Assembly: GCA_012518265.1 (NCBI GenBank)
Contig: JAAYST010000048.1
Coordinates: forward strand, 1 to 64,000
DNA length: 64,000 nt
Source of the DNA: Candidatus Methanofrustulum fimipullorum
Lineage (GTDB): Archaea; Halobacteriota; Methanosarcinia; Methanosarcinales; Methanosarcinaceae
Direction: 5' to 3'
Shown: positions 1-64,000 of the stretch, in pieces
Position numbering within the stretch: the first letter of the stretch is position 1
Layout of the letters: each line of letters begins with the position of its first letter
Notes under the pieces: generated by a model
What the model was told of the DNA's origin: nothing
The model's database searches: none
Seen by the model: the letters and a program-made list of their open reading frames with translations, nothing else
Translations under genes and position numbers: made by a program

Positions 1-1134
1 AGAAAAATCGTTGAACAATTGGATTCTTTTTTAGAAATTTATGAAATTAAAAGTGCAATATTCGTCTCAGACGGTGCTGAAGACGAAGCATTGATTCCGA
101 TAATTCAGTCAAGAATTAAAATCGATTCCGTAAAAAGAATTATTGTAATGCAAAATGAAAATCTCGAAAGTACTTATTACATTATCAAAAACGTATTAAG
201 AGACCCTAAATTTTTGCAAACCGTCTTTGTACCGATAGGGCTTGCATTAATAATCTACGCTATTGCAATTTTGGCGGACTATCAAGAAGGAGCAATTACC
301 GCAACGCTTCTTGTAATCGGAATTTATATGATTCTTAGAGCATTCGGATTTGACGATACGATTAACACATTGTTTTCACAAATACAAAATTCAATTACAG
401 GCAGAAAAATAACAATAGTAACATTTGTTGCATCCGCCCTTACATTTATCATAGGAACTGCTATTGCTTCTATTGATACTTGGGCGCTGATTAGCGAAAA
501 CGGTTTTTGGTATTACGGATTTTTGCCCCTTGTCTCTTTATTTGTTAAAAAATCTGTCGGATGGTACACTCTTTCGATTTTGTTAATAGAACTCGGATCA
601 ATAATAGATGCACATCGCATGAAACAATCTTATCTTAACAACCTGACCGAAATAATGTTTACACTTTCAATTTCAGTCATAATTTGGGCGGCAACAAGTT
701 ATGTCACATCTGTTTTAATTCCCGGATACGGTTCAGACTTCCCAGTTGCATTCTTCATATACAGCATAGCAATTTCAATATTTTTAGGAATATTTGCAAT
801 CTACTTCGGACTCGCAGCCGACGCACACGAAAAGCGGGAAAGAGAAGAAAGAAAAGAAAAAATCATATGGAAAACATATCATACAGACCTAATAACAGTA
901 ATCGATGACGACGACGAAGAACACGATTACGAAGAAGAGTATGACGAAGATAATGAAGAATATGATGAAGATAAAGAAGAGTACGAAGGAAATTACAACG
1001 AAGAAGAAGAGTACGATGAAGAAGAGTATAACGAAGAAGAGTTTGAGTTTGAAGAAGATTACGACGAAGAAAGCTACAAAAACAAAGAAGATGAAAATGA
1101 AAATATAAATATATCAATAATTAACAGAAAATAA
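1..1134 (+). CDS. DUF373 family integral membrane protein, 5' end outside window
   Basis: This matches the archaeal DUF373 (COG2237) membrane proteins. The frame is open from base 1, so the start codon lies upstream; a TTG at 19 is the first possible start inside the window but is probably internal. The N-terminal soluble part carries the motif VSDGAEDEALIPIIQSRI, typical of the family. About seven hydrophobic segments follow between roughly residues 65 and 270 (numbered from 19). The last 70 or so residues are an extreme Glu/Asp/Tyr-rich tail built from repeats such as YDEDNEEYDED. This is not part of the conserved domain and looks disordered. The function of DUF373 proteins is unknown. The family call is confident; the role of the acidic tail is open. 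Confidence 0.8.
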   Translation, partial: RKIVEQLDSFLEIYEIKSAIFVSDGAEDEALIPIIQSRIKIDSVKRIIVMQNENLESTYYIIKNVLRDPKFLQTVFVPIGLALIIYAIAILADYQEGAITATLLVIGIYMILRAFGFDDTINTLFSQIQNSITGRKITIVTFVASALTFIIGTAIASIDTWALISENGFWYYGFLPLVSLFVKKSVGWYTLSILLIELGSIIDAHRMKQSYLNNLTEIMFTLSISVIIWAATSYVTSVLIPGYGSDFPVAFFIYSIAISIFLGIFAIYFGLAADAHEKREREERKEKIIWKTYHTDLITVIDDDDEEHDYEEEYDEDNEEYDEDKEEYEGNYNEEEEYDEEEYNEEEFEFEEDYDEESYKNKEDENENINISIINRK

Positions 1135-1355
1135 GAAAACTAAGAAAAAAGAAAATGTAAGAAAAGAAAATAAATATTAACAGAAAATAAGAAAAGTAAG
1201 AAAAAAGAAAAAGTAAGAAAAGAAAATAAATAATAAAAGAAAAATAAAATACTTTTAAAAAAAATGCTTTTTTGAAAAAAATACTTTTTGAAAAATTAAA
1301 TACTTTTTAAAAAAATAAAATACTTTTTTGAAAACAAAATACATTTTAAAAAAAA
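1135..1355. repeat. AT-rich degenerate repeats between convergent genes
   Basis: This spacer lies between the 3' ends of the DUF373 gene and aglB. It begins with two near copies of a motif around TAACAGAAAATAAGAAAA. Several variants of AAAATACTTTTT with runs of A or T follow. I see no gene. The T-rich strand downstream of aglB may act as a U-rich transcription terminator. Confidence 0.5.
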
Positions 1356-4010
1356 TTAAAGGGATGTAACGGAAATTGTATTTCCGTTTAATATATCCCT
1401 TTCGTTTACAACTACCGTTGTTGTTTTATCGCCTTGTGTGATTGTGTACGGACCTGTCGGTTTTACGAGGTAGACGGTCTCGCCTTCGATTATTTCTCCT
1501 GTTGTTGAGTAAGGCACTCTGAATTCATAATTTCCTGAAGCGTCCGCCTTTGTTTTTTGGGTGTAATCGAATGTACGTCCTTGATTTGTTATAACTTTTA
1601 AATTCAAATTGACGTTTGAATTCGGGTCAGCGGTACCTTTCAGTTTTGCACCTTTTACATATTCGAATACTTTTACATATCCTGTATCTTTAATTTCGAT
1701 TTTTCCGTTATGCAGTGCATTATATAATTCTTTATTCAAATTCTCATAGCTCATTCCGGGTTTTGATTCAAAAACCATACGGTACTGTTCAAGTCCGTCC
1801 GTGTCAAACAAATGAAGTCTTGAAACCATTGAGTCGTAATATCTTTCGGATGCGATAAAATTATAGGTTCCGGCTGCTGTCGGCACATTTACGTAATAGC
1901 CTTCCGTATCTAAAGTCCAGGCGGCCATTGCAAAGAATTTAGCCATTCCGGAAGCCATTTCAATGTCGGTTACGATATAGCGGGCTCCTGCTTTGTTTTC
2001 GTCCGGATGAATTGCTTCAAGAACTTCAGTTGCTTCTGCTTCCGATTCGGCGACAAAGAAAGGAGATGAGCCCGGAATCATATCATCTTCAATAGAACCT
2101 CTTCGGCCTCCTACACCGAATTGGAACGGATTCGCACAAGCCATGCGCTCACCGATTACTTCAATCCAGTGGCCGTAATCCCACCACGACATAACACCGT
2201 AACTCTCTTCGGGATAATCAAACGGAACAACACTTATTTTGTTTTCGAAAAACTCAATTCCAACACCGCCAGGCTGATCGGGAATACCGTCCCCGTCCAA
2301 ATCCTGAATCGGTTTTTCATATTTGTCGAAATATCCAAGACCCGGGTCGGGTGTATTTTCTTTAAGCCAAGTACATGCGGAAATCCATTGCTCGTTCGGG
2401 CCGCCCGTATCGGAAGTATAGATATCGGTTAACGTGTAAGTACATACATACATACCGTTTGTCGGAACGCCTAAGAAAACAAGCGATAAAACCAAAACGA
2501 CCAAAACCCCAAAACCTGTTACTCCTTTTTTGTATTCAACTTTTTGAATTTCAGATTTTTTGGATTTTGCACGAGATTTTCCGGACGATTCGTCCTCGGG
2601 TAAGTCCGATTTAGAAACAAGATTTAAAAGTACGTCTTTGAAATGAACAAGGCCTGCGCGGTCCGCAATTTTAATTACAAGCCAAGAGGAAAGTATCATT
2701 ACATTTACCGCAAAGTAGTAAGAGAAACGAGTCTGTTGAACCATCGCCCACAAAATTACAAGAGACCAAATGACAAATAAAATTTCTTCTTTTCTGTTTT
2801 CTTTAAAAGCATAGTATGCGATAATTACAAGAGAAATCGGCCACAAAATACCCATTATGGAAAATGTTTGGAACAACTTTGTAAGCATTACAAACGGATT
2901 TAGAGTTCCGAAAAACGGTGCAACTTCTCCAATAGTGGTAGCGCCTCCTGTTCTTACAAAAAAGCCCAAAACACTGATTAGAAGCGTATAAACTTGTTCA
3001 GATATTAAAGACCCTGCAACTAAAAATAATATTCCGGCTCCTATTAAAAGTCCAGGATACGCCCATTTGTTCGTGTTTTTCTTTTGAAGGAATTCCGAAA
3101 TTAAACACATAGCAAAAAACGCTATCATTCCAAATACAAGAGCAAACATGTGAAGCGATTTATATTCACCGATTTGAGGAGTTACTAAAACGATTAAAAA
3201 ATCGATTAAAAATATAATAATTCCCAAAAGAGCAATTAAAACATTGCTTTTTCCATTCAAATGATTTACAATCATTTGAACAGATACGTAAACACCGATT
3301 GCAAATGCAAAAAGAAGCGCCCCTTCCCAAACCAGAGTATATAGAGAAAGTGCAAATCCGGTAAGTACCGCATACAAAAAAGTAGTTTTCAAATGAGCAA
3401 AATTTTTATTTTTAATATCCTCAACTTTCAAATCCTTACCTTTTACGGAAATCAGCATTTTAATTATGAAAAACATAACGATTGTACTGAATAAAACTTC
3501 CGCAACATGGTGGTCGTTAAAGCCGATAATGCTTCGCGCCAAAAACTGGCCCGGTGCAATCGCCAATAAAAACGCAGACAAAAGACCGATATTTCTGCTG
3601 TCAAACAATGTTTTTGCCGTAAAGTAGATTACAATCACACAAAGGGCTGCCAAAAAACACGGCCAGTAAACGGCAACAGTCATTACGCCCTCCTTTGTGG
3701 TTGCCAATCCGAAAATATTAATAAACTTTATGAAAAACACAAAAATGTAGTCGTACAAAGGAGCAAAAGCCTGCTCGGTTCCGTACGGATAAGTTGTATA
3801 CGGGTCAAACCACAAATAGTTCGGGAAATTTTCTAAAAGATAATTTATATTTCGCCAATGATACCAAGGATCGTTTTCACCGAATCGTATAAACCCGTTT
3901 TCTAAAAAAACACTCGACTTAGGTCGAATTCGTATAAAAAAAGCCAACAAAGCGGAAAAAATCAAACCGATTGCATAAGGCAAAGATATCAACAAATCTT
4001 TTTTATTCAA
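1356..4010 (-). CDS. aglB: Oligosaccharyltransferase AglB (STT3 family)
   Basis: This membrane enzyme transfers a lipid-linked glycan to asparagine in exported proteins such as the S-layer (archaeal N-glycosylation). The protein has 884 residues. A first membrane helix at about 9-27 is followed by the acidic metal-binding motif GENDPWYHWR at about 44-53, then a dozen or so further membrane segments. The catalytic-domain signature WWDYGHW lies at about 609-615. The C-terminus ends in a beta-rich carboxypeptidase-regulatory-like segment around residues 780-850. The marked start is TTG with no clear ribosome-binding site. The frame stays open for about 25 codons upstream without ATG, GTG or TTG, and an ATG-started frame runs into the same place but is offset at a run of eight T (4012-4019). 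The start is therefore uncertain. The gene is convergent with DUF373 and divergent from the tRNA gene. Confidence 0.9.
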   Translation of the reverse strand: MNKKDLLISLPYAIGLIFSALLAFFIRIRPKSSVFLENGFIRFGENDPWYHWRNINYLLENFPNYLWFDPYTTYPYGTEQAFAPLYDYIFVFFIKFINIFGLATTKEGVMTVAVYWPCFLAALCVIVIYFTAKTLFDSRNIGLLSAFLLAIAPGQFLARSIIGFNDHHVAEVLFSTIVMFFIIKMLISVKGKDLKVEDIKNKNFAHLKTTFLYAVLTGFALSLYTLVWEGALLFAFAIGVYVSVQMIVNHLNGKSNVLIALLGIIIFLIDFLIVLVTPQIGEYKSLHMFALVFGMIAFFAMCLISEFLQKKNTNKWAYPGLLIGAGILFLVAGSLISEQVYTLLISVLGFFVRTGGATTIGEVAPFFGTLNPFVMLTKLFQTFSIMGILWPISLVIIAYYAFKENRKEEILFVIWSLVILWAMVQQTRFSYYFAVNVMILSSWLVIKIADRAGLVHFKDVLLNLVSKSDLPEDESSGKSRAKSKKSEIQKVEYKKGVTGFGVLVVLVLSLVFLGVPTNGMYVCTYTLTDIYTSDTGGPNEQWISACTWLKENTPDPGLGYFDKYEKPIQDLDGDGIPDQPGGVGIEFFENKISVVPFDYPEESYGVMSWWDYGHWIEVIGERMACANPFQFGVGGRRGSIEDDMIPGSSPFFVAESEAEATEVLEAIHPDENKAGARYIVTDIEMASGMAKFFAMAAWTLDTEGYYVNVPTAAGTYNFIASERYYDSMVSRLHLFDTDGLEQYRMVFESKPGMSYENLNKELYNALHNGKIEIKDTGYVKVFEYVKGAKLKGTADPNSNVNLNLKVITNQGRTFDYTQKTKADASGNYEFRVPYSTTGEIIEGETVYLVKPTGPYTITQGDKTTTVVVNERDILNGNTISVTSL

Positions 4011-4309
4011 AGAAAAAAAAGACGTCTTAAAAAGACTGTCCTGTTCATTTTGATCATTTTCAGTATTTTGCTCATTTAGTGTAATTTAAATCACACCCCG
4101 TTAAAAATTAAAATGAAATATAAATAATGTAGTGTATAAATAATTTATAAATAATGTATAAATAATGTAGTATAACCACATAAAAAAGAGTTGATTGTAT
4201 ATATAAATTGCATCTATTATTTAATTTAAAACCGAATAAAAAATAATAAAAAAGACCTTAACAAAACAAATCTTTTTATATATGTAATTCCTTTTTACAT
4301 TTCTACATT
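4011..4309. other. Intergenic region between aglB and the tRNA gene
   Basis: This AT-rich spacer holds direct repeats of ATAAATAATGTA around 4125-4170. It must contain the aglB promoter; on the minus strand TATA-like sequence lies near 4110-4120 and again in the repeat zone. No gene is visible apart from the uncertain 5' end of aglB. Confidence 0.4.
4273..4284 (+). promoter_or_regulatory. TATA box of tRNA-Met gene
   Basis: The sequence TTTTTATATATG is centred about 31 bases upstream of the first tRNA base at 4310. This is the expected spacing for an archaeal TATA box. Confidence 0.6.
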
Positions 4310-4430
4310 GCCCGGGTAGCCTAGTCGGTTGGGGCGCCAGACTCATAGGGAATTTTAAGAATAACATGTCTTTGGACTCTTCAGCTCCTGAGACATCTGG
4401 AGGCCGCGTGTTCGAGTCACGCCCCGGGCA
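4310..4430 (+). tRNA. tRNA-Met (CAU) with intron
   Basis: The cloverleaf folds completely. The acceptor stem GCCCGGG (4310-4316) pairs with CCCGGGC (4423-4429), and A73 is at 4430. The D stem is GCCT/GGGC and the anticodon stem is CCAGA (4337-4341)/TCTGG (4396-4400). The T stem is GCGTG/CACGC around the loop TTCGAGT. The anticodon CAT is at 4344-4346. The 3' CCA is not encoded. A 47-nt intron at 4348-4394 separates positions 37 and 38. A CAU anticodon also fits initiator Met or Ile2, but the initiator normally has a different acceptor end, and the GC-rich G1-C72 acceptor with an intron at 37/38 fits elongator Met best. A T run follows at 4433-4438. Confidence 0.93.
4348..4394 (+). other. tRNA intron with bulge-helix-bulge splice motif
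   Basis: The 4-bp central helix CTCA (4342-4345)/TGAG (4389-4392) is flanked by two 3-nt bulges, TAG (4346-4348) and ACA (4393-4395). The anticodon stem closes one side and GGA/TCC (4349-4351/4386-4388) the other. Cutting after the second base of each bulge removes exactly 47 nt and leaves a normal seven-base anticodon loop. This is the canonical substrate of archaeal tRNA splicing endonuclease. Confidence 0.9.
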
Positions 4431-4584
4431 CCTTTTTTATATTTTATATTTTATATTTATATCTTGTATATTTTTATACTATATTTTCATATTATACCAA
4501 ATTATTATATATTATATCATTCTTTTTTTATATCATTCCTTTTTATTATTACAAAAATTCAAAAATTAAAGTGAGGTTAAAACA

Positions 4585-4812
4585 ATGGCAAGCCCAATTG
4601 TTGCAGCAATATTATCAGCAATTATACCAGGACTCGGACAATTTTATTGCGGAAGTTTGATGAGAGGATTAATAATATTCATAGTAGCGCTTTTTTTAGG
4701 ATCAGTATTAGCATTTATTATACTAATTTTCCCACCTGTAGGACTTATTTCCGGTATTATACCGCTCCTATACTGGTTATGGAACATATATGATGCGTAC
4801 ACTCTTGCATAA
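4585..4812 (+). CDS. Small TM2-like membrane protein
   Basis: This 75-residue protein has two or three hydrophobic segments. Its motif IPGLGQFYCGSLMRG near residues 13-27 and ending YWLWNIYDAYTLA resemble small prokaryotic TM2-domain proteins, where a Gly-rich first segment and a final aromatic/Asp-containing segment are typical. The start ATG has a good ribosome-binding site (GTGAGG about 9 bases upstream). It stands alone between the tRNA gene and polB and has its own hairpin terminator. Its function is unknown. Confidence 0.75.
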   Translation: MASPIVAAILSAIIPGLGQFYCGSLMRGLIIFIVALFLGSVLAFIILIFPPVGLISGIIPLLYWLWNIYDAYTLA

Positions 4813-4842
4813 TAAAACAGAAGATTTTAAAAATAACAAAAG

Positions 4843-4874
4843 ATACAAACGAATGAAATTCGTTTGTATTTTTT
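4843..4874 (+). terminator. Hairpin terminator after small membrane protein gene
   Basis: A perfect 12-bp stem (ATACAAACGAAT with its complement) closes a GAA loop and is followed by a T run. It lies 30 bases after the stop codon. Confidence 0.65.
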
Positions 4875-4904
4875 AAAACTTTAAAACACTTTTTCTTTTC
4901 CACC

Positions 4905-5010
4905 TTTATTTTTCTATTTTTTTTCTTTCATTTTTTCTCATTTCTTTTTCTTTCATTTTTTCTCATTTCTTTTTCTTTCATTTTTCTCATTTCTTTTCTT
5001 TTTTACTTTC
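4905..5010. repeat. T-rich tandem repeat, unit about 24 bp
   Basis: Imperfect copies of a unit like TTTCATTTTTTCTCATTTCT recur three to four times in the spacer between the terminator and the polB promoter. No coding potential is visible. Confidence 0.6.
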
Positions 5011-5030
5011 ACTTTCATATCGTATATTTT

Positions 5031-5046
5031 GGAAACAGATTTATAT
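5031..5046 (+). promoter_or_regulatory. Probable BRE/TATA box of polB
   Basis: A purine-rich GGAAACA is followed by TTTATAT at 5040-5046. Transcription would begin near 5070, about 70 bases before the ATG I prefer for polB. Confidence 0.45.
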
Positions 5047-5138
5047 CATCATCAATTATATTATTGCTTACAAAATAAATTATAAACTTCTAAAAATTGT
5101 TGCAATGTGAATATTGCAATGTAATATTTGTGAGAACT

Positions 5139-8100
5139 ATGAATTTTCAAATACTTGATGTCGATTATAAAAACTATAACGAGAATGAACCTGTAATAAG
5201 ATTGTTCGGAAGAAATGAGAATAGAGAAAGCGTATGCTGTCTTGTTATAGGTTTTGAACCTTATTTTTATGCACAGCCAAAAGACGGGGTTTCAATCGAA
5301 GAAGTTGAAAGAAATTTAAAAGAACAGTTTGCACAAATTAAAAAAATAGAAACGGTGAAGCGATTTGAACCGGTAGGATATCAAATAGAACCAAAAGACA
5401 TGTTTAAAATAACCGTTTATTCGCCTTCAAATGTGCCTGAAATAAGAAATGATGTATTGAATACGCACGGCATTTATCAAATATATGAAAGCGATATTCT
5501 TTTTAGAAACAGATATTTAATCGATAATGATTTGGGCGGTTTTTTATGGGTTTCGGCGGAAGACGACCCGAGTTTGGATAAAGAAAATATTATGAAAAAT
5601 TTTCCAAACAGCTGCGATATTACGATTTGCACAAAAGAAGTAAAAAAAATCGACAGAATTTCAAACGCTCCTTTAAAACAGCTCGCATTTGACATAGAGT
5701 GCCTGCCCGACGGCGTAAATATGCCGGATCCGGCAAAGTCGCCCGTTATTTTAACAAGCTTTTCATTTGAACCGGAATTCAAAGGAAAGAAAAAAATGGT
5801 TTTGGTCGGAAAACCAAAACCAAAAACTGTACAAAAGGTCGATGACAATGTTTTGTGGCTTTCCGATGAACAAGAACTTCTGGAGAAAATATTTGAAACA
5901 ATAAACGAATACGACCCCGATATAATTACAGGATACAATATTTCCGATTTCGATTTTCCGTATTTGATAGACAGAGTTGAAGCGCTCAGAAGGCAGGGAA
6001 TAAATATAAAAACGTCAATTTCGCGTGACGGAAGCAGAATTTCAATAAGGAAATTCGGAATTACGGTAAAAGCGGAATTAACAGGAAGAATTATTGCGGA
6101 TGCGTTACCGCTTGTGAGAAGAAATTACAGCCTCAAACAATATACGCTTAAAAACGTTTCAAAAGAATTATTGAGTAGTGAAAAAATCGACTTGCCGGCT
6201 TCAGAAATGGAAGAACATTGGAACGATAACGGCGAAAAACTTTTAAAATTCATTTCATATTCCGAAAAAGATTCGGAATTGGCGCTCGATTTGCTTTTGG
6301 AACTTAAACTTCTCGACAAATACATCGCTTTGGCACGAATTTCAAATTCGGTAATTCAGGAAGTGCTAAGCGGCGGACAAACTTCAATGGTTGAACAGCT
6401 TATGACAAAAGAGTTCAACGTTAGAAATCGTGTAATGCCGATTAAACCGGACGATGAAGAATACGATGAAAGAGACTCGGACGACGAAGGATTGAAAGGC
6501 GGAGAAGTTTTAGAACCGATTCGAGGAATGCATGAAAACGTAATCATGCTCGACTATAAATCGCTCTACCCGACGATAATGATGGCTTACAATTTGTGTT
6601 ACACGAGCGTAGTTTCCCCTGATGCCGATTTGAAATCTTTGGGATTGAAAGAAGAAGACGTATACAAAACGCCGTCCGGCGGCAGGTTTGTAAAAAACAC
6701 GAAGTACAGAGGCATTTTGCCGGACATTTTAGAAGGTTTGCTTAATAAAAGGTCTGAAACGAAAAAGATGATGAGGAGCGAAAAAGACGAACATGAACTC
6801 CTTGCACTCGATGCAACACAGTTGGCGTTGAAAATACTTTTGAACAGCTATTACGGCTATTCCGGATATGCTCGAGCGAGGCTTTACAGCATGGATCTTG
6901 CAAATTCGGTAACGGCAATCGGAAGGCTTAACATAATCAACACGAAAGACGTAATTGAAAAAACGATTCGCTTGACATTTGTTTATGACGGAAAAGCCTG
7001 GACGGAAGAAGAGCTTGTAGAGCACGGCAAAAATCCGTTTGAAAGAGATGTAATATTAATAAGACCCACCGTAATTTACGGGGATACCGACAGCGTTTTT
7101 GTGCATTGCACTCCGGATGAAGGAAGAGAATTTAAGGAAAACGTATTAACTTCAGAAATGATTACTTTAGTCGGAAACAAACTTGCATCGATTATAAATT
7201 CAAAACTTCCAAGACCGATGGAACTTGAGTTTGAAGCGTATGCAAGGCGTATCGTTTTAATTGCGAAAAAAAGATATGCCATGTGGCTTTTTGAAATTGC
7301 GGGAGAAGGAAAATGGCGGGATCAAATCAAAGTAAAAGGAATGGAAACGGTTCGAAGAGATTGGTGTGAACTGACATCGGACACCCAAAACAGAATTTTG
7401 GAACTCGTTTTAATAGAAGGAGATGTCGATGCTGCCGTAAAATATGTAAGAAAAGTCATAAACGACCTTAAGAATATCGATTTTAACGAAAATCCTGAAA
7501 TGATGGATTTGCTTATTTTAACCAAAAATTATTCCAAAAAATCTTCAAATTATAAAAACAAACAACCGCACACATCTGTTGTCGAGAAAATACAAAAGAG
7601 AACAGGAATAGAAACGCCTATCGGAACCCGAGTTCCGTTCGTTATAGTTGCAGGAAAAGGATTATTCGCCGACAGAGCCGAAGACCCGAAATACGTAATC
7701 GAAAACAATCTTCCGCTCGATGTCGATTATTATATAAACAAACAAATATTGCCGCCGGTTGTCAGAATTTTAGAAGTTTTAGGCGTCGACGAAAATATGA
7801 TAGAAGGATATCAACAAACGGGATTATTCGATTTTGCAAGTAAGCCTGCGCCTGCAAAAACTTCAGAAAACAAAACAACAAAAAACAACGTTTCAAGTTT
7901 AAGTACAAACGAAAAGAAAATAAGCGAAAGCACAAAAACAAATGAAAGTGCAAAAACAAACAAAACAAACGCAAATACAAAAACAAATGAGAATGAAAAA
8001 GCAGAAAAAACTGCAGACGACGGCAAATTTTTCGATGCCGGGCCGGAAAAATATAACGGAATAAAAGAAGAAATTGCGGAAGAAACGCCGATTCCCGTTA

Positions 8101-8228
8101 AAGAAATTCCGGAAATCGTTTCCAGCGGAAACGAAAACAAATTAAAAGAAAAAGAATTAAAAGAATCGGACGAAACTGAAAACAAAACGCCGAATAAAAA
8201 AGGACAGTTTTCTCTATTCGACTTCTAA
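5139..8228 (+). CDS. polB: DNA polymerase family B with C-terminal extension
   Basis: This is a replicative family B polymerase. I start it at ATG 5139 (1029 residues), just after GTGAG; a TTG at 5097 would add 14 residues. The exonuclease motif FDIE lies near residue 184 and a second exonuclease motif GYNISDFDFPYL near 265. Polymerase motif A (DYKSLYP) is at 472, motif B (KILLNSYYGYSG) at 565 and motif C (YGDTDS) near 647. No intein interrupts these motifs. The core ends in a PCNA-interacting sequence QQTGLFDF (7812-7835). A linker of about 120 residues rich in Lys, Thr, Asn and Glu follows, and then a second similar motif GQFSLFDF forms the C-terminus (8202-8225). The linker is compositionally unlike the core and probably disordered. 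Confidence 0.95.
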   Translation: MNFQILDVDYKNYNENEPVIRLFGRNENRESVCCLVIGFEPYFYAQPKDGVSIEEVERNLKEQFAQIKKIETVKRFEPVGYQIEPKDMFKITVYSPSNVPEIRNDVLNTHGIYQIYESDILFRNRYLIDNDLGGFLWVSAEDDPSLDKENIMKNFPNSCDITICTKEVKKIDRISNAPLKQLAFDIECLPDGVNMPDPAKSPVILTSFSFEPEFKGKKKMVLVGKPKPKTVQKVDDNVLWLSDEQELLEKIFETINEYDPDIITGYNISDFDFPYLIDRVEALRRQGINIKTSISRDGSRISIRKFGITVKAELTGRIIADALPLVRRNYSLKQYTLKNVSKELLSSEKIDLPASEMEEHWNDNGEKLLKFISYSEKDSELALDLLLELKLLDKYIALARISNSVIQEVLSGGQTSMVEQLMTKEFNVRNRVMPIKPDDEEYDERDSDDEGLKGGEVLEPIRGMHENVIMLDYKSLYPTIMMAYNLCYTSVVSPDADLKSLGLKEEDVYKTPSGGRFVKNTKYRGILPDILEGLLNKRSETKKMMRSEKDEHELLALDATQLALKILLNSYYGYSGYARARLYSMDLANSVTAIGRLNIINTKDVIEKTIRLTFVYDGKAWTEEELVEHGKNPFERDVILIRPTVIYGDTDSVFVHCTPDEGREFKENVLTSEMITLVGNKLASIINSKLPRPMELEFEAYARRIVLIAKKRYAMWLFEIAGEGKWRDQIKVKGMETVRRDWCELTSDTQNRILELVLIEGDVDAAVKYVRKVINDLKNIDFNENPEMMDLLILTKNYSKKSSNYKNKQPHTSVVEKIQKRTGIETPIGTRVPFVIVAGKGLFADRAEDPKYVIENNLPLDVDYYINKQILPPVVRILEVLGVDENMIEGYQQTGLFDFASKPAPAKTSENKTTKNNVSSLSTNEKKISESTKTNESAKTNKTNANTKTNENEKAEKTADDGKFFDAGPEKYNGIKEEIAEETPIPVKEIPEIVSSGNENKLKEKELKESDETENKTPNKKGQFSLFDF

Positions 8229-8237
8229 ATTAAAAAT

Positions 8238-8261
8238 AACAATAAACCGTTATTGTTTTTT
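8238..8261 (+). terminator. Probable polB terminator
   Basis: The stem AACAATAA/TTATTGTT with loop ACCG and a following T run begins 10 bases after the polB stop. Confidence 0.5.
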
Positions 8262-8262
8262 A

Positions 8263-8560
8263 GGAAAAAAGGCGCCCGGCTTATTATTTTTTTGGAAATA
8301 AAAATAACATACGATTTTATTATTGGAATATACGATTTTATTATTGGAATAAAAAAGGTGTCAGTTTGATTAATTTTCTTAAAATAAAAAAGGCGTCCGA
8401 TTTTATTATATTCAGAGATAAAAAAACGTCCGGTTATTATTTTTTTTGAAATAAAAAACTCCCAATTTTATTTTTTGAAATAAAAAACTTCCAATTTTAT
8501 TTTTTGAAATAGAAAAAAACATCCGATTTATTATTTTCAGAGATTAAAAGGACGATTTTT
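8263..8560. repeat. Degenerate ~30-bp AT-rich repeat field
   Basis: About nine diverged copies of a unit resembling TCCGATTTTATTATTTT plus GAAATAAAAAA follow one another downstream of polB. The copies vary in length (about 21-35 bp) and sequence, so this is a decayed tandem array, not a CRISPR array. No ORF of note crosses it. Confidence 0.6.
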
Positions 8561-8587
8561 TATCCCCATTTGCGCCTCTTTTGGGTG

Positions 8588-8620
8588 GCAAACCGGCCGG
8601 CTTTAAGCCGGCCTGTTTGC
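8588..8620. repeat. Strong GC-rich hairpin
   Basis: GCAAAC pairs with GTTTGC, and GGCCGGCTT pairs with AAGCCGGCC, with one C/T mismatch between the two stems and a minimal loop. It is very GC-rich for this DNA. It sits at the head of the 15-bp tandem array that follows. It could be a terminator or a structured RNA element. Confidence 0.7.
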
Positions 8621-8784
8621 AAAAACTGAAAAACTAAAAACTGAAAAACTAAAAACTGAAAAACTAAAAACTGAAAAACTAAAAACTGAAAAACTAAAAA
8701 CTGAAAAACTAAAAACTGAAAAACTAAAAACTGAAAAACTAAAAGCTGAAAAACTAAAAACTAAAAACTAAAAACTAAAAACTG
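8621..8784. repeat. Tandem array: 9 x 15 bp, then a 7-bp subunit
   Basis: Nine copies of AAAAACTGAAAAACT run from 8621 to 8755, all identical except one A-to-G change in the last copy. Several copies of the subunit AAAAACT follow. The near-perfect identity implies recent expansion by slippage. No gene is present. Confidence 0.9.
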
Positions 8785-8842
8785 ACTAAACTGAAAAAGC
8801 TTGCAAACCTTGAAAATTTTTAGTGAAAATTTTCAAAATGAT

Positions 8843-8866
8843 AAAAAACCGAATCCGGTTTTTTTT
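8843..8866. terminator. Bidirectional hairpin terminator between polB region and cbf5
   Basis: The stem AAAAAACCG pairs with CGGTTTTTT around the loop AATC, with A and T runs on either side, so it could work in both directions. It lies about 100 bases downstream of the cbf5 stop. Confidence 0.5.
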
Positions 8867-8962
8867 AGAATTGAAGAAAACGGCGCACAGATATTTCAAG
8901 TTCCAACGCCCGTCTTCGTGATAAAAAAGCGGCTCGGTGAATTTAAATTAAAAAAAAAACGA

Positions 8963-10180
8963 TTAATTTTCATTTTCTTTTTGACTTTTACTTTTCCAAA
9001 TGTTCGGGTATTCTCCCGACTTCATATAAACCGCAATCGGTGTTGCGACTATTCCTGATTTTAAATTCTCGATATCTTTTGAATCCACATTGGATCGGGA
9101 AAGTGAAACAATTTCACCGCTTTGAGTGAAAACGGCGACCAATTGATTTTTTTCAACGTTTGTAGTAAACGAAACAATTCCCGGTTGAGCCAAAAAAGCA
9201 CCGTTTGAAAGGGCGCCAACAGCTGAATCTTTGACTGTGATTTTAGGCAAATGGGAAAAAGCCGATTCCATCGGCAAAATTATTTTTCGAATCAAAGATT
9301 CGTCTTTTTCGTTTTTCCAGAAATAAACCGCGTCTGTCAATTCTTGAAGAGTCGTCATGTGAGTTTCGTCAAACGGCCCCGCTTTTGAGCGAATCAGTTC
9401 CTGCATGTGAGCACCGACTCCGAGTGCAAGGCCGATGTCGTGGCACAATTTCCTGATATAAGTTCCGGCTTCGCAGCCGACTTGAATTAAAACGTCTTTT
9501 CCGGAAATTTCAATAACATTTATGTAATAAACTTTCCGAGTCCTGATTCTTCTTTTAACGGCCGATGTAACGGGCGGCATTTGATAAACTGATCCTGTAA
9601 ATTCGTTAAGCGTTTTTTTAATAAGCGATTGCGGAACGGGTTTATGTAAACGCAAAATACAAATGTATTCTTTTCCGGAAAGTCGAATTGCACCAACGGC
9701 ACGAGTTGCATATTCAATCATGACCGGCTGAACTCCGGTTACAACAGGATCGAGTGAACCGGAATGACCGGCCGTATTTACGTTTAAAATTTGTTTGACA
9801 TATGCCGCAATTTCGTGACTCGTAGGACCTGAAGGCTTGTTTATTACAACGACTCCTTTTTTAATATATTCGTCAATCGGTCGAGTTTTAGGCGTGCGGT
9901 TTTTGAAAATTGATTTAGGATTCGGGTCGAGAACTATTGTTTCTGACGGTTTCGTTTCAAAAAAATAATCGTTTCTATAAAATTCGGATTCGTTTCCATT
10001 TTTGTTTTCGCTATCGAAATCCGACCCGGTTCCTCTTGATTTCGATTTACTGAATCTTTTACGTTTAAAATCTCTTTTAAAGCGGGCATTCCCGGAATTA
10101 TTAAAACGACGACCGGTCGACCCGGTTTGATCATTTCGTCTTTTTCGTTTAAAATTAGTTTTGTCGTCTGAATAATTCAT
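8963..10180 (-). CDS. cbf5: Cbf5/TruB-family tRNA and rRNA pseudouridine synthase
   Basis: This is the archaeal pseudouridine synthase of H/ACA ribonucleoproteins, which can also make pseudouridine-55 in tRNA. I use the ATG at 10180 (405 residues) after GGGTG; a GTG nine bases upstream is also open. Catalytic motif HSGSLDP gives the active Asp near residue 144, and INKPSGPTSHE and the RTRKVYYI and AGTYIRKL segments match the family throughout. A PUA-like domain occupies about 300-400. The first 90 or so residues are an Arg/Lys/Asn/Ser-rich tail absent from typical archaeal Cbf5 (about 330-340 residues). It has no internal Met that could serve as a later start, so it appears real. It may bind RNA nonspecifically. 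Confidence 0.93.
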   Translation of the reverse strand: MNYSDDKTNFKRKRRNDQTGSTGRRFNNSGNARFKRDFKRKRFSKSKSRGTGSDFDSENKNGNESEFYRNDYFFETKPSETIVLDPNPKSIFKNRTPKTRPIDEYIKKGVVVINKPSGPTSHEIAAYVKQILNVNTAGHSGSLDPVVTGVQPVMIEYATRAVGAIRLSGKEYICILRLHKPVPQSLIKKTLNEFTGSVYQMPPVTSAVKRRIRTRKVYYINVIEISGKDVLIQVGCEAGTYIRKLCHDIGLALGVGAHMQELIRSKAGPFDETHMTTLQELTDAVYFWKNEKDESLIRKIILPMESAFSHLPKITVKDSAVGALSNGAFLAQPGIVSFTTNVEKNQLVAVFTQSGEIVSLSRSNVDSKDIENLKSGIVATPIAVYMKSGEYPNIWKSKSQKENEN

Positions 10181-10703
10181 TTCCTGCACCCGAATTTATT
10201 AATTTGATTTATTAATACGATTTATTAGTTTTATTTGTTAGTTTTACTCTAAATTCTTTTTATTTATTAGTTTTATGTTTTTTCAGTTTTAAGCGGTTTT
10301 TCGTTTTATTCTTTTTCCCGTAAGGTTTCAATATCGGTGGCCCAATTTTGTTTTTTCGTTTATTCTTTTAGAATTTTAAACAGTCGTTCCGTTTTTCAAT
10401 TTAAAAAAATCCGTATTTCGGTTTTTCTTTTTAGATGATACAACCAAGCATTTCCGTTTTCCATTTTGGGCCGGCACATTTCAAGATTTCCGAGCTTTGC
10501 TTTTTTCATTTAAAAGGATAAAACCCACGCTCGTTTTGTTCTTCCCTTCAAGGTTTTATTGTCGGTGGCCTAATTCTGTTTTTTCGTTGTATTCTTTTAA
10601 AGGAAAAGCCGCATCGCGGCTTTTCCTTTTCAAATAAATATGTTGAAGTTGTATAAAAATTATATTAAAGTTAACCGTTACCGATTTAGTTTTAGCTTTA
10701 TTA
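10181..10703. other. 523-bp spacer with a duplicated ~45-bp motif
   Basis: No ORF is convincing here. Two related segments, about 10325-10370 and 10555-10600, share the core CGGTGGCC and the flank TTTTTTCGTT followed by TATTCTTTTA. Both are oriented the same way, about 230 bp apart. The duplication and some GC-rich islets (near 10465-10475) suggest a small RNA or a duplicated regulatory element, but I cannot assign one. Confidence 0.5.
10599..10629. terminator. Strong hairpin terminator downstream of the GNAT gene
   Basis: A perfect 14-bp stem (AAAGGAAAAGCCGC with its complement) closes the loop ATC. It is about 75 bases past the stop of the minus-strand acetyltransferase gene and would be transcribed with it. 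Confidence 0.65.
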
Positions 10704-11198
10704 TTAATTATTTGAATCCTGCAACAAATTACAACTTATTGCAAGCTTTGCCAAATCGGCAACCATATAATATCCGTCTTCCCCGTCGCTGTAATATTGT
10801 TCTTTTGTCCAAAGGCATATAAAACCGTTTTTTTCGTAAAGCCTTTTCGCACCTTCGTTTCCGACTCTAACTTCAAGGGAAACTTTCGTAATTCCGGACA
10901 AAAAGAAATGGCGTAAAAGATGTTTTAGAAGTGCGGTTGCAACTCCTCGATTTCGATATGATTTATGAACGGCCAAAGAAAAAATGTGGCCTTCCGTTTC
11001 GGAAAAAGGATAGCCGACAATAAATCCGCAAATAATCCCTTTAAATTCGAAAACGAAAAAACCGTCCTCAAATTTTTCATAAAAACGCAAATAGTCAAGC
11101 GGATTGTGATCTCCGAAAGATTCCGACTCAATTAAATAAACCTGCAATTCGTCCGACCGCTTATAACGACGAATCGTGTAATTAAAATTAATAGCCAT
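10704..11198 (-). CDS. rimI: GNAT N-acetyltransferase, RimI/ArdI-like
   Basis: This 164-residue protein has the GNAT fold. The acetyl-CoA-binding motif A reads SLAVHKSYRNRGVATALL around residues 75-92. The later segment VGNEGAKRLYEKNGF (about 120-135) is typical of RimI-type protein N-terminal acetyltransferases. ATG 11198 has AAAGGA upstream. The gene begins 42 bases after the arcS stop and is probably cotranscribed with it. In archaea such enzymes acetylate protein N-termini broadly; the exact substrate cannot be read from sequence. Confidence 0.85.
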   Translation of the reverse strand: MAINFNYTIRRYKRSDELQVYLIESESFGDHNPLDYLRFYEKFEDGFFVFEFKGIICGFIVGYPFSETEGHIFSLAVHKSYRNRGVATALLKHLLRHFFLSGITKVSLEVRVGNEGAKRLYEKNGFICLWTKEQYYSDGEDGYYMVADLAKLAISCNLLQDSNN

Positions 11199-11240
11199 GC
11201 GTTTTATGATTCCTTTTTATTCATTTTTTTGTTATTATTA

Positions 11241-13235
11241 TTATGATTCCTTTTTATTTTTTTCCTTGATATGTCTTAAGAATACAGCGATTCCCCTACC
11301 GGAATCGATCATTTCCCGACCCGACATAAACGCTTTTCCGACACCGTATGCAAGTTCTCCGGAAATAATTACTTCGTCTCCGGGTCTTATTTCTTTATCG
11401 GCATCTATCACACCGGGCGCCAACAGAGATCCGCGCGGCACGAATTTGTCTATGAAAACCGTATGCTGACCTTTGTAGTCAGGACTTTTCAAAATCTTTT
11501 CGGCACCGGCAGCTGTAAGCGAGAAAAGGCCGTATTTAGGAACGAGAGTTGCAATTTGAACATTTTCGGAATATAATTGGTATTTCGGGAAATTGGCTCT
11601 GACTGAAAAATCGCCTGAATAAAGCACATTTGAAATTTCGCCGAACTGATGTCTTAAAATCGCAATGCATTGATCAACTTTACCGAGCTCGAAAGAACGC
11701 CTTTTAAGTGGGTTTTCAGAATTTTTAGAGTCTTTGTTCTCTTTTTTGTTATCTTTCTCTTTGTTCTCTTTTTTGTTCTCTTTCTCTTTGTTCTCACGTA
11801 CGATTCTGTCTAAAGCGGCTTTCAAATTATTACAGCTTTCGCGGGATGAAGGTGACGATTCCGATGTAAATTCAAAAGGAATTTTTAATTTTGACGAAAT
11901 TTGTTCACAAATTTCTTTATAAGGACCCGAAACGTGGGCTATAATGTATTTGTATTTATTTTTGATTAAATAATTTTCAAGAAGAGAACCGACAAAATGT
12001 CTTTCATCATTATCCCAATGACCGGTAACTGTTGTGTCATAATGAGCCGCAGGATATGTAATTTCGAGTTCTCTTGGAATTAAACCGATAGGAGACGTGA
12101 TAATAATTTCGTTTACGTACGCCCTGTTTCGACCCATCGCCCATATGAAATTTCTGTGAGAATTAGATAGCGAATACGGCTTTTTTGCGGAACACGGAAA
12201 TATTACAAGGATATCTTTTTCGGGCGGAACGTAACTGTTTTTTATTTTGTCGGCAAAAATCCTAATTTCACTTCTGTTCAAAGAATCACCCGTTGTTGCG
12301 GAAATTATGGACGTTCGAAATGCAGGCGACACCGACAAATTGTTCGAATCGGAATCGTAAAGCCTCAAAAGACCCGCAAGCCAAGGCTGAACGCGACATT
12401 GACCTTCGACATATTCTCTTAAAGTTCCGTCGTGCAACTTTTGCGTTGCAAGCCTCAATTCCGATTCAAGAGCCGAAATATTGTGATTTTTTAAAAAATT
12501 GAACCTTTTTTCTTTATCGAAATTTAAAACCTCTTCAATCGAATTCGAAGAGCATTCTTTACAGGAACAGGGAAGTGTTTTTAGAGAATTTAAATTATAA
12601 ATTCCCGCATTCGTCATGTATTTGTCAAATCCGGCCGAAACTATTGCGCAAGTTGTATCGAAAATGTCGGCACCCATATAAATTAAAAGTGCAACATTCT
12701 CAGGAGTTGCGAAATTTGGAATCCAAAGTGCGGAATCGAAAGGAATAGACAAACGCAGCTTTTGAAATTCATTATAGAAACGAACGGGGTCGTTTTCGAA
12801 AGAAGAAACGCTTTCAAAAATATAAACATCTGCCCCTTCGTGTTTACTAAAAGAATCGAGATCTGTCGGATGAATTACGGCGCATGTTGGCGTATTTCCG
12901 AAAATTCCTGATTCATTATAAACATCATTTATTTTTATTGCATATTTGAAATAAGAATCTGACGGATATTGTTGCGTAAACGAAAGCCTAGGCAAAATAT
13001 ACAAGTTTTTTCCGAAATCGGAACTTTCCTTAAATGTATTTATTCTCGATTTTGCCGAGTCGTAAATATTTTGGGAAAGCCAAAGAGAGCCGCCGTCAGA
13101 TATAAAATAGTCCGATTTCGATTTTCCGATTTGTTCGGAATCAATTATAAGAGGAGTTTTTAAATCGGACGAAAGCCGCAGCAATCCGACTCTTCCCGAG
13201 CCGTCTCTTTTTGTTACTTCAAAAAAGGAAGTCAT
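11241..13235 (-). CDS. arcS: Archaeosine synthase ArcS (TgtA2-type)
   Basis: ArcS acts on preQ0 at position 15 of the tRNA D-loop in making archaeosine. The 664-residue protein has a degenerate TGT-like N-terminal domain, then a cysteine cluster PCSCKECSS near residue 215. The diagnostic motif PCSAKKPYSLSNSH starts near 347, and a C-terminal PUA RNA-binding domain covers about 560-655. Between them lies a low-complexity insert of Lys/Glu/Asn repeats around residues 475-505. It is encoded by a microsatellite-like TTTGTTCTCTTT repeat on the plus strand (11741-11800). No clear ribosome-binding site precedes the ATG, so the mRNA may be leaderless. Confidence 0.92.
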   Translation of the reverse strand: MTSFFEVTKRDGSGRVGLLRLSSDLKTPLIIDSEQIGKSKSDYFISDGGSLWLSQNIYDSAKSRINTFKESSDFGKNLYILPRLSFTQQYPSDSYFKYAIKINDVYNESGIFGNTPTCAVIHPTDLDSFSKHEGADVYIFESVSSFENDPVRFYNEFQKLRLSIPFDSALWIPNFATPENVALLIYMGADIFDTTCAIVSAGFDKYMTNAGIYNLNSLKTLPCSCKECSSNSIEEVLNFDKEKRFNFLKNHNISALESELRLATQKLHDGTLREYVEGQCRVQPWLAGLLRLYDSDSNNLSVSPAFRTSIISATTGDSLNRSEIRIFADKIKNSYVPPEKDILVIFPCSAKKPYSLSNSHRNFIWAMGRNRAYVNEIIITSPIGLIPRELEITYPAAHYDTTVTGHWDNDERHFVGSLLENYLIKNKYKYIIAHVSGPYKEICEQISSKLKIPFEFTSESSPSSRESCNNLKAALDRIVRENKEKENKKENKEKDNKKENKDSKNSENPLKRRSFELGKVDQCIAILRHQFGEISNVLYSGDFSVRANFPKYQLYSENVQIATLVPKYGLFSLTAAGAEKILKSPDYKGQHTVFIDKFVPRGSLLAPGVIDADKEIRPGDEVIISGELAYGVGKAFMSGREMIDSGRGIAVFLRHIKEKNKKES

Positions 13236-13327
13236 GGTATTTTAAAAAAATAAAAGATAATAAAAAATAGAATGTATAGAATGTTGAAATTTAAATTAAA
13301 AATTTAAATTAAAAAACAATTGAAAGA

Positions 13328-13600
13328 TTAAGCTTCCGGAGGAATTGTTTCGAGTTTTCCGAGAATACCCCAAATAAGAGTTCCCGTATGCATTGGAAGG
13401 TTCGGGTCGGAGCTTACATCAGAAAGAATTGAAAGACTCTTTGTCGTTCTTAAAAACAATTCTTCATTGTCGTCTTTAAGAATTTCAATAATTTCCGTAA
13501 CGGAGCGTTTTATATTTCTCGGAACGGAGTTATCGTTATTTATCATATCGAGTTCGTTAATACATTGTTGTATAGTTTGCTTATATTCCATTTTTACCAT
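13328..13600 (-). CDS. UPF0147 family protein
   Basis: This 90-residue, largely helical protein matches the small archaeal UPF0147 family throughout, including SVPRNIKRSV and the ending GILGKLETIPPEA. The function is unknown. The start ATG follows AGGTGA with good spacing. It lies 92 bases upstream of arcS on the same strand. Confidence 0.88.
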   Translation of the reverse strand: MVKMEYKQTIQQCINELDMINNDNSVPRNIKRSVTEIIEILKDDNEELFLRTTKSLSILSDVSSDPNLPMHTGTLIWGILGKLETIPPEA

Positions 13601-13938
13601 AAATAATCACCTGAATAATTTTTCTTTAAACGAAAAACTGCATAATCGTTATAATATTGTTTAAAAATATTTAAATTTGTCGAACAAACATCATTTTAAC
13701 AACATTCTTATATATAGAAGTTATGATTCTATAACTGTTTCTATAGAGTATCGAAATAAAAATTGAAATTGTTGGAATAAAATTGAATTATTGGAATAAA
13801 AATTAAAATATAATTATGAATATTATATAGTTACAGTTAATTACTGTTAATTACTAAATAATAACAGTTTAAAAACTTAACAGTTTAAAAACTTATAACT
13901 GACATTTAATTAAAAAAATATTAAAGAAGTGAATTTAA
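13601..13938. other. Divergent promoter region
   Basis: This AT-rich spacer lies between the UPF0147 gene (minus) and the zinc-ribbon/orc1 genes (plus). TATA-like sequences lie at 13710-13719 and 13821-13830 on the plus strand. An inverted repeat TCTATA/TATAGA sits near 13728-13747. Short direct repeats (TTGGAATAAAATT; AACAGTTTAAAAACTT) are also present. I looked for G-rich origin-recognition boxes because an orc1 gene follows, and found none. Confidence 0.4.
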
Positions 13939-14469
13939 ATGGATAATAATGAAGATGTAAAAAAAATTGCTCACTATTTGGAAATTGGCGGAACTATGCT
14001 TGCCGATCACTGTAATACTTGCGGTGCTCCGTTATTCAGGCTTAAGGGAAATGTATTGTGTCCGTTGTGTACGAATGCCGAGCCGGAAGTTCCTGAAGTT
14101 ATGGAAGTAATTGAAGATGCTACATATCCGCCGACTGTCAGAACGAATTACAAACCCGATATAAAAAAGAAAAAAGAGTTGGATTTTATTGAAAGAAAGA
14201 TATTACCGACCGAAAGAAGAAACGGGGGCGAAATTCAAAAGCATAAGAAAGACAAATATTCAAGGCAACAAAAAGCGGAAAAAACGTATAGAGCGTATCC
14301 TGCATATCCCGATGAAGAAGAACTCAGATTACTGATTTTGATGAAACTCATTGAAATTGCGGAAAACAATATTAATGAAGAAGATCCAAGAAGAATTGAA
14401 GAGTCTTTTGAAATCATAGACCTAGGTATCGATTTGATTAGAAAAATTGAAAGGTACGACTACGAATAA
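13939..14469 (+). CDS. Sjogren's syndrome/scleroderma autoantigen 1-type zinc-ribbon protein
   Basis: This 176-residue protein begins with a short helix and the segment GGTMLADHCNTCGAPLF, then CPLC. The two CxxC pairs form a zinc ribbon typical of the archaeal SSSCA1/autoantigen p27 family. The middle is Lys-rich and probably disordered, and the C-terminal 50 residues look helical. It lies 60 bases upstream of orc1 and may be in one transcript with it. The function in archaea is unknown. Confidence 0.8.
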   Translation: MDNNEDVKKIAHYLEIGGTMLADHCNTCGAPLFRLKGNVLCPLCTNAEPEVPEVMEVIEDATYPPTVRTNYKPDIKKKKELDFIERKILPTERRNGGEIQKHKKDKYSRQQKAEKTYRAYPAYPDEEELRLLILMKLIEIAENNINEEDPRRIEESFEIIDLGIDLIRKIERYDYE

Positions 14470-14529
14470 AAAACAGAAATAATGAAGATAAAAAACAGAA
14501 AATAACAAATTAAAAACAGAGTGAGAATT

Positions 14530-15642
14530 ATGAGAAAAGAAGGTATGTTGATGTGGGACGAAACAATTTTTCGAAATCCTGAATTGTTCGAACTCGACTA
14601 CCTTCCGGACAGATTTCCGCATCGTGATACTCAGCTGGATTCGATTCGTTATGCAATAAAGCCGGCCTTGAGAAATACAAAGCCTTTGAATTGTCTTTTG
14701 TATGGGCCGCCGGGAACGGGAAAAACGAGTGCGTCGATGAAAATTTTTCAGGAACTTGAAGATTTTTCGGACAAAATTGTTACTGTTAAAATAAATTGCC
14801 AAATCGATTCAACACGGTTTGCCGTAATGGCAAGGCTTTATCAAAAAATATTGGGCGTAACCCCGCCCGGTTCCGGCATTTCGTTTAACAGAATTTTTGA
14901 AAAAGTGATTACAAAATTAGTTGAAACCGACAGAACTCTAATTGCGGTTCTTGACGATATTAATTATTTGTTTTATGAAGGAAACGCAAACGAAGTGATG
15001 TATTCGTTATTAAGAGCGCATGAACAGTATCCGGGATCAAGAATCGGTGTCATTGCGATAGTAAACGACCCGACCGTAATTTACGGATTTGACCCAAGAG
15101 TTGCATCCGTTTTTCTGCCGGAAGAAATCGAATTCAAACCGTACGATCTTTACGAAATCGATGATATTTTAAGCGACAGAATCGATATGGGATTTTATCC
15201 GAATGTCGTATCGGAAGACGTAAAGCAGGAAATTGTAAGGTTTGTTGCGGAAACCGGAGATTTAAGATCTGGCATAGATTTGCTCAAAAGGTCGGGAATG
15301 AATGCTGAAAAAAGAGCATCGACCAAAATTTCTTCCGAAGATGTAAAAAACGCATATGAAGCGTCAAGATCGAACCATTTTGCAAGACTCGTGAAAAATA
15401 TGAATGAAAACGAACAAATCATTTTAAAGGCAGTTCACGAAAGATCGGAAATATCATCGGGAGAGCTTTACGAAATTTTTAACTCTCTAACAAATATCGG
15501 GTATACGAGATTTTACGAAATTGTAAATAAAATGGTTGCTGCAGGTTACATTAATGCCGAATTTACAGGAAAAGGACAAAAAGGAAGAACGAGAATATTT
15601 AAACCGGCATTCAAAACGGACGATATAAAGTTTTTTAAGTAA
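14530..15642 (+). CDS. cdc6: Orc1/Cdc6 replication initiator
   Basis: This is an archaeal origin-recognition AAA+ ATPase. I start it at ATG 14530 (370 residues) just after GTGAG. The N-terminal HRDTQLDSI segment is typical of Orc1/Cdc6. Walker A is GPPGTGKTS at about 59-67, Walker B is LIAVLDDINYLF near 137, and a sensor/arginine segment is near 190. The C-terminal winged helix (about 290-370) binds DNA. No recognisable origin repeats flank the gene, so it may be a second, origin-unlinked paralogue. Confidence 0.92.
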   Translation: MRKEGMLMWDETIFRNPELFELDYLPDRFPHRDTQLDSIRYAIKPALRNTKPLNCLLYGPPGTGKTSASMKIFQELEDFSDKIVTVKINCQIDSTRFAVMARLYQKILGVTPPGSGISFNRIFEKVITKLVETDRTLIAVLDDINYLFYEGNANEVMYSLLRAHEQYPGSRIGVIAIVNDPTVIYGFDPRVASVFLPEEIEFKPYDLYEIDDILSDRIDMGFYPNVVSEDVKQEIVRFVAETGDLRSGIDLLKRSGMNAEKRASTKISSEDVKNAYEASRSNHFARLVKNMNENEQIILKAVHERSEISSGELYEIFNSLTNIGYTRFYEIVNKMVAAGYINAEFTGKGQKGRTRIFKPAFKTDDIKFFK

Positions 15643-15706
15643 ATTAAAAAAAAATATAAAAACAAAAGATATAAAAAACGAGTGAAAAAGAGAGTGAGAG
15701 AGACAG

Positions 15707-16741
15707 TTGTATACAAGTAAATTGGCCGATATGGGAATTTTTATACATCGCAATCGGAATTTAAGAGGAGGAATAAAACCGCATCTGTCTGTCAGATTCA
15801 GGTCGGACGAGGGTAAAATAAAAACTTTTGCGGTTGACACAAGCAGAACAACGAGTAAAGAAGGGGAGCCGGATCTTTATTTGATTACGCATGCTCACTC
15901 GGATCACTTCGGAAAATCTGCAATGATATCCCAAAATTCCGTATGTACCGAGGAAACTGCCAGAGCGCTTGAAATCAGATACAAAAGAGAATTCTTAGGG
16001 AAAAAGGTAGGAATTAACGACTCGTTTTTGATTAAAGGAGTAAATGTAAAGACATGTCCTGTGTATCATACGGCCGGCTCCAACGCTTTTTTTTGGGAAA
16101 ATGAAAACGGTGTAAGAATACTTGTAACAGGAGATGTAAAAGAAGCATCCGATTTGCCTAAATGCGACGTTTTAATAACGGAAGCAAATTACGGCGACCC
16201 AAACGAGCCTAGCTGTTATTTTAATGACGATTTGGAAAATATTAAAAGAATAATTTATGAAAATATCGGATATAATAAAATTGCATTTGGCGCATATGAT
16301 TTCGGAAAATCGCAAAAAGTCGTTGAAATTTTAAGATATATCGGATACAAAGGACCGATTGCCATGAATAAGATAACTTATGCGCTGACAAGCGAATTTG
16401 TAGAAAATGCAGGAGATCTTGTTCCGATAAATGTAAAAGAACGTATGTCGACTAAAAAAGCGGCCGACATTTCAATAGTACCGCCGAACAAATTGACAGC
16501 AGTCGGAAGCAATTTTAAAAAGTATGTTTTAACTTGCAGAGACATCTACCCGTACCCTTCAATACGAATAAGCGACCATTTGGATGTAAGAGGGCTTGAC
16601 GAAATGGTAAAAAAATGCAGCCCTGAAGTAACAATTACATACCATCCGAATACAGGAGACAGACCTGAAAAATATGCACAACATCTCAGAACAAAAGGAT
16701 ACGACGCATTTTCGTTGTCGGAGATAAAAAATATTTTATAA
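15707..16741 (+). CDS. Metallo-beta-lactamase-fold protein related to RNA-processing exonucleases
   Basis: This 344-residue hydrolase carries the zinc-binding signature HAHSDH from residue 62. Further ligand motifs are YHTAGSNAF and TGDVKE near 130-145, and SDHLD near 287. The pattern places it near the YSH1/exonuclease branch of the metallo-beta-lactamase fold, but it is short and lacks a KH domain or full beta-CASP insertion. TTG 15707 sits 8 bases after GTGAG and is the best start; ATG 15731 is an alternative. It follows orc1 by 64 bases. A nuclease role is inferred. Confidence 0.8.
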   Translation: MYTSKLADMGIFIHRNRNLRGGIKPHLSVRFRSDEGKIKTFAVDTSRTTSKEGEPDLYLITHAHSDHFGKSAMISQNSVCTEETARALEIRYKREFLGKKVGINDSFLIKGVNVKTCPVYHTAGSNAFFWENENGVRILVTGDVKEASDLPKCDVLITEANYGDPNEPSCYFNDDLENIKRIIYENIGYNKIAFGAYDFGKSQKVVEILRYIGYKGPIAMNKITYALTSEFVENAGDLVPINVKERMSTKKAADISIVPPNKLTAVGSNFKKYVLTCRDIYPYPSIRISDHLDVRGLDEMVKKCSPEVTITYHPNTGDRPEKYAQHLRTKGYDAFSLSEIKNIL

Positions 16742-16908
16742 TTTCGTTTATAATTTAATTTATAATTTTTTCCATTTTTAAATCTAATTTTAAATAAAAC
16801 ACTAATTTTTAAATAAAACAGTCTAAACATTTATAATTACGAAGACTATATTATTATTCTCAAAATTCAGCTTTTAGCTTTTAATATTAAAAATTGTGGG
16901 GATGTTTA

Positions 16909-17649
16909 ATGTCAAACAATATGAAAAAAACCGACTCCGAAATGAAAACTGTTTCCGATAATTTGAATAAAACACCGGACTCGGAAGAACAAAAAAGGAT
17001 TCAGAAAGAATCGCTTGCAAAATCTGTTATAGGAATGATAATCGGCCTAACTTCCGGTATTCTTTGTTACCTTATGTTAGGAGAGGGAACAACAGTTTCC
17101 TGGATTCTTTTACTTTTAGTCGTTTCGATTTTTGCATATTATATGCAAAGAAGAGCCATATTCCCTCTTTTAAAACTCGATAAAACGCCTATAAAAACTT
17201 CAGAATGGCTCGGAAATATATTTTTGGTCATTATTTATTGTGTTGTAATTTGGACTATTTTGTTAAATATAGGAACGCCGGTGTGGATTTTAGAGCCGGA
17301 AATTTCAGATGATGAAAGTTTTGTGAAATTCGGAATCGACAGAGAAGCTGAAGTTTCGTATATAATTTTAGACTATGAAGAAAAGAAAAGAAAAGATATA
17401 AACTTTGAAAATGCGACAAACGTTAGCTTAAAAGAGGAAACTGTTATGAAAAACGGAAAAACTGATGAAGCGTTTGTCGGCGTTATAGACGAAACACCGA
17501 AATCGGGAGAAATGATGTATATAAAAGCGTCAAAACCGGCTTTCTCATTTAACGACGATTACGCAAAAACGGTAATATATGGACCGATTAGAGTCGATGT
17601 TCCGGAAGATGATAAAGACGAAAATAATAGTAAAAGAAATAAAAAATAA
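16909..17649 (+). CDS. EMC6-like archaeal membrane protein with extra C-terminal domain
   Basis: This 246-residue protein starts at ATG 16909 after GTGGGGA. Residues about 45-130 hold three membrane segments, with a middle RRAIFPLL and the segment SEWLGNIFLVIIYCVVIWTI that resemble archaeal EMC6-like proteins. EMC6 is a subunit of the ER membrane-protein insertase in eukaryotes. A soluble C-terminal part of about 110 residues, predicted outside the membrane and rich in beta strands, follows. The family call rests on pattern memory, not on an invariant motif. It precedes the ABCE1 gene by 58 bases. Confidence 0.6.
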   Translation: MSNNMKKTDSEMKTVSDNLNKTPDSEEQKRIQKESLAKSVIGMIIGLTSGILCYLMLGEGTTVSWILLLLVVSIFAYYMQRRAIFPLLKLDKTPIKTSEWLGNIFLVIIYCVVIWTILLNIGTPVWILEPEISDDESFVKFGIDREAEVSYIILDYEEKKRKDINFENATNVSLKEETVMKNGKTDEAFVGVIDETPKSGEMMYIKASKPAFSFNDDYAKTVIYGPIRVDVPEDDKDENNSKRNKK

Positions 17650-17707
17650 TAAATAAAACAAAAAATTAAAAAAAAATAATCTATAATTTTTGAGTTGGTT
17701 TTAACGT

Positions 17708-19471
17708 ATGAGAATTGCAGTACTGAACAAAGATAAGTGTCAGCCGAGGCAGTGCAGTAAAGAGTGTTACAAATATTGTCCGAGGGTCAGAACGGGTGAC
17801 GAGACGATTGTATTCGGAGAAGATTCAAAGGCGGTTATTTCGGAAGAATTGTGCATCGGTTGCGGCATTTGTGTTAAAAAATGCCAATTTGACGCAATAA
17901 TGATTATCGGACTTCCGGAATCGCTCGATAAACCTACGCACAGATACGGCGAAAACGGATTTGCGTTGTTCGGGCTTCCTGTTCCTCAAAAAGGAAAAAT
18001 TACGGGAATTTTGGGGCCGAACGGAATTGGAAAAAGTACGGCGATTCAAATTCTTTCAGGAAGTTTGATCCCAAACTTCGGAAAAGCGGAATCGAATCAA
18101 GAAGAAGTTTTGGAATACTATGCGGGAACCGCACTTTATGATTATTTTGAAAGTGTTTACGAAAAAGAAATTAAAGTTTCACAAAAACCTCAATATGTCG
18201 ATTTGATTCCTAAAGTTTTTAAAGGAAAAACTAAAGATCTTTTAAAACAGGCGGACTCAGGCAATCGATTGGATTATTTTGTGGAACGCCTCGAATTGGA
18301 AAATATTCTTGAAAGAAATATTGAAAATTTAAGCGGAGGAGAGCTTCAAAAAGTTGCTGTTGCCGCATGTGCAATTAAAGAATCCGACTTCTATTTCTTT
18401 GACGAAGTAAGTTCTTATTTGGATATTTATCAAAGAATCAATATTGCAAAGCTGATTCGAGAAATTTCCGAGGATTCGGCGGTAATCGTAATCGAACACG
18501 ATTTGGCACTTTTGGATATGCTTGCGGATTCCGTTCATATATCATACGGAACTCCGGGCGGATACGGTGTTATAACTCTTCCGAAATCGGTCAGAAACGG
18601 AATCAATCAGTATATAAACGGATTTTTGCCGGAAGAAAATATGAGAATTCGGGAATCCGCGATAAAATTCGAAGAGCATCCCCCAAGAGACGGAATCGAC
18701 ATTAGAACTATTTTTGAGTATCCGGCTTTTGAAAAAACTTTTACCGATGTTTTTTCGCTAAAAGCACAGGAAGGCGGCATAAAAGAAGGAGAAGTTCTTG
18801 GAATTGTCGGTCCTAACGGAACTGGCAAATCCACCTTTGTAAAAGTTTTGGCAGGAGCAATAAAACCGGATACAGGCGAGCTTGAAACGAAAGTAAAAGT
18901 GTCATACAAACCGCAATATATAAAAGCGGACGAACAAGTTTCAGTCAGAACTTTATTGTCAGGAATCGACACGATGTTCAACACGAGCTATTATGCGTCA
19001 GAAATTGCAAAGCCTCTCGGACTTGAGAAATTATACGACAGAATGATTACCGATTTGAGCGGAGGAGAGCTCCAAAGAGTTGCAATTGCCGCATGTTTAG
19101 GACAAAACGCCGACATTTATATACTCGACGAGCCCAGCGCACATTTGGACGTTGAACAAAGAGCAAACGTAACAAAAGTGATCGGAAGATTTGCAGAAGC
19201 AAACAGTAAAACGGCGATGGTTGTAGATCACGATTTATATGTAATCGACATGATAAGTCAACGACTTATCGTATTTGAAGGAGAACCGTCAAAAACTGGA
19301 TTTGCAAACAGCCCGACAGATATGGGAACAGGTATGAACAAATTTTTGGAAAACCTTGACATTACATTTAGAAGAGACGAAGAAACCAAAAGACCGAGAG
19401 TAAATAATTATATGTCAAGACTCGACAGAGAACAAAAAGAAAGCGGAAATTATTACTACACGGCCAAATGA
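17708..19471 (+). CDS. abce1: ABCE1 (Rli1) ribosome-recycling ATPase
   Basis: ABCE1 splits ribosomes after termination. The N-terminal 75 residues hold two iron-sulfur cluster motifs: CQPRQCSKECYKYCP, and CIGCGICVKKC. Two ABC domains follow with Walker A motifs GPNGIGKST near 103 and GPNGTGKST near 369. Each has the signature LSGGELQ, and the EHDLALLD and DHDLYVID segments supply the switch histidines. At 587 residues it has the normal length. It ends convergently with the ACT-hydrolase gene, separated by a tandem repeat. Confidence 0.97.
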   Translation: MRIAVLNKDKCQPRQCSKECYKYCPRVRTGDETIVFGEDSKAVISEELCIGCGICVKKCQFDAIMIIGLPESLDKPTHRYGENGFALFGLPVPQKGKITGILGPNGIGKSTAIQILSGSLIPNFGKAESNQEEVLEYYAGTALYDYFESVYEKEIKVSQKPQYVDLIPKVFKGKTKDLLKQADSGNRLDYFVERLELENILERNIENLSGGELQKVAVAACAIKESDFYFFDEVSSYLDIYQRINIAKLIREISEDSAVIVIEHDLALLDMLADSVHISYGTPGGYGVITLPKSVRNGINQYINGFLPEENMRIRESAIKFEEHPPRDGIDIRTIFEYPAFEKTFTDVFSLKAQEGGIKEGEVLGIVGPNGTGKSTFVKVLAGAIKPDTGELETKVKVSYKPQYIKADEQVSVRTLLSGIDTMFNTSYYASEIAKPLGLEKLYDRMITDLSGGELQRVAIAACLGQNADIYILDEPSAHLDVEQRANVTKVIGRFAEANSKTAMVVDHDLYVIDMISQRLIVFEGEPSKTGFANSPTDMGTGMNKFLENLDITFRRDEETKRPRVNNYMSRLDREQKESGNYYYTAK

Positions 19472-19484
19472 AAAACTGAAAACA

Positions 19485-19589
19485 GAAACTTGCAAAAATT
19501 AAAAAATATGAAACTTGTAAAAATTAAAAAATGTGAAACTTTTAAAAATTAAAAAATGTGAAACTTTTAAAAATTAAAAAGTGTGAAAC
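19485..19589. repeat. Four exact-length 25-bp tandem repeats
   Basis: The unit GAAACTTTTAAAAATTAAAA plus AATGT repeats at 19485, 19510, 19535 and 19560, with a partial fifth at 19585. Only one to three bases differ between copies. It fills the gap between two convergent genes. Confidence 0.88.
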
Positions 19590-19592
19590 GAA

Positions 19593-21131
19593 TTATCTGT
19601 ATTCAACCGGTCCGTGACCGGTTAAAACAATAGTTTTGTCTCCGGTCTCTTCTATCAGTTTTTTTACGGCCTCTCTCATTTTTTTAGCTTTTTCCGGAGC
19701 TACGTCTACTCCTTTCATCAAATAAGGAGCAATCGATGTAAATTCTTTTCTTTCGTCAGAGAGTTTTTTGTGGTTTACATATATGTCGCCTGTGAATACG
19801 AGTTTGTGTTTTTTTACAACGAAAACAGTTTCACCTGATAAATGGCCGCCGGATCCTTCATATACATCAAAATCCAAGTCGCCGAAATTAAATTCGGCTA
19901 TTTTTATTAAATCGTCGTGTTCTTCGGGTGCATTTCCAATTATTTTGATTCTGTCGGCGTTTGGCGGAACATAGCCAGTCATTATTCGACTCAAATAACT
20001 GTAGCCTTCGCATGTTGCGTATTCTTCTCTGAAGTCTTTGAGTTGGCGAGTTTGTCTTTTAAGACTTTCCGCACTTTTTGCGTTCATGAATATTTCCGCA
20101 TTTTCGATTACAGAAAGCAAACCGCAATGGTCGACGTCGGCATGAGTTATTGTCATTTTAATACGCCGTTTTTCAAAGTCGGGAAACATATGACTTAATA
20201 AAACTAGCATTTCTTCCGAGTAAATCGAAAAGCCGGAATCGATGAATAAAAGTTCGTCTTCATATTCAAAAATATAAATATTGCTTCCGCAAGGAGGCTC
20301 AATTACGTGCAGATTTGTGTTTTCGGTAATCGGAATCAACGAAACATCGGGTGAAAAAGAAATTCCTCTGTGCCTTGAAATAAATTCAGCAAGCCTTTCT
20401 ATGTTTTCAAAAACATCGTCAGGGTCTTCTCCGCTGTTGTGAAGCATTTGAAATATTCTGTTTGATTCCTGAATGAATTCCATCGTTTTTTCCGGTGACA
20501 AATCAAGAAGTTTTTCTATTTTATTTCCAAGACGAATATAAAAAATCGTATTATCAAGCGCCGATTCCCTTCCGGAATAATCGATTATGTCGATTTGGTA
20601 CGACTCACTTATATCATCGAGTATCATTTTGATTATATGAGGATTTTCGATTAAAAGTCCCATTTTAAAATTTTGATATAAGCCGTTTTCCTCATTTGAA
20701 TTTAAATAAGAAATATTTACATCGTATCTGTCAAGTATTTTCAAAACCGGATATAAACCGCCCGGCTCGTCTTTAATTTTAATATTAACAACAATTAATT
20801 CTGTGTCAGCTACCGATTTTTCCAAAACGCCTAAAATGTTTAATTCGTTTTCAATCAATTCCAGTTCGTGAGGATAAGCCCTTACTTCCACAAACAGAGT
20901 TCTAAGATCGATTGCCTTATTATAACTCACCCGTATAATATTTCCGTTATACTTTTTTATGACTTTTGCAACGAGCATAAAAGAACCGGGTTTATCGGGA
21001 ACATTTGTAGTAAACGTTCTTTTCAATTTGTTCGTATCGTTAGTACTGTTTATAACATTAGAATTGTTCGTATCGTTAGTATTGTTTATAACGTTAGTAT
21101 TGTTCGTCCCGCCCGTTTTATTTTCATTCAT
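19593..21131 (-). CDS. Two ACT domains fused to a metallo-beta-lactamase-fold hydrolase
   Basis: The 512-residue protein starts with a repetitive Asn/Thr tail (residues 8-35: NNTNDTNNSN and NSTNDTN). Two ACT-like ligand-binding domains follow at about 38-110 (VPDKPGSFMLVAKVIKK) and 113-185 (DEPGGLYPVLKILDRY). The metallo-hydrolase domain starts near 255, with THADVDHCG at about 325 and SGGHLSGETVFV and TGDIYV further on. ACT domains usually sense amino acids, so this may be an effector-gated hydrolase; the substrate is unknown. The ATG has AGGTG upstream. It lies 30 bases after mutS and is probably cotranscribed. Confidence 0.8.
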   Translation of the reverse strand: MNENKTGGTNNTNVINNTNDTNNSNVINSTNDTNKLKRTFTTNVPDKPGSFMLVAKVIKKYNGNIIRVSYNKAIDLRTLFVEVRAYPHELELIENELNILGVLEKSVADTELIVVNIKIKDEPGGLYPVLKILDRYDVNISYLNSNEENGLYQNFKMGLLIENPHIIKMILDDISESYQIDIIDYSGRESALDNTIFYIRLGNKIEKLLDLSPEKTMEFIQESNRIFQMLHNSGEDPDDVFENIERLAEFISRHRGISFSPDVSLIPITENTNLHVIEPPCGSNIYIFEYEDELLFIDSGFSIYSEEMLVLLSHMFPDFEKRRIKMTITHADVDHCGLLSVIENAEIFMNAKSAESLKRQTRQLKDFREEYATCEGYSYLSRIMTGYVPPNADRIKIIGNAPEEHDDLIKIAEFNFGDLDFDVYEGSGGHLSGETVFVVKKHKLVFTGDIYVNHKKLSDERKEFTSIAPYLMKGVDVAPEKAKKMREAVKKLIEETGDKTIVLTGHGPVEYR

Positions 21132-21161
21132 AAAAAAACACCTGAAATCCTAAAATGAAAT

Positions 21162-24038
21162 TTATTCATTTGAAATTTCCTTTATTTCCGATAAAAATAA
21201 AAGAGCATCAACCGGCGTCATATTGTTAATGTCGGCATTATCGATTTTATCTTTAAGTTTTTTATAATTTTCATATTCTTTAGATTCTTCGAATTTTGAA
21301 CTGTCTTCTTTTATCATATATTGCGGGTCGGATTCGGGGTCGTAAAACATAAGCTGCGTGTAGCGAACGCCTGTTCGTTTTTTGGAACGTTTTGGATTTT
21401 CATTTTCAATCATGCTTTCCGACTCGATTTCGTCTAAAATCTTCTTTGCGCGACTGATTACCTCGTCAGGAACACCTGCTATTTTTGCAACATGAATTCC
21501 GTAACTTTTGTCCGTTGCGCCCGGAACGATTTTCCGAAGGAAAATCAAATCCTGACCGCTTTCCCGAACTGCTATGTGATAGTTTTTTAGACGAGGAAGT
21601 TTATTTTCAAGAATTGTAAGCTGATGATAGTGGGTTGCAAAAAGTGTTCTGACTCCGGGCGACGGAGATGATTTAGACGACGGAACCGACGTAGACGATG
21701 TACCCGGCGTAGACGATTTAGACGGCGTACTCGATGTAGACAATGTAATTGGCGTAGACGATTTAGTCGGCGTAACCGATGTGCCCGACTTTCCTTTGTC
21801 GTGGATATATTCAATTGACGCTTTTGCGATGCTGTATCCGTCATAAGTACTTGTTCCGCGGCCGATTTCATCTAAAAGAATAAGGCTTTTCGGAGTTGAA
21901 TTGTTTAAAATGTTTGCAAGTTCTATCATTTCGACCATAAAGGTACTTCTTCCGGCCGTTAAGTCGTCGTATGCGCCAATTCTTGTAAAAATTCTGTCTA
22001 CGATTCCGATTTTTGCATAAGATGCAGGAACGAAGCTTCCGACTTGAGCCATGATTACGATCATTGCAATTTGGCGCATGTACGTTGATTTTCCGGCCAT
22101 ATTCGGGCCCGTTATTAAGAGAATTTGGTTTTCGATACAGTCCATTTCAGTATCGTTTGGAACAAAGGTTCCTCTCAAAGCCGTTTCCACAATCGGGTGG
22201 CGACCGTTTCTAATTAAAATTTCGGTCGAGTCGGAAATTTCAGGGCAAACGTAATTGTTTTCGGAAGCCGCAATCGAAAATCCGACTATTACGTCAAGCG
22301 CGCCTAAAAGAGATGAAATATTTCTTATTTCGTCTGTAAATTCGCAAACTTTTTGAGTAATTTGTATAAAAAGTTCATATTCAAGTTCAACGAGCTTCTC
22401 GTCGGCAGATAAAATTAAATCTTCCTGCTCTTTAAGTTCAGGCGTAAAAAAACGTTCGGCGTTTGCCATAGTTTGTTTTCTAATATAATTTTCCGGAACC
22501 TGATTTATGTTTGCTTTTGTCACTTCTATGAAATATCCGAAAACTTTATTGAAACCGACTTTAAGAGATTTAATTCCAGTTCGTTTGCGTTCTTTTTCCT
22601 GAAAAGCCGCTATTCTGTTTTTACTGTCTTTTGAAATACTTTTATACTCGTCAACTTCAAAATTAAATCCTTTTTTAATCATTCCGCCCTCACGAACGCT
22701 TACAGGCGGGTCGTCAACAATTGAATTTGAAATGAGATTTACCAAATCTTCCGTAAAATTGTAATCACTAAGTTTGTTTATTATATTTGACAAAAATTTA
22801 GGAATTTCTTCATCGTCATAATCCGACAAAGCCGATATTATATCGGGAATTTTCATCAAAGAATTTTTAAGAGAAATTAAATCTCTTGCATTTGAAGTTC
22901 CGTAAACGGCACGAACAATAAGACGCTCAATATCGTTTATATCTGAAAGAGCATTCAAAATATCGTACTCCGGCAATGAATTGTTTTTGAGGAATTCAAC
23001 CGCTTTAAGCCTGTTTTCAATTTCCGTTTTATCAATAAGCGGCCTTAGAATCCACGATTTTAAAGTTCGTTTTCCCATTGCCGTTTTTGTAAAGTCGAGA
23101 ACATTATACAAAGAAAAGTTTGTCTTTTCATCGTGTACGTTTTTTAAAACTTCCAAATTCCTAAGCGTAATCGAATCCAAAACCATGTAATCAGCAGACG
23201 AGTAGCACCTTACCGTTTTTATATGATTTAATTCTCTCATTTGAGTTTCAAAGGCGTAATTAAGTGCTTCCCCGCACGATATTATTTCGGCCTTTCCTGA
23301 AAAACCGAAACCGTCAAGAGTTTCCACTCCAAACTGTTCCGTTAATGTTTTTTTTGCAGAATCCAAATCTGACGAGCCGTTTCCGAAATCTCTAAATTCA
23401 ATTTTAATGTCGAGCTCTTTTAGTCTGTCGATAAGAACTGTCAAATTTTCCAAAGAAGATTGAACGATACACTCCGACGGCTGAATTCCGGCCGCTTCGC
23501 TTATCACTCTTTCAAAAGGAGTTGAGTCTTCAAATTGGCAAGTTGAAAAATCGCCTGTCGATATATCCAAAAACGCCAATCCGAAAGAATAAACATCGTC
23601 CGGGTCAATCTTCGTTTTGTCTTTTGATTTTGAAATTGAACCCGAAATTACCATTAAATAATTATTTGAAGCATCCGTCAAAATAGACGTATCGATTGCC
23701 GTTCCCGGAGTAATGATTCGCACAACGCCGCGCTTAACAACGCCTTTTGCCTGTTTTGGGTCTTCGAGCTGTTCGCAAATTGCAACTTTATATCCTTTTT
23801 TAATCAATCTCGGAAGATACGTATCGATTGAATGGTAAGGAATTCCTGCAAGCGGCATTGCCGACCCGTCTTTTGAGCGACCTCTTGTAGTAAGCGTAAT
23901 GTCAAGCTCTTCCGAAACCAACTTTGCATCCTCGCCGAAAAACTCGTAAAAATCACCCATCCTGAAAAAAATAAGAGCATCAGGATATTGATTTTTTGTT
24001 TCATAATACTGGCGCATTGCGGGTGTAAGATTTTTCAT
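21162..24038 (-). CDS. mutS: DNA mismatch repair protein MutS with Ser/Thr/Pro insertion
   Basis: This is a full MutS1 of 958 residues. The mismatch-binding Phe and Glu lie in RMGDFYEFF near residue 26, and the Walker A motif is GPNMAGKST near 642. Walker B is in ILLDEIGRGTSTYDG. Between YIHDKG (about 748) and TLFATHYHQL (about 796), bacterial and archaeal MutS proteins have only a few residues. Here about 45 residues of Ser/Thr/Pro repeats are inserted, encoded by a degenerate GACGATTTAGACGG-type repeat (21655-21790). All catalytic motifs are intact and the frame is open. No mutL gene is adjacent. The ATG at 24038 has a TATA box about 40-50 bases upstream. Confidence 0.95.
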   Translation of the reverse strand: MKNLTPAMRQYYETKNQYPDALIFFRMGDFYEFFGEDAKLVSEELDITLTTRGRSKDGSAMPLAGIPYHSIDTYLPRLIKKGYKVAICEQLEDPKQAKGVVKRGVVRIITPGTAIDTSILTDASNNYLMVISGSISKSKDKTKIDPDDVYSFGLAFLDISTGDFSTCQFEDSTPFERVISEAAGIQPSECIVQSSLENLTVLIDRLKELDIKIEFRDFGNGSSDLDSAKKTLTEQFGVETLDGFGFSGKAEIISCGEALNYAFETQMRELNHIKTVRCYSSADYMVLDSITLRNLEVLKNVHDEKTNFSLYNVLDFTKTAMGKRTLKSWILRPLIDKTEIENRLKAVEFLKNNSLPEYDILNALSDINDIERLIVRAVYGTSNARDLISLKNSLMKIPDIISALSDYDDEEIPKFLSNIINKLSDYNFTEDLVNLISNSIVDDPPVSVREGGMIKKGFNFEVDEYKSISKDSKNRIAAFQEKERKRTGIKSLKVGFNKVFGYFIEVTKANINQVPENYIRKQTMANAERFFTPELKEQEDLILSADEKLVELEYELFIQITQKVCEFTDEIRNISSLLGALDVIVGFSIAASENNYVCPEISDSTEILIRNGRHPIVETALRGTFVPNDTEMDCIENQILLITGPNMAGKSTYMRQIAMIVIMAQVGSFVPASYAKIGIVDRIFTRIGAYDDLTAGRSTFMVEMIELANILNNSTPKSLILLDEIGRGTSTYDGYSIAKASIEYIHDKGKSGTSVTPTKSSTPITLSTSSTPSKSSTPGTSSTSVPSSKSSPSPGVRTLFATHYHQLTILENKLPRLKNYHIAVRESGQDLIFLRKIVPGATDKSYGIHVAKIAGVPDEVISRAKKILDEIESESMIENENPKRSKKRTGVRYTQLMFYDPESDPQYMIKEDSSKFEESKEYENYKKLKDKIDNADINNMTPVDALLFLSEIKEISNE

Positions 24039-24075
24039 AAAGATTTATTCCGAATATTTTTCAAAAATTCATATG

Positions 24076-24087
24076 ATTTATATATAA
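24076..24087 (-). promoter_or_regulatory. TATA box of mutS
   Basis: On the minus strand TTATATATAAAT lies 38-49 bases upstream of the mutS ATG. This predicts a very short leader. Confidence 0.5.
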
Positions 24088-24155
24088 TAGACACGTCATT
24101 TATATATTTATTTACATACATTTTAAATCTATTTAAAATTAAACATTTTACAGGC

Positions 24156-24191
24156 AAATATTTACTTGTAAATATTTACAAGTAAATATTT
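24156..24191. promoter_or_regulatory. Perfect 36-bp palindrome
   Basis: The 18-base arm AAATATTTACTTGTAAAT is followed directly by its exact complement with no loop. It contains the sub-motif TAAATATTTAC in repeated and inverted form. Its position, about 118 bp upstream of mutS, suggests an operator for a dimeric or tetrameric regulator, or a cruciform-forming site. Confidence 0.7.
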
Positions 24192-24439
24192 AACCGTAAA
24201 GGTTGTTATTTAAATAAAAAATGTAAATATTATAAATATTAAAAATAATAAAAATAATAAAAAATGTAAAGATTAAAAATATTAAATCAGTTAGAGATAA
24301 ATATTTGTAATTAGTAATAATTGTTGTTAATGATAATAATTGTTGTTAATAGTTTATTATAATAAGGTTATAATATTATATAACGAGTTATACAATAATA
24401 TTATACAATAATATTAAACACTAAATTAAGGTGAATATT

Positions 24440-24628
24440 ATGAGATACATGTGTCCAAAATGTAACGGAACCGATCTTTACATTGAAATTGGCGGAATTA
24501 TCGGAGCCGTTTATCATTGTAAAAATTGTGATTATATAGGTTCATTTATAATTGAAGCGGAAGAAGATATGATTAAAAAATTGAAAGAAAAAAATGAATT
24601 GGGATATGAAAGTAAAAATGATTCTTGA
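24440..24628 (+). CDS. Small zinc-ribbon protein
   Basis: This 62-residue protein starts at ATG 24440 after AAGGTG. Two CxxC pairs (CPKCNG near 5 and CKNCDY near 32) make a rubredoxin-like zinc ribbon, followed by an acidic and Lys-rich helix. Many archaeal genomes carry such small proteins of unknown role. It lies 183 bp upstream of the AtwA operon on the same strand; cotranscription is possible but a separate promoter array intervenes. Confidence 0.7.
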   Translation: MRYMCPKCNGTDLYIEIGGIIGAVYHCKNCDYIGSFIIEAEEDMIKKLKEKNELGYESKNDS

Positions 24629-24679
24629 AAAAGAAAAAGCAGTAATTTAAATAATAGAAAATAATAATGTAATTAGATT

Positions 24680-24745
24680 AAAATTATACAAATCAAATAA
24701 AAATTATATAAAAATTATATAAACCATATTAAAATTATATAAACC
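24680..24745 (+). promoter_or_regulatory. Repeated TATA-like elements upstream of the AtwA operon
   Basis: AAATTATATA-type motifs occur at 24680, 24700, 24711 and 24731. Two of them sit in an exact repeat AAAATTATATAAACC spaced 20 bp apart. They lie 70-130 bases before the atwA start and could be alternative TATA boxes. Confidence 0.45.
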
Positions 24746-24811
24746 GGATTAAAATTTAAATCAGAAATTGTAGAGTAATATAGAATAGGTCTATTATTTA
24801 GGTGTGTTTGT

Positions 24812-26503
24812 ATGGGGTTACTTGTAGAAGTAAAGAATCTTTCTGTTGATTTTGACGGAAAGCTCGTGTTGGATGACATCAGTTTTGACATTGAGGAAGG
24901 AGAAGTTATAGGAATTCTCGGAAAAAGCGGTGCCGGGAAAACTGTATTAATGCATATTTTAAGGGGAACCGAAAGAATCGGAAATGTCAACGGGTCTGTG
25001 ATATATCACGTTGCTATGTGCGAAAAATGTGATTATGTCGATGTTCCGAGTAAGGTCGGAAGCAAATGTAAATGCGGCGGAAAAATGGAGCCGCTTAGCG
25101 TAGATTTTGCAAAAGTCGGGTTGTTTGACGAAAAAAGAAAAGCGGTTACAAAACGCGTTTCTATAATGATTCAAAGAACTTTTGCGCTTTACGGTGACGA
25201 CAGTGTTTTGACAAACATATTAAATTCGTTAAGCGATGTCGATTACAAAGGCGGAAACGATATAGAAATTGCTGTTAAAATACTCGACGAAGTAAATATG
25301 ACTCACAGAACAATGCACATTGCTCGTGATTTGTCGGGCGGTGAAAAACAAAGAGTAGTACTTGCAAGACAGCTTGTCAGAAATCCGTTTTTATTGCTGG
25401 CGGACGAACCGACAGGAACGCTTGACCAAATTAATGCCGACATTGTGCATAATGTAATTATGGAATCGGTCAAAAGCCATAAAATGGCAATGGTTATTAC
25501 TTCTCACTGGCCTGACGTTATCGCAAAAATGTCGAATAAAGCAATACTTTTAGATGAAGGAAAAATATTGGACATAGGCGACCCTGATACGATTGTCAAA
25601 AAGTTTTTAGAAGAAAGCGATACAACATTTGTTGAAAAGCCGGAAAGTTTCGGTGAAGACATAATAAGGGTCAAAGATTTGACAAAACGCTTTGTTTCAG
25701 TAGAAAGAGGAGTCGTTCGTGCAGTTGACGGAATTACATTTGATGTAAAAGAAAGAGAGATTTTCGGACTTGTAGGACCGAGCGGTTCCGGAAAAACCAC
25801 GACATCTGAAATATTAATGGGAGTTATGCCGCCCACAAGCGGGGAAGTTGAAGTCCGAGTCGGTGACGAATGGATTGATATGAAAAAGCCTGGATATATG
25901 AATAAAGGAAGAGCTACCAAATATATGGGAATACTGCACCAAGAATACGGACTTTACCCTCACAGTAGGATTATTGAAAATTTAACAGAGTCGATAAGTC
26001 TTGATTTGCCTTACGAACTCGGAATTAGAAAAGCGATTAATACGCTAAAAGTTGCCGGATTTTCGGAAAGTAAAGCAAAATCCATTTTGAACAAAAATAC
26101 TTATGAATTGAGTGAGGGGGAACGACATCGTGTCGCCTTGGCTCAAGTTTTGATGAAAGAGCCGAAAATAGTAATTATGGACGAGCCGACCGGAACAATG
26201 GATCCGATAACATGCCATTCCGTTACAAATTCAATATTAAATGCGAGAAACGAACTTGGTGAAACGTTTATAATAGTTTCACACGACATGGATTTTGTAA
26301 CTAATATTTGTGACCGTGTTGCGTTGATGTCGAAAGGAAAAATTGTCAAAATCGGAACTCCGGAAGAAGTAGTATCTGAGCCGATGGACAGAGAACTTGC
26401 TTCATATGACGACGGAAGGGCAATAAAACTTGATGCGGAACAAATACCGGATACTTCAAACGTTGACGGAGAAATCAAAAACGACGATATGACCTGTACG
26501 TGA
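24812..26503 (+). CDS. atwA: Methyl-coenzyme M reductase activation component A2
   Basis: AtwA is the twin-ABC ATPase that drives reductive activation of the nickel cofactor F430 of methyl-coenzyme M reductase. The 563-residue protein has NBD1 with Walker A GKSGAGKT near residue 37 and signature LSGGEKQR, and NBD2 with GPSGSGKTT near 322 and signature [11 protein letters not shown]1 holds a Cys-rich insert, CEKCDYV followed by CKCGG (about residues 68-90), that looks like a zinc site. The start ATG follows AGGTG. It opens a same-strand run of six methanogenesis-marker genes. Confidence 0.95.
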
Positions 26504-26564
26504 AAATTAAGCGAAAAATCAAGACCGAATAAGTTCATCAAGCAGTAAAACTCAGGTAATTTAA

Positions 26565-28115
26565 ATGACGAAAAAAATTGAAGTTGTGACAGACGGGCAA
26601 ATTCTCTCGATGCCTGTCGGATCGACTATAGAAGATGCTATAAAATCTGTCGACACGCCGTATTCAAAAGGTGCTGTTGTATGTATTATGAAAAAGCAGG
26701 AAAAGAAAGACGAAGAAATGTCAAAAGAATTCGTGATTGAAACGACCGAAGGCATACTTGTAATGGAATTGAATGACTTTGACAGCCCGTCGTCCCTTTT
26801 TTGGCTTGAAAACTATCAAAACTTTGAAAATTTGCAAATAAGATGGCAAAGTAACGATGCCGCCGCATTCGGTCCGTTTAAAACGGAAATTGAACCGGTA
26901 AGAGGAATGAAAAAATATAACAAATACGACATCGTGCTCGGTGCAGGCGGATTTCAAAGCGAAAACACACATATTATAATATGCAGAAAAGACCAGTATG
27001 CCGAATACGGAGCACCGAAAGAAGGAAGTTTTGCGTTTTTAACCGGCGGCAGAACGAATTTACAAAAAATAAACGATGATACGAAAATATTGAGCATTAC
27101 AAGAACTGCTGAAGAAGAAGAAATGGGAAAAGGCATATGTACAAACGATTTGTCAACCGAACTTGAAGACGGAGACAAATTGATAACTTATACCGAAGTT
27201 GAGCTTGCCCTTGATTCTCCGCACGGTGCCGAAATGTTTTATGCTCTCGTTCGAAACGGAACTTTCAATGTTGATTTTAAAACGCATACATTTTGTTCGG
27301 ACAACACGCTAATCGGAGAACCGTGCGAATATGAAAATTTCGAGCCGAGAAAAAAAGGATCGGTTTGTATAAGATCTTCCGGTGAAGGACGCTCTAAAGT
27401 TTATATAATGTGTAGCGACAGGCCTTCAAGTCTTGTCCATTCCGTCATAGGAAATATTACAAAAGGGGTTGAGTTGCCGATATTTGCGGAAAAGAAACAA
27501 AAATTTACTGTTGAAACGATACCGCCGCAAATTATGCTTCAGGGAAGAACGTTACAGGAATCAACACCGCTTTTAAAAGAGCTTGGAATTGATTTTGAAG
27601 TAATCGGATATGAAGGGGAAGACAATATTATAGTAAAACAGGACCCGTTAACCACGATTGAAATTTTGGGAAAAGGAGCCGTATCGGTAACAACTGTTCC
27701 GAAATCGAATTTAATAGAAATGGAATTTTATTACGACAAAGCTCCTAAAAGTGTTGAATTTTTCAGACACGCTATTGAATTGAAAACTCATCCGATAGGA
27801 ATTTTGCCTGTTTCAATGGTGTATGATACGACATATATTTTCAAAGCTGAAAAAGAAGCGGAAAGGTATAAGGAAATTTTGCCGGAAAATACGCCGGACG
27901 ACCTTGTTTTGGCCGGAGAAGTCGGAATTACGAATCAGTCGGCAAAAAGAATGGGCTACATCGGTGTCAGGTTAAATGATGAAGATTTGTTCGGGCCTAC
28001 AGGAGAGAGAATGAGCGCAACGAATATAATCGGAAAAATACGAGATCCCGAAAAGCTTCTAAATATCAAAGAAGGGGATATTGTATACATTCAGGAAGTT
28101 TTCCCGGAAAAGTAA
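26565..28115 (+). CDS. mmp3: Methanogenesis marker protein 3 (UPF0288)
   Basis: Mmp3 is found only in methanogens and relatives and has been reported as a component of the MCR activation complex with AtwA, Mmp7, Mmp17 and McrC. The 516-residue protein matches the family. It has an N-terminal beta-grasp-like start (GQILSMPVGSTIEDAI), and a C-terminal part with cyclophilin-like features, including EFFRHAIELKTHPIGILP-like sequence near 400. Cysteines at ICR, GICTND, TFCSD, GEPCEYE, SVCIRSS and IMCSD are candidates for cluster ligands. It starts 61 bases after atwA. Confidence 0.9.
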   Translation: MTKKIEVVTDGQILSMPVGSTIEDAIKSVDTPYSKGAVVCIMKKQEKKDEEMSKEFVIETTEGILVMELNDFDSPSSLFWLENYQNFENLQIRWQSNDAAAFGPFKTEIEPVRGMKKYNKYDIVLGAGGFQSENTHIIICRKDQYAEYGAPKEGSFAFLTGGRTNLQKINDDTKILSITRTAEEEEMGKGICTNDLSTELEDGDKLITYTEVELALDSPHGAEMFYALVRNGTFNVDFKTHTFCSDNTLIGEPCEYENFEPRKKGSVCIRSSGEGRSKVYIMCSDRPSSLVHSVIGNITKGVELPIFAEKKQKFTVETIPPQIMLQGRTLQESTPLLKELGIDFEVIGYEGEDNIIVKQDPLTTIEILGKGAVSVTTVPKSNLIEMEFYYDKAPKSVEFFRHAIELKTHPIGILPVSMVYDTTYIFKAEKEAERYKEILPENTPDDLVLAGEVGITNQSAKRMGYIGVRLNDEDLFGPTGERMSATNIIGKIRDPEKLLNIKEGDIVYIQEVFPEK

Positions 28116-28187
28116 ACGGATAAGTATCTGTTAAGCGAACGGGTAAGTAAATTTTCAAATAAAAACTATTAATACGGAGAAATGAAA

Positions 28188-28658
28188 ATGACATCTGAAG
28201 TACAAACAAATGTGAAAGATAAAACAGACACAAGCGATACATATACAAAAATTGTTGCCGTAAGCTCGAAAACCGTTATGCCGGGTGATGCCGCAATGGC
28301 CGCATATGCGGCAGGATATCCTGTCAAGATCAAAGAGACGTGCTACGGGCTTGTGATTTCAGGTGATAAAGACGATGTTGACAATGTTGCCGAAGCTGTC
28401 AGAAATCTCGATAAAAATCACATTTTTATAAAAGACAGAGGGTTTCCGGTCGGTGACAAAAGAAGATGCAGAGCGGACAGAAAAGGCGGACAAAGACCGG
28501 GATTTTATACTCTTTCTGAAGAAATTGGAAAGTTCGGTGTTGTCGGAGATGCGCTTGACATATATTACTCGGATTCGCCTCGCATAAAAGCAAAATGGCC
28601 GGAAAGAGTAGATCCTTCTAAAATTGAAAAGTTGATTAAAAAATTTGATGAAGAATAA
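28188..28658 (+). CDS. mmp6: Methanogenesis marker protein 6
   Basis: This 156-residue protein starts at ATG 28188, 8 bases after GGAG; an ATG six bases upstream has too little spacing. It matches the Mmp6 family, including GDAAMAAYAAGYPVKIKETC and DRGFPVGDKRRCRADRKGG-type sequence. Its biochemical role is unknown, but the gene is restricted to methanogens and always found with MCR-related genes, which suggests a role in MCR maturation or activation. It follows mmp3 by about 70 bases. Confidence 0.88.
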   Translation: MTSEVQTNVKDKTDTSDTYTKIVAVSSKTVMPGDAAMAAYAAGYPVKIKETCYGLVISGDKDDVDNVAEAVRNLDKNHIFIKDRGFPVGDKRRCRADRKGGQRPGFYTLSEEIGKFGVVGDALDIYYSDSPRIKAKWPERVDPSKIEKLIKKFDEE

Positions 28659-28743
28659 GTTCAATTGAAGAATTTTATAAGAATAAGTTTATTGAAGAAT
28701 TTGATTTATTATTTATTTTTATTTTTTTACAGGAGTTTAAAAA

Positions 28744-29190
28744 ATGGTAAAGGTTTTTATTTATCCGACAAACAGTTTCATTTTATCCGACCTTGTAATG
28801 CGTGCAGGTCATGAACCGCTTGTCGTGATGAATCAGGTCAGGGAAAAAGTTACTACGCTGGGAGTTGATTCACCGCCAATGAACATAACACCGGAAGACC
28901 CGAAAACCGGGTTGAAATATGCGGCTATTGAAGTTCCGGCGGGAGTTAGGGGGCGAATGGCATTAAACGGCCCGTTGACCGAACAGGCGGAGATTGCAAT
29001 TATTGTAGAGGGGGCACCTGCCGATTTTGGATGTTCGGGATGTAACAGAACTAACGAATTGACTAAGTTTCTCGTCAGAGACAGACTCGACAGAAGTAAA
29101 ATTTTGGAAATAAAATATCCGGAATCCGATGAGCAAATACATGAGTTTGTTTACAAAATTCTTGATTTTCTTAATACTTTTAATGATTGA
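28744..29190 (+). CDS. mmp5: Methanogenesis marker protein 5
   Basis: This 148-residue protein begins VKVFIYPTNSFILSDLV and matches the Mmp5 family. A CSGC motif (about residues 98-101) is followed by NRTNELTKF and could bind a metal or iron-sulfur cluster. The start ATG has a clear AGGAG. The stop is followed by the ribosome-binding site of mmp15. The function is unknown; context points to MCR activation. Confidence 0.88.
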   Translation: MVKVFIYPTNSFILSDLVMRAGHEPLVVMNQVREKVTTLGVDSPPMNITPEDPKTGLKYAAIEVPAGVRGRMALNGPLTEQAEIAIIVEGAPADFGCSGCNRTNELTKFLVRDRLDRSKILEIKYPESDEQIHEFVYKILDFLNTFND

Positions 29191-29208
29191 GTGAGGAGTT
29201 GGGTTTTA

Positions 29209-30456
29209 ATGAAAGAAGACAAGGTAAAAATTGCGTTGGTTTCTTGCGGAACCGAATACGGCGGAGTTCAGGCCGAATTTGAAGAAGCGGCAGAAAAAGT
29301 AAATGCCGAATTTATTTACCCGGAAATCGATATAAAAAGATTGGATACAATCGGAAAAGATTTCGGAATAGATGCCGCAAGCGGGGATCTTAGACTTATG
29401 ATGGCAAGAGCTGAAGCCGTTGTAAAAGGACAAACGTTAGCCGACGGTGTGTTTGTCACGACGTGTTTCAGATGCGCCGAAGCCGCAATTGTTAGAAATG
29501 AAGTTAGAAGATACATCCACAGAAACTCTAAAATTCCTGTAATAAGCTATTCATTTACGGAACAAACGAATGCAGCAACTCTTTTTACAAGATTTGAAGC
29601 ACTGACAACTATTGCAAAGAGAAGACATCTTCTTGCAAGAGAAATTCAAACCGGAATTACGGCAGGAATAGATTCGGGATCCACAACAACAAAAGCAGTA
29701 ATTATGAAAGATAATGAAATTATAGGACTTGGGTGGGGCCCTACAAATCAGGTTTTGGAAAGTGCGGAATCCGTATACCAAGAAGCGCTCGACATGGCGG
29801 GACTTAAAAAAGAAGATATTCAGGCTCTTGGAACGACCGGGTACGGCAGATATTTAATCGGAGAACGCATGAACGCCGATTTGGTTCAGGAAGAAATTAC
29901 CGTAAACTCAAAAGGTGCCGTTTATTTGGCCGGAAAACAAAGAGGACCTGCAACCGTAATAGATATCGGAGGAATGGACAACAAAGCGATTTCTATAGAA
30001 GACGGAATTCCCGGTATGTTTACGATGGGAGGAATTTGTGCCGGTGCGTCAGGCCGTTTCTTTGAAACTGTTGCAAAGAGACTAAATGTAGATATAACGG
30101 AGTTGGGAGACCTGGCAGTTAAGGGTGACCAAAGCAAAGTCGATATGAACAGTTACTGTATCGTTTTCGGAACTCAGTCGTTAGTAAATTCGCTCTCGCA
30201 AGGTGCGTTGCCGAAAGACGTAGCCGCTGCAGCCTGCCGAAGTGTTGTTGAACAGATTTATCAGCAGCAATTGCAAGAAGTAGATGTAAGAGAGCCGGTA
30301 ATTTTAGTTGGCGGATCGTCTCTTATTAAAGGAGTTCCGAAGGAACTTGGTGAACTTTTAAACGTAGAAGTAATCGTTCCCGACAAGTCTCAATATATCG
30401 GAGCTGTCGGTGCCGCCCTTCTTGCATCAGGATTCATAGACGAACAAAACGATTAA
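29209..30456 (+). CDS. mmp15: Methanogenesis marker protein 15 (activase-like ATPase)
   Basis: This is an ASKHA-fold ATPase of the BcrA/BadF/HgdC activator family. I start it at ATG 29209, 10 bases after GAGGAG (415 residues). An N-terminal domain of about 140 residues holds CGTEYGG and TTCFRCAEA. The ATPase part has phosphate-binding motif AGIDSGSTTTKAV near 155, DIGGMDNKAI near 260, and GGICAGASGRFFE near 280, where the Cys ligates a [4Fe-4S] cluster in related activators. Such activators inject low-potential electrons at the cost of ATP, which is what MCR activation needs; that link is inference. Confidence 0.9.
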   Translation: MKEDKVKIALVSCGTEYGGVQAEFEEAAEKVNAEFIYPEIDIKRLDTIGKDFGIDAASGDLRLMMARAEAVVKGQTLADGVFVTTCFRCAEAAIVRNEVRRYIHRNSKIPVISYSFTEQTNAATLFTRFEALTTIAKRRHLLAREIQTGITAGIDSGSTTTKAVIMKDNEIIGLGWGPTNQVLESAESVYQEALDMAGLKKEDIQALGTTGYGRYLIGERMNADLVQEEITVNSKGAVYLAGKQRGPATVIDIGGMDNKAISIEDGIPGMFTMGGICAGASGRFFETVAKRLNVDITELGDLAVKGDQSKVDMNSYCIVFGTQSLVNSLSQGALPKDVAAAACRSVVEQIYQQQLQEVDVREPVILVGGSSLIKGVPKELGELLNVEVIVPDKSQYIGAVGAALLASGFIDEQND

Positions 30457-30481
30457 ACATTTTTAATTAGAGGAAATGAAT

Positions 30482-31084
30482 ATGGAACCTCTTGAAATAT
30501 TTAAAGTGGACTCACCAATCGATTCGGAAGCCGAAGTATATAAAAAAGTAATTTCTGATATTATTTCAGATTTAAGACTTGCTTCATCTATAGGACGTCT
30601 TCACAGTACGGTTTTGCCGGAAGAGTCGAGATTTGACTTGGTTGCGGTATTAAGAGATATTGAATCTGCAATTGCGGTTGAAGATGTGTGTTCGCTTAAC
30701 TCCGGGTTTGAAAAAGGAAAAGATATAATCAGAATTTCAATTGAAAACGAAAAGTATATGCCGGAATTGACGACGTTTCTTTGGGACACTTACGGAAAAA
30801 TAAACGTTTTGCAAAACGACAGATGGACGATATACGTATTTACGGAAGAACCTGAAGCGGAAATTGAAAAAATTAGAGGAATATTTATTGCCGACCCGGC
30901 AAAATCGCTTCATGCAAATATGGTGGAATTGGCGATTCGTTCCGTTCCCGAAGGGTTTCGTGTAAGATATCACACAATGGACGGAAGGGATTTCTTATTC
31001 GTTGCATCAGAAGATCCGTTGGAACCGGAATGGATTGAAGATGCTGAAATTATGTTAAACAATTTGAAAACAGGAGAAGTTTGA
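30482..31084 (+). CDS. mmp17: Methanogenesis marker protein 17
   Basis: This 200-residue protein starts at ATG 30482 after AGAGGA. An ATG two codons upstream overlaps that site. It matches the Mmp17 family, with segments such as NDRWTIYVFTEEPE and ADPAKSLHANMVELAIR. Mmp17 has been reported as part of the MCR activation complex with Mmp3, Mmp7, AtwA and McrC. Its stop TGA overlaps the start of mmp7, a sign of translational coupling of the two partners. Confidence 0.87.
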   Translation: MEPLEIFKVDSPIDSEAEVYKKVISDIISDLRLASSIGRLHSTVLPEESRFDLVAVLRDIESAIAVEDVCSLNSGFEKGKDIIRISIENEKYMPELTTFLWDTYGKINVLQNDRWTIYVFTEEPEAEIEKIRGIFIADPAKSLHANMVELAIRSVPEGFRVRYHTMDGRDFLFVASEDPLEPEWIEDAEIMLNNLKTGEV

Positions 31085-32022
31085 TGAAAACCGTTTATGA
31101 ACCGTATTTATACAACGGCGGAGTTTACAAACACGGACAAGTTATCGAGCTTATAGAAGACGTAGGCGGATTTATCGTAAACAAGGTCGTAACTGTAGCC
31201 GAAGTCGACATGGATATGATTCTTCCAAGAGAAGAAGCGCCTGTTATTGAAAAATTTGCGGAAACGCTCTTGGGAAAACTTATAAAATCCCCGCTAACGG
31301 GAATTGAAATTGCTGTAGTGTCGCCGACACTTGCTTCTCACCACTTGCCGCACTCGGCTTGCGATATTGCAGAATATTTAAGACACCCGGGAGCAAAAAC
31401 GACGATGATCGGCTTAGCTCGCGGAATGGGAAGAAGAGTTGCACTAAACGACGATTTTGAACGAAGACTTATAAACGAACATGATATTGCCGTATTTGCA
31501 CTCGGTTCGTTTCGAGATTGTCTCATGAACAAAAAGCCGAGGCTTTTTGAAGGAATAGAAATTCCGATAGTAGTAACCGGAGGGCCTGACGACTTAACAG
31601 AAAAAGACATTCCCCGAGCAGACGTTTACATCGGAAATCTTGGAAGATCTTCAAGCCGTTTAAGAAAACCCGGCGACATAAACGCACTTGACGTGATGAA
31701 CGAAAAGGTGAGCGAATTGGCAGACAAAATGCGTGAAGATTTAGCAAAAGATCCTCCCGCTGTCCTTCCGGCAAGAGTTATGAAAGAAATTGAAAACCAA
31801 GTGCCGGAAGTCGCAGAATCGCTTGCACCGTCAGCAATGACTTTGAAATTGACAGGTGTTCGAGTAAAATTGCCGTATGACAAGTATGCGGACAAAATAA
31901 AAGACGTGGAATTCGAAGAAGGCGTTAAATTAACGGATGTCGCCGACATCGTCAAATCGAAGATGAACGACTACATTTTAGTAAATATAAAGCCAAAATC
32001 CGAAATCGGATTTGAGATTTGA
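31084..32022 (+). CDS. mmp7: Methanogenesis marker protein 7
   Basis: This 312-residue protein starts at ATG 31084, which shares its A with the mmp17 stop; AGGAG lies 8 bases upstream. It matches Mmp7, reported in the MCR activation complex. Segments SHHLPHSACDIAEYLR (about 93-108), GLARGMGRRV and SFRDCLMN carry cysteines that could take part in metal-cluster binding. It is the last methanogenesis-marker gene in the run; the SppA-like gene starts 36 bases later. Confidence 0.88.
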   Translation: MKTVYEPYLYNGGVYKHGQVIELIEDVGGFIVNKVVTVAEVDMDMILPREEAPVIEKFAETLLGKLIKSPLTGIEIAVVSPTLASHHLPHSACDIAEYLRHPGAKTTMIGLARGMGRRVALNDDFERRLINEHDIAVFALGSFRDCLMNKKPRLFEGIEIPIVVTGGPDDLTEKDIPRADVYIGNLGRSSSRLRKPGDINALDVMNEKVSELADKMREDLAKDPPAVLPARVMKEIENQVPEVAESLAPSAMTLKLTGVRVKLPYDKYADKIKDVEFEEGVKLTDVADIVKSKMNDYILVNIKPKSEIGFEI

Positions 32023-32058
32023 ATATTTGATTAAATTGATAAAAAGGTGTATAATTCG

Positions 32059-33378
32059 ATGGACATAAAAGAAGGAAAAGAAGAAGAAAATAAAGATATG
32101 GAAGATCTAAAAAAAGACAGGCTGCCAACAGGCTCAAAATACAGACCGTACTACACATATATGAATGAAAATAAAAACGAATCGGATTCGTTAAAAAAAG
32201 ATAAAAATGTCGATATCGATAAAAAAATTGAAGATATCGTAAATGAAAAAATAAAAGAAGAGAAAATTAGAGAAGATAGAATAAGAGAAGAAATACTAAG
32301 GGAAGAAAGATTAAGAGAAGAAATACGAAAGGAAGAAAAGTTAAGAGAAGAAAGAAGAAAAGAAAGAATCGCATTTGAAAATTCGGAAAAAAGTAAAAGT
32401 GTTAAAAAGCCGAAAAAAAGAAATTGGTTTTCAAGAAATAAAATTTTTATTTTTTTAGGATTCATTTTATTATTAGCAGTAGTTTTGTTTGCTGCCGCTT
32501 TGTTCAGTCCTTCGGATTATTTGCCCGGAACGGGACCTAAAATTGCCGTTTTAAACATTCACGGAACGATGATTACAGGTGAAGGTGCATACGGTTTCGG
32601 ATATACAGGATCTGACACTTTATGTGCTTTAATTAGAAAAGCCGTTGATGAAGAAAAAGTTGACGCAATTGTGTTTAGAATTAACAGTGGCGGCGGAAGC
32701 GGATCTGCGGCCGATGAAATCGTATTTGAAATCAATCGTGCAAAAGAAAAAGGTGTGATAATAATATCCACAATCGGAGACGCCGGAGCTTCTGCAGCAT
32801 ATTGGGTTGCATCTCAAAGCGATTACATTTACGTTACAAACAGCACAATTACAGGTTCAATCGGTGCAATCGGGATGCATGAAGACCATTCAAAAAAACT
32901 TGAAGAAGAAGGCGTAAACGTAACCGTTTTTAAAAGCGGTCCGTTTAAAGATATGGGCTCCCAACACCGACCGTTAACCGATGAAGAAAAAGAATATTGG
33001 CAACAAATCGTAGACGACATGAAAAACAACATGGTAAGAGAAGTTGCAAAAGGCAGAAACCTTGACGAAGGATACATACAAAGCCTTGCCGACGGCCGAA
33101 TAATAACAGGTCAAAAAGCAATAGAACTAAAACTCGTAGACGAAATCGGAAACTTCTATACAGCTTTGGACAAAGCAAAAGAACTCGTCGGAAAAGAAGG
33201 TGAGCCGAATGTTTTATACATGGACAAAGTATCTCTTTCATCACTAATTTTCGGAGCCGAATCAAAAAATAACGAAAACACAAATTTAAACGAAAAAAGT
33301 AACAGCAGCAGTAACGAATCAAATGAATCGGAAATTACCGATATAAAAATTCCGACCGTTTGGATGAAAGCTTTTTAA
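32059..33378 (+). CDS. sppA: SppA-like signal peptide peptidase (S49) with charged N-terminal helix
   Basis: This membrane-bound serine protease degrades cleaved signal peptides. I start it at ATG 32059, 9 bases after AAAGGTG (439 residues). The first 120 residues are almost wholly charged, with a run of alternating EE/RR blocks at about 65-108 (REEILREERLREEIRKEE) that would form a single alpha-helix. A membrane helix follows at about 126-147. The S49 domain has FRINSGGGS, the catalytic Ser in GDAGASAAYW (about 245) and the Lys near 297 in SGPFKDMGS. It ends in a Ser/Asn tail. It sits directly after mmp7 and before a strong terminator. Confidence 0.9.
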   Translation: MDIKEGKEEENKDMEDLKKDRLPTGSKYRPYYTYMNENKNESDSLKKDKNVDIDKKIEDIVNEKIKEEKIREDRIREEILREERLREEIRKEEKLREERRKERIAFENSEKSKSVKKPKKRNWFSRNKIFIFLGFILLLAVVLFAAALFSPSDYLPGTGPKIAVLNIHGTMITGEGAYGFGYTGSDTLCALIRKAVDEEKVDAIVFRINSGGGSGSAADEIVFEINRAKEKGVIIISTIGDAGASAAYWVASQSDYIYVTNSTITGSIGAIGMHEDHSKKLEEEGVNVTVFKSGPFKDMGSQHRPLTDEEKEYWQQIVDDMKNNMVREVAKGRNLDEGYIQSLADGRIITGQKAIELKLVDEIGNFYTALDKAKELVGKEGEPNVLYMDKVSLSSLIFGAESKNNENTNLNEKSNSSSNESNESEITDIKIPTVWMKAF

Positions 33379-33463
33379 AATTTAAAAAACTGAAAACTTT
33401 GGTTTAAATTTTGAAAACATGAAAAGTTTTAAGGTTTGAAAACTTCATTTAAATTTGAGTTTT

Positions 33464-33510
33464 AAAACCTTAATAAAAGCGACTTTGTCGCTTTTATTAA
33501 GGTTTTTGTT
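33464..33510 (+). terminator. Very strong terminator after the mmp/sppA run
   Basis: A perfect 20-bp stem beginning AAAACCTTAATAAAAGCGAC closes the loop TTT and is followed by T-rich DNA. It marks the end of the sppA transcript and probably of the whole methanogenesis-marker run. Confidence 0.8.
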
Positions 33511-33680
33511 TTTCTTTTTTTTATTTTTTTTACTTTTTTATTTTTTTTATTTTTTATTTCTTTTTTATTTTTTTCCTTCTTTATTTTGAATTATTACTTG
33601 ACGATATTGTCTCGTCGGCAGTTTCGGAATTGGATTCCGTTTCTGCCGAAACCAAGCGACCGTTAGTTTTATTCACAATT

Positions 33681-33816
33681 ATTTTTCAAATTATTCTATT
33701 TATTTTTGCAATTATTCTATTTATTTTTCCAATTATTCTATTTATTTTTCCAATTATTCTATTTATTTTTCCAATTATTACGTTTATTTTTCAAATTATT
33801 ACGTTTATTTTTCTAC
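33681..33816. repeat. 21-bp tandem repeat, six to seven copies
   Basis: Units of the type CCAATTATTCTATTTATTTT recur with slight variation (TTCAAATTATTACG in the last copies). The array reaches to within 10 bases of the herA stop codon. Confidence 0.8.
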
Positions 33817-33826
33817 ATAAATTTCA

Positions 33827-35758
33827 TCACTTATGATTTACCACACAATCCGACAATCCAGTAATTTCGACGATATCGCTGTTGTCGGGGCTGTAGATTA
33901 TCATTTGTCCTTTTTTAAGGTACGGAATTTTCTTTTCGTATTCTTTCGGAACTTTTACCGAATTAATTGCAGCATCGTTATTTAAGTTCAAAATGATTTT
34001 AGTGTTTACTTGTTTTAAAATTTCAGGTTGAATGTCTTGAGGGTCCTGCGTTATCAAGAAAAGACCCAAACCTTCTTTTCTTCCCTGTTTTACGGCTTCC
34101 GCAAATTTGTGTATGATTCTTTCCGATTGAACACTTCCGCCGTCTTTTGATAAATATCTGTGCGCTTCGTCAAGTGCCAAAATGACGGGTGTGTCTTTTA
34201 TTGTCTCATTTCCCGATGTGCTAAGCTTGTTGTCAACTATAATTGACATAATCGTTAAAACGATTAAATCGCGAATTCTGGGAGATGAAATATATTCTGT
34301 CGGAAATACGCTTATTTGTCCGGGTTTGAAAACGGATTCGAAAATCTCTTCAATCGGCTGTGCCGATTGGTCAAAGAACTTGTCAAAATCGGAAATTAAA
34401 ACTTTTCTTAAAATTGCATCGTAAGAGGATTCATGAATTTTTCCTTCTTCCACATAACCTTGTTTACGAACCGGATTTTCCACAAATTCTTTAAAACTTT
34501 TGTATTTAGGAATTCCGTTTATCTTTCTTTCATATTCAAAATAATCTTCAATCAGTTTCTCAAGGCCTAATTTTTGCGGCTCGGAAAGCTCGGCCGTCTC
34601 CATTATCCAAGGATTTGATTTTATGTACGAAAAGGGAATCGTAAAAGATTTTTGAACGGCTTTTGAGCGCCCCGTATATTCCTGACCGGAAACTTTCGTT
34701 AGAAACGTAAATGTATCTTTAAAGCCGCCGTACGATATATTTTCAGAATCGAAATTGAATTTTTTATGGGAATCCAACAATTCGTTGTCTTCAATCATTT
34801 GACAATATTCGTCTTGAGGATCCATTATTACAAGGCACGGTTTCTTTTTTATCGATTTGTCTTTTCGAAGCGGATAGGTATTATCTTCCTCCATGAACTG
34901 CCTTAAAATATTTTTGGTCAAAAACGTCTTTCCGGTGCCTGTGCTTCCGCAAACTAAAACATGTCTGAAAATTAACGGGTCTCCGATTGAATAATCGTTT
35001 CTCAAATAATAAGGAACCGTAGGCGGAACATTGTTAGTTTTAACGGTTTCTCCTCCAACACTTAAATGTCCTAAAAAAACCCCGGCACTCGGAATATTTA
35101 AACCTGTTTGAATCATAGCTTTGTCCGATACGGGATAAATAGGTGAATTCGGTTTAGGAATTCTGTCAGCCATCCTTCTTTGCAAAACACCGTCTTTATT
35201 TTTATAAAGAATACAAATCGGTTCGATATAAATTAAAAACTTATAATCAAATTCGTTCGTCCTGTTAATTCCCGAGCCAAAAATTACTCTGTTTGAATGA
35301 ATTTCAGTCGCATCGTCAGAAAAATATTCCTGACGGTATTCGATTTTAGAAATTTTCCCGAACAAAGATTCATCATCGAAATACGGTACCGAAATGTATG
35401 AACCGAGACGAATTAAAGAACGTTTCTCAGAAGAAATAAAACCTACAATCGATGCACCGTAATCATTTATTTCAAGCTTTTCAACACCAACCGTTACAAT
35501 CCCGTAAGCCGAACCCGAGTCGGACTCAATCGATTGAAAATCGATTGAGTCCAAACCGATTGAACCTTCCGTATCTGAAAACTTATCGGAATTAAACTTA
35601 GAATCAAGTGAACCCGAATAAGACTTTAAGTCAAGTGAATCGGAATAAGACTCCGAATTAAAAGAATCGGAACCGAAACCGCTTTCATTTAAAAGTTTTT
35701 GAACTTTTCCGGCTAATTCGTCAAGAGATTCTTTTTCAAAATCATAATCATTAGGCAT
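33827..35758 (-). CDS. herA: HerA DNA helicase/translocase
   Basis: HerA is a hexameric ATP-dependent DNA translocase that works with NurA in DNA-end resection. The 643-residue protein has a HAS-barrel-like domain at about 85-230, Walker A GSTGTGKT near 270, and VIMDPQDEY. Walker B is VILALDEAHRYLS near 535, with the HerA-typical QGRKEGLGLFLITQDPQDI. The first 80 residues are a Ser/Asp-rich repeat tail (SDSLDLKSYSGSLDSKF) not expected in HerA. It lies downstream of nurA on the same strand. Confidence 0.93.
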   Translation of the reverse strand: MPNDYDFEKESLDELAGKVQKLLNESGFGSDSFNSESYSDSLDLKSYSGSLDSKFNSDKFSDTEGSIGLDSIDFQSIESDSGSAYGIVTVGVEKLEINDYGASIVGFISSEKRSLIRLGSYISVPYFDDESLFGKISKIEYRQEYFSDDATEIHSNRVIFGSGINRTNEFDYKFLIYIEPICILYKNKDGVLQRRMADRIPKPNSPIYPVSDKAMIQTGLNIPSAGVFLGHLSVGGETVKTNNVPPTVPYYLRNDYSIGDPLIFRHVLVCGSTGTGKTFLTKNILRQFMEEDNTYPLRKDKSIKKKPCLVIMDPQDEYCQMIEDNELLDSHKKFNFDSENISYGGFKDTFTFLTKVSGQEYTGRSKAVQKSFTIPFSYIKSNPWIMETAELSEPQKLGLEKLIEDYFEYERKINGIPKYKSFKEFVENPVRKQGYVEEGKIHESSYDAILRKVLISDFDKFFDQSAQPIEEIFESVFKPGQISVFPTEYISSPRIRDLIVLTIMSIIVDNKLSTSGNETIKDTPVILALDEAHRYLSKDGGSVQSERIIHKFAEAVKQGRKEGLGLFLITQDPQDIQPEILKQVNTKIILNLNNDAAINSVKVPKEYEKKIPYLKKGQMIIYSPDNSDIVEITGLSDCVVNHK

Positions 35759-35888
35759 AAAACATCAATTTCCTTTTTTCATTAATCCTTAATATTTCTT
35801 CCCAAATATTTCATCTAAATATTTCGTTTAAATATTTCTTTCTCAATTAATACTAAATATTTCATCAAAAAAACTTCATTTTTATAAC

Positions 35889-37184
35889 TCATTCCCAATA
35901 TTCGTCCAAATCTCCCCAACGTATCAAATTGTAATTTGTATCGATATTTAGCACTTTAAACATCGATTGAACCGTATTTTTCTCTAAAACGCTTATTTTT
36001 GCAATAGAATCTGCTTTTGAAAGTGTTTCCGGAATTGAATATAAAGAAAGTTCAAAGAGCATTTTTCCCGTTATTTTTTGTCTCATATCTTCAGACTTTA
36101 TAAGCCCGTAAGGGCATTCTATTTTAAAAATAATGCTTTTGCCGTCGATTACGGTATGAACGATAAAAAAGGAAAGCGCATAATCTTCGGGTTCGTTTTC
36201 ATGATTTAGTTTACCATATACAAGAGGAGACGACGATTTTATTTCTTTTTCATAGTATTGATTAGGTTGAATAAACCAGTTTGTATAAGATAATTCATCC
36301 GATTTATTTAATGCCGTTTTATATTTTGAATTCGCTCTTGTGTTTGATTTTTTGGAATTTATGCTTACGTTCGGTTTTTTGGAATTTACGTGTTCGCCTT
36401 TAAAATCGTCTGATTTTAAAAACGCTTTAAACATTTGAGAATCGGAAGACCAAGGTACTTTTTTGTAAATGCCGTCTTCTTTAAACATTTCATTGAGCGC
36501 ATTTACGATTTGAACGTCTTCGGGATTTTTTACAAAACCGACAACAGGAATTTGTGTTTTTATATGAAAATCGATTATATCTACATAATTTTGAAGAATT
36601 TTTTGTGCCGTTTTGTCGTGTCGAATCAATATATCGTCGGACGGAACGCTCATCCAATACATAAGCTGTTTCGGATATAAGGGGCCGTCCATAATTAAAA
36701 AGCCGTCTTTTTTAAATTCGTTTTGAATAAAAAGCATATGTTCCGATTCGGAATAATAAAGTGCAACGTCATGCACCATCCGCGCTATTCGTTTTTTGAG
36801 AAGAGAAGAGTCGATTGAAATTGTTTTGCTTCTGCAGAATCCTTCATCAAATACGTTCCATGTGCTTTCTTTTAAAAAAGAAGAGTCTGATTTTGAAGAA
36901 AAACCGGAACAAACTATCGTTCTTTTTCTGTGAAGATCCAAATCGCTCGGAGTAGACGCTATTGCACAATGACAAATATCAACAAAAAGGCCGCAATCAA
37001 ATAATAAAGGATTTGTGCTTCCGCTGTCGCATGCGTAAATTACTTTAAACGGGTCTTTTGATTCATCCGAAGATTCGATCAATTTCCTTTTGCTAATCGA
37101 ATATATGCTTGGAAATCCTATCGATTTTAAAATAACTCTGCCTTTGTTTTTAAGCTCGGTAAGCTTCAAAAACAGATCGTCCAA
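35889..37184 (-). CDS. nurA: NurA 5'-3' nuclease, start codon uncertain
   Basis: NurA is the manganese-dependent nuclease partner of HerA. Motif ACDSGSTNP near residue 50 carries the first catalytic Asp and FLIMDGPLYP near 155 the second. A Lys/Ser/Asn insert with repeats (NSKKPNVSINSKKSN) lies near 265-290. Position 37184 is only the first TTG in the frame. The frame stays open upstream to 37319 with NurA-like helical sequence (LEPIHIEEIFRIINSVEK) but no ATG, GTG or TTG. The real start is probably an ATT at 37274, nine bases after GGGAG. Alternatively one base is missing in the T run near 37290, linking to ATG 37327. The gene is upstream of herA. Confidence 0.85.
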   Translation of the reverse strand: MDDLFLKLTELKNKGRVILKSIGFPSIYSISKRKLIESSDESKDPFKVIYACDSGSTNPLLFDCGLFVDICHCAIASTPSDLDLHRKRTIVCSGFSSKSDSSFLKESTWNVFDEGFCRSKTISIDSSLLKKRIARMVHDVALYYSESEHMLFIQNEFKKDGFLIMDGPLYPKQLMYWMSVPSDDILIRHDKTAQKILQNYVDIIDFHIKTQIPVVGFVKNPEDVQIVNALNEMFKEDGIYKKVPWSSDSQMFKAFLKSDDFKGEHVNSKKPNVSINSKKSNTRANSKYKTALNKSDELSYTNWFIQPNQYYEKEIKSSSPLVYGKLNHENEPEDYALSFFIVHTVIDGKSIIFKIECPYGLIKSEDMRQKITGKMLFELSLYSIPETLSKADSIAKISVLEKNTVQSMFKVLNIDTNYNLIRWGDLDEYWE

Positions 37185-37329
37185 CGATTCGCTGTCGGTT
37201 TCGTCTCCAGCTGTTTTTTCTACCGAATTTATTATTCTGAAAATTTCTTCTATGTGAATCGGTTCAAGAGTAATTTTTACACGCTCCCGAAAATAATTTC
37301 CGTCATTTCTTTTATTTGTTTATTCATTT

Positions 37330-38220
37330 TTATTTCCGTTTAATTCTAAAACCTGATTTTGTGTTGGGGTCTGCATATTTCATAACTTTTCTTACTTCTC
37401 TGATTTTTAAATAATGATTTATTAAAACGGCAAACGTTAAAACGCCCAGAATCAAAAACGTAATCGTCATATAAAGCGGCAAGTTTTTGTTATAGTACTG
37501 AACTGAAACACCGATTGCATCTTCCCAAACCATAAGAATGTCGTGTTCTTCCGGGCGCGTAAGCGTCATTGATGGCGAGGGAATCGGTCTTCCGAATACG
37601 TAACTTCCGGTCCTTTTGTCATCCGGAATTGAAATTTGTATATGTCTTGCACCGTCATCTACCATTATTGAATTTTTGCTGTTTTTAAAAACTGTCGTGT
37701 AACACAAATAGCCCGATGTGTTGTATTTGAAATAAATATTGTAAGACGAATTCGTTTTGGACTTTCGGATTTCATAAGGTACGTTTGAAATTTCCGGATT
37801 TTCGGATAAGTCTTTCAAAGAAAAATAATGATTTTTCGTATCTTTGTTATTTATAAAAACCAAGTTTTCAATTTCGGATCCGCCAAACATATTGTTTGCG
37901 TCCGACATTAACTTTACAACTCTTTCATTTGAAACCGTTCTTGTTACAAAAATACGTTTAGTATCCTTATCGACTTTATAAAAACCCGCAGGAACAATTT
38001 CGTTTGTAACGTTTACAAAACCTGTTGTCCTTTCAGTCAAAACGGCAGGCTCCGCCGGCAAATAATATATTTGCTTAATATCTTCGATAGACAACGGTTT
38101 ATTGTCGGGTTCGTCAGGTTCCGGCATTAAAAAATTGTCGATTACAAAAAACGACAAAGAAAAAAATACCAGAGAGAATATTATGAATACAGCTAAAATC
38201 AAAATATTATTTTTAGACAT
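37330..38220 (-). CDS. Membrane protein with large extracytoplasmic domain (possible DUF5803)
   Basis: This 296-residue protein has an N-terminal membrane segment (about 7-30) that may be a signal anchor, and a second one at about 247-270. About 215 residues rich in beta strands, with TERTTGFVNVT and GSYVFGRPIPSPSMTL, lie between them outside the membrane. The tail is basic. It resembles euryarchaeal DUF5803 proteins, but I am not certain. It lies immediately upstream of nurA (stop and a possible nurA ATG are two bases apart), so it may share the transcript. The function is unknown. Confidence 0.6.
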   Translation of the reverse strand: MSKNNILILAVFIIFSLVFFSLSFFVIDNFLMPEPDEPDNKPLSIEDIKQIYYLPAEPAVLTERTTGFVNVTNEIVPAGFYKVDKDTKRIFVTRTVSNERVVKLMSDANNMFGGSEIENLVFINNKDTKNHYFSLKDLSENPEISNVPYEIRKSKTNSSYNIYFKYNTSGYLCYTTVFKNSKNSIMVDDGARHIQISIPDDKRTGSYVFGRPIPSPSMTLTRPEEHDILMVWEDAIGVSVQYYNKNLPLYMTITFLILGVLTFAVLINHYLKIREVRKVMKYADPNTKSGFRIKRK

Positions 38221-38343
38221 GTGCTACTCTATAATTCTCAAAATTATTAAAGCTATTGAATGAATTAAAAAAAAGTGAAACTAATAAAAAGTTTTTATGA
38301 AAAAAAATCGGAAAACGGCAAGAAATACCAATTGACAAAGTTT

Positions 38344-38375
38344 AAAAAAATCGGCGTTTTAACGCCGATTTTTTT
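38344..38375 (-). terminator. Terminator of the symporter gene
   Basis: A perfect 15-bp stem, AAAAAAATCGGCGTT with its complement, has a minimal loop and flanking A and T runs. It is about 115 bases past the symporter stop. Confidence 0.65.
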
Positions 38376-38393
38376 AGACTTATTCGCATTTAG

Positions 38394-38488
<95 letters not shown>

Positions 38489-38489
38489 T

Positions 38490-40442
38490 TTAGATTTGTC
38501 CGACAGTTTTTAAATTGTGTTTGTATCCGAGTTTTTCTAAAGAATCGATAATTTCGGTATATGCAATGAACACTTCTTTGTACATCGTATTTTCGTCATC
38601 GGTTGTTGGCTCTGCCGCAACCCAAATTTCCGATTCGTCCTTTCCTCTTGTAATTCTCGGACATGCAAGCATGTCGTTGTGTGTTAAACGGTAAATTGAA
38701 TCTTTTCCGGTTGGAGAGATCCATACGTTTTCATGAGATTTGCGAAGGTCGTCTGAAAATTTGAACCAATCGATGTTTTCGGACGATTTAATTTCAAGCT
38801 GAATTTGTGTTCTGTCTCCTGACGGGTCTACGTTTGCGTATTGTTTGTATTTTTTATACATGTCGGAATTTTCGTCTATTTTTTTGGTTTCAGAAACTGT
38901 AAGCATATCGGCTTCTTCTTTGAAAAACGGTGCAAGTGTAATGTTTGAGGGCTTCGGTGTAATTAACGAAATACCTATGAAAGAAACGAGACCTAAAGTC
39001 ATTCCTATCAAAACACCGTGACATTCAAACAGAAGAGCAACGTTTGGACCGTATGCAGCATTTGCTAAAGTTGCCATGCTCTCGCCGCTTCCAACCAAAT
39101 AAACATCGTATGCGCACAATAAAATCTGTACGACTCCGCCGATTAAAATTGAAACGGTTGCACCTTCTTTTGTTGCACGCTTCCAGTAAAGACCGCCCAT
39201 TAACGGGAAGAAATAGGCAGCTGTTGCAATGTAAGTTGCAATGTGTACAAAGCCTAAAATGTTTATCGGCAAAAATGAAAGAACCGTAGCACCGATGATA
39301 ATTATTAAAACGGAAATACGGTTTACACGTTTCATGTCGTTCATCGTTGCGTCCGGTTTTATATATCTTTGATAGATGTCACGAGAAATACATGAACCGC
39401 CCGATGTTGCAAACGTGTCGGTACACGACATTGCGGCAGCAGTCAAACCGAGCGCTGTAAAAATAACAACGATAGGAGAGAAGGAAGACATGAAAAACTT
39501 AAGAAGAGAAGCTTCTGCAAGTGAAAAGTCCGTTATTGCTTCAGGGTACAGATATCTAAGAGAAATTCCTGCAATAAAACAGAAAAGACCGAATATTAAA
39601 AACATTAGAAACGCACCGAAGAAGAAACCGTTTCTTCCTGATCTCTCGTCACGAGCGGCCCATACTTTTTGCCATTGGTCGTTTTCACTAATAAACCCCG
39701 GCATTATCGCAACCATAAATATAAGTGCGAGAGGAATTCCCATTGAAAGCGGATTCCACCAACTTGAGGGAACAGATTCCGTGAAAAGTCCGGTTAAAGA
39801 AATCGTATTTTCCACATTTCCAAACATTCCGGTTGCAAATCCTAAAGTTGCGATTGCACCGAAAATTACAACGGAAGCTAAAAGAATGAATTGCAAAACA
39901 TCTGTCCAAATTACGGCGGAAAGTCCTCCAAGCAAAACGTAAGCCGAAACGGCTAAAGCGATAAGCAATGCTGCATAAATCGGCTCAAGTCCGAAAAATA
40001 CGTTAAAAATAAGAGAAAGACCGCTTATATCGGCTGCTGCGAAAAGCATCATAATAATCATGATAAGAATCGCAACGGGAGCTCGTATAATTGAAGAATA
40101 GCGTTGTTCTAAAAGTTCCGGTTGAGTAATTGACGGAAGACTTTTTATCTTTTTGACAAGAAGACCGATAACAATCAAAGCAATAACATTCGGTGCGGCA
40201 AAAGTCCAAATGGAACCCATACCGTCAACTAAATAATATGCAATTACCGACAAAATCCCTCCGCCGGTAATCCACGAAGCTGCTGCGGAAAAACCGATCG
40301 GAAGCGGTCCGATTTTACGTCCGCCCAACCAAAAATCGGTGACCGATTTTTGCTTTTTGCTGAAATAATAACCGATTGAAAGCAATACTGCAATATATAC
40401 GGCTAAAAGTATAATAAACATATAATAATAAATTTTATCCAT
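38490..40442 (-). CDS. Sodium:solute symporter with C-terminal soluble domain
   Basis: This is a member of the sodium:solute symporter (SSS) family with about 13 membrane segments over the first 510 residues. Typical segments are TDFWLGGRKIGPLPIGFSA near 40 and GGLSAVIWTDVLQF near 180. I start it at ATG 40442 (650 residues) after AAAGG; a TTG three codons upstream is open. The last 140 residues form a soluble domain with an ETKKIDENSDMYKKY linker and a predicted alpha/beta region. The substrate cannot be assigned. It lies alone between two terminators. Confidence 0.85.
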   Translation of the reverse strand: MDKIYYYMFIILLAVYIAVLLSIGYYFSKKQKSVTDFWLGGRKIGPLPIGFSAAASWITGGGILSVIAYYLVDGMGSIWTFAAPNVIALIVIGLLVKKIKSLPSITQPELLEQRYSSIIRAPVAILIMIIMMLFAAADISGLSLIFNVFFGLEPIYAALLIALAVSAYVLLGGLSAVIWTDVLQFILLASVVIFGAIATLGFATGMFGNVENTISLTGLFTESVPSSWWNPLSMGIPLALIFMVAIMPGFISENDQWQKVWAARDERSGRNGFFFGAFLMFLIFGLFCFIAGISLRYLYPEAITDFSLAEASLLKFFMSSFSPIVVIFTALGLTAAAMSCTDTFATSGGSCISRDIYQRYIKPDATMNDMKRVNRISVLIIIIGATVLSFLPINILGFVHIATYIATAAYFFPLMGGLYWKRATKEGATVSILIGGVVQILLCAYDVYLVGSGESMATLANAAYGPNVALLFECHGVLIGMTLGLVSFIGISLITPKPSNITLAPFFKEEADMLTVSETKKIDENSDMYKKYKQYANVDPSGDRTQIQLEIKSSENIDWFKFSDDLRKSHENVWISPTGKDSIYRLTHNDMLACPRITRGKDESEIWVAAEPTTDDENTMYKEVFIAYTEIIDSLEKLGYKHNLKTVGQI

Positions 40443-40748
40443 AACAATCAAACCTTTTAATCATATGATATAAATTAATATCAAATTAATATAGGCTTAA
40501 TAAATGCTTAATAAAAGCAAATATTTAAAATGCCGTTAGTAAATATAAATTTAACGGAAAAGAATAAAAAAGAACAGAATATAAATTGCTTTAGAATATC
40601 GTTTTTTACTAAAAAGAAAAATTAAATGAAAGTAAAGTTTACTTTCATTTAATTAAAATTGATTTATGAATCGATATTAAACCGAAATTTCGATATTAAA
40701 CCGAAATTAATCAATATTAAATCGAAATCAAATCGATTTAGAGTGAAA
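40443..40748. other. Spacer between symporter and ATPase operon
   Basis: This roughly 306-bp stretch holds the symporter promoter (TATA-like sequence near 40465-40490 on the minus strand), the ATPase terminator and repeats of the type CGATATTAAACCGAAATT at about 40672-40712. No gene is visible. Confidence 0.5.
40621..40653 (-). terminator. Terminator of the A1A0 ATPase operon
   Basis: The 16-base arm ATTAAATGAAAGTAAA is followed after a single G by its exact complement. It is about 95 bases downstream of atpD. Confidence 0.6.
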
Positions 40749-41375
40749 TCATGCACTTTTACCTTTGATTTTCTTCAAACTTGAAAGGCTTTCACGTTCC
40801 ATTTCTTCAAGGCGAAGCTTGATGAAAGAAACAGACTCTTCTAGTTCGGGAATTACTTTAAATTCAAGTGCATTTACACGTCTTTTCGTTTTTTCAATAT
40901 CGTCGAGTAATCTTTTCATAGTCGTTTCCAATTCGGCGGCGACTATAATTTTTTCGACCAAAATTTCATAGGTATCGGCGGCTTCATCGATGTAAGCGTT
41001 TGTACCGACGACACCATATCCTCTCGTGTGGAGTTGCTTGTGAACGTCAGATCCGCGTATTTCAGGAACGACAACACCCATAATATTTGTGTTTTTAAGC
41101 TCTATTGAAGGAACCACGTTTACTGAAAAAGAAGCCGATTTAAGAGCAATCGACCCTTCCACGGCAGAAGCCAGGTTGGATGCCAAAACAGCATCCTCGT
41201 AGGCTTTATCCAATTCCTCGCGTACGTTTCTGGCTTTATCGAGAATTTTAAAAAATTCCATGATTAAACCGTCACGTTTCATTTTCAGTAATTTGTGACC
41301 GTTTTTAGAGAGCTTTATTCGTTTTTGAAGTGCCTGAAGTTCGGAACGAGTTGGCTTAACATCTTTCACGGCCAT
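40749..41375 (-). CDS. atpD: A1A0-ATP synthase subunit D
   Basis: Subunit D is the central rotor stalk. The 208-residue protein begins AVKDVKPTRSELQALQKRIKL, the family N-terminus, and ends in a long coiled coil (KRRVNALEFKVIPEL). I use ATG 41375, which follows the atpB stop and a GAGTGA site; a GTG three codons upstream overlaps atpB. It is the last gene of the operon H-I-K-E-C-F-A-B-D. Confidence 0.95.
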   Translation of the reverse strand: MAVKDVKPTRSELQALQKRIKLSKNGHKLLKMKRDGLIMEFFKILDKARNVREELDKAYEDAVLASNLASAVEGSIALKSASFSVNVVPSIELKNTNIMGVVVPEIRGSDVHKQLHTRGYGVVGTNAYIDEAADTYEILVEKIIVAAELETTMKRLLDDIEKTKRRVNALEFKVIPELEESVSFIKLRLEEMERESLSSLKKIKGKSA

Positions 41376-41380
41376 AAAAA

Positions 41381-42763
41381 TCACTCTTCCGCCGGTTTAT
41401 CCGGATAGTATTTATCAATAATTTTGTTATCGATTCTTCCGAGATAAGATTTCGGAAGACTTCCGAGAATATTCCATCCTACAGTAAGAGTATCTTCAAT
41501 GGTACGGTTTTCATTTCTGCCTTGACGTACGAATTGGTCTTCGAACAAATCGGCAAATTCGAGAATCTTTTTATCACGTTCCGATAAAGCTTCTTTACCG
41601 ACAATTGCAACAAGACCTCTTAAGTCACGCCCTTCGGCATATCCTGCATACATCTGGTCGGAAACCGCTTTGTGATCTTCACGAGTTTTTCCTTTTCCGA
41701 TACCTGCATTCATCAAACGTGACAAAGAGGGCAAAACATTAATCGGCGGATAAATTCCTTTTCTGTGAAGTTCACGAGAAACTACAATCTGGCCTTCAGT
41801 AATATATCCCGACAAGTCAGGAATCGGGTGAGTAATGTCGTCACCGGGCATTGAAAGAATCGGAATTTGAGTAACTGATCCTTTAACGCCTTTAATGACA
41901 CCTGCACGTTCATAAAGACCTGCCAAATCGGTATACATGTAACCCGGATAACCGCGGCGACCCGGAACTTCTTCTCTGGCCGAACCCATCTGACGCATTG
42001 CTTCACAATAGTTTGTAATATCCGTTAAAATAACCAATACGTGCATATTGTGTTCATATGCGAGATATTCCGCAGCCGTCAAAGCCATTTTCGGCGTAAT
42101 TAAACGCTCTACTGCAGGGTCGTCTGCAAGGTTTAAAAACACGATTGCACGTTCAAGTGCACCCGTCTTTTCAAAGTCGTCCATAAAGTATTGTGCTTCT
42201 TCGTTAGTAATACCCATAGCGGCGAAGACTACCGCAAACTTTTCATCAGAGCCCGGAACTTGCGCCTGTCTTGCAATCTGAAGCGCAATTTCGTTATGAG
42301 GCAAACCTGATCCTGAGAAAATAGGAAGTTTTTGTCCTCTAACGAGTGTGTTAGTTCCGTCGATCGTTGAAATACCCGTTTGAATGAAATCTTCCGGCTG
42401 ATCGCGAGAATAAGGATTCATTGCGGCACCGTGAATATCCATCATTTTTTCAGGAACTATCGGCGGACCGCCGTCTTTGGGTTCGCCCGAGCCTGAGAGA
42501 ATTCTTCCCAAAAGGTCGATTGATGCGGGAAGTTTAAGCGTTTCTCCGGTAAATATAACACTACAATCTTTGTTTAAACCGGAAGTTCCTTCATAAACCT
42601 GAACGACTACGATATCGTCCGATGTATCGAGAACTTCTCCTCTTTTCACCGTACCGTCCGGAAGTTTTATGTGTACAAACTCACCGTAGCCGATAGGCTC
42701 TGTTTTCTCAACAAAAATCAAAGGACCTGCGATTTGATTAATTGTTTTGTATTCTTTAACCAT
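41381..42763 (-). CDS. atpB: A1A0-ATP synthase subunit B
   Basis: This is the regulatory, non-catalytic stator subunit of the A1 head, 460 residues, homologous to A but lacking a working P-loop. Segments [21 protein letters not shown] near 128 and [17 protein letters not shown]-like sequence near 180 are characteristic. GGAGG lies just upstream of the ATG, within the 3' end of atpA, and only two bases separate the genes. Confidence 0.96.
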
Positions 42764-42765
42764 AA

Positions 42766-44505
42766 TTAGTAGCCTCCGAGTGTTGAAAATTCTTTTTCCA
42801 TCTGATCCATAACAGGACCGATCATTGAGTCAAAGTTTTCTTCATACTTCAGTTTGGCAAGCTCGTCTTTTGACGAAACGTGGAGAATATCCGACACTTC
42901 GACATTTGATTCAAGAGCTGCTTCCGCCAATTCATTGTATCTGAGAATACCTTTAAGCAACTTGTATTGTTTATCAAACGAACAATACGTATCAACCGGA
43001 TGGAAAGAGTTTTGCTGCAAATAGATTTCACGAAGCATACGTGCAACTTCAAGAGTGACCTGCTGATCGTCAGGAAGTGCATCGGATCCTACAAGCTGAA
43101 CAATTTCAAGCAATTCGGATTCCGCTTGGAGAATTTCCATTGATTTACCTCTTAAATCGTTCCAATCAGGAGCAATATTTTCTTCATACCACGGGCTTAA
43201 AGAATCCATATAAAGCGAATAACTGTTCAACCAGTTAATTGCCGGGAAGTGACGTTTCTGCGACAAGCTCGAATCGAGCGCCCAGAATACTTTTACGATA
43301 CGAAGCGTACCTTGAGAAACGGGCTCTGAAATGTCCCCTCCTGCAGGAGATACCGCACCGATTACCGTAATTGAACCTACATCATCGTTAAACGTTTCAA
43401 CGATTCCTGCACGTTCATAAAACTCTGCAAGTCTTGATGACAAATAAGCAGGGTAACCTTCTTCACCCGGCATTTCTTCAAGACGTGAAGAAATTTCACG
43501 CATTGCTTCTGCCCACCTCGAAGTCGAGTCGGCCATCAAAGCAACGTCGTATCCCATGTCACGATAATATTCGGCAATCGTAATTCCCGTATAAATTGAA
43601 GCTTCACGAGCAGCTACCGGCATGTTTGAAGTGTTTGCAATCAAAACGGTACGTTCCATTAACGGTCGACCTGTTTGAGGATCTTCGAGTTCCGGGAACT
43701 CGTTTAATACTTCCGCCATTTCGTTTCCGCGCTCACCGCAACCGATATAGACTACGATGTTTGCATCACTCCATTTTGCCAACTGCTGTTGTGTAACAGT
43801 TTTTCCTGAACCGAAAGGTCCCGGAATTGCAGCCGTTCCGCCTTTTGCAATCGGAAACATCGTATCAAGAATTCTTTGTCCGGTTACAAGTGGCGTTTTC
43901 GGTGCCATTTTAAATTTAACCGGACGCGGATTTCTAACCGGCCATTTGTGGCTGAGTTTTAATTCTGTTCCGTCTTCCATTTTTCCGATTATGTCGACTA
44001 CGGTAAACGAACCGCTTTTTATTTCTTTAATTTTACCTTCGTTTGCGTTTGGGGGCAAAAATATTTTGTGCAAAATATTTTCAGTTTCCTGAACGCTTCC
44101 AATCATATCTCCCGGTTTTATAGAATCTCCGGGGGATACACAAGCTTTGAAATCCCATTTTTTAGAATGATCAAGACCGTCTGCGGTAACTCCTCTATGA
44201 ATGAAATTTCCCATTTCTTCTTTAAGGACACCCAACGGCCTTTGAATACCGTCGTAAATACTTTCAAGGAGACCGGGACCGAGTTCAACGGAAAGCGGAA
44301 GACCTGTGTTTTCTACAGGTTCACCGGGTTTAAGACCCGATGTTTCTTCATAAACTTGAACAACGGATTTGTCTCCCACAATTTTAATGACTTCTCCCAT
44401 AAGTCCTTCATGACCGACTTTTACTACATCATACATTTTCGTATCAATGCCGGCAATAGTAACTACAGGACCCGCCACACGATAAATTTTACCTTTCACT
44501 TCCAC
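42766..44505 (-). CDS. atpA: A1A0-ATP synthase catalytic subunit A
   Basis: This is the catalytic subunit, 579 residues, with P-loop GPFGSGKT near 228, the non-homologous region at about 115-190, and [16 protein letters not shown] near 325. No intein interrupts the P-loop region, a known insertion site in archaea. It starts with GTG, seven bases after AGGTG, and overlaps the end of atpF by 10 bases. Confidence 0.97.
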
Positions 44506-44798
44506 AAATCAACACCTACCGCCTGTTTAATTTTTTCTCTTAAATTCGAAGAGCTGTCCCCGCCACCGCCAAGTGTGACAACGGTCGGTTGAACCGAGTC
44601 GTTCAATGCTCTTTTCAAAGATTCGGGCAGTATATTTACATCATCATTATGCATTATCAGAATTCCGACACTATCGTCTTCAAGAGCTGATCTTACTGCC
44701 TCATCGAGCTCAATTGATTCCGTATCATAGATTTTACGGATTCCTGCAAGACGAAAACCTGTTACAAAATCACTATTTCCGATTACAGATAATTCCAT
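44496..44798 (-). CDS. atpF: A1A0-ATP synthase subunit F
   Basis: This small rotor-associated subunit has 100 residues and starts [20 protein letters not shown], typical of the family. Its ATG overlaps the atpC stop (TAATG), so translation is coupled. Confidence 0.94.
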
Positions 44799-46009
44799 TA
44801 GATAATCACCAACTGTTCTTTGATCAACTCGTTGCTCATACCTACAGATTTTCCGCGAGCGATAATTCTTAAGTTGCGAACTTCATTGCTCTTATAAATC
44901 AAATACTCCATAATAGGAACTATTGAAACTATAGATTGAAGCGATTCGGACGTTACTTCTTTGAGGTTAAATTGAAGTAATGCGTTTTCAATATCGGTTA
45001 AATCAATTGTTGAAAAATCTTTATTTTCGACCAAATTTCGAAGTACGTTCCAGTAAGACGAAGACTTCAAGACCTCTACAAATTGCTCATACGAAGACTT
45101 GTACAAATCCTGAAGAACGTTTATGTTGAATTCGAATCCATTCTCGATTAAAAGATCGTTTATATCGGAAATTTGACTTTCTGATTCAGATTTTTCCGCC
45201 TTTTCCGCCAATTTCTCTTCAGAAATGAAGCTTTCCGCTTTTTTCAAACGGATCAATAAATTCAAATTTCGACCATCGATTTCCCTTTGAACGAAGCGAT
45301 TGAAGAGTTTTCTGTCACTCGTAAAAGGATATCCGATAACCGAGAAAAGATTAGTATAATAAAACTTGTCAAGTTTATTTTCTATTTCCGGAAGATTGGA
45401 GCCGTCAAACGAGTCCAAAATAGGAGCATATTCCGTTTCTTTGAATTCTTTTAAAATTTCATCAAGACTTTTCTCAGACAAAGACGACAACAAAGTGTAT
45501 CTCAAAGAACCGGCTGTAATTAATGCTTCTCTTATATCTGCCGGAGATATATTATGTAGTTTGCCGCGGAGAATCGTTTTTATATTCCAAATGTCGTATT
45601 TTTTAAGATACTCCTGAACCAAACCATGAGGATCGCCTTCAGTTATTCTTAACACTTTTTGAAAAGACGTCGCCATATTTCGATTCAGTGCATGCTCGAT
45701 AAGGTTTGCGCCACTATATTCACGTGACAATTCTTCAATATCCGAACGATAATCGGTTTCGCTTATGTTGAATATAAATTCGTCCAAACTCATATTCAAC
45801 AAACGGGGATACGAATCTCTCGGAATAAGCTTCACTTTCATTGCGCGTATACGAGTAACCGCATAAGGGTAATTCGATGAACCCGTGCTTCTCCTTTTAA
45901 GTGATGAGGCGTAAACGGTCGCCTTGTCGAATTCGCCACGAAACTTTTCAACATAGTCGTTCGATTCGGAAACTTCGACCGGACTCTCTTTCCTGTACAT
46001 GTCACGCAT
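44798..46009 (-). CDS. atpC: A1A0-ATP synthase subunit C
   Basis: Subunit C (V-ATPase d-like) links the central stalk to the c-ring. I use ATG 46009, which follows GGGTGA; TTG 46015 is also open. The 403-residue all-helical protein contains the three-fold domain repeat, for example [17 protein letters not shown] and [16 protein letters not shown] near the end. A Glu/Lys/Ser-rich insert ([13 protein letters not shown]) sits near 270-285. It is four to seven bases after atpE. Confidence 0.93.
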
Positions 46010-46015
46010 GTGCAA

Positions 46016-46567
46016 TCACCCGTCCAGGATATCGGATATTTGCTTTAAAGAGCGCTCATAAACTGCTTTTAATAAAACGTCGTATGTATAATCGAGACGT
46101 ATTGTACCGTCATCGTTTTCAATTACAATACCGCCGAGACAATCGATATTTCCGCCGTATTTCAAAGATGAACGTTTGCGGACGATCTTTTCGGATTCTT
46201 TGTTTGAATAAATGACAGAACCCTCTGACTCGTACTTTTTAATAAGGGTTTTGAGATACTCTTCATTCTTATCGGCAGGCAGTGTTTTTATGGATTCCAC
46301 GGTATCTTGATATACGCTGTCTAAAAGCTCTTTTCTTTTGTTGAGCTGAATGCGTTTTACTTCCAGATTTGCACTAGACAAAACCTGTTGGCGCTGATTT
46401 TCGAGATTTTCCTCTACAGCGGCAAGCCGTCTGCCAAGGTCTTCCCTTGACGTTTGTCTGGCTTCTTCCACTATTTGTTCCGAAACGGCTTTAGCTTCGG
46501 CTTCAATTCGGGAAACCTCTGATTTTGCACCTTCGGCAATATCATTTAATACTACTTCCAATCCCAT
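46016..46567 (-). CDS. atpE: A1A0-ATP synthase subunit E
   Basis: This is the peripheral-stalk subunit of 183 residues. It has a long N-terminal coiled coil (about 5-95) and a C-terminal globular part containing GGIVIENDDGTIRLDYTYD. AAAGGTG precedes the ATG. It pairs with subunit H. Confidence 0.93.
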   Translation of the reverse strand: MGLEVVLNDIAEGAKSEVSRIEAEAKAVSEQIVEEARQTSREDLGRRLAAVEENLENQRQQVLSSANLEVKRIQLNKRKELLDSVYQDTVESIKTLPADKNEEYLKTLIKKYESEGSVIYSNKESEKIVRKRSSLKYGGNIDCLGGIVIENDDGTIRLDYTYDVLLKAVYERSLKQISDILDG

Positions 46568-46631
46568 TCTAACACCTTTAAAATATCAAAGGCGGAAAAA
46601 AATTCCGCCTCCGATTATTTTCCTTTTCAAC

Positions 46632-46844
46632 TCAAATCAATAATGCAACTACAAGTCCGAAAATGACGATAGTTTCCGGCAAAACTGTAAGAACAAGTGC
46701 TTTACCGAAAATTGAGCCGTCTTCAACCATTGCGCCGATTCCGGCTGTTGCAATGACTTTTTGTGCCCATGCGGTTGCAAAACCTGTAAGTGAGATTGCT
46801 ATTGCTTTTGAAAGTGCTTCTACTGCTTCTGTTGTTAATTCCAT
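46632..46844 (-). CDS. atpK: A1A0-ATP synthase subunit K (c-ring proteolipid)
   Basis: This rotor-ring subunit forms one membrane hairpin of 70 residues. I start at ATG 46844, after GGAGG inside the atpI end; the longer frame to 46934 only overlaps atpI. The ion-binding Glu57 lies in LPETIVIFG in helix 2, and Gln28 in helix 1 is close to where a Na+-type site has its Gln ligand. This arrangement resembles Methanosarcina c-subunits, so Na+ or mixed Na+/H+ coupling is possible. Confidence 0.94.
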   Translation of the reverse strand: MELTTEAVEALSKAIAISLTGFATAWAQKVIATAGIGAMVEDGSIFGKALVLTVLPETIVIFGLVVALLI

Positions 46845-46848
46845 TACA

Positions 46849-48810
46849 TTATTCCTCCGTGTATATTCTTTTGTATCCAAATGGATTGTACATCCGTCCC
46901 CCGCCGGAATAGTACTTGCCGAAAAATTCGACATATTGAAGCCTTAGAGCATGTAAGCCGGGGGCAATTATACTCAAAGCGCTATTAATTGTGTGCCCTA
47001 AAACAAACACGAAAATCGCGACAATTGTCATAAGGCCGAACCCACTGCTTGGAGACCATATCATCTCAAAAGCAATAGAGTTAACTGTAGATGCGATATA
47101 TATCGATGACAAACCGACTGCAAGAATACGAGTATAGGAAAGCATGTTTCCAAAAAAGCCCGGGATTTCTATCGGACCCTGAATTCCTTCGCCTAAAAAC
47201 AGCATTATTACTCCTATTATAAAGATTAATGCGCCTAAGACAAGAAGGATTTTATTATCGATAAAATAGCCCGCAATTGCGATTATTGCTCCGATTTGCA
47301 TGACAAACCAGCTGCCTTTGGCAAAAACAGCTTCCTTTAAACCGTGTTGGTTCTTAAGGTTGAAAAATCCGATTAAGTAACCGAAGTTTAAATGTAAAAG
47401 ACCAAAGATGACTGTTGCCAAGAGTATCGTATACATCAAATGTGTCCTGTGTATCGGGAACATGAAAAATTCTCCGGGAACTATGGACACGTCAAAAATA
47501 ATTGTTTCAAACCCGGGGATTATACCCGGATAAGTTACCCCGTCTCCCGTATAGGAAGCAAGAGGCATACCCATAAACTCGCCGTATAAAAATCCGAAAA
47601 TAAATGCGGATATTTGGCAAGCTATGAGGACGTTCATCATCGAATTAATTGCTTCTGATTTCAGGAATTTCTTTACTAATAAAGCTAACGATAAGAGAAC
47701 AAGCGCATAACCCATATCACCTAAAATGAGACCGTATATCAACGGAAAAGACATCATCAAAATCTTTGAAGGATCTATTTCCGTATACACAGGGGGCGAG
47801 TACAAATCGACAACCCACTCGAAGTTTTTAGCAAAACCCTTGTTGTTGTGCTTGATTGGTACTTTTAACACTTCTTCTTCATCGCTTAGGTTCACTTCTT
47901 GCTTTTGTATGTAAACTCTGTTATCTGTTTTGGAGTTTACGGCCGCTGCAAGTAAATCAAACTGATTTTCGGGAACCCATCCGTCAATCACAAAGGCATT
48001 TTCCGATGTAGCTATTCTTAAGGGCAGTTCTGCTTTTTCACTTAAAATAGTAAGGAACTCATCACTTGCCATGATGAAATCGCCGTACTCTTCTTTAAGT
48101 TTTGCAATGTCTGCATCCAGAGTTTCAAGTTGTGTACTGACATCGGCTTTTTCCGCCTCAAGAGCCCGTAACAAATCGGACGGTTTACCTTGTCTGTCCG
48201 GAATACGCGATTCTCTGTATCCCAAATCGTATATGTAGCTGTAAACAGCTCTTTCATATTCTTTGGGTACAAAAAGAGAAAAAGTATGACCGGCGCCTTC
48301 ATAGAGCAAATACGAAGAGTTTGTGATTTCACGTATGTGCTCTTCCGAGATTGGTTTTGAAACCGTTCCCGTGTAAGCCGCCAGAGTTTCATAACCGCTG
48401 TAATAATCCATGTTTAAATCGGATGATAAAAACGGTTTGAGCTCCTCCGATTCCGACTCAATTTCTTTGAGCCGGTTTTCAAGTGCGTTCTTTCGGGAAT
48501 TCTTTTCAGAAATATCCTTGTCCAACTTTTCAAGACGTGTATTAAGCTCTGAGCTTAAAACATCGGTGTTGATAACCGCATCCGATTTGTTTACATCTAA
48601 GTAGTTGGAAATTGAACGAACCTTTACAAGCTTTCTTGAAACGTCTTCACCGTACCCGATCGGTTTTCCGATTTTAAAAAAAGAATCTTCGTCTTCCACG
48701 TAATCTTCAACATGATAAATGTTCAATTCGTGCAAAACATCAATTAAAGGCTCAAGATATCTCTTGTGCCCGGCCAAAGTAGCTCTGACCATTTTCTCCG
48801 GTCGGGTCAT
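46849..48810 (-). CDS. atpI: A1A0-ATP synthase subunit I (stator a-subunit)
   Basis: This 653-residue subunit carries the ion channel. The first 340 residues are soluble and coiled-coil, and the rest has about eight membrane helices. The essential stator Arg lies in the helix FFGNMLSYTRILAVGLSS near 555. The N-terminus MVRATLAGHKRYLEPLIDVL is typical. The ATG overlaps the atpH stop by four bases (ATGA) and follows GAGGGAG. Confidence 0.95.
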   Translation of the reverse strand: MTRPEKMVRATLAGHKRYLEPLIDVLHELNIYHVEDYVEDEDSFFKIGKPIGYGEDVSRKLVKVRSISNYLDVNKSDAVINTDVLSSELNTRLEKLDKDISEKNSRKNALENRLKEIESESEELKPFLSSDLNMDYYSGYETLAAYTGTVSKPISEEHIREITNSSYLLYEGAGHTFSLFVPKEYERAVYSYIYDLGYRESRIPDRQGKPSDLLRALEAEKADVSTQLETLDADIAKLKEEYGDFIMASDEFLTILSEKAELPLRIATSENAFVIDGWVPENQFDLLAAAVNSKTDNRVYIQKQEVNLSDEEEVLKVPIKHNNKGFAKNFEWVVDLYSPPVYTEIDPSKILMMSFPLIYGLILGDMGYALVLLSLALLVKKFLKSEAINSMMNVLIACQISAFIFGFLYGEFMGMPLASYTGDGVTYPGIIPGFETIIFDVSIVPGEFFMFPIHRTHLMYTILLATVIFGLLHLNFGYLIGFFNLKNQHGLKEAVFAKGSWFVMQIGAIIAIAGYFIDNKILLVLGALIFIIGVIMLFLGEGIQGPIEIPGFFGNMLSYTRILAVGLSSIYIASTVNSIAFEMIWSPSSGFGLMTIVAIFVFVLGHTINSALSIIAPGLHALRLQYVEFFGKYYSGGGRMYNPFGYKRIYTEE

Positions 48811-49133
48811 GCGTTTATCTCCCTCTCAAATTCCCCAAGTAGGTATTTCGTAGCTTTAGGAATATTTGATTGAGATTTCACAGCCAAAGACTCTGAAGCA
48901 TCAACGCCTTCCTGAATAATGGAAGCTCGCATTTCCGCAATTTCCGCTTCACCTTTACGTGCCGCTTCATGTGCAGATTTTACGGACTGTTCTTCACCGT
49001 CATCGATTATTTGACGGGCAACAGACCTTGCTTTTGCGATTTCCGAATTACTCCTTTCGGCTGCAGCGTCGACAGCAATTTTTGCATCTTGTTCTGCCTG
49101 TTTGATTTCAGATAAGATTTCGTTGTTGGCCAT
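48807..49133 (-). CDS. atpH: A1A0-ATP synthase subunit H
   Basis: This 108-residue protein is almost entirely coiled coil and forms the peripheral stalk with E. The Ala/Glu/Lys heptads and the position as first gene of the operon are typical of methanosarcinal ATPases. It ends overlapping atpI. Confidence 0.9.
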   Translation of the reverse strand: MANNEILSEIKQAEQDAKIAVDAAAERSNSEIAKARSVARQIIDDGEEQSVKSAHEAARKGEAEIAEMRASIIQEGVDASESLAVKSQSNIPKATKYLLGEFEREINA

Positions 49134-49540
49134 GTGAATACCATTTCAATTTATTTAATATAAGTTACAAGTATAAATTCAAAAAGGTAACCTAAAAACT
49201 ATAACCATATATTAATGGAGTTTACATTTCACCCTTAACAAAATGAAAGATTGAAACGATTAAAAAATATATTCAATATATTCAAAATGTTTTTGCATTT
49301 TGTTTTGTTTTTGTTTCGTGTTTTGTTTTGAAACGTTTGATTATATTTGAAAATCATTAAAACCTTTAATTCATTAACGGATAAAATTTAAACCGGGTCA
49401 ATTATTGACCTGATGCAATCATAACAATAAACTATAAAAAGCTATAGCATAATGTTATCACGTTTTTTGCATATAAAAATGCAATAGATAACAGCCTTTA
49501 GGATATATAAATATATTGTGATTAAAAAAGCTAACATACA

Positions 49541-49630
49541 AATAAATCAAAAAATAAATCAAAAAATAAATCAAAAAATAAATCAAAAAATAAATCAAAA
49601 AATAAATCAAAAAATAAATTAAAAAATAAA
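49541..49630. repeat. 12-bp tandem array
   Basis: AAATAAATCAAA repeats about seven times with almost no variation, the last copy having T for C. It is a recent slippage product. Confidence 0.9.
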
Positions 49631-49677
49631 AATGGAAAAAATGATTAAATGAAGGACTGTAAAAAAACACGCAGCAA

Positions 49678-49960
49678 CCGTTAAAATCCTAAAAATGAAT
49701 AAAACGGAACTGCCGTTAAAATCCTAAAAATCAACAAAAAAACGAACCCCTAGAAAATCCCAAAAGGCGCCGCACCCCAAGAAATAAAACGGGTGCGACC
49801 GTTAAAATCCTAAAAATTAGGAAAAAACGTGGCAACCGCTAAAATCCTAAAAATTAGGAAAAAACGTGGCAACCGTTAAAATCTAAAAATTAGAAAAACA
49901 AACCCGAAAAAATTCCAAAAGGCGCCGCACCGCAAAAAAAAAACGGGTGCAACATTTTTC
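49678..49960. repeat. Interspersed repeat field with GC-rich hairpins
   Basis: CCGTTAAAATCCTAAAAAT or a close variant begins at 49678, 49711, 49800, 49837 and 49874. Copies three and four extend the identity for 37 bp. Two copies of a second element, AAAAGGCGCCGCACC with a downstream ACGGGTGC that can pair back to GCACC(C), lie at about 49760-49798 and 49917-49951. Spacing is irregular and there are no unique equal-length spacers, so this is not CRISPR. It may encode structured RNA. Confidence 0.75.
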
Positions 49961-50073
49961 CCAAAAAAAAACGAAAATCCGAATACGGGGTTCTCTTAAA
50001 AAATTAGAAAAAATAGATAGAAAAAATAGATAGAAAAATATAAAAACTAAAAGATATGAGAAAAAATGAGAAT

Positions 50074-50107
50074 AAAAAGAAAAAGCGATAAATCGCTTTT
50101 TCTTTTT
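50074..50107. terminator. Terminator of the surface-protein gene
   Basis: The perfect 16-bp stem AAAAAGAAAAAGCGAT with its complement has a 2-base loop and T-rich flanks on both strands. It is about 70 bases past the surface-protein stop on the minus strand. Confidence 0.65.
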
Positions 50108-50178
50108 CTTTTTTCTTTATTTTCTTTTTTTCTCTTAAATTTACTGTTTGACTGTTTAAATTATAAAAATAATTTTAT

Positions 50179-53100
50179 TCATTTTTTAAACAGTTTTTCC
50201 AGTTTGTATTTGTATTCTTTTGCCATACCGGATGCGACTTCTTTATAGTTTTGGGAGTTTGCCCCGCGAACGGACATTCCGTATACGATCAAACCGGCAA
50301 AAGCAATTATAAGAAGGAACACAAGGATCAAAAATACTATAAGTAATATTTTCAAATAGTACATAAAAGAAGAACCTTTTTCTACTGAAATATTACTAAT
50401 TTCCGACGGAACCGAAACTGAATTTTCGCCTTCTGTTATGGAAATTACATATGTTCCTTCTTTTTTGGGCGTGAATTCAAATTCGACTGTTGTATTTTCA
50501 TCGGGTTTTAAAGAAACTTCTTTCGATTTGTTGAAAACTTCTCCGTCTTCTGAAGATATTACAACTCTTACATCAGTTTTACCTTCTTCAACACCCTCGT
50601 TTGAAACTTTGAACATCAGTTTAAGTGAGTTGTAAGAAGTGGGAGACTCAGGATTAATTGAGAATTCGTCAAAAACGAATTTTGCGGCTCTTTCATTTAC
50701 GAGAATAGATGTTTTTTCCGTATTGTATTTCGATTTTGATACGGAAATTTCAATCGTTCCGGGGTTGTTGAATGTGTATTCAACTTCACCGTTTGAATCC
50801 GTTTTAAGAGTTTGCCCTTCAATTGTAACTGTGGCATCGGATATTCCGGAGCCGGATTTTTCATCGGTCACACGAATTTTTGCGCCCGTTTCGGCATAAA
50901 TCGAATCGGAAGGTGAAAGTGTAACTGACATATTTCCTATGTCTTCTCGAACGGTAACGCGGCGAGTTGTCGAGTTGTAGCCGTCTTTTTCAGCTTTGAT
51001 ATTGTACGAACCGACACGTTCCGGTTTATAAGTCAATTTACCTGAAGAATCCGTCTTTCCGATAAGTGTGCTGTTTTCATAAACAGATGCGTCTTCAATA
51101 TAATTCGAACCCGCCTTTACCGTAACGGTTGCCGACTGCCCCAACAATATTGACGATTGAAGTGAAATTGACAAATTGTTGGTATCTTTCTTGTCGGTTT
51201 TTGTCGTGTTGTTGTGCGTAAACGGATAGAAGCGAAGTGTGTTTGAATCTCCTACTTTAAACGAAAGTGTAGTATTTCCAACTTCCATAAAGTCTACAGA
51301 GTCTCCTGCAGACAAAGTCAAACTGTCATCGTTTTTCAAAGTAATTGAAGATGCATCGGAAGAGTCAACTTCCATTTTACCAAACGAATCCTCTCTTTCA
51401 ATTTTAGTTAATTTGTCAGATATTTGGAAAATACCGCGAACCGTAATAGTATTGCTTTCCGCTCCTTGGAAAATACTGTCGATGTAAAGAGCAATGTAGG
51501 AAACATCGTCGGTGTCCCCCATCTTCTTTTCAAAAGTAACAGTGCTTCCCGAACTAACCGTTTCCGAATCAATCGACTTGTTATTCTTTAAAAGCTCGAG
51601 ACGAACCGTATCTCCTTTGAGATTTATATCGCTAATTTTAACAGTATAACCTTCTTCAAATTTCAAAGATTGTCCGGTTTTTAAATCGTATTTATCACTG
51701 TTGTCAATTAAAACTTTAGACAAATTGCCATCAGAGAGAAGACTTACTTCTTTTGCATTAATATTTGAGTTTTTCGTGTAACCTGCGAAATATTTCTCGC
51801 CCATGAAATTTATAACTCTGTAACTGCCCCATGCGGATTTAGAGAAATCAACGTCAACCGCTTGTGCTTTATAAACGAGAGATCCGTCGGAAATCTTTCT
51901 GGAACCGTCCCATTTATCAAAGTATAACATTTCCGTAGATTCAATATCGTCGTCAATGTCGTATGCCAAACCTTCAAAGTTGTAAGGCGTCCATTTTGTA
52001 ACACGGCTTGATGCCGGTGCGTCTGCATCATAGACTGTTCCTCTCAATTCGAGTTTTGTTGTATTATTTTCAACAACTCTTGGAGCAAATCTAAGTTTTT
52101 TGTTGTTGTCGGCCACAATAAATTCAATATTGTCCATGAGTTTTATCGTGTTACCTGCAGAAAGAGTTATATCTTTACTGTTCTCCATTTCGATGAAAAA
52201 TCTTCCGTTATTGTTTTTACCGTGGTCGGTAACTTCCATCGAACCGGATTTAAAGCCGTCTGAAATTACAATCGGCTTTGAAGAAAGTTGAAAGACCCCT
52301 CGAATCGTAACGGTACTTGATTCAGTTCCCTGAAATATACTGTCAACATTGACGACAATAGTAGTTATGTCTTCTCCATTTATCCTTTTAGTAAATGCAC
52401 CTGTGCCTCCCGAAGACGAAACAAACGAACCTACGTCTTTTCCGTTTTCGAGTATCGTAAAGCGTGCACTGTCACCTTGGATATTGATATCGTCTACTTT
52501 AAGTTTATAACCGTCGCTTAAGTTTAAGGATTGTCCGACTCTAAGGTCGTGTTTTTCATTTTCATCCGTTAAAACTTTCAGAATAAATCCTTCACTTAAA
52601 ATATCTTTTCCTTCATATTCGAAATTTGTATTGGAAGTATAACCTGCAAAGTAGCGATCAGCCATGAAACCGATTACATCGTACGAACCCCAAGCAGATC
52701 TTTCAAAGTCTACAGGAACTGATTGCGTTTGATAAACAAGTTCCCCTTCTCTGATTTTTCTATCTGAACTGCTCAAACCTGGGTGTTTAAGGACCATGCG
52801 TTCAGTTCCTTCTCCGGTATCGATATTATAATAGAATCCCGAAAATGACAAATAATCCCATGTAAATTCGTCGGAACTTTCACCTTCTCTCCAAATGCGG
52901 TCTCCTGTACTCGGAACGGCAGATTTGGTTATAGAGAGATTCCATTTCAATTCGCCAACAGCGCCACCTGTTCCTTTTTGTGTTGCTTTTGCAACAAGGA
53001 CAAATTCTCCTTCGGTGTTATGAGATTGTGCAAATATTGATTTTCTTGCTTCGTCTTTCGGATTTTTGGGGAATTCTTTGACGAGTTTGTTGTCTTTAGT

Positions 53101-53880
53101 GTAAAGATACCAAGTAAAAGTCGAATCGACAGTAGTTACTGCATTGACATTGATTGCAGCTCCGGGACGCAACTTTATAACAGCCGTATTGGACGTCGAT
53201 TTATCGAGGTCGAACATCTTTAAATCGGACCATTGTGCATAAAGAACCGTGTTTTTGTCAATATTAAAAGTTTTGTCCGGAGCGTAAGCCGTTCCGGTTC
53301 CGTCCGCTTTTGTATTCCAGCCGACAAATACTTTACCTTCGAGTTTGAAATTGTTGGCAAGGATTTTAACTGTCGAGTTTAAATCATATTTTTGGGGATC
53401 GGACATATTTCCGATTCCGCCGTTTGCGTTATACGACAAAGTATAAGACGTGGAAGCTTCAGATTGTTTGGAAGAAGTTTCAGATTCAATCGGCTTGAAC
53501 GAAGGCTTCTCGGATTCAACCGGTTTGGAAGATGGCTCAGATTCAGAAGGAGCGGAAGATGGATCAGACTCCAAAGGAGCAGAAGATGGATCAGACTCCG
53601 AAGGAGCAGAAGATGGATCAGACTCCGAAGGAGCAGAAGATGGATCAGACTCCAAAGGAGCAGAAGGAGACTCGGATGCCGTATTTTCATCCGATGAACC
53701 GACCAAATCTTCCGATTCAACGCTTCCGCTTATAGAATAACTCAGGATGTTTAAAGAATCGTTTAAATTATTGTCTAAATCCGAAACACCGAGTGCGGGT
53801 ATTGCGGCGAATGCTGTTAAAGACAACAATGCGACAAACAAGAGCACGAGATAAATCGGATTCTTCATAGATTTTGTCAT
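50179..53880 (-). CDS. Large S-layer-type surface protein with membrane anchor
   Basis: This 1233-residue exported protein has a signal peptide (MKNPIYLVLLFVALLSLTAF, cleavage near 30). A tandem repeat tail follows (ESDPSSAP units, about 75-125). Next come an InlB B-repeat/Listeria-Bacteroides-type domain (about 147-217: FVGWNTKADGTG, TVLYAQW) and two copies of the methanosarcinal S-layer duplication domain at about 325-560 and 625-860 (WDYLSFSGFYYNID; WTPYNFEGLAYDID). Two or three Ig/PEGA-like modules lie at about 900-1150, and a membrane helix at about 1173-1200 has a basic cytoplasmic tail. It is a probable AglB substrate. It stands alone between a terminator and a long promoter region. 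Confidence 0.88.
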   Translation of the reverse strand: MTKSMKNPIYLVLLFVALLSLTAFAAIPALGVSDLDNNLNDSLNILSYSISGSVESEDLVGSSDENTASESPSAPLESDPSSAPSESDPSSAPSESDPSSAPLESDPSSAPSESEPSSKPVESEKPSFKPIESETSSKQSEASTSYTLSYNANGGIGNMSDPQKYDLNSTVKILANNFKLEGKVFVGWNTKADGTGTAYAPDKTFNIDKNTVLYAQWSDLKMFDLDKSTSNTAVIKLRPGAAINVNAVTTVDSTFTWYLYTKDNKLVKEFPKNPKDEARKSIFAQSHNTEGEFVLVAKATQKGTGGAVGELKWNLSITKSAVPSTGDRIWREGESSDEFTWDYLSFSGFYYNIDTGEGTERMVLKHPGLSSSDRKIREGELVYQTQSVPVDFERSAWGSYDVIGFMADRYFAGYTSNTNFEYEGKDILSEGFILKVLTDENEKHDLRVGQSLNLSDGYKLKVDDINIQGDSARFTILENGKDVGSFVSSSGGTGAFTKRINGEDITTIVVNVDSIFQGTESSTVTIRGVFQLSSKPIVISDGFKSGSMEVTDHGKNNNGRFFIEMENSKDITLSAGNTIKLMDNIEFIVADNNKKLRFAPRVVENNTTKLELRGTVYDADAPASSRVTKWTPYNFEGLAYDIDDDIESTEMLYFDKWDGSRKISDGSLVYKAQAVDVDFSKSAWGSYRVINFMGEKYFAGYTKNSNINAKEVSLLSDGNLSKVLIDNSDKYDLKTGQSLKFEEGYTVKISDINLKGDTVRLELLKNNKSIDSETVSSGSTVTFEKKMGDTDDVSYIALYIDSIFQGAESNTITVRGIFQISDKLTKIEREDSFGKMEVDSSDASSITLKNDDSLTLSAGDSVDFMEVGNTTLSFKVGDSNTLRFYPFTHNNTTKTDKKDTNNLSISLQSSILLGQSATVTVKAGSNYIEDASVYENSTLIGKTDSSGKLTYKPERVGSYNIKAEKDGYNSTTRRVTVREDIGNMSVTLSPSDSIYAETGAKIRVTDEKSGSGISDATVTIEGQTLKTDSNGEVEYTFNNPGTIEISVSKSKYNTEKTSILVNERAAKFVFDEFSINPESPTSYNSLKLMFKVSNEGVEEGKTDVRVVISSEDGEVFNKSKEVSLKPDENTTVEFEFTPKKEGTYVISITEGENSVSVPSEISNISVEKGSSFMYYLKILLIVFLILVFLLIIAFAGLIVYGMSVRGANSQNYKEVASGMAKEYKYKLEKLFKK
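53525..53690 (-). repeat. 24-bp coding minisatellite in the surface protein
   Basis: On the plus strand the unit GAAGATGGATCAGACTCC plus RAAGGA is repeated about five times with few changes and encodes ESDPSSAP on the minus strand. The length is a multiple of three, so copy-number change keeps the frame. Confidence 0.85.
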
Positions 53881-54320
53881 AGAAATATCACTTTTTAATA
53901 TTTGAATTGAAAATAAAATAATTTGAATTGAAAATAAAATAATTAAATAAATAATTAAATTTACATAATAAATAATTAAATTTACAGAAAAATGTTTATA
54001 ATAGCATCAAATATAAACATTAAATGAACATACGTATTATCCGGTATATACAATTAATTATATTTGTTTACTAATATATTTAAGCAAATATTCAATAGAT
54101 TTTGTTAAACATATAAATCATATAATCTGTTAGAGAATTAAAAGATTTTTATGCTTTTTTACTGAATATCAATTGGAATAAATATTATTCATGACTACAA
54201 AAAGTGCACATCATATAAATAGATTAATATAACTTCAAACAGAATTGAAGTTAATGACAATTGATGTGTGTTGATTTATATAATATTGTTGTTAAATAGC
54301 TTACGACAAACTCTTTTAAT
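53881..54320. other. Promoter spacer upstream of the surface-protein gene
   Basis: This 440-bp AT-rich stretch begins with two copies of ATTTGAATTGAAAATAAAAT and two of AATAATTAAATTTACA (53900-53990). These sit where the surface-protein promoter should be. A hairpin, AACTTCAA/TTGAAGTT at 54231-54252, is the likely thiL terminator. No ORF is supported. Confidence 0.5.
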
Positions 54321-55727
54321 TTAAAAAGAAGAATACCCGTCGCATTTAAGTTTTTTTGAATTTCCGTCTTTTGAATGCAAATATATCCCGGAAAACTCGT
54401 CAGAAACTTGACCGATTATATGAATCGGACAAGGATATTTATGAGACATAAATGTCGGGAAATGAACAGGATTAAAATTTGCTATTTTTATTTTGTTTCG
54501 GCTGCCGGAAAAATCTTCAAGATTAAATGAAAAATTTGAAAACGTCTCCAACTTGTCCGGATTTATTGTAAACAAAAGCTCAAAATCGCCACCGCCAAAA
54601 AGAGCGTAATTGTATAAAACGGAATAAAAATCCGAGTCGGATTTTTTAGAATTGTCCGGATTTGAATTTTCAGAATTCAAAAGTCCCGCAAATTTTATCA
54701 AATCATCGGACAAAGGAATTAAATCTTCATATATTTTAAAACCTAAATTAGATTCCGAATACAAATTATAAAGAGAAATTGAAAGGCTGTCGCTTGTATC
54801 GGTCATGGAAGTCGCAATACCGGAATTTGCTATGGCTTTGCCTTCAAAAACACGAGGAACGGGCAAATAAAGATTATTTAAAAACGTGTGAAGGGGTCCG
54901 GTTTCGGTTTCTGTTTTGTTTGGGGTTCCGGTTTTGTTTTCAGTTTTGTTTTCGGTTTCAGTTCCGTTTTTGGTTTCGTTTTTGGTTTCGTTTTTGGTTT
55001 CATTATTGGTTTCGTTATTGGCCTCGTTATTAGTTTCGTTTTTCAAATACTCGTTGTTGGAAAAATTGCCTGATAAATCGTTTTTAAGAATAATATCTAG
55101 AGCAAGGGCGGAATTTCCGGGGAACCCGGAAACACAAATTAAATCGCCCGGGGCGGCACCTGAGCGAGTCAGATATTTGTTTTTGGAAACTTTTCCAATC
55201 GCCGTTCCGACAACAGTTAGCTCTTGGTGATTGTCGGTATCGCCGCCCGATACAAAACAATTGTAAACGGAATTACAATCACGAACTCCTTTTGCAAAAT
55301 CGATTGCCAAATCTAACGGCAAGTCTTCAGGAAATCCGACATTCAATAAAAAACCGATCGGATCGGCACCCATTGAAGCAATGTCACTCAAATTTACTGC
55401 CGCAGACATCCAACCGCGTTTCCAATAATCCATATCGGCAGGAAAATCCGTTTTTTCACGAAGCATATCAGTTCCGCAAACAATTAATTCATCTTTAAAA
55501 GATGAAGTGTCTAAAACGGCGCAATCGTCGCTTTTACCGGAAAAAAAATCAATAGAACCGGAGATGTCGGAGGTGGAGGTGGCGGGGGCATCACAGGTAT
55601 CGACGGTTTCGGTTGAAAACGGCTCAGGTATTTTGGAAAAAATAAGAGAATGTTCACCTCTTTTTGAAAATATTTTCAAAAAGAGTTCGATTAAACCTCG
55701 TTCACCGACCGATCCGACTGTCTTCAA
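54321..55727 (-). CDS. thiL: Thiamine-monophosphate kinase ThiL with Asn/Glu/Thr insert
   Basis: ThiL phosphorylates thiamine monophosphate to the diphosphate. The 468-residue protein has the AIR-synthase-like fold: KSDDCAVLD near 65, CGTDMLREKTDFP near 84, DIASMGADPIGFLLNVG near 115 and FVSGGDTDNH near 158. An insert at about 228-280 made of NETKNETKNET and ENKTENKTG repeats interrupts the fold in a surface region. It is encoded by GTTTCGTTTTTG-type repeats on the plus strand (54900-55050). Typical ThiL is about 310-340 residues, so this insert, an acidic Ser-rich stretch near 345 and a long N-terminus account for the excess. Confidence 0.9.
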   Translation of the reverse strand: MKTVGSVGERGLIELFLKIFSKRGEHSLIFSKIPEPFSTETVDTCDAPATSTSDISGSIDFFSGKSDDCAVLDTSSFKDELIVCGTDMLREKTDFPADMDYWKRGWMSAAVNLSDIASMGADPIGFLLNVGFPEDLPLDLAIDFAKGVRDCNSVYNCFVSGGDTDNHQELTVVGTAIGKVSKNKYLTRSGAAPGDLICVSGFPGNSALALDIILKNDLSGNFSNNEYLKNETNNEANNETNNETKNETKNETKNGTETENKTENKTGTPNKTETETGPLHTFLNNLYLPVPRVFEGKAIANSGIATSMTDTSDSLSISLYNLYSESNLGFKIYEDLIPLSDDLIKFAGLLNSENSNPDNSKKSDSDFYSVLYNYALFGGGDFELLFTINPDKLETFSNFSFNLEDFSGSRNKIKIANFNPVHFPTFMSHKYPCPIHIIGQVSDEFSGIYLHSKDGNSKKLKCDGYSSF

Positions 55728-56127
55728 AAAAATGCCTCACGTATTAGTTTTTAGTTTTTTATCTCACAGATTAATTTTTGTTGCAGATACAAGTTTTTTG
55801 CCACACATATAAATTTTTTGTATATTAAAATAGCGAAATAAGTATATATTATTGACTATTTAAGAGATATATTGTTAAAGATATCGTTAATTGTGATATT
55901 CTGATTGTGACATAAATTTTTAAAAAATATAAGACCAAACGATTTTCAAAGTAAATTGAAAATATTTATATATTACAGAAACATAAATTGCTAAATCCGA
56001 AGTCTACAAAAATAATTAAAATTAATTAAAAAATTAATTAAAAAATTAATTAAAAACTAATTTTAAAATCGGAAAATAAAAAATCCTGTGAAAACCGGTC
56101 GATAAATTGAAACGGCGGGGGACATAT
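55728..56127. other. Divergent spacer between thiL and coiled-coil genes
   Basis: This roughly 400-bp AT-rich region holds promoters for thiL and the coiled-coil pair. Three copies of a 12-bp unit AATTAATTAAAA lie at about 56015-56055. TATA-like TATATATT occurs near 55842-55850. No gene is visible. Confidence 0.45.
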
Positions 56128-56775
56128 ATGCAAGAAGTTGAAACTGAAACACAGACCATGGGACGAGACGAATTAATAGACAATGTCATAAAGAAACACG
56201 AAGGAATGCTTGAAGAATTTTACGCGGAGTACAAAGTATTGGACGAAACGGTCGGAGTATACGAAAGAAACGCTGAAAAATTAAAAAGCACAACACAAAA
56301 AGAGATAACAGATAAAGATATCTTGGATGAAAAAAAGCATTTCTTTGCAGCAAGAATTATAACGGAGCTTGAATCAATTCAAGATTCAATCAAAGATATA
56401 AAGCAAACCGAATTCGAATTTACAAAAAGAGATATTGAAGATATAATATCAAACATAAACTATTTGACATCTCCAAAAAATGTAGAAAACAGAGATGAAA
56501 AGAAAAAGTATTATGAAGATGCCGTTGCAGGAATTCGAGGACTTTACATAGACAAAGGAAAAGAAGAACAAATGCGGTCCGACCTTGAAACTACATATTC
56601 GTCATACAGCGGATTGGTCGACATTGTAGAAGATGAAGAAGAAATAAAAAGTAATTTGGAAAAAGCATCCTCCATGACTAATGAGAAAAAAAGATACGAA
56701 TGGCTTAAAAGAAGAATAGAAAGCCATGAAGAAGCTTTGAAATATTGGAAAAGCGAAAAAGGAGGAGATGTTTAA
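56128..56775 (+). CDS. Coiled-coil protein A of a conserved pair
   Basis: This 215-residue protein starts at ATG 56128 just after GGCGGGGGA. It is highly charged and mostly helical, with long heptad stretches (KHEGMLEEFYAEYKVLDE; RDEKKKYYEDAVAG) and no signal peptide or membrane segment. I do not recognise a catalytic motif. Its last codon overlaps the start of the next coiled-coil gene (TAATG), which implies tight translational coupling and probably a complex. Confidence 0.65.
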   Translation: MQEVETETQTMGRDELIDNVIKKHEGMLEEFYAEYKVLDETVGVYERNAEKLKSTTQKEITDKDILDEKKHFFAARIITELESIQDSIKDIKQTEFEFTKRDIEDIISNINYLTSPKNVENRDEKKKYYEDAVAGIRGLYIDKGKEEQMRSDLETTYSSYSGLVDIVEDEEEIKSNLEKASSMTNEKKRYEWLKRRIESHEEALKYWKSEKGGDV

Positions 56776-58013
56776 TGACAAAAGAATTACAAGCACAAGC
56801 AACGGAAAACATAGAAGATAAAACAATAACGGCGGAAGAAACATTTTCCGGAGACGAAGAAATAAAAACTGAGGATTCCGAGAAAATTGAAGAAGAAAAA
56901 GAAGAAGAGAAAGAGGAAGAAAAAGAAGACTCTACAGAAGTTGAAGAATCTACGGAAGTTGATGAAGATGTCTCGGACGAAAGCGAGGAAAGCGATACAA
57001 GTCAGCCTGTCGACTCTATGAAAGCTCAAATCGATGAAGAAGAAGCAATAATAAAAGAAGAAAAGGATATTGAGAAACATCTTGAAAGTATCAGGGCCGA
57101 AATGAAAAACATGACGGAAAACGAAATCAAGATAAAAACGAATTCCCTAAGAGATATTATATCAAGAGACGAACGCGCGCTTAGACAAATTTTCAAAGAA
57201 AACAGAGCAGGCCGCGAAGATATCGATGAGCTTAAGAAAAATAGAGACGAATTGAACGAAAAGGCCGCTGCTTTTGTAAAAGAAGCAAGAGAAGAAAAAG
57301 ATAAAAGAGATGAAATAAACAAAAAAATTGCGGAACTTAAACAAAAAAGAGGAAGTTACGGAAGCAGTTCAAGAGAGACGGCCGACAAAATTCGGGAGAT
57401 GAAAAAAGAAAGGGACGAACTTAACAAACTCTCGAAAGGAACTACGGAAAGTCTAAAAAAGAGATATAATAAAGATTTGAAAATATTTTTAGAACAGGAT
57501 ATTCCGTTGACGTATGAGAAAGACCTTTTCGGAAGGCTTACGAGCTACGAAGACAGAATCAATGCGTCTATCGAAGCAAACAAAATTCATGAAGAAATAA
57601 AAGAAACGTTTGCGGAAACTAAGAAATATGATGAAAAAGGAGACGCTCTTACAGAAGAAATAAAAGAACTTGCCGAAGTATCCCAAACTCATCATTTAAA
57701 AATGAAAGAGATATACAAAAAAGTCGACGAAATTAAAAAAGAAGCCGACGGATATCATAAAAGATTGACAGAAAAGTACGAACTTTCAAAACCGCTTCTG
57801 TCAAAAATAGATCCGTTAAAGAGAAAAATCGCAATAACAAGAAGAGAATTGGACGTATATCTCGAAAAAACAAAAAACTTTGAAGAAACGAAAAAAGAAG
57901 AAAAAATAGACAAAACACACATAAAAGCCAAAAAGAAATTAAAAGAAAATGCACGATTAAGTCTCGAAGATTTAAGTGTGCTGATAGAAAAAGGCGATAT
58001 AAAATTTGAATAA
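56775..58013 (+). CDS. Coiled-coil protein B, COG1340-like
   Basis: This 412-residue protein starts at ATG 56775, overlapping the previous stop and following GGAGGAG. The first 75 residues are Glu-rich low complexity (EEEKEEEKEEEKED). The rest is an almost continuous coiled coil with KKNRDELNEKAAAFVKEAREE and ELKQKRGSYGSS. The last segment (KENARLSLEDLSVLIEKGD) resembles archaeal COG1340 coiled-coil proteins, sometimes misnamed phosphoserine phosphatases. A structural or SMC-like role is possible; the function is unknown. Confidence 0.7.
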   Translation: MTKELQAQATENIEDKTITAEETFSGDEEIKTEDSEKIEEEKEEEKEEEKEDSTEVEESTEVDEDVSDESEESDTSQPVDSMKAQIDEEEAIIKEEKDIEKHLESIRAEMKNMTENEIKIKTNSLRDIISRDERALRQIFKENRAGREDIDELKKNRDELNEKAAAFVKEAREEKDKRDEINKKIAELKQKRGSYGSSSRETADKIREMKKERDELNKLSKGTTESLKKRYNKDLKIFLEQDIPLTYEKDLFGRLTSYEDRINASIEANKIHEEIKETFAETKKYDEKGDALTEEIKELAEVSQTHHLKMKEIYKKVDEIKKEADGYHKRLTEKYELSKPLLSKIDPLKRKIAITRRELDVYLEKTKNFEETKKEEKIDKTHIKAKKKLKENARLSLEDLSVLIEKGDIKFE

Positions 58014-58139
58014 AATTAAAATTAAAAACAAAAAAAAATAAATATAAAATAAAAAATAAATTAAAAAAAAAAAACAAATTAAAAAAAAAATAATATAAAA
58101 ATAAAAATGAAAAAGTAACAAAAAAACGATTTTTATTTT

Positions 58140-59450
58140 TTATTTATTTGTTTTTTCCCATTTCAAAATTTCGAGTGATTTTGAAAGGGTGCTTCCTCTT
58201 TCGATTTCATCGAAAATTCTTTGTTCTCTTTTTTCAACTTCTTCTGATCTTCTTGCAATTTCGTATGCAATTTCTTTCGGGACTACAACAACGCCGCTGT
58301 CATCTCCTATTATGAAATCTCCGGGGTTTACCGTTTGATTTCCGCACTTAATTTCAGATTGAATTTCTCCCATACCTTTGGGCTCGCCGGCATTGGGAAC
58401 TACATTTGATGCGAATACGGGAAAATCAATTTCTTTAATTTCGTTGAAATCTCGAATGGCGCCGTCTATTACGACTCCTTCTATTTTTTGTTTTTTGGCG
58501 CTAAGTGTTGCAAGGCCGCCCCACATTGAAATATTTTTATTTCCGCCATAAATTACTAAAACGTCACCGGGACCGGCTTTGTCAATTGCTTCAACAGGCT
58601 TTGCCCAATCTCCGCCGAGTGTTTGAACTGTAAAAGCTTTGCCGACTATTTTTTTTCCGGGAAAAATAGAATGAATTCCTTCCATGGCACCTTTTCTGTG
58701 CATTGCATCGGATATATTGGAAGTTGAAACTCGTTTAAAAATTTCAATTATTTCTTCAGTTCGGCTTTTTTTCTTAACCGTTTCAATTAAATCAGGCGCT
58801 TTTACGTGTTTTAGGATTTCTTCTGCCGATTTTTCAACATCGGCCGAATTTGTGATGTAAGAGCCGACAATGATTATGTCGGCACCGTACTTTACAGCCT
58901 GTGCCGCTGTTTCCGGGCGAAGGCCGCCTGCTACGGCAATTTCCAAATTGCTGTTTTCAGAAATCGATTTGAGAGATTCAAGCGGAGATTTCCCCGTCAT
59001 CTGCTGGTCGATTCCGATGTGAACGTTTATAAGATCCACACCTAAATTTTCCAATTCTTTTACACGTGTTTTCGGATCTTTTACAGACAATAAATCGGCC
59101 ATAATTCTGACACCGTATTTACGTGCCGATTTAAGGGATTCCGAGATTACGGAATCATCAGATGCGGCTAAAATAATTACGATATCTGCGCCCGACTTGG
59201 CCGCCATTTCAACTTCCGCCGCACCGGCATCCATAGTTTTCATATCGGCCAGTATTACGTTGTTCGGGAAGAGTTTTCTAAGTTCTCGAACGGCATTCAT
59301 ACCTTCACTTTTGATTAAAGGAGTACCGGCTTCAATCCAATCGACCCCGCCTGAAACGGCTTCTTTTGCAATTTCAAGCGCACGATTCAATTCCGCAACG
59401 TCAAGAGCGACTTGCACATGTATTGTTTTTTCATTGTTCATGGGAATCAT
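58140..59450 (-). CDS. hps: Bifunctional 3-hexulose-6-phosphate synthase/RraA-like fusion
   Basis: Residues 1-215 form the (beta/alpha)8 hexulose-6-phosphate synthase: [39 protein letters not shown] and [11 protein letters not shown]. This enzyme interconverts ribulose-5-phosphate plus formaldehyde and hexulose-6-phosphate. Methanogens use the reverse direction to make pentoses. Residues about 235-425 form an RraA/aldolase-like domain ([48 protein letters not shown]). ATG 59450 or ATG 59441 may be the start; both overlap the end of the CNNM gene. Fusion of these two domains is known in archaea. Confidence 0.9.
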
Positions 59451-60699
59451 TGTCCAATATTTTTATATTTACACTTATAACTTTGTTTCCGTCAACTCTT
59501 ACTATAGTGAAAGCTAAATTTTCATGGACGATTTTCTCGCCTTTTGAAGGAATATGGCCGGTTTGCTCAATTAAAAATCCGGCTATTGTTTGAGATTCCG
59601 TAAGTTCGTTTAAATTTAAGCCGAGAAGTTCGTCAAGATCGTCCAAAAACATACGGCCGCTAACTAAAAATTCACTGTCGGAGAGTTTTACAAAACGTTG
59701 ACCCGTCTCCGGGAGTTCGCCAGCAAGTTCACCGAAAATTTCCGCCGCCAAATCGTTTAAAGCAACCAATCCGGAAGTACTTCCGAATTCATCAACGACG
59801 ATTGCAATGTTTTTAGAACGAGTATTCATTTCGTTGAATAAATCTGAAGCCCTTTTGCCTTCGTAAATAAAAAAAGGCTCTTCCATTAAATCTTCGACTT
59901 TGAAATCTTTCGGGTCACCTTCATATTTAAAGAAATCGCGAAGAATTAAAAAACCACGAATATCGTCAAGCGTTTCGGAATAAACAGGCAGCTTTGAATA
60001 TGTGGTATTTTCAAATGTTTTTTTGATTTCAGAATAAGAATCGTTAATCTCAACTGCGACAATGTCAATGTGAGGAATCATGACTTTTTTTACTAAAATA
60101 TCCATAAATTTAAAGACATTTGTAAGCATCTTTTTTTCGTTGCTCTCAATTACACCTTCTTCGTGACTCACATCGATTATAGTGTAAAGTTCGTCTTCAG
60201 ATACCGTAACTTCGTTTTGATTGTCGATTCCGAACAATTTAGATAAACCTGATGTAAATTTAGATGTAAACCAAAGAACCGGCGACAACAGTTTTGACAA
60301 AAACAACAAAATACCGGAAGTTCTAAGCGTAACCGATTCACTAATTGCGGTCGCAATCGTTTTAGGTGCAATTTCACCAAAAAGCAATATAACTATAGTC
60401 ATTACACCGGTTGCAACGGCAACACCCGCATTACCAAAAATTTCCAATGCAACAGAAGTAGCAATAGAAGAAGCCGCAATATTTACAACGTTATTTCCGA
60501 TTAATATTACAGAAACAACCCGTCCCCTGTCGTCTAATAACTTAAGAACATTTTCCGCTCTTTTTACACCGTTGTCCGACAAATTCCTGATACGAATTCG
60601 ATTTACGGACATAATCGCCGATTCCGACGCCGAAAAAAAGGCGGAGCACATTAACAAAAAGGCTAAAAGAATTAATTGAAATAAAACATATGATGACAA
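59431..60699 (-). CDS. CNNM/CorC-type membrane protein with CBS domains
   Basis: This 422-residue protein has an N-terminal DUF21/CNNM transmembrane domain with [20 protein letters not shown] near 20-40, and two or three further helices to about 150. A CBS pair follows at about 195-320 ([34 protein letters not shown]), then a CorC/HlyC domain (about 335-415). Such proteins are tied to magnesium or other divalent cation transport. The start is TTG, with GGATG about 11 bases upstream. It overlaps hps by 20 bases. Confidence 0.87.
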
Positions 60700-60818
60700 C
60701 TAAAGAACACATCCGCGTTACTTAAAAAAAATAGTATGTGTTATAATAAAAATGATTAAATAAACACACTATTCATATTAATTCATATTAATATAATATC
60801 AAAATAACAAAACCCGGA

Positions 60819-61127
60819 TTAATCCTTTATTTGATCAGCACTAAACCCTTTTTGCATCAAAACGTCTTTCATGCGACCAATGTGATTTCCTTGAAGTTCA
60901 ATCACGCCGTCACGTATTGTGCCGCCGCATGCGAATTTCGATTTCAGATACGTTGCCAAATCCTGCATATCGATTTCGTTTGAATCCAAACCTTCTACAA
61001 TAGTTACTTCTTTACCGTATCTTCTGCGATTTACTTTAATTGTGATTCGCTGTTGCTCTTTTGCAACCTCTTCACAAATACACAACTCTTCAGGCAAACC
61101 GCATATAGGACACACTCCTGTGCTCAT
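60819..61127 (-). CDS. Translation initiation factor aIF1 (SUI1)
   Basis: This 102-residue protein has a short N-terminal Cys-rich part, [15 protein letters not shown], then the SUI1 fold ([37 protein letters not shown]). aIF1 helps select start codons on the small ribosomal subunit. The ATG has AGGAAA upstream. It lies 119 bases from the CNNM gene. Confidence 0.94.
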
Positions 61128-61427
61128 TTTTGGAAATTTCCTCCGTATATATAATTAAAATGCTTTTTTAAATAATTTAGACAAATTACACAAATAAAAA
61201 CAATCAAAAACAATCCGTTTTATAAACATAGATTAGATTATTATATAAGTATTATATAAGAATTATATAATAATTATAGATTGTATATTATCGGTGTATT
61301 ATAATATTTATTAAATGTTATATATAACAGTATTCTACATATAAATTTATTTGTAAGTTTAATTCTTAAGCTTAATTATTAAGTTTAATTCTTAAATTTG
61401 CTAAAATTACTTATGATTTATTTATAA
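61128..61427. other. Promoter spacer between pheS and aIF1 genes
   Basis: This 300-bp very AT-rich stretch has multiple TTATATAA motifs near 61240-61275 (minus-strand TATA candidates for the aIF1 gene) and repeats of TTAATTCTTAA near 61360-61395. No ORF is supported. Confidence 0.45.
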
Positions 61428-62942
61428 TTATTTTTTAGTATTAACTTCGCTTTTTCTCAACCAATCGATATCGGATTGATAAAGTTCTCTTAAATCTTTT
61501 AAGCCCAAACGAAGCATTGCAACGCGGCTTACACCAAGACCCCATGCCAAAACCGGCTCGGTTATTCCGAGAGGCTCAGTAACTTCTTTTCTGAAAACGC
61601 CCGCACCGCCCAATTCGACCCAACCCAAACCGTCTATGTAAACTTCCGGTTCTACGCTCGGCTCGGTGTAAGGAAAATAGCCTGGTCTAAATCGGACTTC
61701 TTTAAAACCCATCTTTGTATAAAATTCTTTTAAAAGGCCTAAGAGATGCGAAAAGGTTATGCCTTCTTCCATTACAACTCCTTCAAGCTGTTCAAACTCG
61801 GGAGTATGGGTAGGATCTATTGCTTCTCTTCTGTACGAACGATCTATACAGAACGCTTTTACAGGACCTTTCGGGTTTTCAGCCAAATATTTGATTGTAA
61901 CGGCCGTTGTGTGCGTTCTTAAAACGCTTTTTTTGGCTATTTCAGGATCCCATTTGCCGCCCCAACCCGAAGACATTATTTTTCCTCCGGTTTCATGCAT
62001 TTCTTTAACTTTGTTTAAATATTTTGCGGGAAGCTCCGACGTTTCGTCCAAATGAAACGTATCCTGCATTTCTCTTGCCGGGTGGTCTTGGGGTTGAAAT
62101 AATGCATCAAAGTTCCAAAAAGACGATTGAATGATATCGCCTTTAATTTCGGTAAAGCCCATTTCCAAAAATATTTGGCGCATTTCGTCCATTAATCTTT
62201 GGTAAGGGTGAATTTTTGCACCGTAAACAGGTTTTACAGGCTTTTGAATTTTATAAGGTCTGTAATATTTATCTTTCCATTCGCCGCTTAGTAATAAATC
62301 AGAAGTAATTTGATTAATTTCTTCTTTTATGTCAATTCCCTTTGAAACTAGAGATTTTCCCAAATCCGTAATCGATATCGTTCTTGTCGTATATTCACCT
62401 TTTTCAAGAAGTTTTCTGTTTAAAAGATTTTTTATCGTATCTTCAGATGCAAAATCTTCAGAAATTTCAAAAGAGGGAATGTCGGAATCACTATCCAATG
62501 AATTTTCATATAAGCTTTCAAGAACTTTTTCATCATCGTCTTTCTCAGGAAATTCTTTAAGCAACGGATAAATTTTCCCTTTTTCTATTTTGGCCCAGCC
62601 TTTTTTAACGACCCAGCCCGTTGCAATGCCAACTACCGACAAATCGACAAACGACCTTGCGTATTCCATAGAAACGGGCTCATTTATTTTGTTTATAAGT
62701 TGGCGTTCGGGAAGACCTGTTTCGGCATATATTTTCCCTTCCGCCGTTAAGCCGTACAAACTTTGAGTCTGTTCATCTACTTTTGCCAAACCTTTTTCTT
62801 CAAGAAGAAAAGCCGACTGCATAGAAGCATCTGAATTTAAATCGACCATGTCCGCAATTACGGACAACTCGGCTTCTTCCAACTCAAAAAGAGCTAAAAG
62901 AACCATTTTTTCGTTATTGGTTAAATCTGTTTGATCGACCAT
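61428..62942 (-). CDS. pheS: Phenylalanyl-tRNA synthetase alpha subunit
   Basis: This is the 504-residue catalytic alpha subunit of archaeal PheRS. The N-terminal winged-helix domains span about 1-200 ([19 protein letters not shown]). Class II motif 2/3 sequences [12 protein letters not shown] near 290, [20 protein letters not shown] near 365 and [15 protein letters not shown] near 450 are present. ATG follows GAGTGG. The beta-subunit gene is not in the window. It follows trpS by about 130 bases on the same strand. Confidence 0.96.
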
Positions 62943-63075
62943 AATTTACCACTCAAATTCCTATTTCCAATTTCTAATTTTCAATTTCCAAATCCAATCA
63001 AAATACAATTTTAAAATATAATTTAAAATCCAATAAAAATACAAAACAATAAAATAAAAGATATCGGTACCAATC

Positions 63076-64000
63076 TCACATCTTTATTATGAACTCCGAC
63101 AAAGTATCGCGTGCGCATTCTCTTTTTTCGGCATGTTCTTTTAAGAATAAAGTCATCCTTTCGGAAGCTTCCGATTTGCACGTGCCGCATAAGCGTTTCC
63201 CTGAGACGCATTCTTTTCTGATTTCTTCAAGCTCTTTGTCATCTTCGGAAAGATGGAAATACATGAGTTCGTAAACGGAGCAGTCGTCGGGGTTCCCGCC
63301 GAGTTCTTTTTGTTCTTCGAATGTTGCTCGGCCACCCGTTTTTGCGCGTTTTACTTTTTTTCCGCCGGAGGCGGGGTCGTCTGTTAAAGCGATATGGCTT
63401 TCAGGAACGCTGCTCGACATCTTTCCGCCCTGAAGACCCGACATGAATCGATGATAAGTTGAAGAAGGTTCCATAAAACAATATCCTCCGTTTGAAAGTT
63501 CCACTTCTTGAACGTGAGATTCTATAAGAGATTTTAAAGATTTGAACGATTCGGGTAATTTAAACGGTTCGGACGATTCCGAGCAATTGTTTTCAATGAA
63601 AAAATCAACGTGTTCTTTTGAAAGTTTTGATTTTATGTTTGAGCTGTCTGACAAAACCGCCTTTTGTATTGCCTGAAGTGTTCCGGCGACAGCATCTTTT
63701 CCTCTGACACTTATATATGGCAGACCTGATTTTGTATCATTTCTTTCTTCAACGTAAAACATATTCATCTTCGATGCAAGACCGCGCGTAAGCCTTATGT
63801 GCGGGTCCTGGTCCGCCCCTGCCGGAACGACAACGGGACACGGTCCTCCGAATTCTTCCAATTGAGGAAGCAAAATATCTGCCGCCTGAGTCGTAGTGCT
63901 TACCATATGCGAAAGGTGAGTTTCTCCTGCAAAACCGTAAATTGAAGACAGTTCGGAAAATGTGACATTTGTGCCAAGTTCAAATGCCAAATCTTTTACC
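63076..64000 (-). CDS. trpS: Tryptophanyl-tRNA synthetase, N-terminus outside window
   Basis: The frame is open to the window edge, so the first part (including the HIGH-type motif) is missing. Present are [19 protein letters not shown] of the Rossmann core and [16 protein letters not shown], which carries the KMSKS-type loop. The C-terminal region [19 protein letters not shown] is typical of archaeal TrpRS. A variable stretch at about 130-160 ([17 protein letters not shown]) looks expanded. This is a truncation by the window, not a broken gene. Confidence 0.94.

Follow-up and report, generated by a model that had tools for sequence, protein, structure and literature searches.

A conserved methanosarcinal locus for methyl-coenzyme M reductase activation and a candidate electron-supplying module of Mmp15, Mmp5 and Mmp6

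The window analysed here, a 64,000-nucleotide stretch, belongs to the genome of a Methanimicrococcus-like member of the Methanosarcinaceae; the closest Mmp15 sequences, at 84% identity, come from Candidatus Methanimicrococcus genomes and one rumen Methanosarcinaceae genome. Seven genes lie on its + strand (24812-32022) in the order atwA-mmp3-mmp6-mmp5-mmp15-mmp17-mmp7, with sppA next and then a hairpin. Gene identities were called by the cut-offs of curated NCBIfam models, and all eight ORFs score above them, in agreement with the strand and identities given in the first-pass annotation. The first gene, atwA (24812-26503), encodes component A2, the twin-ABC ATPase of the methyl-coenzyme M reductase (MCR) activation complex (TIGR03269, 826 bits, cut-off 517). 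Further subunits of the complex are encoded by mmp3 (26565-28115; TIGR03268, 549 bits, cut-off 234), mmp17 (30476-31084; TIGR03291, 166 bits, cut-off 67) and mmp7, whose product is McrC-like (31084-32022; TIGR03274, 432 bits, cut-off 349). Between them lie the genes that we assign to an auxiliary module: mmp6 (DUF2102; 28182-28658; TIGR03272, 135 bits, cut-off 126), mmp5 (DUF2112; 28744-29190; TIGR03271, 205 bits, cut-off 140) and mmp15, which encodes an N-domain fused to an HgdC/BcrA-type activase ATPase (29209-30456; TIGR03286, 705 bits, cut-off 456). The S49 signal peptide peptidase gene sppA follows at 32059-33378 (SppA_dom TIGR00706, 186 bits, cut-off 155). The likely start codons differ slightly from those of the raw ORFs for mmp15 (ATG 29209, GTG 29191 being possible too), mmp7 (ATG 31084) and sppA (ATG 32059).

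From atwA through sppA the intergenic gaps measure 61, 66, 85, 18, 19, -1 and 36 bases. The earlier description of the operon as compact thus holds best from mmp5 to mmp7. The 85-base gap between mmp6 and mmp5 contains a T-rich tract with a run of seven T (28722-28728, + strand, read directly from the gap sequence). This run is a possible partial transcription stop and, although co-transcription is likely, a single transcript should not be taken for granted. The 20-bp-stem terminator noted previously past sppA corresponds to a perfect 20-pair hairpin with a T-rich tail at 33464-33506 (+ strand), a likely terminator. Matches to sigma-70 promoters were set aside, as they are meaningless in an archaeal host. 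The same genome encodes MCR, McrC, NifB and DUF2098, with McrA, McrC, NifB and DUF2098 on other contigs; mcrC sits outside the cluster in the mcr operon (contig C68), and nifB is likewise found elsewhere (contig C35).

A survey of gene order across relatives, suggested as a check in the first-pass annotation, recovered the complete seven-gene order in 71 of the 80 related loci, which rules out a chance arrangement; most of the remaining loci are interrupted by a contig end, and one (L077) is an extra partial copy. In the part of the phylum sample that was compared, families f1, f2, f3, f4, f8, f10, f12, f15 and f21-f23 retain this order, contig breaks aside. The arrangement is that of the standard methanosarcinal locus for MCR reductive activation and has already been described, an equivalent locus being reported in two papers (PMC12176620, PMC4153887). 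The idea that its genes of unknown role act on behalf of MCR is not new either, since the additional Mmp proteins encoded there have been suggested to be needed for physiological MCR activation (PMC12176620).

The membership of AtwA, Mmp3, Mmp7 and Mmp17 in the activation complex, as proposed at first reading, is borne out by published work (PMC12176620) and by matches to the solved structure (PDB 8s7v/8s7x/9h1l). Mmp7, Mmp3, Mmp17 and the host McrC match chains H, J, G and I of the complex, respectively (Mmp3 to 8s7v chain J with E=1e-74, Mmp17 to 8s7v chain G with E=1e-9). When Mmp7 is aligned with 8s7v chain H, its residues H87, C93 and C146, invariant in 88 sequences, fall on the M. maripaludis FeS ligands H84, C90 and C143, which have been named as ligands of the second and third clusters (PMC12176620). 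In the first ABC half of AtwA, C70, C73 and C86 are invariant, and C88 is present in 96% of the sequences. Tagged McrC did not co-purify with Mmp5, Mmp6 or Mmp15 (PMC12176620, PMC9584954), and the complex purified without them holds its three clusters and activates MCR in vitro (PMC12176620).

The C-domain of Mmp15 scores 230 bits against PF01869 and has the ASKHA ATPase fold of the activase family. In the alignment with the A. fermentans activator (1hux, E=4e-31), C277 and C317 of Mmp15 fall on C127 and C166, its known [4Fe-4S] cluster ligands; Mmp15 could also be aligned with 4eht. The two cysteines are invariant in 94 sequences. Structure prediction gave a model (pLDDT 85) that resembles activators and DCCP reductase, with Foldseek hits to 9gai_D (E=4e-21, TMt 0.91), 4ehu, 1hux and the DCCP reductase 7yyl. 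The assignment of Mmp15 as an HgdC/BcrA-type ATPase with a cluster-binding cysteine is therefore upheld, both cluster cysteines aligning and the fold matching. The preceding N-domain of about 145 residues carries three further invariant cysteines, C13, C86 and C89 (94 sequences, drawn from at least six divergent families). A motif had suggested that this domain might be HgdB/dehydratase-like, a candidate that we rejected: neither Pfam and NCBIfam searches with E values up to 10 nor a PDB profile search yielded a credible match, and the domain has no detectable relative. At this locus no partner dehydratase or reductase of the HgdAB/BcrBC family lies beside mmp15, whose neighbours encode Mmp5 and Mmp17, so that Mmp15 may act like an activase yet not be the activator of a dehydratase. 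Among the papers searched we found none on the function of Mmp15, nor any biochemical or genetic tests of Mmp5, Mmp6 or Mmp15.

Mmp5 and Mmp6 also have paired invariant cysteines, C97-x-x-C100 in Mmp5 (95 sequences) and C54 and C96 in Mmp6 (conservation alignment). The Mmp5 model, with a pLDDT of only 70, gave no significant fold match (best E 0.14). Comparison of Mmp5 with the Mmp15 N-domain reached an HHalign probability of 49% over 38 columns around the CxxC, a hint only of kinship; of all other pairings among the operon proteins, only that of the two ABC halves of AtwA showed a relation. In three related MCR-bearing, Archaeoglobi-like genomes, all of one genus (L083-L085), Mmp6 and Mmp5 are encoded by a single ORF (L083 3172-3996) in which both domains and their cysteines are complete. 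Genes that look by eye like mtrE, mtrD and mtrC come after the operon in L083. A second, stand-alone fused mmp6-mmp5 ORF lies with an mmp15 at L077 882-3187, in a Methanosarcina genome bin that also contains a normal cluster (L014); the N-domain of its Mmp15 contains a 37-residue insert, and a plasmid match to this copy was sought and none found. This second cluster may represent a duplicate in decay or contamination of the bin.

The distribution of the three genes ties them to MCR. Among 54 genomes chosen from a phylum sample, the 36 with a McrA match all contain mmp6, and 35 contain mmp5 and mmp15, one being truncated at a contig end; of the 18 genomes with no McrA match, 14 lack every marker and the other four, which are drafts, keep the whole set. 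The genes track MCR also in genomes with a divergent, alkyl-type McrA, and G014, which has no MCR, lacks them, whereas its MCR-bearing congeners G063, G092 and G127 possess them. Co-occurrence and gene neighbourhood thus both back the link of Mmp5, Mmp6 and Mmp15 to MCR that the first-pass annotation had drawn. Copy numbers, in turn, set the three apart from the complex. Three genomes from two families (G007 and G027 of f8, G025 of f16) carry a second set of atwA, mmp3, mmp7, mmp17 and an mcrC-like gene (L104 2895-13625, L105 5947-12456, L106 and L107) with no second mmp5, mmp6 or mmp15; in G007 and G025 mmp5, mmp6 and full-length mmp15 are single, while G027 is broken at that point. The second set in L104 includes an mcrD-like ORF. 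Conversely, f6 genomes (we infer that f6 is ANME-1-like and f5 Archaeoglobi-like) have two Mmp15 but only one copy each of mmp3, mmp7 and, to the extent that the assemblies show it, mmp17. Both full-length Mmp15 copies in these genomes (L086-L089, L095, L096 and L108) keep all six cysteines, the more divergent one lying beside mmp5; these genomes often have a duplicate AtwA too, arranged in tandem next to mcrC in L108. One would not expect stoichiometric partners in a single complex to part in copy number like this, and Mmp5, Mmp6 and Mmp15 look like a separate auxiliary module rather than a fixed part of the activation complex. Where the rest of the operon is scattered, mmp5-mmp15 remain adjacent in 7/7 f6 and 2/2 f16 genomes, and mmp17-mmp7 in 7/7 f6 genomes, one surviving pair for each proposed module; in f24 genomes the pairing of mmp5 and mmp15 is lost, the two lying on different contigs.

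Methane biology has yet to settle how F430 reaches the Ni(I) state, at about -650 mV, in the cell. The purified complex shows weak activity with Ti(III) citrate and none with DTT, so that a factor seems to be missing on its donor side (PMC12176620), and an activase-type electron injector would fill this place. Our best reading, held tentatively, is that Mmp15, Mmp5 and Mmp6 form an ATP-driven injector of low-potential electrons for the activation complex. AtwA, Mmp3, Mmp7 and Mmp17, together with McrC from the mcr operon, would assemble into the complex that docks onto MCR and passes electrons to F430 through three complex FeS clusters, as shown for M. maripaludis and expected here by homology. 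Mmp15, whose ATPase identity and cysteines are evident from the alignments, would act like the activators of 2-hydroxyacyl-CoA dehydratases, presumably as an ATPase dimer with a bridging [4Fe-4S] cluster. The dimer would accept its electron from ferredoxin or a similar donor, and ATP hydrolysis would lower the potential of that electron. The electron might then cross a cysteine-ligated site of the Mmp15 N-domain, Mmp5 and Mmp6 to reach the outermost cluster at the Mmp7/Mmp17 interface; since the N-domain has no detectable relative, the acceptor site is a guess. The idea that the three proteins provide electrons or metal clusters is plausible and agrees with the data on copy number, gene fusion and cysteines; it does not originate with this genome. 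We consider it doubtful that a broader claim holds, namely that they are a distinct, evolutionarily separable ATP-driven electron-injection machine, common to parallel complexes, and the missing physiological donor for the formation of Ni(I) in all archaea with MCR or alkyl-CoM reductase.

The complex might also receive its clusters from Mmp5, Mmp6 and Mmp15 before purification, which makes cluster delivery the main rival to electron injection. In that case Mmp7 and McrC would receive their NifB-made [8Fe-9S-C]-type clusters by delivery or insertion through the three proteins, with the ATPase driving release or insertion. The paired invariant cysteines of Mmp5, Mmp6 and the Mmp15 N-domain would suit a carrier or scaffold, a module that stays single where the core sets are doubled is what an assembly factor would give, the host genome has NifB, and nifB follows the cluster in Methanothermobacter (PMC12176620). 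In the host, however, nifB is not part of the cluster, and the weak donor side of the purified complex calls for a reductant factor. Moreover, Mmp15 retains the full activase cluster site, which to our knowledge has a role in electron transfer in all characterised relatives. We regard cluster delivery as the less likely of the two.

A more remote reading is that the three proteins prepare MCR itself, by handling F430 or nickel or by clearing a heterodisulfide-inhibited state, and are merely co-regulated with the complex. Their strict co-occurrence with MCR, divergent McrA included, would suit any MCR-directed role, but in most families mmp5, mmp6 and mmp15 lie between complex genes and not beside F430 biosynthesis or mcr genes, and the kinship of Mmp15 with activases favours electron transfer; such a role seems to us rather improbable.

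The first-pass annotation had also raised co-expression of sppA. The gene does lie only 36 bases past mmp7, on the same strand and ahead of the only strong hairpin, but it adjoins the cluster in 0/80 related loci. SppA is a membrane protease, whereas the MCR activation complex is cytoplasmic. The gene after mmp7 varies among relatives, and the four Methanimicrococcus-like loci have different downstream genes, so that we rejected sppA as a member of the system: it is probably a chance, unrelated neighbour, and a role in processing or controlling a component of the system is very improbable. Elsewhere in the flanking DNA, a 62-residue four-cysteine zinc-ribbon-like ORF lies immediately upstream of atwA on the same strand (24440-24628, +), with a counterpart beside atwA in 0/80 relatives. 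On the - strand (21162-24038), MutS has a Ser/Thr/Pro-rich low-complexity insert of about 45 residues in its ATPase domain, between IEYIHDKGKS and VRTLFATHYH. AT-rich tandem units (TTTATTTTTCCAATTATTC-like) occupy 33660-33820, between sppA and a HerA-like gene downstream.

The comparison across genomes points to three genes, including a defined ATPase and specific cysteines, as a separable candidate unit for the missing step of a solved complex that still depends on an artificial reductant. The C-domain of Mmp15 has the fold and both cluster cysteines in common with the HgdC/HadI/BcrAD-type activators of 2-hydroxyacyl-CoA dehydratases and benzoyl-CoA reductases and with DCCP reductase, and differs from them by its extra N-domain with three invariant cysteines. 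The activation-complex structure resembles the host system in its matching chains and in the conserved Mmp7 ligands, and differs in containing no Mmp5, Mmp6 or Mmp15. Among loci, the equivalent one in Methanosarcina, of the same family as the host, likewise includes the A2 gene (PMC12176620), and 71 of the 80 relatives surveyed have the exact order of the host. In Methanothermobacter marburgensis the Mmp genes are also clustered (MTBMA_c04360-c04410), but A2 is missing from the locus and nifB comes after it (Ramirez-Amador et al. 2025, PMC12176620), where sppA stands here. The 16-kb MCR region of the Methanomassiliicoccales (Borrel et al. 2014, PMC4153887) apparently holds the same string, its consecutive gene numbers listing an McrC-like protein (Mmp7), a conserved protein, an activase (Mmp15), two conserved proteins, a PPIase-related protein (Mmp3) and AtwA, an order consistent with that of the host when the unnamed proteins are matched by position; there mcrC lies within the string and the mcr operon close by, whereas here mcr is on another contig.

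What the first reader, a model, noticed from the sequence alone, without database searches (positions are those of the whole stretch)
50179..53880. Mosaic surface protein: InlB-type B-repeat joined to methanosarcinal S-layer domains and a membrane anchor
The B-repeat fold (FVGWNTKADGTG, TVLYAQW) is typical of bacterial cell-surface adhesins, while the two S-layer duplication domains are typical of Methanosarcina. A Ser/Pro/Glu minisatellite stalk precedes them. A host-associated methanogen may use it as an adhesin displayed through the S-layer. The B-repeat could have been acquired from gut bacteria.
Basis: partly seen in the sequence, partly recalled or inferred. Interest (0 to 1): 0.5.

Follow-up and report, generated by a model that had tools for sequence, protein, structure and literature searches.

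The report
Gut archaeon's S-layer protein with B-repeat
A gut methanogen carries a long-conserved secondary cell-coat (S-layer) protein whose outer tip has been remodelled to carry a small bacterial-type domain; it is a plausible adhesin but probably not the main coat protein, and what it binds is untested.

Summary
ORF 50179-53880 (-), 1233 aa: signal-like segment, Ser/Pro/Glu tail, one InlB-type B-repeat, Ig-like domain, two PF07752 S-layer domains, Ig-like stem, TM helix. The genome belongs to the mch-less intestinal clade of Methanosarcinaceae, so host association is well supported. The protein is not of the main (SlmA1) S-layer type; a separate 707-aa gene is. It is the orthologue of a long S-layer paralogue that sits next to thiL in 17 of 19 other sampled orthologues, 12 of them from genomes outside the gut clade (probably MA0068/Mbar_A1034/MM1364). 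Only the outer N-terminus is new: a B-repeat in genus g1 (2 species), FN3-, PKD- or Ig-like or unassigned sequence elsewhere. The 'stalk' lies distal to the B-repeat and is absent from the other g1 species. The nearest B-repeats are bacterial, up to 53% identical and often from ruminant guts, but the domain tree is unresolved. B-repeat adhesin-like proteins of gut Methanosarcinales are published; my searches found no report of this fusion. Adhesion is inferred. Noticed in passing: a dockerin-like tail, specific to this genome among 111, on the other six B-repeat proteins.

The parts
50179..53880 (-). whole ORF, 1233 aa (P0001), thiL-linked S-layer paralogue with N-terminal B-repeat
53788..53880 (-). 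N-terminal hydrophobic segment, signal-peptide-like (about residues 1-31); cleavage site not predicted
   Evidence: sequence; aligned with the N-termini of orthologues
53455..53703 (-). Ser/Pro/Glu-rich low-complexity tail, residues 60-142, 27-bp repeats; absent from the G027 orthologue
53233..53445 (-). InlB-type B-repeat, Flg_new PF09479, residues 146-216
   Evidence: a profile of 11 B-repeats led by this one hits InlB chains 2y5p and 1m9s; model pLDDT above 90 in this part
52906..53229 (-). Ig-like domain, residues 218-325, aligned with sister-genus orthologues and weakly with the others
   Evidence: alignment, regional identity; low-confidence model
52108..52881 (-). first S-layer (DUF1608/PF07752) domain
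   Evidence: 230.7 bits
51283..52008 (-). second S-layer (DUF1608/PF07752) domain
   Evidence: 260.6 bits; matches MA0829 structure 3u2g, E 2.6e-25
50401..51180 (-). stem of Ig-like domains (CarboxypepD_reg, Filamin/CARDB), residues 901-1160
50284..50355 (-). transmembrane helix, about residues 1176-1199, followed by a basic tail
54321..55727 (-). thiL (thiamine-phosphate kinase), the conserved upstream neighbour that marks orthology
   Evidence: TIGR01379 207.1 bits against cut-off 184.15; adjacency in relatives

Best explanation
It is the thiL-linked long S-layer protein of the Methanosarcinaceae (probably the MA0068/Mbar_A1034/MM1364 type, a minor component), whose outermost N-terminal module was replaced by an InlB-type B-repeat in the ancestor of this gut genus. 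Mode of action: the protein is exported, the two DUF1608 domains take a place in or beside the S-layer lattice formed by the SlmA1-type protein, the Ig-like stem and TM helix tie it to the membrane, and the N-terminus (Ig domain, B-repeat, and here an acidic Ser/Pro/Glu tail) faces outward, where the B-repeat most likely takes part in contact with the host surface, its mucus or neighbouring microbes. Shown: anatomy, orthology, linkage to thiL, that it is not of SlmA1 type, that among the 20 orthologues scanned the B-repeat is confined to genus g1. Inferred: single replacement, position in the lattice, low abundance, outward display, adhesion.
For: Two S-layer domains and a B-repeat over their Pfam cut-offs; C-terminal TM. 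S-layer tree of 45 proteins: the window pairs with the G027 orthologue (99*) and stands apart from the SlmA1-type clade (100*), which holds the genome's own 707-aa C4 protein. That C4 protein reads ADDSIELRS after its hydrophobic segment, like the ADSVEIR mature end of Mbar_A1758, and matches MA0829 more strongly (E 1.1e-44 against 2.6e-25). thiL lies directly upstream on the same strand in 17 of the 19 other orthologues of A1. Flg_new is in 2, fn3 in 6 and PKD in 3 of 20 orthologues; in the six scanned singly such N-terminal hits lie before the S-layer domains (the fn3 hit of L141 is under its cut-off). Identity to the window is 216-287 of 538-565 in the S-layer core, against 5-28 of 69-103 in the Ig region. 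Flg_new is in 2 of 26 S-layer ORFs of the eight gut genomes. Published: MA0068 and Mbar_A1034, 1167 and 1161 aa, one TM, two DUF1608 domains, transcripts 1.8 and 1.7% of SlmA1.
Against: No binding, expression or localisation data. Equation with MA0068 rests on length, domain count and TM, not on a sequence comparison with that named protein. One B-repeat only. The G027 B-repeat is diverged (33.2 bits; 25 of 70 identical), and the free domain tree pairs it with another B-repeat of the window's genome (88), not with the window's own, though holding the two together is not rejected (p-AU 0.814). The Ig-like reading of residues 218-325 rests on alignment and a low-confidence model.
Confidence: 0.62

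Rival explanations
1. The B-repeat is not a binding module but a structural cap or spacer: the outer N-terminus of this S-layer paralogue is under weak constraint and collects whatever small beta domain is at hand (FN3, PKD, Ig, B-repeat), with no adhesive role.
For: N-terminal modules differ between genera; low identity of the whole N-terminal part; the B-repeat of the sister species is diverged and the Ser/Pro/Glu tail is absent there.
Against: The domain family is present in 8 of 8 gut genomes and 6 of 103 other family genomes, and a B-repeat sits at the same place in both g1 species; both fit a selected role better than drift.
Confidence: 0.27
2. Transfer of the B-repeat from gut bacteria straight into this gene. 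This is about origin and can hold together with the best explanation.
For: The eight best blastp matches of the window domain among 151 other B-repeats are all bacterial, up to 53%; 6 of the first 8 rows bear ruminant-gut titles.
Against: The tree leaves 82 of 148 inner branches open and no starred set holds the window row. Paenibacillus and Chryseobacterium domains, not from guts by their titles, reach 51%, and a genome outside the gut clade (G043) has one at 47%. A common origin with the diverged G027 domain is not rejected, so the event may predate the genus.
Confidence: 0.3
3. It is the main S-layer protein of this species, remodelled for gut life.
For: It has the highest PF07752 scores of the three S-layer genes found in this incomplete genome.
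Against: The score may reflect closeness of the thiL-linked family to the Pfam profile; the SlmA1-type clade (100*) holds the C4 protein instead, with the SlmA1-like mature start and the stronger MA0829 match.
Confidence: 0.06

Closest known systems
Methanosarcina S-layer paralogues MA0068 / Mbar_A1034 / MM1364 (Rohlin 2012, PMC3361143)
   Same: Two DUF1608 domains, one TM, 1161-1167 aa (table); the two g13 orthologues in A1 have 1145 and 1161 aa and sit next to thiL
   Different: No B-repeat in the 12 orthologues scanned from genomes outside the gut clade; correspondence to the named genes is by length and architecture only
SlmA1 / MA0829, major S-layer protein (structure 3u2g)
   Same: Tandem DUF1608 domains, TM anchor; sequence match to 3u2g
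   Different: Separate clade; SlmA1 has signal peptide, tandem DUF1608 and a linker of about 60 residues, without the N-terminal extension
Flg_new (PF09479) adhesin-like proteins of Methanimicrococcus blatticola (PMC9723798, passages read)
   Same: Same domain family, gained in gut Methanosarcinales, proposed adhesion
   Different: No passage read mentions an S-layer domain in the same protein; here the domain sits on an inherited S-layer protein
Listeria InlB B-repeat (2y5p, 1m9s, 7pv9)
   Same: Profile match E 3.6e-5 to 2y5p; Foldseek pairs the modelled domain with 7pv9 at rank 3, rmsd 3.2 over 78 columns, probability 1.00 but E 0.094
   Different: No leucine-rich-repeat or GW family among the 25 Pfam families shown; different anchor

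Membership tests
Methanosarcinales S-layer proteins (DUF1608/PF07752) | tandem DUF1608 domains over the curated cut-off | tested here: met
   471.8 bits, two stretches, cut-off 30
Methanosarcinales S-layer proteins (DUF1608/PF07752) | C-terminal transmembrane anchor | tested here: met
   hydropathy peak at about residues 1176-1199
Methanosarcinales S-layer proteins (DUF1608/PF07752) | cleaved signal peptide | tested here: inconclusive
   hydrophobic N-terminus by eye and alignment; no signal-peptide predictor run
Major S-layer protein SlmA1 (MA0829 type) | falls in the SlmA1-type clade | tested here: not met
   S-layer tree: SlmA1-type clade 100* excludes the window protein
Major S-layer protein SlmA1 (MA0829 type) | most abundant envelope protein | not testable with these tools
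   needs proteomics or transcripts
thiL-linked long S-layer paralogue | immediate downstream neighbour of thiL, same strand | tested here: met
   window 54321-55727 thiL; 17 of 19 other orthologues
InlB-type B-repeat (Flg_new, PF09479) | match over Pfam gathering score | tested here: met
   47.1 bits, cut-off 27
InlB-type B-repeat (NCBIfam TIGR02543) | match over NCBIfam cut-off | tested here: not met
   17.7 bits, cut-off 20.95
InlB-type B-repeat (Flg_new, PF09479) | B-repeat fold | tested here: inconclusive
   confident model of this part; InlB 7pv9 at rank 3 (E 0.094) behind a Treponema sialidase (E 0.0048, rmsd 13.4), and no row at E <= 0.001
Adhesin | binds a host or microbial ligand | not testable with these tools
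   no binding data

The most novel reading that the evidence does not exclude
The outer N-terminus of the thiL-linked S-layer paralogue is a family-wide display slot: each lineage threads its own contact module (FN3, PKD, Ig, B-repeat) onto one inherited, lattice-borne, membrane-tied carrier. In this gut genus the slot holds a bacterial-type B-repeat, and in this species it works beside a second route in which the other B-repeat proteins carry a dockerin-like C-terminal tail, so that two separate systems put the same kind of domain on one archaeal surface.
Probability: 0.25. Interest if true: 0.58.

Novelty: new variant of a known kind. Interest (0 to 1): 0.36.

Why it matters
Gut Methanosarcinaceae lost motility and many genes for surface glycans and are thought to hold on to gut surfaces (passages), but the passages I read report no tested adhesin in them. 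A conserved S-layer protein with a lineage-specific outer tip is a concrete single-gene candidate, with orthologues lacking the B-repeat in the sister genus as a natural control. If true it would show how an archaeon adapts an old coat protein to a host by changing one outer module.

Tried and rejected
Main S-layer protein: disfavoured by the S-layer tree. Assembly chimera: disfavoured, since G027 has the same order in another assembly. Fusion common in the family: among the matches listed I saw S-layer and Flg_new in one ORF only in G000 and G027, but the lists are truncated ('more matches are not listed'), so other family genomes are not fully excluded. In the eight gut genomes 2 of 26 S-layer ORFs have it. 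The G010:C4:74760 match (23.2 bits, below cut-off) was left out of the 26.

Donor of the B-repeat: not resolved. For the tree, two B-repeat fragments under 60 aa were dropped (75 to 73). The tree was made with the quick search; the test found a tree of 45 log units higher likelihood that this search had missed.

Window protein as receptor of the dockerin-like tail: considered, no support (no cohesin among the Pfam families shown for it, and no PF00963 match in G000; its Ig domain also exists in genomes without this tail). Structure of the whole protein: not obtained. A scan of genome contigs with the full protein confirmed no relative.
Full report
WHAT IS THERE. The ORF at 50179-53880 (-) is real and uninterrupted. 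Order from the N-terminus: hydrophobic signal-like segment; Ser/Pro/Glu tail (residues 60-142, 67% S+P+E, net charge -14; 27-bp repeats); B-repeat 146-216 (PF09479, E 2.7e-12); Ig-like domain 218-325; two S-layer domains (PF07752, E 5.5e-142); an Ig-like stem; TM helix at about 1176-1199; basic tail. The 'stalk' is on the outer side of the B-repeat, so it cannot be what lifts the B-repeat outward; it is missing in the sister species.

WHOSE GENOME. The window is G000:C99:1-64000 of a 1.51-Mb draft in 108 contigs, 80.9% complete. Of 111 genomes of the family, mch (PF02289) is missing in all 8 of g1 (G000, G027) and g6 (G010-G015), and present in 100 of the other 103 (missing also in G016, G104, G107). 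Protasov et al. [quoted passage not shown] So the organism is most likely an intestinal Methanosarcinaceae. The eight drafts are 57-93% complete, so single absences are weak but the pattern is not.

WHAT IT IS RELATED TO. The full protein finds matches in all 111 family genomes. I aligned 20 orthologues from 12 of the 14 family genera (A1): 8 from the gut clade and 12 from genomes with mch. thiL (TIGR01379 over cut-off in the window and in L148) lies directly upstream on the same strand in 17 of the 19 others; L140 (G027) has no thiL match on its 13-kb contig and L159 stops at its contig end. A tree of 45 S-layer cores (quick method, SH-aLRT only) gives: window plus G027 (99*); the six g6 orthologues (100*); 13 thiL-type proteins from outside the gut clade with one extra paralogue (99*); a third clade of eight gut-genome paralogues (100*); and an SlmA1-type clade (100*) holding the genome's own 707-aa C4 protein. 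Three long branches (L137, L166, L167) are unsure. The eight gut thiL-type proteins are one side of a branch only with support 30, so their joint origin within the gut clade is not shown.

NOT THE SlmA1-TYPE PROTEIN. Rohlin et al. 2012 (PMC3361143; three of four parts of the text plus passages) found one SlmA1 protein dominant in each strain (MA0829, Mbar_A1758), with paralogues at a few percent or less of its transcript. Their table lists MA0068 (1167 aa), Mbar_A1034 (1161 aa) and MM1364 (1164 aa), each with two DUF1608 domains and one TM (another long one, MA0957 with 1196 aa, has no TM); MA0068 and Mbar_A1034 transcripts were about 1.8 and 1.7% of SlmA1. By length and architecture these are the likely named counterparts of the thiL-linked family; I did not compare sequences with them. 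In this genome the C4 protein carries an SlmA1-like mature start (ADDSIELRS, against ADSVEIR) and matches the MA0829 structure 3u2g better than the window protein does (E 1.1e-44 against 2.6e-25). The third S-layer gene, on C29, matches 3u2g at E 1.6e-13.

WHAT IS NEW IN IT. Only the outer N-terminus. Within the S-layer core the window shares 216-239 of 538-561 residues with orthologues outside g1 and 287 of 565 with G027; in the Ig region 5-28 of 69-103. Pfam on the 20 orthologues at E 0.01: Flg_new in 2, fn3 in 6, PKD in 3. Of six scanned singly, fn3 in L151 and PKD in L154 lie before the S-layer domains, L141 has an fn3 hit there under its cut-off, L144 and L147 have Ig-like hits, and L140 has the B-repeat. 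The B-repeat of the sister species is diverged (33.2 bits; 25 of 70 identical). The free domain tree pairs it with another B-repeat of G000 (88), but a tree holding it with the window domain has a higher likelihood and is not rejected (p-AU 0.814). One replacement in the ancestor of g1 is the simplest reading, not a shown one.

WHERE THE B-REPEAT CAME FROM. Flg_new occurs in 8 of 8 gut genomes and 6 of the 103 others (five g10, one g11), and in 0 of 14 control genomes. The eight best matches of the window domain among 151 other B-repeats are bacterial, up to 53%. A scan of named genomes kept 79 loci, 78 bacterial and one Methanomethylophilus; 6 of the first 8 rows bear ruminant-gut titles, but Paenibacillus and Chryseobacterium also reach 51%. 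On plasmids 18 records matched, at 33.8-43.0%. The tree of 152 domains and 75 columns is largely unresolved. A bacterial source is plausible; a gut-bacterial donor for this gene is not shown.

FOLD. A profile of 11 B-repeats led by the window's matches InlB 2y5p at E 3.6e-5. A model of residues 130-345 is confident for the B-repeat only (mean pLDDT 70.3). Foldseek ranks a Treponema sialidase first (E 0.0048, rmsd 13.4) and InlB 7pv9 third (E 0.094, rmsd 3.2, probability 1.00); no row reaches E 0.001.

LITERATURE. Thomas et al. 2021 (PMC9723798, passages) report 16 acquired Flg_new proteins in M. blatticola, among putative adhesin-like proteins, and retained major S-layer proteins. PMC7883539 (mSystems 2021, passages) counts such repeats in Methanomassiliicoccales. 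Searches for the combination led me to no passage describing a B-repeat fused to S-layer domains; I read passages of a few of the listed papers only, the library is open-access only, and supplements were not read.

MECHANISM AND VERDICT. Most likely a minor, lattice-borne, membrane-tied carrier with a contact module at its tip. Binding is inferred from the domain family and the gut distribution. The finding is a new variant of a known kind, with modest interest. A side observation may deserve its own look: a profile of the C-termini of the six other B-repeat ORFs hits 15 places in G000 (those six by construction, so nine more) and none in the other 110 genomes. In the 11 loci where a simple motif search worked, the motif ends exactly three residues before the stop; in 4 it found nothing. 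Dockerin_1 itself is common in the family (61 of 111 genomes) and is over cut-off at three of these places in G000, but in the six ORFs it appears only once, at E 0.031. The best solved-structure match is a cellulosomal dockerin, E 0.001 in all with no single stretch better than 0.82. No cohesin was found in G000, against 68 of 111 genomes with one; G000 is 19% incomplete.

Noticed in passing
L173-L178 (G000 C52, C15, C40, C88, C35, C26), C-terminal 66 aa: The other six B-repeat ORFs of the genome share a dockerin-like C-terminal tail; its profile hits 15 places in G000 (these six included) and none in 110 other family genomes at E 0.001, while no cohesin is found in G000.
   Followed up: partly
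window 54893-55043, inside thiL 54321-55727 (-): thiL carries a low-complexity Asn-Glu-Thr/Lys insert with 12-bp repeats; it is 468 aa against 340 aa in L148, and TIGR01379 matches in two stretches.
   Followed up: no
window 49540-49898: AT-rich repeats downstream of the S-layer gene: a 12-bp unit 7.6 times and a 37-bp unit 3.1 times.
   Followed up: no
L168 (G010:C4:204000-223000): Three SlmA1-type S-layer genes in tandem in one gut genome, two of them in a separate sub-clade shared with one of G014.
   Followed up: no
L160-L165, L166, L137: A third clade of S-layer paralogues, found here in eight ORFs of gut genomes; genomes outside the gut clade were not sampled for it.
   Followed up: no
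L054 (G043:C1:2226633-2229173): A genome outside the gut clade has a 1772-aa open frame with eleven B-repeats, so B-repeats in this family are not limited to the gut clade.
   Followed up: no
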